DNA of 25,538 nucleotides, from positions 1 through 25,538 of the IMG/VR virus record IMGVR_UViG_3300024344_002827; one strand, given 5' to 3'. The DNA is from a virus. Positions 1-25,538 of the stretch are shown here, piece after piece. The notes beneath the pieces were generated by a model, which ran no database searches, was not told where the DNA came from, and worked only from the letters and a program-made list of their open reading frames with translations. The position numbers and the translations under genes are program-made. Numbering within the stretch: the stretch's first letter is position 1; the number at the start of each line of letters is the position of its first letter.

Positions 1-2314
1 CGCCTTCTACGCTGCCCTCGAACCAGACGATCCCGCCGAAGTTGCCGTATCCGGTCACGCCAGAAACCAGGATGTCGCGCGCTGCGCTCGTTCGGAACAG
101 CGAGGTGCCTACGTCGTTTCCGACGAGTTGAATGTCTCGTAGCACTCCGCCGGGAGCGCCCTGAAAGTTGAACAGGCTATCGCCCGCGTTCTGGATGAAC
201 TGATCGGATTCCATCTTGAACCCGTAGGCGAAGGCCGCTTTGACGAGCGAATCCGAGCCCGTGAGCCAACCCGACCAGACGTTATTCTCGAACCACCACC
301 CACTCGCATCGGTTCCGAGCCCGCGCCCATTCGCGATGAAACTGTCCTTGATGCCACAGTTCATACACGCCACGGCGCCGTCGATTCCAGAAAACGCAAG
401 AGTCGACGCGGCCGTCCCGCCGCCCCCGAAGTAGAGGGCGAGATCCTCGACCCTCCCCCCGTAGCCCTGGCTGAGCGACATCAGCTCGACCTGGTCGCAA
501 CCCGATCCGTCGCTCTCCAGACTCGTTGCCAACTCGTCGGCGCCGCACTCGGCATCGAGGTTCGGACTGTCGCGGCCGGCCCACTGCGCGGGCATGATCG
601 TCATGTGACGGAAGCCGCTGCCGAAGTTATTGAACTCGTCCTGCGTCAGAACGTGCGCGTTGTTCACGCTAGGCGAAGTCGCGAGATTGAAGTCCTGGCG
701 CGTCATGAAGTCGTAGACCGAGCCGCCAACGATCGGGTCGTCCGGATCCTGATTCCGAACGTACCGGCCATTCCCTCCGTCGCAGGTAGATCCGTGCATC
801 GAGCCCAGCTCTGTGAAGGCGTACTCGCTGGTCCCAGTGACCTCGTTGCTCGTCCCATACGTCGCCACAGGTCGCGCCTGGTGCCCGAGATAGACCTTCT
901 CGCCCGCCTGCAAAAGATCCTCGACCGCGTCGGCCACGCCGATGCAGTCACCCAGGGCGCCGGGGCAGCCCCCCGTGGTGTCACCCGTTCGCGTCTCGTC
1001 GTTCACGGTACATTTGACCCGCGTATTCCCGGAGCAGACGGAGAGGCGATTGTCGACGCAAACGACGGGCTGGCTTCCGAGGTACTCGTAGCTGGCACGA
1101 ACCACGTCGACCACCTGCCCGATCGGCGTCACTTCGATCCGGTCGCGTACATTCGTCACCGTAGATGTCGTCGTCACACACCCCGTCGTGCTGTTCGACG
1201 GCCACGCGCAATACTGCTCGGACCCTTTCGCCCCGACCGAAAGTCCCCAATGACCGCCCGTATTCGTCCCGGCAAACGTCGCTCCGCCCGTGATGTTCAC
1301 CCAAGCGCCCGCCGTGACGGGCGGATATCCGTCAGCAATCCCGCCTGACAGGTTGATGTCGTTGCCGTGGTCGCTCAGCCAAACGGTGCCTTGACGGCCA
1401 TCCTGAATCCCGGTCTTGTCCGACCCCTCGCCGACGACGTAGCGCCCGCCGTAGCTGGTGAACTTCTTCTGCGCGACATAGGGATGGTCGCGCGTGACGG
1501 GACACCCGTTCGCGACCTGGCTCGACGACTGGCCGCAATAGGCGTCGTGATAGATGCCGCGGGGGAGATAGACCGGACCTCCCTGCTTCACCTGATCTAA
1601 GGCAATGGCGAGGTCCGGCCCCGCATACATCTTGATCCGCTCAGTCCCGTCAAGACACGCGCCCTGCTCGTAGGTATTGGGCGAGCCGCCGTCCTCAGCC
1701 GTGCCGAAGCCATCGGAAGTGCAGTCCATGTACCACGAGTTGCCTCCCGCGGTCGTCGGCGTGTCGTAACTGCTGACCCCGTTGGCGTCGACGCCGCCCT
1801 TCTCGGCCGTCCAGTTGTAGTTGCCGCAGGTCCACTCGTAGCGCTGGGTGTTCGAGTCGTAGCCGCCGCCCTTGGTCGTTCCAGAGCGGCATTGATCGAA
1901 AGGGCTGCTTCCGCTTCCACCCCCCGCCATCTCCAGGTTCGAGCACCAGACCTCCATCACCGTGCCGTTCGACGCGGTGGTGGCGATCGCCTTCGCCAAC
2001 CCTTGTCCGGGCAGGAACGGTGTAGTTGCGGTCGACACCGCCGAGAACGAGCCCACAAGCGAGCCCGAGGCTGCTGCGGTCGCCGCGGTGGGCACCTGGT
2101 AAAGCGCCACCGTTCCCGACCCGCCATAGGTCGTCACACGCACCGAACACGAGGGGCCGAGGCCGAACTCTTTCGACTGGTCCGTGCTCGTATCGAACTT
2201 GACCGTGTGAACCCGCCAGCCGTCGGGACTGATCGCCGACGAGACGGTCGGGGCGGCGTAGACGGGAAGCGCCCACGACACGGCCATGACCATTGCAACA
2301 AGAAAATTTCGCAC
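1..2314 (-). CDS. Signal-peptide-bearing, Cys-rich beta-helix spike-like protein (3' end off the window)
   Basis: The frame starting at GTG 2314 stays open to base 1, so this is the first 771 residues of a longer gene. GTG is chosen because GGAGG lies 8 bases upstream and the preceding stop codon ends one base before it. The N-terminus (MRNFLVAMVMAVSWALPVYA) is a textbook Sec signal: Arg, a hydrophobic core, then an AxA-like cleavage site. Residues about 238-252 (LDQVKQGGPVYLPRG) resemble the entry into pectate-lyase-like right-handed beta-helices of phage tailspikes. The last 150 residues are Gly/Asn-rich with short strand-like repeats. About 20 cysteines are spread along the chain, many in a segment near residues 430-490. 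By position (last of the tail genes) it should be a spike or receptor-binding/depolymerase protein. The signal peptide is unusual for a virion protein, and a secreted enzyme is the alternative. The reading frame is secure; the function is inferred. Confidence 0.8.
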   Translation of the reverse strand, partial: MRNFLVAMVMAVSWALPVYAAPTVSSAISPDGWRVHTVKFDTSTDQSKEFGLGPSCSVRVTTYGGSGTVALYQVPTAATAAASGSLVGSFSAVSTATTPFLPGQGLAKAIATTASNGTVMEVWCSNLEMAGGGSGSSPFDQCRSGTTKGGGYDSNTQRYEWTCGNYNWTAEKGGVDANGVSSYDTPTTAGGNSWYMDCTSDGFGTAEDGGSPNTYEQGACLDGTERIKMYAGPDLAIALDQVKQGGPVYLPRGIYHDAYCGQSSSQVANGCPVTRDHPYVAQKKFTSYGGRYVVGEGSDKTGIQDGRQGTVWLSDHGNDINLSGGIADGYPPVTAGAWVNITGGATFAGTNTGGHWGLSVGAKGSEQYCAWPSNSTTGCVTTTSTVTNVRDRIEVTPIGQVVDVVRASYEYLGSQPVVCVDNRLSVCSGNTRVKCTVNDETRTGDTTGGCPGALGDCIGVADAVEDLLQAGEKVYLGHQARPVATYGTSNEVTGTSEYAFTELGSMHGSTCDGGNGRYVRNQDPDDPIVGGSVYDFMTRQDFNLATSPSVNNAHVLTQDEFNNFGSGFRHMTIMPAQWAGRDSPNLDAECGADELATSLESDGSGCDQVELMSLSQGYGGRVEDLALYFGGGGTAASTLAFSGIDGAVACMNCGIKDSFIANGRGLGTDASGWWFENNVWSGWLTGSDSLVKAAFAYGFKMESDQFIQNAGDSLFNFQGAPGGVLRDIQLVGNDVGTSLFRTSAARDILVSGVTGYGNFGGIVWFEGSVEG

Positions 2315-2315
2315 C

Positions 2316-4415
2316 CTAAAGCCCTCCATTCCTGTCGGCCTGCGCCGTGCCACGACCGGCAGCCCGGGTGGCTCTGTCTGCCATCGACGCGCGCGACGAC
2401 ATCAAATTCCATTCAACGATCCACCGAGCCACTGCTCGGTCATCGTCCGACTTCATCATCCGAACAAACAGTTCGGGATCCTTGAGCATCTCGCGCAGCA
2501 CGAGCGCAACATTGCGATTGCTCTTCACATCTCGCTCGAGCATCCGACGGATGCCCTTACGCGCAGTGGACTGCACCGGGTCGATCGCTGCTTCTGCCGT
2601 AGAAAAAAGCGCCTCGACAAACGGGTTGACGTTGCTGCCCGTCTGGAACGCCGCTCCGGGCGTACCCGCACTCGTCCGCTTCGATACCTGAATCTTCCGA
2701 ACGAGCTTCTCGAACTCGCCCAACGCTTCTTCACCGAAAACCTCGGTGTACACGTTTCGGTTCTTACGCAGTTCGACAAGCACGCTCCGAGGAGTGACCC
2801 TCGAGAGATCATCTCCGAAGACGTGCTCCGTGAAGACCGCGCGAAGGTTAGTGAGCCCCTCTCCATCGGGAGCGTTCGAGAAGAAGCCCACGGCCTTCCG
2901 CGCCTCGGCAGCAGGATCCTTCGCGCCCAGGATCTTCCGCACCGCCCGATGCGATTGCGACATCTCGCTGAATGCCACCACATAGGGAGAGTCCGGGGCG
3001 AGCAGATCCTTGTTCCGCTTCGTCACAGACAGCGCGTGGCGGTAAGCAGCGCTCCCGGCGTCCTCTGGCAACTCGTCGAGCTCACGGTTCAGCGCCTTGA
3101 GGATGGGATCGAGGTTGTTCGCTTTGAATTGCGACACCTCACCGCCACGCCTTGCCACACGATTCGTCATGAGCGCGTTGCTGCGAATCCCCTGAAACTG
3201 ATCGAGCGTGATCTGATCCGGAAGGGCGCGAATCACACGTACCTCGTCGGGCACTCGCGCATCGAAACCAGCAGCGCGATTTTCTGCCATGTCCGCCGAG
3301 GCCTTCATACGGCGCGTGTCGATGATGATCGACTCACCGGGCAGGACGCGGGACCATGCGAGTTGCTCCTCGGCGTCGAGCAGTTGCTCTATCTCGTCGA
3401 AATTCCGCTTCGCCCCGTCCATTCCGCCGTTCGGAAGCAATCGATCGAGCTGCTCCTGGAGATCGGCCTGCACGACCTTTCGGATGCCATCCATGTCGGC
3501 CGAAAAATCCGTGTCATTCGACGCAAGGCTCTTCTGCATCGACGAGAGATTCTGATTCCCCTCATCACCGAGAGCAGCAACCGTCCCCGGTCGGGCGTCG
3601 GGATCGGGGAAGTCCCGAATGACCTCCTCGACCTCCTCGACCGCACGATCGAGAACCCGCTCGCCGCCCGCCGGATCACGTCCCATACGGCGCTTCGCTT
3701 CCGAAATCGCCTTGGAAACGTCCTCAACATCAAGCCCATAATCCTTCGCGATACGTGCTGCCGTCTCAGTCGGGACCGTATCAACGGCATCGTTGGCGGG
3801 ATCCTGCATCATCTCCGCGACCGCACGGCCCCGAACTCGTCGAACACCACGAGCTGTCTGCTTCGCTCCACGACGAGACACGGTGCTCACGGCAACGCCG
3901 GGCGTCATTGCCGCAGTGAGGATTTCGACACCAACCGCAGTGGCCTCGCTGGAATCCGACGCTCGAGCAACCGAGCCTGCGGTGACAGCAAGAAGATCCG
4001 AGCCGACCTCGAACGCCAATCCTACCGGACCCCGAGCGGCGACTGCCACAGGGGAACTCATTGCCACGAACGGAAGGCTGCGCCCAATGTGTTCGCCAAA
4101 CTTCCCGGCGAACGTCTCAGGCGGCAGGATGTCGGCCGTCAGGAACGAGTTGTCGCGCAGGAGCGGTCCTTGAAAGTTCGGACGAGGGCCCGTGAGTCGC
4201 TCGCGGAGTTCTTCGGCTCCCGCACCGAGGGGTCGCCCCAACCCGAGCTCAGCCATCGACTGAACGTCAGCCGGGAACTGGACGAGCCCACGACGAACGC
4301 CCTGACCGAGATCAGAGAGTGATCCCGTCTCGCCGTCCGGACGCGCCTTTCGGGCGAGGTCGGGACCGGCGCGCTTCGCGTCGAGTGCGGCCTGAATTTC
4401 CTTCAGAGACGCCAT
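2316..4415 (-). CDS. Large internal virion (DNA ejection-type) protein, 699 aa
   Basis: ATG 4415 is chosen because it overlaps the upstream stop by one base (TGATG) and has GGGAGG 6 bases upstream. A further in-frame extension into the previous gene is not needed. The protein is long and mostly helical and charged, with small Ala/Gly/Val-rich patches at about residues 105-190 (for example AMSSPVAVAARGPVGLAFEV) that could contact membrane. No catalytic motif such as a lysozyme or transglycosylase signature was recognised. It is the third of three consecutive helical proteins between the fibre and the spike, the place where podoviruses encode proteins ejected with the DNA. The role is inferred from position, size and composition, not from a recognised domain. 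Confidence 0.65.
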   Translation of the reverse strand: MASLKEIQAALDAKRAGPDLARKARPDGETGSLSDLGQGVRRGLVQFPADVQSMAELGLGRPLGAGAEELRERLTGPRPNFQGPLLRDNSFLTADILPPETFAGKFGEHIGRSLPFVAMSSPVAVAARGPVGLAFEVGSDLLAVTAGSVARASDSSEATAVGVEILTAAMTPGVAVSTVSRRGAKQTARGVRRVRGRAVAEMMQDPANDAVDTVPTETAARIAKDYGLDVEDVSKAISEAKRRMGRDPAGGERVLDRAVEEVEEVIRDFPDPDARPGTVAALGDEGNQNLSSMQKSLASNDTDFSADMDGIRKVVQADLQEQLDRLLPNGGMDGAKRNFDEIEQLLDAEEQLAWSRVLPGESIIIDTRRMKASADMAENRAAGFDARVPDEVRVIRALPDQITLDQFQGIRSNALMTNRVARRGGEVSQFKANNLDPILKALNRELDELPEDAGSAAYRHALSVTKRNKDLLAPDSPYVVAFSEMSQSHRAVRKILGAKDPAAEARKAVGFFSNAPDGEGLTNLRAVFTEHVFGDDLSRVTPRSVLVELRKNRNVYTEVFGEEALGEFEKLVRKIQVSKRTSAGTPGAAFQTGSNVNPFVEALFSTAEAAIDPVQSTARKGIRRMLERDVKSNRNVALVLREMLKDPELFVRMMKSDDDRAVARWIVEWNLMSSRASMADRATRAAGRGTAQADRNGGL

Positions 4416-5626
4416 CAGCCGCCTCCCGCGCCCATGAGTTCCCACACCTGGGCAGCCTGTGCACCCGTAACATCGTCCTCAGGAACGCCGAACAGAACCG
4501 ACGCACGCCGATTGATCTCCGCCACGTCACCCTCGGTGGGTGCCGGCGGGCCATTACGCTCACCAACTCGCTTACGGAGGCGCTTCACCGCACGGCTAAG
4601 CGGCATCGCTCGATTCTTCTCTCGTTCGCTCCAGCCCTGCCGGTCGGCGAAGTCCTCGATGTCCGACATCTTGTCGGCGAACTCAATGTCACGCTCCTCG
4701 AGGATCCGTCCAAAACTGCCCCCGAGTTGCTGAAGCATCTCGCCGGGAATCTTGCCGCCAGCGTCGAGAAAGCCCTTGGCCTTCGACGTGAGTTCCTCGA
4801 ACCCGCTGGCTCCGAAGAACCGAACGAGCTCGATGTCGCCCTCTCGCACCGTGGCACCCTCATCCACGTTCCGAACCCAGCGCTGGATGACCTCGAGCAC
4901 GTCGAGCGGGGTGCCACTCTTGTTGAGCTTGTCGAGTGCAGCCCAATCCTGATTCAGCTTCGGAACCGTCGCGAGGCGCTTCGCCTGCGTCTTGCGGTAG
5001 CCATCGAGATCCTTACCCGACCACTTTCCATCGTTCGCCGCTGCGCGCTCCTCGGCCGCGATTACACGCCTTTCAGCACGCGCTTCCCTCTTTCGTTCCC
5101 CGATCGCCTTGAGTTCTGCCTGGAACTCGGCTTCCTCTCTTGCGATTTGACGCTGCCTCTCAGTGAGGTCGACGTGGGCGTCTGCATCACCCATAACGGC
5201 CGAGAAAGATCGACCCGACGCAAGATGAGGCCGAAGGCGCTCAGCCAACGCCTGTTGCGCGTTCGCACCTCGCCGGAATGACTTCGGCGCGTCCTGTGCG
5301 ATCAAGTTCGTGAACGCATCCGACTCTTCTCCGCCACCGGGGATCGTTACATCTGACGGAGTCAGTTCGGATTCCGCGTGTTCACGCGCTGTCGCCACGC
5401 CCTCAATCAGCGCATCCCCTTTGGCCTGAAGATCCGCGCGCTTGAGAAACATCTCGATCTCATGCTTCTCCGACTCGCGGCGGAACCTTTCCGCGTCCTG
5501 CGCCGCCTTCACGCGCCCCAACGCAAGATTCTGCTTATCGCGTTCCTCCTGCTGCCTCAATCGGCGAATCGTGAGAAACATCTGGAGGGGATCCGGTCCC
5601 GGATTTTTCACACCCTGAAAGGGCAT
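4415..5626 (-). CDS. Coiled-coil internal virion-like protein, 403 aa
   Basis: The start is ATG 5626 (MPFQGVKNPG) with AGAGG 6 bases upstream; a GTG one codon earlier is less likely. Residues about 18-70 and 150-215 are dense in Glu, Arg, Lys, Gln and Ala with heptad-like spacing, which predicts long coiled coils. The rest is also helical. There are no membrane segments, cysteine clusters or recognised enzyme motifs. The gene sits 9 bases after a Gly/Ala-rich protein and is joined by TGATG to the 699-residue protein, so the three probably act together. An internal core or ejection protein is the best reading, based on order and composition only. Confidence 0.6.
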   Translation of the reverse strand: MPFQGVKNPGPDPLQMFLTIRRLRQQEERDKQNLALGRVKAAQDAERFRRESEKHEIEMFLKRADLQAKGDALIEGVATAREHAESELTPSDVTIPGGGEESDAFTNLIAQDAPKSFRRGANAQQALAERLRPHLASGRSFSAVMGDADAHVDLTERQRQIAREEAEFQAELKAIGERKREARAERRVIAAEERAAANDGKWSGKDLDGYRKTQAKRLATVPKLNQDWAALDKLNKSGTPLDVLEVIQRWVRNVDEGATVREGDIELVRFFGASGFEELTSKAKGFLDAGGKIPGEMLQQLGGSFGRILEERDIEFADKMSDIEDFADRQGWSEREKNRAMPLSRAVKRLRKRVGERNGPPAPTEGDVAEINRRASVLFGVPEDDVTGAQAAQVWELMGAGGG

Positions 5627-5635
5627 CACTCACCT

Positions 5636-6694
5636 CTACGGATTGACTCCGAACAGGGCATTCGTGTTGAGCCCGCCAACGGTGCCCGTGCCGCCGCCGA
5701 AACCTGTCCCGAAACTCTGACCGCCCGACGCTGGAGCGGTTCCGCCCGAACCGAATCGGTTCAACAGGCCCACCGTTGTCAGTGAACTTCCAAGAGATCC
5801 GAATGCACCCGCCGCTCCGTTACCAAGGCTCGTAGCGTTGTTCGAGTTGATCTGTGCATTGAGCGCGTTCGCTGCATTCGCCTGATTCGCGGCGATCCCG
5901 AGAGCGCCTAGGCTCGCGTTCGATAACTGACCCGAACTCGCAAGCGCCGAGTTCAGTCCGGAACCAAGACCACCCGATAAGCCACTCGCAAGCAATAGGC
6001 TCTGCTCAATCGACTTCAGATCAAGATCGGCACGCATGTTATTCGTGCCCTCCAACGCCAACGCCGGATTGAACCCACCATGCTGCGCCTGCAACAGCGA
6101 CCTCTCCTCGATCGCGTTGATGTCACGCTCGAGCCTGTCCCGGATGTCCTGCTGAATGGGAGAGAGTTCGCCGCCTGAAGCCGCCTTAGCCGCGCCACCG
6201 AGTATCTGCGCCGCAGCCTGTGCTGTCCGCGCACGCTCCAGCACCGTGCTCGTGTTGATCCCGCTAAGTGAGGAAAGTTCCTCTTGCTGTCGCTTGAAGT
6301 CAGCATCTCGCTGGGCAATTCCATCGAGATCCGATCGTGTGATACCCACGCGACTCAATACTGCGTCGATGAACGGCTCGAAGACGGGCTGTACTTCCTC
6401 CCCACTGAAAAACTGCTGGAGGCCAACGAGTCCGCGTCGCTTCGTCTTCTCGTCGATTGGAAGCGTATGGATTTGGCCGACGAGTTGTCGTGAGGGGGAC
6501 GGGAGCGAGAAGATGTCACCGAATCCGAGCCCGTTTAGCGCATCAAAGTTCGTTGACTGAAGTCCTAAATCGAGAAGCGGATCGACCGTCGGTAATATGC
6601 GGGATCCAGGCTCCGCCTTCTCTTGCGAAAGCAACCCTCCGGCAATAGGTCCGCCGGCAGAAAGCAATCCACCTAGAATGAGTCCGATCGCCAT
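5636..6694 (-). CDS. Gly/Ala-rich virion protein with hydrophobic N-terminus, 352 aa
   Basis: The start at 6694 has AAGGA 7 bases upstream. The N-terminus (MAIGLILGGLLSAGGPIAGG) is a Gly-rich hydrophobic stretch, more like a membrane-inserting segment than a cleaved signal. Residues about 120-215 are helical and charged. The C-terminal 120 residues are low complexity, rich in Gly, Ala, Ser, Asn and Leu. This layout (hydrophobic glycine zipper, helical middle, Ala/Gly-rich end) is common in small phage ejection proteins that help form the DNA channel through the host envelope. It is the first of three such genes after the fibre. The function is inferred from layout and position. Confidence 0.55.
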   Translation of the reverse strand: MAIGLILGGLLSAGGPIAGGLLSQEKAEPGSRILPTVDPLLDLGLQSTNFDALNGLGFGDIFSLPSPSRQLVGQIHTLPIDEKTKRRGLVGLQQFFSGEEVQPVFEPFIDAVLSRVGITRSDLDGIAQRDADFKRQQEELSSLSGINTSTVLERARTAQAAAQILGGAAKAASGGELSPIQQDIRDRLERDINAIEERSLLQAQHGGFNPALALEGTNNMRADLDLKSIEQSLLLASGLSGGLGSGLNSALASSGQLSNASLGALGIAANQANAANALNAQINSNNATSLGNGAAGAFGSLGSSLTTVGLLNRFGSGGTAPASGGQSFGTGFGGGTGTVGGLNTNALFGVNP

Positions 6695-6696
6695 CG

Positions 6697-8121
6697 CTAG
6701 ATCCTTTCCACTCGAAGTCGAGAACGCGAGATCGTCTGAATGGACGAGTTGCTTCCCGCGCTCGCCGTGCCCTGCGCCGTGACCACCACCAGGGGGTGCA
6801 GCCGCGGCGCGCTACCGATGCCACTCGCACTATCCGCCGCGGTTGCCTGCGGAGTGAACGTGTAGGTGAGCCCCGGCGTCGGATTGTCGACGATGTGCGT
6901 CATGCGGAGCACAGAAACACCATTCGTCTCACCGAGGCCCACGTCGTCGTCGGCCTCGATATAGGGACCGTCGACAACAGAAGTGGAGCCATCATCCTGC
7001 TCGAGCCGGAAGGCGAAGAAGAACTGCTGCGAGTTCAAAACCGAAGCCCACGCCACGCTCACCTCGTAGATGAGTCGGTAGCCATGACCGGGGATGTACT
7101 GCGTCAACGCCAGGCCCGGGATGTCCGTCCATTGCGTATCCCAATCAGTCCCCGAAGCCACTGTGGCGGGAACATTCGTCACCTCCGCCGAGACGCTTGC
7201 CGCCTGCGATGGGATGTCCGGAATCGGATTCGGGAAGTCGTCGTTCAACTCGAAAAACCACGCCTGCACGAGATTGAAGTCCGACGTACCCGATGTCGCC
7301 TCGATCCGGCACACGATGTCGGTTGCGGAAGCATCCGACTTGACAATCATCGAGGCGACCTGAACACCACCCGAAGAACTATCAGTGACAGTGGGATTCT
7401 GATAGTCGCCCGTCCCGAGTCCGCCTGTCGTAGAAAACGCCAGCGTGCCCGATGTACGTATGTACTTGACAGCGAAGAGATACTTGGTGGAGGACCTCAG
7501 TCCTTGGATCGTTTGACTGATTCCTTCGTTCGTCGCGTTTGTTGTGACCGCCAGAGAGCGCTTATGGCCACCTGTGATGACGAACGCAGCCGCCTCGATC
7601 GCAGTGGTTCCGAGCGTGCCAATCTCGGTCCAACCATCCGGGGGATCACCTGTGGATCCCGAGAGAAGTTCGAATCCAGAGTTCTTTAGCAGGTTGGGGC
7701 CTTGGATCGGAGGCTCTGTCCAAGCGGTTCCAACGAACGCGCCAGACGAGTTGTAGTACCCGGTACTCGACCGATACTGGTTGTTTGCCTCGATTCGATA
7801 GCGAAGGCGCTCGAGTTCGCCCTCCAAATTCGTAGCCAAGTTCGAAGACAAGTTGGCCGAATCACCCGGGGTCGTCACCGTCGCGGCAATCGTCGCGTTG
7901 TCCGAGTGATCGGATACTTTCGTGCCGTCGATCTCAACGAGCATCGAGTTGGCTATCTGCGTCGAGGCGTTCAAATTCGTCTGGTCGATGTTCCCGTTCG
8001 CCCAGGTCTTGATCGCATTGAAGTCGCCCTGAAGTTCGGCAGCGGGAAGGGTATTCCCCTCGACGTATTCGGCTGTGCCGTCGCCTGAAACCGTCTTGTT
8101 AGGGTAAGAAAGCGTGCTCAT
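6697..8121 (-). CDS. Tail fibre-like protein with carbohydrate-binding-type modules, 474 aa
   Basis: The start ATG 8121 overlaps the upstream stop by one base (TAATG) with GAGG 7 bases upstream. Residues 1-100 have the simple Thr/Asn/Ala-rich makeup of fibre attachment and shaft regions (for example AAELQGDFNAIKTWANGNID), followed by a short helical stretch near 98-112. From about residue 140 (NLLKNSGFE, then PPDGWTEIG) the sequence resembles beta-sandwich carbohydrate-binding modules of the CBM4/9 type. A second all-beta region fills the C-terminal half. It follows the beta-propeller tail gene directly. A host-surface-binding fibre is likely; a non-adsorbing minor virion protein is the alternative. 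Confidence 0.6.
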   Translation of the reverse strand: MSTLSYPNKTVSGDGTAEYVEGNTLPAAELQGDFNAIKTWANGNIDQTNLNASTQIANSMLVEIDGTKVSDHSDNATIAATVTTPGDSANLSSNLATNLEGELERLRYRIEANNQYRSSTGYYNSSGAFVGTAWTEPPIQGPNLLKNSGFELLSGSTGDPPDGWTEIGTLGTTAIEAAAFVITGGHKRSLAVTTNATNEGISQTIQGLRSSTKYLFAVKYIRTSGTLAFSTTGGLGTGDYQNPTVTDSSSGGVQVASMIVKSDASATDIVCRIEATSGTSDFNLVQAWFFELNDDFPNPIPDIPSQAASVSAEVTNVPATVASGTDWDTQWTDIPGLALTQYIPGHGYRLIYEVSVAWASVLNSQQFFFAFRLEQDDGSTSVVDGPYIEADDDVGLGETNGVSVLRMTHIVDNPTPGLTYTFTPQATAADSASGIGSAPRLHPLVVVTAQGTASAGSNSSIQTISRSRLRVERI

Positions 8122-9818
8122 TACGCCGCCTCGATAGAGATGCCGTTGCCAGCAACATTCTGTGAAATTTGCCCAATGAAGAACGGCTCATTTGCGCCGT
8201 TGTGTGTGAAGCGATGCGAAAGCGTGAATCCCTCGCCAAATCCGTCCACGCGCGCACGCGTCAAATTGAAATCGCCACCGAGCGTACCCGCTCCCGAGAG
8301 GTTTCCCGCCGCGTTATCCATCGTAGAAGCACCCGATAAATTACCCGCTGCGTTGTCGAGCACGAACCCGGGGAGCGCCACAGTCAACGACTTCTGGAAG
8401 GCCGACTTCCGCCCGTCGTCCGTCACGACCGAGATCGAAGGCATGTAGGACCCCGAGCCACCGACCATTAGCCACGTATCGCCGATCGCTTTCGACGACA
8501 TCGGGAAGCCCACGTCTTCGTCTCGACCGCGGAATGCAACCGCGATCGAATTGCCGAGATCGGAGTACGTCGAGCGGTTGAACGGCGCAACTTCACCGCC
8601 CTGCCCGCCAAGATAGATCCGCGGCGTGCCTTGAGGATCGCGACCCGGGATGATGCAATTCGGTGCCACCACACCACTCGGGATCGGCCAATTGTACCAG
8701 CGCACCGTGTCGGGAGAAAGTTGAGTGACGCCCTTGATGTCCATCGCGAGCAAGAGGTTGAGCGACGTGCTCGAACCCGTCGCTACGGCGAACACCACGA
8801 GCCCCTCTTCGGGCCAGTAGGCACCATAGGCCCGTCCCATCATCGAGCGATTCAACGTCTCCCACGTCTTGCGAATCGGCCACGAGAGGAAGTTGTTCTC
8901 ACGGTTGCCGAACTGCTGAGAGAGCGCCATCGAATGGATCCCGTGCTCGCTCATATAGATCGCGTCGCCCTGGTCGAGTCCTAGATCCACGAACGCATTC
9001 TGGCTGACGCAACCCGTCGCGATGGCGTCAGTCAGGATGAACCGACTCGCGTTGTTGTACACCGAGGGATTCAATCGAAACGAAAGAATCCGCCGGTTCG
9101 TCAGGAACAGCAGGAAGTCGCCTGAGTTGTCCTGGTACGAGCCGAAGCCGGTGTTGAACTCGTTGCCGTAAGAGCCGCCACCCGAGTTCTCTCCTAGATT
9201 CTGTCCGGGGATCGTGTTCGAGTTGGGCCACGAGAGCGGATCCGTCGCATCTGCAGCGTAGTCGGCGTAGCGCGCAACAAGCGGGTTATTCCACGGGTCG
9301 GTGCCGTCGAAGAAACCGCCCAGGAAGATCGTGTCGAACTTCTGGAACACGAACTGCGGCTTCGCGTTGACACCGCCAAACAGCGTCGTGAGCCGCGCTG
9401 TAGCGCTACCTGATCCATCCCATGACCAAACCGTGTCGCCGGAGGACCCGCCCGCTGCCCACAGATTATTCTGATACGAGGCAAACGTCCATGTGTTCGC
9501 GGCACCGCTCGTGATGGTCGTGCCCGACTGAGTAACCGTCGTTGTGTCGTCGGTGTAGATTGCACCGCCTGCGACGACGACCATTTTCCGATTCTCGTCA
9601 CGCCCGTTGCGGTACTCGTAGATTCCCTGCACGGCAGGCGTGCCGCTGATATTGGCGTCGTACTCCGTATCGCGAACGAGCCCCGGCCGTGTCCCCGTCA
9701 GGTTCCCCAGACGGCAACAATTCGTCGCCTCGCGAAGCTGATTCGGAGCCAGCGCAACCGGGTTCTCGTCTTCGTTGAGTCCCGCATAGGAGTTGATCGT
9801 GTACGACTGGTACGGCAT
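8121..9818 (-). CDS. Beta-propeller tail protein, tail-tubular-B/stabilisation-like, 565 aa
   Basis: ATG 9818 is chosen because it shares one base with the upstream stop (TAATG); there is no clear Shine-Dalgarno, which suggests coupled translation. The N-terminus (MPYQSYTINSYAGLNEDENP, then LREATNCCRLG) matches the start of phage proteins that line or plug the tail below the adaptor, such as P22 gp10-like and T7 gp12-like proteins. The body is made of repeated beta segments with Gly-Gly turns and Trp (VVAGGAIYTD, NLWAAGGSSGDTVWSWDGSG), as in WD-like propellers. Near residues 500-525 a 13-residue unit (DNAAGNLSGASTM) occurs twice in tandem. It lies after the adaptor and before the fibre, as expected for a tail hub component. 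Confidence 0.65.
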   Translation of the reverse strand: MPYQSYTINSYAGLNEDENPVALAPNQLREATNCCRLGNLTGTRPGLVRDTEYDANISGTPAVQGIYEYRNGRDENRKMVVVAGGAIYTDDTTTVTQSGTTITSGAANTWTFASYQNNLWAAGGSSGDTVWSWDGSGSATARLTTLFGGVNAKPQFVFQKFDTIFLGGFFDGTDPWNNPLVARYADYAADATDPLSWPNSNTIPGQNLGENSGGGSYGNEFNTGFGSYQDNSGDFLLFLTNRRILSFRLNPSVYNNASRFILTDAIATGCVSQNAFVDLGLDQGDAIYMSEHGIHSMALSQQFGNRENNFLSWPIRKTWETLNRSMMGRAYGAYWPEEGLVVFAVATGSSTSLNLLLAMDIKGVTQLSPDTVRWYNWPIPSGVVAPNCIIPGRDPQGTPRIYLGGQGGEVAPFNRSTYSDLGNSIAVAFRGRDEDVGFPMSSKAIGDTWLMVGGSGSYMPSISVVTDDGRKSAFQKSLTVALPGFVLDNAAGNLSGASTMDNAAGNLSGAGTLGGDFNLTRARVDGFGEGFTLSHRFTHNGANEPFFIGQISQNVAGNGISIEAA

Positions 9819-10015
9819 TAGTCGAAATGCGCGTCGAGCGCCTCCTCGATATTGTCGACCATATTGGTGAGTCCGGCCGTCAAATCTGCACCGGCACCCT
9901 TGAGCGAGAGCACACCCGCAACGATCCCTGCACGTCGGATCTCCCTCACCACTCGGTCTACATCGGACGGCGCTTCGAGTTTCTTCACCGCCGTCGACTT
10001 CTTTCTGATCGCCAT
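9818..10015 (-). CDS. Small helical protein of unknown role, 65 aa
   Basis: Start ATG 10015 with GGGAG 7 bases upstream; the stop overlaps the next start (TAATG), so it is part of the tail operon. The N-terminus is basic (MAIRKKSTAVKKLE), the middle is helical (VDRVVREIRRAGIVAGVLSL) and the end is acidic. No family was recognised. The place between the adaptor and the propeller protein suggests a small connector, chaperone or minor virion component, but nothing in the sequence proves this. Confidence 0.65.
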   Translation of the reverse strand: MAIRKKSTAVKKLEAPSDVDRVVREIRRAGIVAGVLSLKGAGADLTAGLTNMVDNIEEALDAHFD

Positions 10016-10018
10016 GTT

Positions 10019-11017
10019 CTAGCTCCCGATGGTCCGTCCACCGATCAGGCCGTGACGCCATCTAGACCGACCTGCGGATCCATCCCAATTCCCGATTACT
10101 GCGCGTTCGGCGACCTGTCCGCCGTGCGCTTTGTGAACATTGTCGAGTCGCTCCATCGAATCACGACGCAACGCCCTGCCCTCGTCCGTATTTTGGTCGT
10201 AGTTCTGCTGCATGTCGGCCGTGGCAAGATCCACAATCGAATCGACTGCCTCATCCGTCACGCCATCGAGCGTCGAAGTTGCCGTTGTGAGTTCGGGATG
10301 CCGGTACAAATAGTCGACATCGAGAACGTACTCGTCGTCGGGCGGAGGCCACACGATCATTCGAAGCGACGGAATGGGAGCCGAACTTCCAGCGTTATAG
10401 GTCTTGAGGTCGAGCCCACCGACACTGACGGACTTCGGTTCCCCGTACTCGATGTGTTGCTTGGGGAAGAGCTCGGCGAACTCTATTTGTGAGCCGACCT
10501 GTTCAAGCGTCAGCGACTCGTCTTGGTGCGAGACGGTCAGGATACTCCGGATCGTGTCGGCCAGGATGTACTCGCTATAGAAGATTTCCCCTGCCGTGAC
10601 CGAGATCGCCTCCGACACCGCGAACGGAATCGTGACCGTCGATGCGTCCGCAGAAGGCGTACTCGCGGTGAGCACACGAAGTGCCGTATCACCGTACTGC
10701 GACGAACTCGACGGCAGAAAACGCGTGATGAAGTCACCGTAGACATCAGAGGCGGAAAGACCGCTCTTCGAGATCGAGCCAGACGATGCGCCCGACGTAA
10801 ACGTCCCCGCGACCCCCGTGATACGCGCCTTCAGCGCCATCTGCGTGTGCCGCTTGTCAAACTCCCAGACCTTCGCCAGCAACACCTCGCGCATCGCCCG
10901 ATTGATCGCATCGAGCGAAGCAAGATCGCGTAGTTCCGCGAGCGCCGTCACGTCGTCATGACGCATCCGGCGGCGGACCCTGTTCACGAGTTGCAAGGCC
11001 GTCAAGGAAAATGCCAT
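10019..11017 (-). CDS. Head-tail adaptor-like protein, 332 aa
   Basis: The start ATG 11017 overlaps the upstream stop (TAATG) with GAGG 7 bases upstream. The N-terminus (LTALQLVNRVRRRMRHDDVT, then SLDAINRAMREVL) is the helical opening typical of podovirus adaptor or tail-tubular-A-like proteins that sit under the portal. A central region about residues 60-215 is beta-rich, and the C-terminal part (VDSIVDLATADMQQNY) returns to helix. It is followed by a small protein and the beta-propeller tail protein, the order in which adaptor and tail hub genes usually occur. The family call rests on the N-terminal pattern and position. Confidence 0.6.
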   Translation of the reverse strand: MAFSLTALQLVNRVRRRMRHDDVTALAELRDLASLDAINRAMREVLLAKVWEFDKRHTQMALKARITGVAGTFTSGASSGSISKSGLSASDVYGDFITRFLPSSSSQYGDTALRVLTASTPSADASTVTIPFAVSEAISVTAGEIFYSEYILADTIRSILTVSHQDESLTLEQVGSQIEFAELFPKQHIEYGEPKSVSVGGLDLKTYNAGSSAPIPSLRMIVWPPPDDEYVLDVDYLYRHPELTTATSTLDGVTDEAVDSIVDLATADMQQNYDQNTDEGRALRRDSMERLDNVHKAHGGQVAERAVIGNWDGSAGRSRWRHGLIGGRTIGS

Positions 11018-11817
11018 TACGCGGCCTCATCTCCGTCACCGACGGGGTTGCACGCCTCGTCCTTGCAGTGGCGAACGTGTTGGGCCACGTAGCCCGCCTT
11101 CACCCACTTGCCGCACGCGGCCTGCTCCTTGTTCGCGGGCGTGGTCGCGGCCTGTTGCTCTTCGACCGGGACGACGGGCTCGGCCTTCGGTTCGCCATCC
11201 GTCTCGGTCACGGCGACGATCTGATCCTTGCCGATCTGATTCTCGGCGAGCATCACGAGGAGCTGCTCGATCCTCTCCGAGTGGGCGGCCTTCTCGGACT
11301 GCTTGGCCTCGAACTCTTCGACCGGAATCGAATTGCCCTGCTCGTCGACGTAGAACTTCGGCTTGAAGTCACCGGGCTGCCCGGGCTCGAAGTCGATCTC
11401 AATCATGCCCTTCGACGCCGTGAAGTGGTCGGGACGCGCGTTGATGTACCGCGCCACGTTCGGAACCGGCTCGAAGTGCGGGTTCGCGTCCGACGGCATC
11501 ACGAACGAATCGAGATACTGCCGGTACCGCTGCTCGAACTCGGCCTGGTCGATCAGGTGGCCCTGCTCGTCGAGGGCGAGATCAGCACGCTCGGGAAGGC
11601 ATTCGTGCGCCTTCAGGGTACGGCCGCTGCGGAGTAGGTAGGGGCCGTACTCGCCCGTCTGCGGGTCGCGGATCTTCACGTCGAGATCCGTCCCGCTGAA
11701 ATTCTTGCGGAACTGCGGCAGGCGAGGCGTGCCGCGATCCGTCACTTCGACGTTCATCGCCTGCCATCGAGCCTGTTGGGCAACCGCGATATGCTGCGCT
11801 TCGGTGGTGACTTCCAT
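11017..11817 (-). CDS. Unknown head-region protein with Cys/His-containing C-terminus, 266 aa
   Basis: ATG 11817 (MEVTTEAQH) is chosen because AGAGGA stands just upstream; a longer open frame upstream crosses a strong hairpin and the previous gene and is not credible. The N-terminal 180 residues are mixed charged, with phrases such as LDVKIRDPQTGEYGPYLLRS. Then comes a helix (KQSEKAAHSERIEQLLVMLA), a Pro/Val/Glu/Thr-rich linker, and a C-terminal patch with Cys, two His and two more Cys (ACGKWVKAGYVAQHVRHC, then DEAC) that could bind zinc. No family was recognised. It lies between the capsid genes and the adaptor and is joined to the adaptor by TAATG. Confidence 0.65.
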   Translation of the reverse strand: MEVTTEAQHIAVAQQARWQAMNVEVTDRGTPRLPQFRKNFSGTDLDVKIRDPQTGEYGPYLLRSGRTLKAHECLPERADLALDEQGHLIDQAEFEQRYRQYLDSFVMPSDANPHFEPVPNVARYINARPDHFTASKGMIEIDFEPGQPGDFKPKFYVDEQGNSIPVEEFEAKQSEKAAHSERIEQLLVMLAENQIGKDQIVAVTETDGEPKAEPVVPVEEQQAATTPANKEQAACGKWVKAGYVAQHVRHCKDEACNPVGDGDEAA

Positions 11818-11836
11818 GTGTCCTCTGTGGTTGGTT

Positions 11837-11878
11837 GGATGAAGAGGGGCCGGGACCATTCCCGACCCCCACTCATCC
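11837..11878 (-). terminator. Strong hairpin after the capsid genes
   Basis: A 19-position stem with one mismatch and a few G-U pairs closes a 4-base loop, 10 bases after the stop of the 255-residue protein. No run of T follows, so it is not a perfect intrinsic terminator. It may reduce readthrough from capsid to tail genes, or be an RNase processing or stability site. Confidence 0.5.
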
Positions 11879-11888
11879 AGTAGGTTCG

Positions 11889-12656
11889 CTACGGAGCGAT
11901 CTGGAGGAACACCGGCATGTAGTCCGCGTCCACCGTAGTGAACAGGTTCACACCGACGACCTGCGGAATCGTACCCACGCCCTCGGCCGCAGCCTCGAAC
12001 GCACCCGCCGTACCCGTGCCCGTCTGGACGGACTGACCGATGGCGATGCCGGCCGCGTCCGCAAGGACGGTGGCCACACCCCATGTCTGAGCCCAGAAGT
12101 AGTACGGAGCCGCGTCGGTACCTGCCGTAACCGCGATCGGAGTCACGCCGTTGACGAGATGAGTCTCGTCAGCGTCCGCGATCACGCACTCGCTCCACGG
12201 GTTCGGAACCACCGTGGCGGTCGTGTTGGCGTTGAACACCACCTCGACCTGTCCCCAGATGTTCAGATCGAACGCCGTCGCGGCGGCCGTCGCCGCATGG
12301 CTCTTGATCGTGTACTGCATCCCCGCGCCCGTGGTGCCCGAGTTGATGGAAAGATATCCACCAGCGAGCTCGTTGGCCGCGTAGGTCGCCGTACCGACCG
12401 GAGTCACGTTGACCGAGGTGTCACCCACGGCCGCCGTGTTGGTGGCGAGGTCGTCGAAGTCGACGCTGATCTCTGCCGCCTTGGTGACAACACCCGCACC
12501 GAGCGCCGTGCCCCGGTTGATCGCGTAGTAGTACACGCGGCCGTCCGGAAGTACGGCTCGAGTACCGACGGGGTGCGCCGCTGCCGTGCGCTCCTCGTAG
12601 ATCGACTGACCCGAAGGCCCGCCACCGGAAATGATGGGAGAAACGAAGTTGCTCAT
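11889..12656 (-). CDS. Capsid-associated structural protein (decoration or head fibre-like), 255 aa
   Basis: Start ATG 12656 with GGGAGG 4 bases upstream, 10 bases after the major capsid gene. The composition is Ala, Thr, Val and Gly-rich with short beta segments and very few Lys, typical of abundant virion surface proteins. Recurrent Thr/Ala-rich stretches (AVGDTSVNVTPVGTATYAAN) suggest an all-beta fold. No enzyme motif is present. Position immediately after the capsid gene and before a strong hairpin suggests it is made at a high level with the capsid, as decoration proteins are. The exact role is inferred. Confidence 0.55.
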   Translation of the reverse strand: MSNFVSPIISGGGPSGQSIYEERTAAAHPVGTRAVLPDGRVYYYAINRGTALGAGVVTKAAEISVDFDDLATNTAAVGDTSVNVTPVGTATYAANELAGGYLSINSGTTGAGMQYTIKSHAATAAATAFDLNIWGQVEVVFNANTTATVVPNPWSECVIADADETHLVNGVTPIAVTAGTDAAPYYFWAQTWGVATVLADAAGIAIGQSVQTGTGTAGAFEAAAEGVGTIPQVVGVNLFTTVDADYMPVFLQIAP

Positions 12657-12666
12657 GGTGCCTCCC

Positions 12667-13704
12667 TTACGCCGTGATTCCGGTCAGCTTGTTGCTGGAC
12701 CGGCGGCTGTCTGTGCAGAGGTTCGCCTCGAAGATCACATGAGCAACGAACGCATCCTGATTCGTCCCGCGCTCCATCGGAGTCAGATCGAACAGGGCAC
12801 CCGGAAGGTGCTTGAGCATCACGCACTCGGTGTCCACGAAGTACATCGTGCCAGACGGGCAGTAGTGGTCATAGAAGATCGGCTTGCGCCGGAACGTCAG
12901 GGCCGTGAACCCGAGATCACCCATGCGGGTGTCCTCGAATCGCACGTTCGGCGTCAGCGAGCCTTCGTAGAACTCGTGAATCGCCGAAGTCGTGAGGACG
13001 GCCTTCGGCCCCGTCGCGCCCTCGGTCGCCCGGTTGTCCGCCTTGCGCATGTCGGAAAGACCCTGCGTGGCGAACGAGCCGGAAGCGAACGAGATCGAAG
13101 CCGGGGCCGTCCCGACATCCGACACGCCTCGGGCATTCCATCCCGTGTACGTGGCACCCGTGTAGCCCTGAAGCGAATCGTTCGCGCTCACGATGCTGTC
13201 CAGCGACGTGACATCGTTCGCACCGCTCGAACTCGCGAGCAACTGCTGAGCGACGTTATCGGCCGCACCAGACACGGCATCGTTCTCCTTGCGGAGCAGG
13301 ATGTTCGCAATCTGCGCCTCGCCGGAGTTCTTCCGGAGAGTCGAGCCGTCGATGACGACCGAGCCCGCACCGAGCTTGAAGTTCGCGCGCGTTCCGCGAT
13401 CGGGATCGCTCGTGTCCATGCTGATCGGAGAGAAGCCCCCCGGAAGCATCTGGAACGACGAGTTCGCACCGAGCTTGACGTTGACGCGGATCGACTCGCC
13501 CGAAACCTGATTCGGGCTGGTCATCGGATCCCCGCTGTCACCAATCCGACCGGAGAGCACGTCTCCGATCTTTCCTGCGAAGAGCGACAACACCGGGTGG
13601 TTGTTGAGATAGTTCTCTTTGATCCCGGGGTGGATGCTCTCGAGCGTGGTGACGAGAAGCTGTCCGTACGTGCGGTTTTCAGCAACCGCGGCAGGAGTAG
13701 TCAT
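12667..13704 (-). CDS. Major capsid protein, 345 aa
   Basis: Start ATG 13704 with GAGG upstream, 11 bases after the scaffold gene. The length is normal for a HK97-fold capsid protein. The N-terminal helix region (NRTYGQLLVTTLESIHPGIK) precedes a Gly/Ser-rich loop and a charged helix near 120-150 (SGEAQIANILLRKENDAV). The C-terminal third contains a segment common in phage capsid proteins: KPIFYDHYCPSGTMYFVD followed by LKHLPG. It is in the standard order portal, scaffold, capsid. It builds the icosahedral shell with help of the scaffold encoded just upstream. Identification comes from order, length and this C-terminal pattern. Confidence 0.8.
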   Translation of the reverse strand: MTTPAAVAENRTYGQLLVTTLESIHPGIKENYLNNHPVLSLFAGKIGDVLSGRIGDSGDPMTSPNQVSGESIRVNVKLGANSSFQMLPGGFSPISMDTSDPDRGTRANFKLGAGSVVIDGSTLRKNSGEAQIANILLRKENDAVSGAADNVAQQLLASSSGANDVTSLDSIVSANDSLQGYTGATYTGWNARGVSDVGTAPASISFASGSFATQGLSDMRKADNRATEGATGPKAVLTTSAIHEFYEGSLTPNVRFEDTRMGDLGFTALTFRRKPIFYDHYCPSGTMYFVDTECVMLKHLPGALFDLTPMERGTNQDAFVAHVIFEANLCTDSRRSSNKLTGITA

Positions 13705-13715
13705 TTCTCACCTCG

Positions 13716-14654
13716 TTAGAGTTGCCGTGTGTCGACACCGATCCGCGCTCCCGCGGCTCGCATCTGTTTCACGACATCATTGACACCCAACTTTCCCTTC
13801 GGCAGTTCGGGTTGCTGCACCGACCCCGGACGCGCGGCATTCACAGGCCGCGGATCCGTTGCACGCCCCAGCACTCTATCGGCGTTCGGTTCGTTGTTGG
13901 TTTGCGAAGCGGCGACCAACCTGGGCGCCCACTTGCGGTACGTATCGAAGAGCACGCCTTCGAGAATGCGCTGCCCACCAGGCGCAGAAATCTGCTTGTA
14001 CAGTTCCGCCTGCTGAACTTCGCCCCCTTGAGCACGCTGATAGGTCGCACGGACTTCCCTCTCGAGGACTTCCTGTGCTTCCTTCAACGCCTCCGGGTCG
14101 CTCTTGAACATCTCAAGAGCGCCCAGAGTGTTCTGCTCCACGAACCTTTCCTGACTGCGCAGGTCCGTCTGGTTGAGCTGGCTTGTGACCTGGGCCAACT
14201 GCTCCTGAAGAGCGTTGACCTGGGCCATGACCGGATCTACCGCGGCCTTTACGTCAGGGTCGATCCACTCGTCCTCTTCCGTCGCAGCGTTTCCCGTCGC
14301 CTGTGCCGGCAACGCGACCCGCCCTTCCATCAGAGACTTCGTGACCAACTCGGCGAGATCCGGCATCTGCTGAATCCTCGCCAACGTGGTGAGGTGCTGT
14401 TGAACCTGCTCTGCCCCGCCCGCAACTTCCATGAGTTTTGCGAAGGGCTCGAGTTCCTTCATCCGGTTCATGTGCTCCGACACCTTCTGGTCGCGCTTGA
14501 CGATCTGTTCCCAAGCGAACTCGGGATCAGACGCCACCCGCGCCCGGAAGTCGTCACCACTGACAAGCTCTGCATTCTGGGCAGCGGCACCCGCCCCAGG
14601 CTGCTGATCGTCAGCCTCCGGCGTTTGCCCCTCGTCCTGAAACGCTTCGCTCAT
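13716..14654 (-). CDS. Scaffold protein, 312 aa
   Basis: Start ATG 14654 with GGAGG 4 bases upstream. The protein is acidic, Gln/Glu/Ala-rich and almost wholly helical, with an unstructured N-terminus (about residues 1-30) and a long coiled-coil-like centre at about 140-225 (VNALQEQLAQVTSQLNQTDL). The C-terminal end is basic and Pro-rich, as in scaffolds that contact the capsid shell. It lies between portal and capsid genes, the usual place. It would direct capsid assembly and then leave the head. A fused protease was not seen. Confidence 0.75.
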   Translation of the reverse strand: MSEAFQDEGQTPEADDQQPGAGAAAQNAELVSGDDFRARVASDPEFAWEQIVKRDQKVSEHMNRMKELEPFAKLMEVAGGAEQVQQHLTTLARIQQMPDLAELVTKSLMEGRVALPAQATGNAATEEDEWIDPDVKAAVDPVMAQVNALQEQLAQVTSQLNQTDLRSQERFVEQNTLGALEMFKSDPEALKEAQEVLEREVRATYQRAQGGEVQQAELYKQISAPGGQRILEGVLFDTYRKWAPRLVAASQTNNEPNADRVLGRATDPRPVNAARPGSVQQPELPKGKLGVNDVVKQMRAAGARIGVDTRQL

Positions 14655-14663
14655 GAAACCTCC

Positions 14664-14978
14664 CTACTTCCCGAACGAATAAATTCGTCCAAGACCTAGA
14701 TGTGATTCGTTCCTCGCCCCGTGGTGCTTGTCCGAAGACGCACCGAGGGCCAAGTTGTTTTCACGCGCGAACCGGGCGAGTTCGCCTCGACTGCCGAACG
14801 GCTCTTCGCGCAAGTGCGGGTAGTGACGCGGGCCGCCCCACTCGTCCGTGTTCTTGTGCGCCGCCGGCAGAAACGCGATGTCCATCTCCGAGCCGCAGCA
14901 TGAGGGAACGTCGTCGCTCCATCGGTCGCGCTCGAAGGCACCGCACGCCTTGCAGTAGTACGAGTGCATGACGGCCAC
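14664..14978 (-). CDS. Small zinc-ribbon protein, 104 aa
   Basis: GTG 14978 is chosen: AGGAGG is 6 bases upstream, and it overlaps the portal stop by one base (TAGTG); an ATG at 14969 is too far from that site. Cys 9 and 12 (CKAC) with the Cys pair at 27-28 (SCCGSEMD) form a short zinc-ribbon like those in FmdB-type regulatory proteins and in small phage proteins found between portal and scaffold. The rest is hydrophilic, with a Gly/His/Arg-rich segment (HYPHLREEPFGSRGELARFA). The biochemical role is unknown. Position suggests head assembly, but a regulatory role is possible. Confidence 0.65.
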   Translation of the reverse strand: MAVMHSYYCKACGAFERDRWSDDVPSCCGSEMDIAFLPAAHKNTDEWGGPRHYPHLREEPFGSRGELARFARENNLALGASSDKHHGARNESHLGLGRIYSFGK

Positions 14979-16765
14979 TACGCACCTCCTGGGACGGGGC
15001 GAAGACCCGCGCCCACCGCATTCTGCGCGGCGGAGGGAATCGAGTCGCCGGGGCCTTCGCCCTCTTGGCCCTGCGCGTCCTCCGCCATCCGATTGCCCGT
15101 CTGCTCACTGACGACCGCCTGTTGCGGGTCCATGCCCGACAGTTCCGTGATGCGCTCGTGCGCATACCGCTGGGCCACGAGTTGCGACTCAACACCGCCG
15201 AGAGCGTTATATCCGGTGACGAAGCGCGCGAGTTCCGTGTTCGGGTCGGTTCGCAGCGTGCTGTCGAGCTTCACGTCGTACGAGTATTCGCCCTGCAACT
15301 GGTCGACCGTGACCTCGATGAAACCGTTTGCCCGGTCATCGGCGGTCAAGAAGTCGAGGTTCTGCTTGCCGATCACGGGCAGGATGAACGCACGAGCCTG
15401 CTCGCTCTGGAGGAACGTGCGGTGCATGACCGAAGTCACGTTCGCGGCGAACCGCTCGAACCGCTCCTGCGTGCGACCCCGAGCGACCATGCCACCCGCA
15501 GCAATGTTGTTCGCCTCGGCCGCCGTCTCGACATTGGCTCGCTGGCCGCGGTCGAAGTTCGAGACGCCGAGCACCTCGCGGATCTGTTCCTTGATCTGGA
15601 ACGTCAACCCGATCAGTTGCCCGTCGATGGGCGACACGCCGATCTCCTTGATCGCTTGATCCAGGTTGTCGCCCTGAACCTCGAACGCTTCCATGAATGA
15701 CGCGGGATTCCGGATGAGTTCTCGCGTCTCTTCACTGAATGCGTCCTGATTGAGAAACAACAAACGGCGCGTGCGAGAGACGAGTGCGTTGATCGTCGTC
15801 CAGACCTTGTTGTAGAGGAGCTGCTCGTCCCAGAACATGCGCGGGAACGCGATCGGGAACGGCGTGTCTATCTGATCGTTGAACCAGAGGCCCGAATACG
15901 GAAGTTGGCCGTAATTGAACGCCCAGTCTCGCTCCTCTCGGATCAACTTGTCCGAGCCGGGGCTCATGCCGAAGAACTTCCGTTCGTGGGCGTCGTAGAC
16001 GATCCACTCCTCATAGATGCTCATCACATCCGGCGATCCGTGCTCGAGCCGGCCGCTCTGTCGGTCCTTCGGCCGCGTGTCAAAGTGCTTCGTTGCAGTC
16101 AGGTCGCGCCGCTTGATGAGATTCGGGTCGTCCCGGATGTCCTCCTCGTAGTGCGTCGCGTAGAACGCGCACCAGCGAGGCTCCTGCGTCGGGTCGAACG
16201 AGTTCACGAGGGGATCGATCCGGATCTCCCAGGGCCGCATGAACTGCACCCACGGAAGGTCGGGCGTCTGATTCTTGAACCGCGTGATGATCCGGCCGTT
16301 ATCGTTCTCGAACGACACTTCGGGCGTGAACCCGTGACGCACGAACCCGGCACCCGTGATGACCGCAGACAGCAGCGCGCGGTCGACTTCCTTTTTCACG
16401 TCGCGTTCGCGCCACATCAGTTCGACGATCTGCTCGTTGAGCCACGCCTTGCGCCGTGCCGTCTCGTCGGCAGCGGGGCCGCCCAACGGCCGGAGGATCG
16501 GATCGGGGATCTTGGCGCTCAGTTGCGCCGTCATCGTGTTGATGATCGAGAACATGATGTTCCCAAACATCTGGTCAGCCTCTTCCATCGCGCCGTTCAT
16601 GACCCGCGGAAAGTTCCCGCGATAGCCGTTCAGGAAGGACATGGCGCTGTACTTGTCGGCCGAGCCGTCCTTGCCGTCGGGGATCCAACCGACATCGCGC
16701 CACTGGTTCTCGGCGTGCTGCAGCCGTTGCCGCCATCGCTGGAACTCGAGATCGCTCATCGCCAT
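14978..16765 (-). CDS. Portal protein, 595 aa
   Basis: Start ATG 16765 overlaps the terminase stop by one base (TGATG). The size and helical N-terminus with many Trp and Arg (LEFQRWRQRLQHAENQWRDV) followed by LNGYRGNFPRVMNG and NIMFSIINTMTAQL are those of podovirus-type portals. A central region about residues 270-330 mixes beta and helix (FFGMSPGSDKLIREERDWAF), and a long helix near 340-360 could be the channel-lining segment. The C-terminus is Gln/Gly/Pro-rich. The product would form the dodecameric ring that takes in DNA and binds the adaptor. It follows large terminase and precedes scaffold as expected. Confidence 0.85.
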   Translation of the reverse strand: MAMSDLEFQRWRQRLQHAENQWRDVGWIPDGKDGSADKYSAMSFLNGYRGNFPRVMNGAMEEADQMFGNIMFSIINTMTAQLSAKIPDPILRPLGGPAADETARRKAWLNEQIVELMWRERDVKKEVDRALLSAVITGAGFVRHGFTPEVSFENDNGRIITRFKNQTPDLPWVQFMRPWEIRIDPLVNSFDPTQEPRWCAFYATHYEEDIRDDPNLIKRRDLTATKHFDTRPKDRQSGRLEHGSPDVMSIYEEWIVYDAHERKFFGMSPGSDKLIREERDWAFNYGQLPYSGLWFNDQIDTPFPIAFPRMFWDEQLLYNKVWTTINALVSRTRRLLFLNQDAFSEETRELIRNPASFMEAFEVQGDNLDQAIKEIGVSPIDGQLIGLTFQIKEQIREVLGVSNFDRGQRANVETAAEANNIAAGGMVARGRTQERFERFAANVTSVMHRTFLQSEQARAFILPVIGKQNLDFLTADDRANGFIEVTVDQLQGEYSYDVKLDSTLRTDPNTELARFVTGYNALGGVESQLVAQRYAHERITELSGMDPQQAVVSEQTGNRMAEDAQGQEGEGPGDSIPSAAQNAVGAGLRPVPGGA

Positions 16766-18411
16766 CAGAGGAGCCCTCCGACGGGACGCTGTGCGTAGGC
16801 ACTCGCGACCGTGGCGCGGCGCTGCCCGCGGCGGTGCTCGAGCACACGCGCGCGCTGCATCTCTATCCAGTTGGGCTCATTGGCCTTGATGAGTCGCAGC
16901 GTGCCGAACGGGCGCGACTGCACGTAGTACCGCGCCATGTCGTAGGCGTGGTCGGCACCGATCAAGGCCGTGGGGCTCGTCTCGCTGCGCACCTTCGTGT
17001 TCCAGCGAAGCGACTTCCATTCGTTGATGACCGCAGAATTGTCGGAGTGAACGAGCATCGACGGCGACCCGGTGGCCGGGTCCGTCTGGAGCATGTTCAT
17101 GAACTCCATGTGCCCGGCCTGCCGATCGACCTGCGCCTTCTTGTCGATGTTCCACACGCGGAATCCGTGCCGGGCAAGCGTGGCCGCTACCTCGGGCTTC
17201 TTCGGATCGCCAATCACGCGGCGGAACTCGAAATCGCGCTGGAAGTGCTGCTCGAGCCAGCGGCGTTGTTCCTTGACACGGTCGACGATGTCGTCGGGCG
17301 TGAGGTTCTGCTCGTAGATCGAGCGGCGCAGGCAGACCTGTTTGGGACCGACCAGCCAGAACCCGATCACCGTGCCATCGGAGAAGCCGTAATCGACTGC
17401 CAGGTCGAGATCGGCATGTCGGAACCACGACTTGTCTTCGCGAATGACGTGAGCGGGCTGCCCCTGCGCGCCGATATGCTCGCGGAGCGGGACGACGCGG
17501 CCTTCCTTGAGCGTCCAGCGCCCGAGGAACTGCTCGGCAAACCCGTCGTCCTTGGCTGCGTCACACTGCACGATCGGGTCGAAGCAGTCATGACCGTTGG
17601 CAATCGAGGGCGGCTTGTTCTCGTCGACGGGCAGCGTCGTGACTTCGCCCGTCACGGTGAGTTCAGCTTGTGCGTGTGCCGCCCAGAATCGGTCGCACTT
17701 GTACTCGGGGTTGGCGCGAACGGTGAAGCAGAACGATTCGATACCGAGTTCAGGGTTGTCCTCGGCCGACTCGATCATGTCAAGGATCCAACCCGCGTTG
17801 ACCTTCGGCGTGGTGGGTAAGATCGCGCGGGTGAAACGCGCGGAGATGTATTTCTTCCAGACCGACTCGTCGAGCTCGGCGGCCTCGCTGAGAATCACCC
17901 AATCGAGCTCTTCGCTCTGGAGCGACTTTTCATTCGCAGAGGTCCGGACCTGGATCACGCTCTCGACATCTTCGCCGCGCTGGTTTTTGCCCCAGAAGAG
18001 GACAATCTCCATATCGCCCTGGTTGGCGTTGCGCTTGGAGCGGCGGATCTCGTAGCCCCACTTCATGATCGGGGCCTTCTCGACGAGTTCCGTGTAGAGG
18101 TAGTCGAACTCTTTCGCGAGGTCGTAGTTGGGACAAACGACCCAGCCTCGAAACGTCTCGGGCACGTAGTCGCCGAACTTGCCCTTGATCGCCATCTGGT
18201 AGGCCACGCCATGCGCCACGATGTCGGGATAGACATCGGCGGCACCCGAATACGACTTCGCCGTTCGTGCCGGGCTCGAAGCGATCTTGATCTTGGCCCG
18301 CGACGCATGGAAGCGATCGACTTCCGACTCGTAGGTCCGGTAGCCGTGCGCTCTCCACACGTTCTCACGGAGCGTGTCGAGTTGATCGCTCGAGAGTCCC
18401 GCCAGCGTCAC
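16765..18411 (-). CDS. terL: Terminase large subunit, 548 aa
   Basis: The start is GTG 18411, as no ATG occurs until well into the ATPase domain; the Shine-Dalgarno is weak. An ATPase domain has a Walker A-like loop SSPARTAKS at residues 45-53, with Ala where the usual Gly precedes Lys, and a Walker B-like LDWVILSEAAE near 169-179. A C-terminal RNase H-like nuclease domain shows Asp 340 (LAVDYGFSD), Asp 402 (VIGDPKK), and Asp 487 and 491 (GADHAYD). It pumps DNA into the head and cuts the concatemer. The portal gene follows by a one-base overlap. The likely small subunit lies 1.8 kb upstream across a non-coding region. Confidence 0.88.
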   Translation of the reverse strand: MTLAGLSSDQLDTLRENVWRAHGYRTYESEVDRFHASRAKIKIASSPARTAKSYSGAADVYPDIVAHGVAYQMAIKGKFGDYVPETFRGWVVCPNYDLAKEFDYLYTELVEKAPIMKWGYEIRRSKRNANQGDMEIVLFWGKNQRGEDVESVIQVRTSANEKSLQSEELDWVILSEAAELDESVWKKYISARFTRAILPTTPKVNAGWILDMIESAEDNPELGIESFCFTVRANPEYKCDRFWAAHAQAELTVTGEVTTLPVDENKPPSIANGHDCFDPIVQCDAAKDDGFAEQFLGRWTLKEGRVVPLREHIGAQGQPAHVIREDKSWFRHADLDLAVDYGFSDGTVIGFWLVGPKQVCLRRSIYEQNLTPDDIVDRVKEQRRWLEQHFQRDFEFRRVIGDPKKPEVAATLARHGFRVWNIDKKAQVDRQAGHMEFMNMLQTDPATGSPSMLVHSDNSAVINEWKSLRWNTKVRSETSPTALIGADHAYDMARYYVQSRPFGTLRLIKANEPNWIEMQRARVLEHRRGQRRATVASAYAQRPVGGLL

Positions 18412-18420
18412 CGCCGCGAC

Positions 18421-18678
18421 CTACGCGCGCGACCAGACGTGCAGCTTACCCGAGTGCGGACCCCCTGTAGCGCCGCAACTCACGGTCGTCGAAGACCCGA
18501 CCACGACGTTCACGCTGTCGGCGATGTCGTCCGGCTCCCAGGCGACGTTGACGATCCCGTCCATGCCGGGCGTCAACGTCTCGCTGGAAAGGCTGGAGTA
18601 GTGGATCACGGAGTGCTGAAGGCCGACGTAGGCCCCTCCGCGCGTGATATCCGGAGCCTGTGTCGTCGCAGTCGCCAT
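18421..18678 (-). CDS. Small beta-rich protein of unknown role before the terminase gene, 85 aa
   Basis: Start ATG 18678 with GGGGGG 6 bases upstream; it ends 9 bases before the terminase gene and is the first gene of the structural block. The first 15 residues are Thr/Ala-rich. The rest alternates strands and turns (DGIVNVAWEPDDIADSVNVV, then GKLHVWSR) like a small beta-sandwich, so a minor virion protein is possible. No family was recognised. Start, spacing and codon use support a real gene. Confidence 0.6.
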   Translation of the reverse strand: MATATTQAPDITRGGAYVGLQHSVIHYSSLSSETLTPGMDGIVNVAWEPDDIADSVNVVVGSSTTVSCGATGGPHSGKLHVWSRA

Positions 18679-18978
18679 TCCATACCCCCCGTGTCAAGAA
18701 ATGGGATGTCTCCCCATTTAGCACGGCGAGAGCGAGAACGCGACAAAACAGGCTGCATCTTGTGGCACTTACCACAGCGCACCCCTATCCTTGGGATGTG
18801 GGGTTCCCCGCAATGCCCTCCCAGGCGTGCGGATTCCCCGTGGAGATGACGTGGACGCACACATCCCCAGAACGCAGGTTGAAGTCGCCCCGGTCTTTGT
18901 CGAATCCGGCCGGGGCGGCTCCCTGCCTCTCGACGGCTCAGACGACGGGATCGGCGGATCCGGAAGCCGGAGTGGCGG
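18679..18978. other. Intergenic region holding a palindrome and a repeated motif
   Basis: About 300 bases with no convincing gene, between the divergent 85-residue and 114-residue genes. It holds a perfect 7-base-arm palindrome at 18699-18719, a motif near 18777-18787 (GCGCACCCCTAT type) also found at the leftward promoter near 22590, and GGGGTTCCCC near 18801. It probably carries the leftward promoter for packaging and head genes, but no clear -35/-10 pair was found. Confidence 0.4.
18699..18719. promoter_or_regulatory. Perfect inverted repeat upstream of the structural operon
   Basis: AAATGGG and CCCATTT flank a 7-base centre, 21 bases before the start of the 85-residue gene. It could be an operator or, in RNA, a short 5' leader hairpin. 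No protein can be assigned to it. Confidence 0.4.
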
Positions 18979-19323
18979 ATGAGTGGTCGGCTCAACTGGG
19001 AGCGAGCCAACGAGATCGAGCGGATCCGCGTACAGGGACATGGCGCTGCGGAACTCTCGGGGGTCGACAAAAACGGCGATCCGCTCGCGAAGCCCAAGCC
19101 GAGGAAACGAAAGAACTCCAAGCGCTCAGGACCCAAGGCCCTCGAAGGCCGGCTCCAAGCGCTCGAGAACGCTTACCTGGGACGTATGCGAGGACGACTC
19201 GGACGCATCCCCAACATCAGCCTGCCCGAGCACATGAAGCGCGAGGCATACCGGAACGCGCGCGCCCGCCGCGATTCGGAGCTGATCGGTGAAGGAGGAC
19301 AGGGGGACAGGCACGGGGCCTGA
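18979..19323 (+). CDS. Plus-strand basic protein of unknown role, 114 aa
   Basis: ATG 18979 has GGAG about 7 bases upstream. The N-terminus (LNWERANEIERIRVQGHGAA) resembles the opening of small phage proteins of unknown function that start with a LNW-E/D-xA pattern and a Gly after a short helix. The middle is a Lys/Arg/Pro-rich linker (LAKPKPRKRKNSKRSGPKAL), followed by a helical basic C-terminal half. It could bind nucleic acid. It is one of only two plus-strand genes and lies between the small and large terminase genes. The opposite-strand frames here look like shadows by composition. Confidence 0.5.
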   Translation: MSGRLNWERANEIERIRVQGHGAAELSGVDKNGDPLAKPKPRKRKNSKRSGPKALEGRLQALENAYLGRMRGRLGRIPNISLPEHMKREAYRNARARRDSELIGEGGQGDRHGA

Positions 19324-19370
19324 GCAGTAGCGAGCCGCCGACGAAGCAAGAGACTCCACAGAAGGTGACG

Positions 19371-19502
19371 ATGCGTAGCGGAAATTGGGACCCGCGATCT
19401 GACCCAGCGCCTTCGACGTACTCGGCGAACCCCCAACGGCAGGGAGCAGAACTTGCAATTCCTACGCTCCCGAACGAGAAAAGAACTCCCTCACCCACAT
19501 AG
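19371..19502 (+). CDS. Possible very short protein, 43 aa
   Basis: ATG 19371 is preceded by AAGG at 5 bases, and the frame (MRSGNWDPRSDPAPSTYSAN onward) ends at TAG 19500-19502. The product would be Pro/Ser/Asn-rich and disordered. Third-position base use is not clearly coding. It follows the 114-residue gene on the same strand. It may be chance. Confidence 0.2.
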   Translation: MRSGNWDPRSDPAPSTYSANPQRQGAELAIPTLPNEKRTPSPT

Positions 19503-20051
19503 CCCGACCAGTGGAACGCTTACCGTGCGGACGGGACTGGGTCACTTGCGTTCAACACTCAACTGCACCTGCCAGCCTGCCCTGGTTCCACATGGAACTA
19601 CGGCCAATACGGCAAGTCGACTTCATCTAGCCTCGCGCACATGAACTTCGTGAACAGAATCACGCTGTTACACGGCAATGGAATATGAGCGGGAGATGAA
19701 ATACCTGCGGGGAAGGCGTTTCGGGGGCTGGGATGGAGGAGGGGACGGTCACTAACATCCAAGACCCCCACCCCCCGGAAAGCCCCCCCGTCGAGCTGTA
19801 GACGCACAGGTTGAGTTAGAGAGCGTCCACCGCCGATAAATCAGTATTAGGTCAAGTAGGGAACGTAATGATTCCAACTACTTAGCCGATTCGAGGCGAT
19901 TATCGGGGATGCATCAGGGAAAGCAGATGGATCGGGAACGTGCTGTGTACCAAGTGGTTAAATACGAGACGGTTCCGTCCCCCTACCAATTCCCTCGCGC
20001 ACACCCCTCACACGTTGACGCTCATGTCCGTCCCTCTCGCATTCCCCAACA

Positions 20052-20081
20052 TCTCCCGCCTGCTGATCCCTCTCCCGCCTG
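20052..20081. repeat. 11-base direct repeat, two copies
   Basis: TCTCCCGCCTG occurs at 20052-20062 and 20071-20081 (period 19) in the pyrimidine-rich part of the non-coding region beside the small terminase gene. Confidence 0.6.
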
Positions 20082-20118
20082 ACGGACTGACCTGGCTTTC
20101 CGGTCCCACCCATCCTTA

Positions 20119-20177
20119 CTGACACCCGTTCAACACCGCTACTGAACGCATGTCGGTACTGCTCCTGACACCCGTTC
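20119..20177. repeat. 13-base direct repeat flanking a short hairpin
   Basis: CTGACACCCGTTC occurs at 20119-20131 and 20165-20177. Between them, CGTTCA (20127) and TGAACG (20143) form a 6-base stem. The second copy ends 4 bases from the stop of the small terminase gene. It could be a protein binding site such as a packaging signal. Confidence 0.55.
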
Positions 20178-20181
20178 GGTA

Positions 20182-20706
20182 TCACTCGGTGTCGGTGTCG
20201 GTGGGTGTAGTCGCCTCGACTTCGATCGCTTCGTTGGCGGGATCCTTCTTCGTGAGCGTCACGTCGGCCTGGTCGAGCAATCGTTCCAGGGCGCTCACGC
20301 CCGAGTCTGCAGGTGCGATGGGTTTCGCTTGGAACGCCAGCACCTTGTCGATGTTGACGCCTTGCGCCTTGATGAGATCGCCGTCCTTCCACTCGTGCTC
20401 GGGGTCGACGAGCCGCTCCGTCACTCGCTCCGTAGCAATCAGGGCTGCGGTCATGGCGCCCTTCTGGAGCGCATCGAGCGCGACGGTCATCCCATCGCCC
20501 TCTTTGCTGTCAACCTGGCGCAATTTTTGCTCGTAGCGGGCAAGTGCCCTGCGTTCGATTCCACACACCCGAGCCGCTTCCGAGTAGGACGCGCCATCTC
20601 GAATCATGGCGAGCCCGATGCCTACTCGCTGCTGCCGTTCACTGAGCGCGTTGGGCTGGATTTCGGCAACTTGGCTCTCGTATCCCGTGGGATCGCTGCT
20701 GCTCAT
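20182..20706 (-). CDS. Probable terminase small subunit (HTH protein), 174 aa
   Basis: ATG 20706 (MSSSDPTGYES) has a very good GGAGG 6 bases upstream and lies 2 bases after the stop of the secreted peptide gene, so an earlier in-frame start is rejected. Residues about 22-60 form a helix-turn-helix of the homeodomain-like type (RQQRVGIGLAMIRDGASYSE, then ARVCGIERRALARYE). It is followed by helices with the phrase KAQGVNIDKVLAFQ, a pattern seen in small terminase and related phage DNA-binding proteins, and an acidic Thr/Asp-rich tail. It would recognise the packaging site and recruit the large subunit. A transcription regulator is the alternative, since the two terminase genes are 1.8 kb apart. 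Confidence 0.55.
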   Translation of the reverse strand: MSSSDPTGYESQVAEIQPNALSERQQRVGIGLAMIRDGASYSEAARVCGIERRALARYEQKLRQVDSKEGDGMTVALDALQKGAMTAALIATERVTERLVDPEHEWKDGDLIKAQGVNIDKVLAFQAKPIAPADSGVSALERLLDQADVTLTKKDPANEAIEVEATTPTDTDTE

Positions 20707-20708
20707 TG

Positions 20709-20900
20709 TCACCCTCCGCCGTTGCAGAATCCCTGCGTCCCAGGGCCATCGGGTTGAATGCATATGCAGCCGCTAGGACATCCGTAGCCCCAGCAGGGCT
20801 GGCCGGTACAGAATCCCTGACACACGGCCGTAGCGGCCGGCATGGTGGTCAGCACGAGCGCCACAAGGGCAAGTAGGGCTAGTCGAGGCTTGTATTTCAT
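20709..20900 (-). CDS. Secreted cysteine-rich peptide with knottin-like Cys pattern, 63 aa
   Basis: The start is ATG 20900; the Shine-Dalgarno is weak. Residues 1-25 are a clear signal peptide: basic MKYKPR, a Leu/Ala/Val core, and cleavage expected after ATA. The mature part is about 38 residues with 7 Cys spaced x3, x4, x4, x3, x1 and x11. The last four (CPSGC-I-C, then QGFCN) closely recall plant squash-inhibitor knottins, which have C-x3-C-x1-C-x5-C with GFC near the end. An 11-base repeat gives QGFC twice. The stop lies 2 bases before the small terminase start, and that gene's ribosome site lies inside this gene, which supports a real gene in an operon. The role is unknown: an enzyme or envelope inhibitor or a toxin-like peptide are guesses. 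Confidence 0.7.
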   Translation of the reverse strand: MKYKPRLALLALVALVLTTMPAATAVCQGFCTGQPCWGYGCPSGCICIQPDGPGTQGFCNGGG

Positions 20901-20917
20901 GGGGCACCAGAATAGCA

Positions 20918-20960
20918 GAACGCCCCCGGAGCTCCGCTTGCATGGAGCCTCGAGGGCGTC
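20918..20960 (-). terminator. Large stem-loop between the 256-residue and the knottin-like genes
   Basis: Arms of about 17 positions, with one mismatch and a few G-U pairs, close an 8-base loop. The following minus-strand bases are T-rich in part (GTTCTGCTATTCT) but not a clean T run. It may be a terminator for the accessory operon or an RNA processing or stability hairpin; complete termination would leave the peptide and small terminase without an obvious promoter. Confidence 0.45.
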
Positions 20961-20984
20961 TCTGGTGGTGCTGTACGCTCGAGT

Positions 20985-21755
20985 CTAGCTGTGATCCGCG
21001 GCCGTTCCCTTGAAGACGGCCACACCAGGCGAGCCCCACTTGAGCGAGTGGACCCGCACGCACCAGCCGCTCGACCACGTGTCGCCCGCCTTCAGGTACG
21101 TCCCTTTGCCCATCGAGTAGTTCTCGCGATGTTCCGCGTCCTTTCCCGCTTCCGCGAGATGTGCCGTCGGTTCCCACGATGCGGCCGCTTTCCGCATGGT
21201 CGGGAAAAGGCTGCGGTCATGCTTCAGGAAAGCGAGAATCACGCGCTCCCCCTTCCGCTTCGTGGCGAAGTAGTCGGTCTGGGTGTCGCAATCGTTCTCC
21301 TCGAGCTCGGCCACAACCACACCCTTCGCCCACTCGGGGCATCGGGTTGTGAATTCGGCCTCGAATTCCGCCTTCCGTTTGGCGATCTGTTCGCGCTCGA
21401 GATCCCTGCGCGCACGTTCGTCCGCCTGGAAGCGCTGCGCCTCGCCGATCGTCCGGAGAAGCGTTTCCTTCCCAACAGGCACCGAGTCATAGGGCGCCGC
21501 CTTCTCCGCGTGCCGCTGAATCACCGACCACGGAACCGACTGGATGCTACGCCCTTCGCGCGTCTCGCGGTCGATGTTGACGACGCGGCCGTAACTCTCC
21601 GGATTCTCCGGATCCGGCCCGATGTAGAACCCAGGCCGGTAGTTCGCGCGATCCTCGTGCAGTACCGGAGTACCCGGCTCGAGTGCCACCGGCTCTTCCG
21701 CGACCATCTCGAAGCGTCCGTTCCTGATGTCTGCCAGCGAGTAAATCTTGCCCAT
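20985..21755 (-). CDS. Unknown protein, 256 aa
   Basis: ATG 21755 (MGKIYSLADIRNG) has AGAGG 8 bases upstream; a GTG three codons earlier overlaps that site and is unlikely. The N-terminal 80 residues are beta/turn-rich with Pro and Gly (LHEDRANYRPGFYIGPDPEN). Residues about 95-135 are a highly charged helix (ADERARRDLEREQIAKRKAE). Then comes a conserved-looking mixed part (TDYFATKRKGERVILAFLKH, then LFPTMRKAAASWEPTAHLAE) and a Gly/Trp/Ser-rich end (YLKAGDTWSSGWCVRVHSLK). The family is not identified. It follows a shared hairpin element and lies upstream of the secreted peptide gene. Confidence 0.65.
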   Translation of the reverse strand: MGKIYSLADIRNGRFEMVAEEPVALEPGTPVLHEDRANYRPGFYIGPDPENPESYGRVVNIDRETREGRSIQSVPWSVIQRHAEKAAPYDSVPVGKETLLRTIGEAQRFQADERARRDLEREQIAKRKAEFEAEFTTRCPEWAKGVVVAELEENDCDTQTDYFATKRKGERVILAFLKHDRSLFPTMRKAAASWEPTAHLAEAGKDAEHRENYSMGKGTYLKAGDTWSSGWCVRVHSLKWGSPGVAVFKGTAADHS

Positions 21756-21784
21756 CGGTTTCACCTCTCGTTTCTGTTGAAGTC

Positions 21785-21836
21785 TGATCGATCCGAGAGG
21801 GGCACAGCACAGGCTATGCCCCCTGCGGATCGGTCA
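21785..21836 (-). repeat. Stop-codon-linked hairpin element, copy 2
   Basis: The outer arms are TGATCGATCCG (21785-21795) and CGGATCGGTCA (21826-21836). The inner stem is AGGGGCA/TGCCCCC around a 12-base loop. The right arm contains the stop codon of the 124-residue gene. The arms are identical to those of the copy at 22235-22294, while the inner sequence differs. No T run follows. Confidence 0.75.
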
Positions 21837-22208
21837 GCCCTCGTCGGCCCTCGGGATCGGCTGGTACTCCGCCGACGCACGATCCGCATCGACCATGCCG
21901 CACCGTCCGCACCCGGCCCCCGCTTCCCTGTGCCATTCGTGTCCGAAGCGTTCGCAGTCCCGAAACGCCTCGCGATCGATCGGGGCGCCCATCACAGCAC
22001 CCGCGCTGCGAATCGCTCGCACGCCGCTTGTGCCGCTGGGCGCGCTCGCATCGATGTGATGCGTGGACCCGTCGGGGTAGGTCACATCGGCCAGCCAGAA
22101 TCCGGAAGGCATTCGGCTGGAGTTGAATTCGAGACGCCCAGTGCGCGGGGCATGGTGGATAGCGCGAGTCCCTGTGTCTCCGCGTCCGTCGATCGTCCAT
22201 CGAGTCAT
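21834..22208 (-). CDS. Unknown protein with zinc-binding-type Cys/His cluster, 124 aa
   Basis: ATG 22208 (MTRWTIDGRG) has GAGG 7 bases upstream. The N-terminal half is a small beta-rich region (RLEFNSSRMPSGFWLADVTY). The C-terminal part has Cys 85, His 90, Cys 100 and Cys 103 in the order C-x4-H, then C-x2-C (CERFGHEW, GCGRCG), as in small zinc-binding phage proteins. Its role is unknown. The stop codon is inside a hairpin arm shared with the gene before it. Confidence 0.6.
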   Translation of the reverse strand: MTRWTIDGRGDTGTRAIHHAPRTGRLEFNSSRMPSGFWLADVTYPDGSTHHIDASAPSGTSGVRAIRSAGAVMGAPIDREAFRDCERFGHEWHREAGAGCGRCGMVDADRASAEYQPIPRADEG

Positions 22209-22234
22209 GTTGCTACCTCGTGTCGTGGGATCGG

Positions 22235-22294
22235 TGATCGATCCGGCAATCCGACAGGACCCGCAGGCCGTGCCGGATTGCGGCGGATCGGTCA
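22235..22294 (-). repeat. Stop-codon-linked hairpin element, copy 1
   Basis: The outer arms are TGATCGATCCG (22235-22245) and CGGATCGGTCA (22284-22294), with an inner stem GCAATCCG/CGGATTGC and a 20-base loop that can form a further short stem. The right arm contains the stop codon of the 84-residue gene. The arms match copy 2 base for base, but the inner parts do not. Confidence 0.75.
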
Positions 22295-22546
22295 AACGTC
22301 GAGGCCACCCCAGGAGCCGACCACCCAGCCGAGCCACGGATAGGCCACGGGCGGCCGTTCGCAGCCGAACGATTCGCCGGCGCCGCGGCCCCAGTGGTAG
22401 GGATCGACGTTCGGGTCACAGTCCGGCACGTCGAAGTCGTAGGCGGCCCAGGTCTCGCCATCGTCGCAAACGAGCGAGAAGCGGTGCCGGTCCCAGGGCT
22501 GGGGCGGGCGGGGCTCGTAGTCGGGGCAGGCAGTGTCGAGGTACAT
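22292..22546 (-). CDS. Unknown Trp/Pro/Asp-rich small protein, 84 aa
   Basis: ATG 22546 (MYLDTACPDYE) has GGAG 8 bases upstream and is about 34 bases from the predicted transcription start. The protein is acidic and rich in Trp, Pro and Tyr, with Cys at 7, 27, 43 and 62 (FSLVCDDGETWAAYDFDVPD). It is the first gene of the leftward unit and ends in a hairpin element. No family was recognised. Confidence 0.55.
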   Translation of the reverse strand: MYLDTACPDYEPRPPQPWDRHRFSLVCDDGETWAAYDFDVPDCDPNVDPYHWGRGAGESFGCERPPVAYPWLGWVVGSWGGLDV

Positions 22547-22586
22547 GGCGGAGTCTCCAATCGCCGCTGAATTGCGGCACACCCCT

Positions 22587-22614
22587 ATTATCGGTAGCCA
22601 CAGATATTAATCAA
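22587..22614 (-). promoter_or_regulatory. Leftward sigma70-type promoter
   Basis: On the minus strand, TTGATT (22614-22609) and GATAAT (22592-22587) are 16 bases apart, in an AT-rich patch of an otherwise GC-rich window. Expected transcription starts near 22580, about 34 bases before the 84-residue gene. It reads away from the plus-strand ribbon-helix-helix gene. Confidence 0.6.
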
Positions 22615-22636
22615 GGGGAAATACCAATTATTTTCG

Positions 22637-22665
22637 TTGCCACATGAAAAAAGTTTCAGTAGGGT
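22637..22665 (+). promoter_or_regulatory. Candidate rightward promoter with internal inverted repeat
   Basis: TTGCCA (22637-22642) and TAGGGT (22660-22665, weak) are 17 bases apart. Between them lies TGAAAAAAGTTTCA (22645-22658), an inverted repeat with 5-base arms. The 5' leader to the ribbon-helix-helix gene would be about 18 bases. The inverted repeat is a candidate operator for the gene product. Confidence 0.4.
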
Positions 22666-22689
22666 GCGCTCGACACCGAAAGGGAATCT

Positions 22690-22893
22690 ATGGCTGCATC
22701 CCAACGCGGACGCGGCCGGCCCGCACTTCCGGACTCGGAAGCATTGCGCGAGTCGGTCCGTATCCGAATACGAACAGAGGAGCTCGAGGCAATCCGAAAG
22801 GGTGCCGAGCGGGCAGGGAAATCCGTTTCCGACTTCATGCGCGGATTGGCGCTGAGGGAATCGAGGAGGCTCGCGCGAAAAGGAGAACGCTAG
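22690..22893 (+). CDS. Ribbon-helix-helix regulator with AT-hook-like N-terminus, 67 aa
   Basis: ATG 22690 has AGGGA 4 bases upstream. The N-terminus RGRGRPALP contains the GRP core of AT-hook motifs. It is followed by a beta strand (ESVRIRIRTEE) and two helices (ELEAIRKGAERAG, SVSDFMRGLALRES), the usual CopG/MobC-like layout in which the strand contacts DNA as a dimer. It is divergent from the leftward accessory operon and lies beside an AT-rich region with an inverted repeat. It probably represses its own or the divergent promoter. An antitoxin role is less likely because no toxin gene is next to it. Confidence 0.7.
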   Translation: MAASQRGRGRPALPDSEALRESVRIRIRTEELEAIRKGAERAGKSVSDFMRGLALRESRRLARKGER

Positions 22894-22908
22894 GCGACCC
22901 CCTACGTG

Positions 22909-22930
22909 AAAAAAGGGACGCTTGACCCTC
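22909..22930 (-). terminator. Intrinsic terminator of the right-hand operon
   Basis: On the minus strand, AGGGTC and GTCCCT pair (one T-T mismatch) around AAGC and are followed by six T. It lies 25 bases after the sulfotransferase-like gene, between convergent genes. The stem is short, so efficiency may be modest. Confidence 0.5.
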
Positions 22931-22956
22931 GGATAGAAAGAGGTTGCTTGACCCTC
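22920..22956. repeat. 11-base direct repeat at the end of the right-hand operon
   Basis: GCTTGACCCTC occurs at 22920-22930 and 22946-22956 (period 26). The right copy overlaps the stop of the sulfotransferase-like gene, and the left copy forms the terminator arm. Confidence 0.5.
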
Positions 22957-23482
22957 AGGCGCCCGGAAGTCGCTCCAAGGCGACCCCCTTCCGCTTCAGC
23001 CCTTCGATGACCTCGGCCGTGGGTTCGATCTTCATGCGGCGGAGCTCGTCGTGGTGCCCATCGTCGAACCTGAGCGTGTGGAAGAGCGCGTAGAAGATCA
23101 GCCGCGCCCGGTAGTTGAAGAGCGCCTCGTAGTCGAACCGCTGGCCGGGCAATTTCTCGAGTCGCTGCGAAACCGCAAGCGAGAGCATCGGCAGCCCGAG
23201 TTTCAGCGCCGAGGCGTTCACACTCCCGATTGATCGCTCGAGAACGACAATCGGCACGCCCTGGTCGTGGAGGCGCTCCGCATAGCCCGGCAGCATCCAC
23301 GATCCCGTACACACGATGCCTGCGGGTCGGCCGTCGACCTTCTTCCCCTCGGCCCACTCGGCGGTCTGTACGGGCGTGTAACGCTCGATCGGGTCGTGCC
23401 GCACATGCGCGTACCTCGATAGCCATGCGGCCGTCCATGTGGTGCCTGAGCGCGGCAGAGCGAACACTGCGAAGTCAATCAT
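22955..23482 (-). CDS. Sulfotransferase-like protein, 175 aa
   Basis: ATG 23482 (MIDFAVFALPRSG) overlaps the upstream gene by 8 bases. The N-terminal PRSGTTW (residues 10-16) is the 5'-phosphosulfate-binding loop of PAPS-dependent sulfotransferases, right after a beta strand. VLERSIGSVNASALKLG at about 83-99 matches the Arg/Ser-containing 3'-phosphate-binding segment. At 175 residues it is much shorter than most family members (about 250-350), so part of the substrate domain is missing or reduced. It could modify a host surface glycan or a small molecule, or have become a non-enzymatic nucleotide-binding protein. It is the last gene of the right-hand operon. Confidence 0.65.
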   Translation of the reverse strand: MIDFAVFALPRSGTTWTAAWLSRYAHVRHDPIERYTPVQTAEWAEGKKVDGRPAGIVCTGSWMLPGYAERLHDQGVPIVVLERSIGSVNASALKLGLPMLSLAVSQRLEKLPGQRFDYEALFNYRARLIFYALFHTLRFDDGHHDELRRMKIEPTAEVIEGLKRKGVALERLPGA

Positions 23483-23846
23483 GCCGCAGCCCCGGCCTTC
23501 CGCCCTGCTCTTCCCACTCGTCCGTGTGCCATACGACTTGCTGTCGCGGCCCGATCTCGACGCCCTTACGCGCCGCGTCGATGGCCTCCCTGATGTCGTC
23601 AGGCCAACCCTCACTGTCTCGGTAACCAATAACCGGAGGGAATGACCACATGGCCATCCAGCGGTCGTCCTCCTCGACGTTCCGTGTCCCGCCCGTCTCC
23701 ATCCAAAGCCAGTCAAGACGCTCCTTGTCCGCTTCGAGCTTCTTCAGGCGTTCACGCAACATCTCGTTGACGCGCTCTAGATCCTTCGCCTTCCATTCGA
23801 GCCGCTCATGGATGTCGGACCTGACATAACCCGCAGTGATGTCCAT
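23475..23846 (-). CDS. Coiled-coil phage protein of unknown role, 123 aa
   Basis: ATG 23846 (MDITAGYVRSD) overlaps the upstream stop by one base (TGATG). Residues about 12-47 form a charged coiled coil ending in ADKERLDWLW. The phrases ERLDWL and DDIREAIDAAR are found together in many small phage proteins of unknown function. The C-terminal part is Trp/Gln/Glu-rich. The role is unknown. Confidence 0.65.
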   Translation of the reverse strand: MDITAGYVRSDIHERLEWKAKDLERVNEMLRERLKKLEADKERLDWLWMETGGTRNVEEDDRWMAMWSFPPVIGYRDSEGWPDDIREAIDAARKGVEIGPRQQVVWHTDEWEEQGGRPGLRHD

Positions 23847-24040
23847 CAATCGCCCCCCCCGCCCATCATGTGAGCCCACAGGTTAACGACCTCAGGCGCC
23901 GTACCGAGTACCGACCTGAGGGGCTCGGGATCGAGTTGCCCGCTCCACACCCTCTCGTGGTAGTCCTCGTACTCGCGGAAGAGCGCGTGCCAGTCGGACC
24001 ACGGCTGGGCTGTGTCGATCTCGAGCGTTCGCTTGGCCAT
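23846..24040 (-). CDS. Small unknown protein, 64 aa
   Basis: ATG 24040 has GGAGG 7 bases upstream and overlaps the resolvase stop (TGATG); a GTG just before it is less likely. The protein is acidic with many Trp and His (WSDWHALFREYEDYHERVWS) and ends in MMGGGGD. No family was recognised; overlaps on both sides support a real gene. Confidence 0.6.
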   Translation of the reverse strand: MAKRTLEIDTAQPWSDWHALFREYEDYHERVWSGQLDPEPLRSVLGTAPEVVNLWAHMMGGGGD

Positions 24041-24450
24041 CACACTTCCTCCACTCTGATGCGTACCTTGCCTTCACCACGTTTCGCTTTGACCCAACGC
24101 ACGATCGGCTCGCCGCCTTCATAGTTCTCGGGGGCGTCGTCTTCGAGAATCGCGAGCCCCACCTTCTGCCCGTGTCGTCCTCGTGGGCGGCAATGGATCG
24201 CGTCTTCGATCGACTTGAACGAGGCCCTGATGTTCGTGCTGTCGGGACGATTGGCCGAGTGCCGCTCGAACGTGACGCGCGCGCGCTTGAGCGGCTTGTC
24301 GGGCAGGTAGTGATCGCCCAGGACGATCGCCTTGACGCGCTCCTCCCACCGCTCCGCTTCCTTCAGCCGCGTGCGCCAATGGCCCTTCGCCGCAGCGACC
24401 TGGATGTCGGGGAGGCCCGGGATCTCGAAGTCGAGGACGAACCTCTGCAT
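24040..24450 (-). CDS. RusA-like Holliday junction resolvase, 136 aa
   Basis: ATG 24450 (MQRFVLDFEIPGLP) has AGAGGG 5 bases upstream and overlaps the previous stop (TGATG). The length matches RusA (about 120 residues). The N-terminus has the beta strand and Pro/Gly turn of the family. The likely metal site is made by Asp 70 (RPDSTNI), Lys 79 and Asp 83 (FKSIEDAI) and Asp 104/105 (AILEDDAPENY), in the order D, K, D, DD seen in RusA-type enzymes. It would cut four-way junctions during phage recombination or clear branched DNA before packaging. Spacing differs slightly from Escherichia coli RusA, so it is called RusA-like. Confidence 0.6.
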   Translation of the reverse strand: MQRFVLDFEIPGLPDIQVAAAKGHWRTRLKEAERWEERVKAIVLGDHYLPDKPLKRARVTFERHSANRPDSTNIRASFKSIEDAIHCRPRGRHGQKVGLAILEDDAPENYEGGEPIVRWVKAKRGEGKVRIRVEEV

Positions 24451-24620
24451 CACCGCCCTCTCTGCCGCTTCTCGCGGACTGCAATCATGCGCACCGACCA
24501 TGCGCTGACACCGTGCTTGCGGGCGAGTTCGTAGTAGAATTCACCTGTGCGGAACTCGTGGGCTTCGAGGTCGGCCACGATCGCAGCCTCGACCTGCTGC
24601 GGGGTCGGGGTGCCCATCAT
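24450..24620 (-). CDS. Small HTH-like protein, 56 aa
   Basis: ATG 24620 (or ATG 24617) begins inside the stop of the upstream gene, and the stop TGA overlaps the resolvase start by one base. The product (MMGTPTPQQVEAAIVADLEA onward) has a helix-turn-helix-like segment FYYELARKHGVSAWSVRMIA and a basic end. The chain of overlaps on both sides argues that it is real. It may be a DNA-binding regulator or partner of the resolvase; the function is unknown. Confidence 0.55.
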   Translation of the reverse strand: MMGTPTPQQVEAAIVADLEAHEFRTGEFYYELARKHGVSAWSVRMIAVREKRQRGR

Positions 24621-24853
24621 TCGCCCAAGTCCCCCGGTTCCGGAGCCTCATCCTCGTAGGGGTGCGGCATCTCAATCATGAGCGTGGAAAGCGCGGCGCA
24701 AAACGTCTTGCGCGCTTCCTTGTCGAGCATCGCGGAGCGAATCCCGATGTCGTGAAAGGTGATGCTCACAACCGGAGCGTTCTCGTCACCCGGGTCAACG
24801 AGTCTGAAATCGCCGCCGATCGTCCAGTGCCCCTCTGCTACGTCCGAATACAT
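24617..24853 (-). CDS. Small acidic unknown protein, 78 aa
   Basis: ATG 24853 follows the upstream stop directly (TGAATG) with a GGGGGAG ribosome site. The first half is beta-rich (GHWTIGGDFRLVDPGDENAP), the middle is a helix (DKEARKTFCAALSTLMIEM), and the tail is acidic and Pro-rich. No family was recognised. Confidence 0.6.
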   Translation of the reverse strand: MYSDVAEGHWTIGGDFRLVDPGDENAPVVSITFHDIGIRSAMLDKEARKTFCAALSTLMIEMPHPYEDEAPEPGDLGE

Positions 24854-25048
24854 TCAACTCCCCCCTTCTTCGAGCCACACGATCGCCTGGTCGAGCCAGT
24901 CGCGGAGGCGGCGGGCGTCGGTGACGCTTGCGTGCCAACGCAACTCGATCCAACGGGCACGACCGTCTCGGTCGTGAACCTCGTCCGCTTCTGCGATCAC
25001 CATGCCGTGATCTTCTGATCGGAGCGGTTCCGGTGCCTCAGTCGCCAT
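24854..25048 (-). CDS. Small unknown protein, 64 aa
   Basis: ATG 25048 (MATEAPEPLRSE) has GGAGGAG 4 bases upstream and overlaps the gene before it by 11 bases; the Arg-rich open frame upstream of it is not credible. The protein is acidic with a C-terminal helix (TDARRLRDWLDQAIVWLEEG). No family was recognised. Confidence 0.55.
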   Translation of the reverse strand: MATEAPEPLRSEDHGMVIAEADEVHDRDGRARWIELRWHASVTDARRLRDWLDQAIVWLEEGGS

Positions 25049-25217
25049 ACGTCTCCTCCTTCGCCGCATCCAACGCGACTTCCACTCGCTCGAGCACCGC
25101 GCCGAGGATCGAGATCGCGCGCTTCTGGTGCCATTCCGTCTCGACACGACCGATGCGGCGTTCGATGACGAGCATGATTCCCTCGGCTTGCTGCTCGATG
25201 GGGTCGGGCTGAGTCAT
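25038..25217 (-). CDS. Small helical unknown protein, 59 aa
   Basis: ATG 25217 (MTQPDPIEQQ) overlaps the stop of the DHHA1 gene by four bases (ATGA); an ATG at 25229 is an alternative start. Almost all of it is helix (MLVIERRIGRVETEWHQKRA and following). No family was recognised. Confidence 0.55.
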   Translation of the reverse strand: MTQPDPIEQQAEGIMLVIERRIGRVETEWHQKRAISILGAVLERVEVALDAAKEETYGD

Positions 25218-25538
25218 GCCACGAGCCATTCCGGCAACGCTTCGACCGAGAAGCCAGCCGCCGAGTAGTGACCGCCGCCGCCGTACCGCTTGGCGATCTC
25301 CGACACGTCAGTACCACCCGGCTTTCCGCGAAGAGAGAACTGCCACGCCCCGTCGGCACGTCGGAAGTAGGCCACCGCAATCTCGATCGGCTCGTCCGTC
25401 CCTTTGAGCAAGTAGTTGCAGAGTTCGCTGCAATTCAGATACGGCGCGTTCACGACCTGGGCCGGAACACCCCAGAGAATCCGACCCGTCGCGTGTTCGG
25501 TCATCTTTTCGCAATAGCGGTCAATCGAGCGACGAATC
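25214..25538 (-). CDS. DHH/DHHA1-type phosphoesterase, C-terminal part (5' end off the window)
   Basis: The frame is open to the right edge, so the N-terminal DHH catalytic domain is outside the window. The visible 107 residues show a DHHA1 domain: a strand-rich region (PIEIAVAYFRRADGAWQFSL), then RGKPGGTDVSEIAKRYG and the GGGHYSAAGF signature that binds nucleotide or RNA ends. Family members remove phosphates from short oligonucleotides, cyclic dinucleotides or pAp. In a phage it could recycle nucleotides or blunt a nucleotide-signalling defence; which of these cannot be told from the fragment. Confidence 0.7.
   Translation of the reverse strand, partial: IRRSIDRYCEKMTEHATGRILWGVPAQVVNAPYLNCSELCNYLLKGTDEPIEIAVAYFRRADGAWQFSLRGKPGGTDVSEIAKRYGGGGHYSAAGFSVEALPEWLVA

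Follow-up and report, generated by a model that had tools for sequence, protein, structure and literature searches.

A cysteine-rich, spike-like gene with a predicted Sec-type leader in a podovirus-like late region, and a possible export route for phage spikes

The window, a stretch of 25,538 bases that makes up an entire virus record (G000), reads on its minus strand as a podovirus-like late region. Roles for which no match is cited were assigned from the order of the genes, which runs from a putative small terminase, a terminase-like large subunit, the portal, the capsid protein, an SU10-adaptor-like protein and a putative nozzle protein to a leader-less fibre-like protein, three putative internal proteins with no cysteines and, in the last position, a spike-like gene. 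The following features are referred to below:

14978..16765, minus strand: portal protein, by profile matches (Pfam, PHROGs)
12667..13704, minus strand: major capsid protein, 22-26% identity to eight records including Mx8, Mx9, ppBjS10J-1 and BUCT555
10019..11017, minus strand: SU10-adaptor-like tail protein, match below the Pfam cut-off
6697..8121, minus strand: second fibre-like protein, leader-less, 474 aa, one Cys, fibre role assigned by eye
2316..4445, minus strand: putative internal virion (ejection) protein, 709 aa, no Cys, directly upstream of the spike gene
2322..2327, minus strand: ribosome-binding site GGAGGG, 7 nt before GTG 2314, from the sequence
2..2314, minus strand: spike/fibre-like gene, 771 codons, open frame with its 3' end missing
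2255..2314, minus strand: predicted Sec-type signal peptide, residues 1-20, cut between VYA and AP, by rule-based score
1925..2254, minus strand: N-terminal module, residues 21-130, two Cys, delimited by sequence comparison
1904..1924, minus strand: Gly-Ser linker, residues 131-137, adjoining the start of DNA identity with locus L003
2..1903, minus strand: body, residues 138-771, 18 Cys, from the sequence
1550..1582, minus strand: segment GGPVYLPRGIY, residues 245-255, noted by resemblance, with no family match

The large terminase subunit shows weak matches to annotated terminases (24-26% among the matches listed), while those of the capsid protein include one Bradyrhizobium phage and the Stenotrophomonas phage BUCT555, and the SU10-adaptor-like protein supports a podovirus-like tail. 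The product of 6697..8121 has a weak match (E 0.02) in a family of virion structural proteins, and a search of phages and viral contigs with the putative nozzle protein gave no result. The spike gene directly follows the ejection-type genes in the structural run, the role of these upstream genes being taken from their position; for 2316..4445 the sole match is a weak one to an unknown PHROG. Between the portal and putative scaffold genes, 14664-14978 (minus strand) codes for 104 residues with four Cys, which appear zinc-ribbon-like by eye. A 63-residue frame at 20709-20900 (minus strand), immediately upstream of the small terminase candidate, carries a strong leader (score 8.4) followed by seven Cys, resembling by eye a short knottin-like peptide; no match was found in Pfam or PHROGs and no clear ribosome site was seen.

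The 771 codons of the spike gene reach the end of the record, and since the frame is open to the edge of a record of exactly 25,538 bases, the 3' end of the gene is missing, as the earlier note had recognised. The signal peptide with its own ribosome site that was described there at GTG 2314 is borne out by the GGAGGG motif at a spacing of 7 nt and by a leader composed of a basic start (MRN), the hydrophobic core FLVAMVMAVSWALPV and a cut site between VYA and AP. This leader scores 6.7 with our own rule-based predictor (not SignalP), compared with 5.8-7.9 for the leaders of six E. coli-exported proteins, and it is retained if the alternative start ATG 2329 is used. When starts within 60 codons were tried for 15 non-overlapping window frames of at least 250 aa, the spike frame alone scored 5.5 or more. 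A wider scan took the first start only of 529 frames of at least 120 aa in the window and loci L003-L044, which were partly fetched for carrying such fibre/spike genes; 14 frames scored at least 6.0, of which 11 belong to the fibre/spike-like genes under study, with duplicates counted (Mx8 twice, L004/L005 and L015/L020). The window spike is not among the 14 because its first start, GTG 2353, shifts the core too far in. Shuffling of the 40 N-terminal residues of the spike gave a score of at least 6.5 in 393 of 20,000 cases, so that the leader alone is an event of about 2% for that composition. By itself the leader score constitutes moderate evidence, its recurrence across phages being stronger. 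The frequency of such shuffles, the purely rule-based nature of the call and the failure of GTG 2353 to give a leader by the rule would suit a sequence that is no export signal, being either a hydrophobic N-terminus retained as an anchor of the spike, in tail or membrane, or the product of a misplaced start. This explanation is considered improbable in view of the cysteines, the leaders on other modules and the leader-less homologues treated below.

The estimate of about 20 cysteines made in the earlier note was accurate, with exactly 20 present in 771 residues (2.59%). This represents a 4.6-fold enrichment over the 14 other window genes counted (31/5,496; 0.56%), among which the highest counts are 4/104 (the zinc-ribbon-like protein), 4/227 (11017-11700, part of a frame) and 10/646 (the putative nozzle protein), and it speaks against a mere anchor or misplaced start. 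The leader and the many cysteines would also fit a depolymerase or receptor-trimming protein that leaves the infected cell before lysis and stays free of particles, opening capsule or slime for the burst or stripping receptors to keep progeny off debris, and the other, leader-less fibre-like gene of the window could then supply the virion fibre. No enzyme family, however, was matched by the window spike in Pfam and profile searches. For the beta-helix-like fold previously proposed no confirmation was obtained: searches of Pfam, PHROGs, NCBIfam, the PDB and phages with the spike protein (P0001) returned no useful match, and its structure models reached a pLDDT of 31, with no more than low-confidence strands in the N-terminal region. 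Matches to 'Pizza' entries of the PDB, which are designed repeat proteins, extended over about 20 residues and were rejected as spurious. The GGPVYLPRGIY segment is one that we take to resemble the start of pectate-lyase-like tailspike helices. No match was found in genome contigs for P0001 and alignment A2, or in viral contigs for the N-terminal module.

The sole relative found for the body lies on IMG/VR contig 3300024344_000188 (L001/L003). Their DNA is 94% identical over 686 nt from nucleotide 387 of the spike gene (residue 129), starting beside the Gly-Ser linker and extending to near the contig end, and residues 136-358 are identical to L001 at 216 of 223 positions (97%), with six of six Cys kept. 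Upstream of nucleotide 387 nothing significant aligns with L003, and the N-terminal module of L001 is unrelated to that of the window, with hhalign pairing just 22 junction columns at a probability of 25%. The L001 module also opens with a leader, which is different from that of the window and reads MKRFLSLWLAILIAAPFPVMA up to a cut before AD. In a comparison of 13 window genes with the collected loci (tblastn, E 1e-3), the only matches were of the spike with L001/L003 and of the capsid protein with L006-L012; the remaining 12 genes besides the spike had no match in the 9.1 kb of L001/L003, and the window portal had none in the records of three relatives, which are fragments. For the neighbours of the L001/L003 gene, matches were obtained to families of internal virion proteins (E 1e-48 and 3e-5) and to one of tail proteins, indicating a podovirus-like contig with the gene in the same slot, and the fibre/spike slot is firmer here than in the window. 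One body is hence found on two unrelated N-terminal modules, each with a predicted leader; the module would be the part that binds the tail.

The L001 module recurs in L005/L004 (52% in the best segment, 47% over the whole), where it has a predicted leader and ribosome site and stands in front of another body, for which the Pfam match to a beta-helix entry (E 3e-4) is weak and falls below the cut-off. Two of the module's Cys are kept in both L001 and L005, and the complete L005/L004 chain contains 23 Cys, 22 of them after the leader. In L005 the best cut by the rule is at residue 15, while an SYA-D end at 24/25 was read by eye. A relation between the window module and the L001/L005 module was not detected, phages searched with the L001 and L005 spikes gave no result, and the second L005 gene and alignment A2 as queries produced no additional loci. 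That unrelated modules bear different leaders, with AxA-type ends and mostly with a ribosome site, counts against the absence of an export signal. A free enzyme, moreover, needs no phage-specific N-terminal module, and module and body are shuffled here as in virion spikes. Close downstream of the first, and truncated where the contig stops, L005 has a second leader-bearing gene (7305-7679), with a mature start similar to the W..GD.L...DL..I motif seen in presumed fibres. In L004, 1205-1588 codes for a small protein inside the phage structural run that is presumably GroES-like.

Homologues lacking the leader would, according to the earlier note, tell against export. Both the body relative in L001 and the module relative in L004/L005 keep a leader, and leader-less homologues occur in a separate, Mx8-type family, where they start at about the cut. 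In the stretches from seven distant relatives (L006-L012), two frames of at least 250 aa score as leaders, both in Mx8; one is an antisense artefact and the other is p64. A leader is also seen in its partner in Mx9, p14, which is annotated as a putative tail fiber. A DNA pattern for the N-terminal domain of Mx8 p64 identified 18 loci in IMG/VR, five of which have a leader (Mx8, L015, L020, L019 and, more weakly, L026). As the L015 and L020 fibres are near-identical (341/347) and L023 is apparently Mx8 itself, these five rows amount to four lineages. The remaining 13 are leader-less, L021 and L022 having been so classed since their candidates scored 4.3 and 4.2, below 5.5; in all but one of the 13 (12 loci) the frame leaves space for no more than about seven residues before the domain, the exception being L027, likewise scored leader-less, with space for about 20. 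L026 is leader-bearing by score, but the cut predicted at residue 19 does not coincide with the AxA adjoining the domain, and its fibre is separated from the next upstream gene by some 600 bases that include a frame on the opposite strand. That frame (1041-1637, plus strand) has an inner start, MRKLLLAAL, and may code for another exported protein.

The predicted mature starts in Mx8, L015/L020 and L019 are TRNS, TRNS and SRNS, respectively, and align with leader-less starts such as MPRNSSGTY, the match in L019 requiring a cut between ALA and S, two residues after that of the rule. Leader-less homologues therefore begin approximately at the predicted cut, which fits the export of an otherwise ordinary fibre. 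That the leader is in this family the stretch missing from the leader-less homologues argues against a retained anchor or misplaced start, and its occurrence before fibre N-terminal domains argues against a free enzyme. Between Mx8 and Mx9 the leader shows no differences in 84 nt, followed by 59 in the next 600, while between L015 and L020 there is one difference in the 81 nt of the leader and 13 in 900. Mature chains contain 0.87 Cys per 100 residues when leader-bearing and 0.36 when leader-less, in a sample that is small and includes two near-duplicates and three cut genes. With another pattern, representing presumed fibre N-termini, a leader was seen at none of 13 loci, making export an exception among phages. 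Like the window spike, Mx8 p64/Mx9 p14 and the L015/L020, L019 and L026 proteins have a Sec-type leader ahead of a fibre-like protein, but they differ in their N-terminal domain family and in having two to four Cys per mature chain. No sequence relation between these fibres and the window spike was seen, and the window genes gave no match to the Mx8-type domain, ISSxxxN...DI..E.T.S.DR (tblastn, E 1e-3).

Several of these loci hold further genes of interest. In L019 a leader-less pectate-lyase-like spike (Pfam E 4e-10) comes after the leader-bearing fibre, while in L014 a leader-less fibre is followed by one small gene and then by a leader-bearing fibre-like protein (8208-9521; 438 residues, eight Cys, no family match). 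Directly behind the leader-bearing fibre of L015, 8997-9392 (minus strand) codes for a Tlde1-domain protein (Pfam E 3e-9), perhaps a cell-wall enzyme. At least two leader-scoring proteins of 678 and 165 aa, with no convincing family match, are encoded near a leader-less fibre-like gene in L040 (6778-9310, minus strand).

Mx8 p64 does not carry the virion protein label given to p56 and p57, and both it and Mx9 p14 stand apart from the main structural run, as might be expected of a fibre on the surface of an infected cell or lysogen that serves exclusion or adhesion. The model for such a fibre is provided by the MAT fibres of Bdellovibrio bacteriovorus, which have a signal peptide, a beta-rich domain of about 130 residues (placed like residues 21-130 of the window protein) and swapped fibre tips, a similarity of layout as far as the source was available (PMC10769870). 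MAT fibres are, however, chromosomal cell-surface proteins of a predator, whereas the window and L001 genes lie within a phage structural run. The leader-bearing genes of L015/L020 and L019 directly follow long same-direction genes with no or one Cys, which by their place look like internal proteins at the end of the structural run, although the genes preceding the leader-bearing fibres of L015, L019 and L026 have no family match. No S74 domain is found in the window record. Display on the cell surface is accordingly judged a distinctly improbable role for the window protein.

Tailspikes and fibres of the P22 and T7 type occupy the same slot after putative internal virion proteins and are built of an N-terminal virion module with a portable body, a plan that the modularity seen between the window spike and that of L001 would match. 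They are usually cytoplasmic and leader-less, though not by definition, and the window spike departs from them in its predicted Sec-type leader and its 20 Cys. The P22 tailspike lacks a leader and has about eight Cys. Filamentous phages are assembled at the membrane and are not tailed phages. Their G3p, as described in the accessible part of PMC8310372, is a virion receptor-binding protein with a signal sequence. In the available portions of other reports, a depolymerase is predicted to have no leader (PMC12004950), and signal peptides are stated to be absent from phage genes, yet are named elsewhere in the same source for an endolysin and a holin (PMC12989515). Sec-exported and SAR endolysins are also phage late proteins on the Sec route, but they are lysis enzymes rather than virion parts, and the phage use of Sec covered in the accessible text of a review concerns endolysins and lysis control (PMC6116005).

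Two further proteins, each known from part of its source, lend some weight to a free enzyme. Xanthomonas phage PBR31 gp40, likened here by its description, combines a signal peptide with likeness to tail-associated hydrolases, but is an esterase adjoining putative spanins; the authors suggest that gp40 may aid lysis (PMC10975493). WceF of Pantoea stewartii is likewise exported and has a tailspike-like fold, but differs in its Tat leader, its origin as a bacterial biofilm gene and its lack of a phage module (PMC7949094). Weighed against the shuffled modules and the leaders before fibre domains, a free enzyme is rather unlikely, if the most credible of the alternatives. No report of a Sec-leader fibre or spike of a tailed phage was found in the open-access PMC literature, as far as the sources were available, PBR31 gp40 being the nearest.

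The reading preferred here, with a probability of roughly 50%, is that the spike of a short-tailed phage leaves the cytoplasm via Sec, folds and oxidises outside it and docks at or after lysis, since this best joins the leader, the cysteines, the slot, the phage-specific module, the portable body and the leader-less homologues. Judging from the sequence, Sec would export the spike and signal peptidase would cut between VYA and AP, upon which the Cys-rich chain would fold and form disulfides in the periplasm while capsids and tail hubs are assembled in the cytoplasm. The finished spike would be attached to the tail at or after lysis by its phage-specific N-terminal module, and the portable body would then bind or cut the surface of the next host. 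A more general scheme, held somewhat tentatively, is a two-compartment assembly in which hub and capsid would be made in the cytoplasm and spikes, via Sec, in the oxidising periplasm, to be joined only at lysis, with the leader travelling with the docking module so that swapped-in bodies would be exported. According to the PhiGT1 paper, as far as its text was accessible, fibres within a phage group rarely exchange their N-terminal domains, presumably because these bind the tail hub, while C-terminal ones are swapped (PMC10386132). Against an exported spike stand the window module, for which no homology to known docking domains was detected, the missing virion label of Mx8 p64, its location and that of Mx9 p14 outside the main structural run, the 13 leader-less loci of the second fibre pattern, the unmatched genes preceding the L015, L019 and L026 fibres, the suggested lysis role of PBR31 gp40 and the shuffles that reach the leader score. 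Of the two readings offered in the earlier note, an exported depolymerase and an unusual route of spike assembly, the comparison favours the second because the module differs between phages, the body is portable and predicted leaders precede fibre domains that are elsewhere leader-less.

Assembly of tailed-phage particles is generally assumed to take place in the cytoplasm. The sequences compared here suggest that some phages may produce one component of the particle outside it and add this at a late stage. If so, phages could make use of disulfide-rich binding bodies, host factors for secretion and oxidation would become assembly factors, and co-infecting phages could exchange spikes. In the annotation of fibres, the absence of a signal peptide would be an unsafe rule, and the cultured phage Mx8 makes the idea of an exported fibre testable now.

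What the first reader, a model, noticed from the sequence alone, without database searches (positions are those of the whole stretch)
21785..22294. Two stop-codon-linked hairpins with identical outer arms and different cores
Seen: TGATCGATCCG ... CGGATCGGTCA occurs at 21785-21836 and at 22235-22294. In both, the right arm contains the stop codon TGA of the upstream minus-strand gene, and the inner stems and loops are unrelated in sequence but keep pairing. Inference: a repeated RNA element at gene ends (processing, mRNA stability, termination or coupling control) or a small dispersed palindrome. Changed sequence with kept pairing suggests selection for structure.
Basis: partly seen in the sequence, partly recalled or inferred. 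Interest (0 to 1): 0.6.

Follow-up and report, generated by a model that had tools for sequence, protein, structure and literature searches.

The report
Twin stop-codon hairpins between phage genes
In an unclassified tailed-phage fragment, two neighbouring genes each end in a long RNA hairpin whose base is the same 11-letter arm containing the stop codon while the upper part differs; this is most likely a paired version of the ordinary gene-end hairpins common in such phages, and the only odd point is the shared stop-codon-bearing base.

Summary
TGATCGATCCG...CGGATCGGTCA lies at 21785-21836 and 22235-22294 and nowhere else in this 25,538-base virus record. On the gene strand each hairpin opens with the UGA stop of its gene. 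The folds are strong (z about -6). No other shared-arm, different-core pair occurs in ~813 kb of related phage DNA or in 60 simulated genomes. The cores are not detectably related. One correction: on the gene strand the arms carry a C.A mismatch at position 4, in both copies; only the opposite strand pairs throughout. 'Kept pairing in changed cores' is not covariation: two copies cannot be aligned there, and no relative carries the element.

Gene-end hairpins are ordinary here. Four of five leftward spacers of 50-100 nt hold one, none with a U-tract, and in many capsid-gene relatives the capsid gene or the next gene ends in a strong hairpin close to its stop. Best reading: intercistronic mRNA hairpins in a small operon that protect or process upstream message ends and separate the genes' expression; the terminating ribosome would open the outer stem. 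The shared arm probably spread from one gene end to the other. Function is untested. No Rfam, attC, terminator or readthrough signature was found.

The parts
21785..21836 (-). hp1: hairpin at the end of gene B; 5' arm 21836-21826 begins with the UGA stop, 3' arm 21795-21785; inner stem of about 10-12 bp with CUGU loop
22235..22294 (-). hp2: hairpin at the end of gene C; same outer arms (5' arm 22294-22284, 3' arm 22245-22235), unrelated inner stem of about 15 bp
22292..22546 (-). gene C, 84 aa ORFan, its UGA is part of hp2
   Evidence: no relative found
21834..22208 (-). gene B, 124 aa, C-terminal CxxxxGHxW...CxxC-type segment, its UGA is part of hp1
   Evidence: the only database hit (L003) judged spurious
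20985..21755 (-). gene A, 256 aa, follows hp1; distant relative in L148 (36% over residues 157-235)
22587..22614 (-). sigma70-like promoter match (TTGATT-16-GATAAT) upstream of C-B-A; no better than shuffles expect, but in the AT-rich divergent spacer
20903..20966 (-). hp3: strong hairpin between gene A (stop TAG 20987-20985) and a small ORF (start 20900); different sequence, no shared arms
   Evidence: z -3.9
11836..11879 (-). hp4: 8 + 11 bp hairpin with a 1x1 mismatch after the gene that follows the capsid gene, 12 nt past its stop; no U-tract
   Evidence: z -5.5

Best explanation
hp1 and hp2 are intercistronic mRNA hairpins of a small leftward phage operon (C-B-A). [quoted passage not shown] They most likely act after transcription: as a 3'-end block against exonucleases and/or a duplex substrate for RNase III-type processing, so that C, B and A get separate message stability and yield. 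The outer arm spans the UGA and the next 8-9 nt, roughly what a ribosome stopped on the UGA would cover, so the outer stem can form only when no ribosome is terminating; heavy translation of the upstream gene would hold it open. The two copies share the stop-bearing arms probably because one gene-end module was copied to the other gene end, the cores having changed or been replaced since, or because the arm sequence is recognised by a factor. Shown: sequence, position, fold strength, absence of a U-tract, presence of similar unrelated hairpins in other spacers and in relatives. Inferred: transcription as one operon, folding in the cell, the post-transcriptional role, the ribosome gating and the copying.
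For: Stop-anchored arms and strong folds. No terminator-like T-tract at either site. 4 of 5 leftward intergenic spacers of 50-100 nt contain a strong hairpin: hp1, hp2, hp3, hp4; all lack a U-tract. In many of 42 relatives examined the capsid gene or the next gene ends in a strong hairpin, usually 0-30 nt from the stop, several without a T-rich tail (e.g. L068, L070, L087, L117). When the first 9-15 nt are taken as covered by a ribosome, the outer stem is lost and the inner stem stays. Published precedents: hairpins within 15 nt of a stop stall ribosomes and lower translation (REP in E. coli, PMC12306157); ribosomes at a stop codon repress a terminator hairpin a few bases downstream (PMC4824070), which speaks against plain termination here. 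Codon statistics support gene A clearly and C moderately.
Against: No expression or 3'-end data. No close relatives, so no conservation test. Gene B is only weakly coding-like by codon statistics. The gene strand carries a mismatch in the outer stem while the opposite strand pairs fully, which is not what selection on the gene-strand RNA alone would favour. RNase III processing or exonuclease protection rests on general knowledge, not on a test.
Confidence: 0.55

Rival explanations
1. Leaky intrinsic-type (U-less) transcription terminators that reduce transcription step by step through C, B and A, released or repressed by the terminating ribosome.
For: Strong GC-rich hairpins between genes; relatives have some gene-end hairpins with T-rich tails, e.g. 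L038, L061, L097.
Against: No T-tract after either hairpin on either strand. In E. coli a terminator a few bp from a translated stop codon is almost fully repressed (PMC4824070).
Confidence: 0.17
2. DNA-level module boundary: the repeated stop-bearing arms are short recombination targets by which gene B plus its end was acquired or can be lost, as for phage genes flanked by short direct repeats.
For: The arms lie as direct repeats on both sides of gene B; C and B are ORFans. Precedent: Corndog gene 14 is flanked by a 17-bp direct repeat shown together with stop and start codons (PMC4351075).
Against: No related genome with an empty site; 11-12 bp is short for homologous recombination; it does not explain why the cores fold so well.
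Confidence: 0.13
3. A protein-binding site: the identical GATCGATCCG/CGGATCG arms are half-sites, in DNA or RNA, for a phage or host regulator, the core being only a spacer.
For: Arms identical including the imperfect pair, cores free. Precedent: the Corndog 17-bp dyad repeats, suggested to be binding sites of dimeric regulators (PMC4351075).
Against: Only two copies, neither in the promoter region upstream of C. The cores are strongly paired, which a mere spacer would not need.
Confidence: 0.08
4. Programmed UGA readthrough or selenocysteine insertion driven by the hairpin that starts at UGA; from B it would give a B-A fusion, since B and A are in the same frame.
For: UGA-C context, hairpin at the stop, and 26 open codons between B and A (sequence).
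Against: The between-gene codons are not coding-like (-0.40 and -0.33 bits per codon, against +0.31 for A). From C the frame ends at a stop overlapping B's start codon. Shine-Dalgarno-like sequences precede A and B.
Confidence: 0.04

Closest known systems
REP (repetitive extragenic palindromic) hairpins close to stop codons in E. coli
   Same: Long intercistronic hairpin within 15 nt of a stop codon, positioned to affect termination and message decay
   Different: Two copies, not hundreds; no REP consensus tested or expected; cores not conserved; in a phage
Gene-end hairpins of tailed phages, including those after the capsid gene in the relatives found here
   Same: Strong hairpin 0-30 nt after the stop in compact operons, with or without a U-tract
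   Different: Here two hairpins share exact outer arms that contain the stop codon
PeSL (promoter early stem-loop) cassettes of T4-type phages
   Same: Stem-loop at a gene end, repeated in one genome, thought to help gene shuffling
   Different: No promoter follows the stem-loops here; compared only through secondary mentions, as the original papers were not held
17-bp dyad repeats of Cluster O mycobacteriophages (Corndog)
   Same: Identical inverted arms with a free centre, many intergenic, one pair flanking a small gene
   Different: 7-bp arms, 3-bp centre and >30 copies; here 11-nt arms, 30-38-nt folded cores and 2 copies
Integron attC sites
   Same: Anatomy: conserved outer boxes, variable core, at the end of a gene
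   Different: No GTTRRRY/RYYYAAC boxes on either strand

Membership tests
Intrinsic (Rho-independent) terminator | GC-rich hairpin followed by a U-tract | tested here: not met
   one search lists no terminator-like site at either hairpin; sequence after them is GACTTCAACAG and CCGATCCCACG on the gene strand
Intercistronic gene-end mRNA hairpin (generic) | Strong, significant fold located between genes near a stop codon | tested here: met
   z -6.1 and -5.8, stem starts at the UGA
Intercistronic gene-end mRNA hairpin (generic) | Forms in the transcript and changes stability, processing or translation | not testable with these tools
   needs RNA data
REP / dispersed palindromic element | Many copies with one consensus across the genome | tested here: not met
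   two copies in 25.5 kb; none in relatives; the rest of the phage genome is not held
Integron attC | GTTRRRY and RYYYAAC outer boxes | tested here: not met
Integron attC | Integrase (IntI) in the same element | tested here: inconclusive
   none among the proteins scanned, but the record is a fragment and not every ORF was scanned
PeSL | Early promoter adjoining the stem-loop | tested here: not met
   no promoter-like site at 21740-22235; T4 early promoters as such were not modelled
RNase III processing site | About 20 or more bp of near-continuous duplex between genes | tested here: met
   22 and 25 pairs (structures)
RNase III processing site | Cleavage by RNase III | not testable with these tools
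   needs in vitro cleavage or 5'/3'-end mapping
Bacterial SECIS / readthrough element | Open, coding-like frame downstream of the UGA | tested here: not met
   negative codon scores for both spacers
Any Rfam family | Score above the gathering cut-off | tested here: not met
   0 matches in the window

The most novel reading that the evidence does not exclude
A modular, stop-codon-bearing outer stem that is kept in sequence while the core is free to change, used as a portable gene-end joint in this phage: in RNA it is opened by the terminating ribosome, and in DNA it serves as the boundary where small genes are exchanged.
Probability: 0.1. Interest if true: 0.6.

Novelty: new variant of a known kind. 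Interest (0 to 1): 0.28.

Why it matters
If the shared arm has a function, it would show a phage placing the stop codon itself inside a conserved stem so that translation of one gene directly controls folding at its end, and would offer a simple marker for gene-end modules in unclassified phages. If not, it is a copied gene-end hairpin in a lineage where such hairpins are common.

Tried and rejected
Exact arms in viral contigs: none beyond this record. Arms in genome contigs: 29 scattered matches, mostly perfect palindromes; the two in one Verrucomicrobiia MAG are chance neighbours of a ~174-nt repeat family there. Relatives by gene A, B, C, capsid, portal and terminase: only distant ones, so no conservation test of the element. 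Core homology at the apex: not significant. Covariation count on the two copies: uninformative, half of the shuffles reach it. attC boxes: absent. Readthrough: spacer not coding-like. Plasmid and phage DNA similarity: none. A freed 3' arm of hp1 (CCTCTCG) can pair with the Shine-Dalgarno of gene A (CGAGAGG), but the same is not true of hp2, so a common start-site switch is not claimed.

Full report
What is there. The window is the whole of a 25,538-base virus record. It is a tailed phage: capsid protein at 12667-13704 (phrog_9953, E 1.8e-28) and portal at 14978-16765 (weak P22-portal match), and a large terminase at 16765-18411, matched at about 25% identity to annotated terminases. Its nearest capsid relatives are only 22-35% identical, and single-protein scans with the capsid and terminase found no relative in viral contigs, so it stands alone in the collections searched.

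The two elements. On the gene (minus) strand hp1 (21836-21785) and hp2 (22294-22235) begin TGACCGATCCGC and end CGGATCGATCA; the TGA is the stop of gene B and of gene C. Both fold strongly (-39.4 and -39.7 kcal/mol; z -6.1 and -5.8) and rank 1st and 4th among minus-strand windows. In the gene-strand RNA the fourth arm base is a C.A mismatch in both copies; in the opposite strand it is G.T. The inner parts (30 and 38 nt) are not measurably similar: global and local alignment scores are reached by 54% and 23% of shuffles that keep the pairs. The apical GGCAYRGCCTGYG similarity may be real but cannot be told from chance.

Chance. Sixty third-order Markov copies of the record gave no pair of inverted repeats with the same arms, although the number of inverted repeats was similar (80 +/- 13 against 102). 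Across 839 kb including the window, the only pair with identical arms and different cores is this one; one relative (L067) has two hairpins with an identical 32-nt block. The 81 matches of an 18-base version of the arms read from other virus contigs have weaker cores (best -15.9 against -20.8 and -23.5 kcal/mol) and weaker whole hairpins (best -31.9 against -35.5 and -37.2).

Context. C, B and A read leftward from an AT-rich spacer that separates them from a small rightward gene with a NikA-like match. A sigma70-like match lies upstream of C, but the number of such matches is not above shuffles. The spacers C-B and B-A are 83 and 78 nt and are filled by the hairpins plus a ribosome-binding region. 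hp3 lies between A and the next small ORF (z -3.9), and hp4 lies after the gene that follows the capsid gene (z -5.5). With the 1.5-kb gap at 18,679-20,181 set aside, four of five leftward spacers of about 50-100 nt thus hold a strong hairpin. In relatives the capsid gene or the gene after it often ends in a strong hairpin, usually 0-30 nt from the stop, sometimes including it. Gene-end hairpins are therefore normal in this group; the shared arms are not.

How it may work. A U-tract is missing, and published work shows that ribosomes at a stop codon repress terminators a few bases downstream (PMC4824070), so plain termination is less likely than an effect on message stability, processing or translation. 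The stems have 22 and 25 pairs, long enough for RNase III by general knowledge. Hairpins within 15 nt of a stop are reported to stall ribosomes and lower translation in E. coli (PMC12306157). Masking the first 9-15 nt, as a terminating ribosome would, removes the outer stem and leaves the inner one. All of this is inference from sequence.

Why the arms are shared. Copying of a gene-end module, or recognition by a factor, would each explain identical arms with different cores. Corndog gene 14, flanked by a 17-bp direct repeat with stop codons marked in the junction, is a precedent for exchange at short repeats (PMC4351075). No relative here allows a test.

What it is not. No Rfam family, no attC boxes, no adjoining promoter as in PeSL, not a many-copy dispersed palindrome in what is held, and no sign that the spacer is translated by readthrough. 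The claim of covariation is not supported: outer pairs never vary and cores cannot be aligned.

Verdict. Confirmed observation, ordinary class, one unusual trait resting on two copies. Interest 0.28.

Noticed in passing
window 11836-11879 (-): hp4, a 19-bp U-less hairpin 12 nt after the stop of the gene that follows the capsid gene; many relatives have a hairpin at the same place.
   Followed up: partly
window 20903-20966 (-): hp3, a strong hairpin filling the spacer between gene A and a small ORF that begins like a signal peptide.
   Followed up: partly
window 18679-20181: About 1.5 kb without a leftward gene between the terminase end and the gene at 20182-20706; holds one rightward ORF (18979-19323) with coding-like codon use.
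   Followed up: no
window 22690-22893 (+): Small rightward gene with a NikA-like (Pfam PF21983) match, divergent from C-B-A.
   Followed up: no
window 21756-21836 (-): The 3' side of hp1 contains CCTCTCG, the exact complement of CGAGAGG in the Shine-Dalgarno region of gene A; a ribosome on the B stop could free it.
   Followed up: partly
L013, L021 (genome G001, Verrucomicrobiia MAG Co_bin.135): CCGGATCGATCACC occurs 454 times, often as inverted pairs 174 nt apart: a MITE-like repeat family unrelated to the finding.
   Followed up: partly
L067 2546-2577 and 2959-2990: A relative has an identical 32-nt hairpin block twice, 413 bp apart, each preceded by a different second hairpin.
   Followed up: partly
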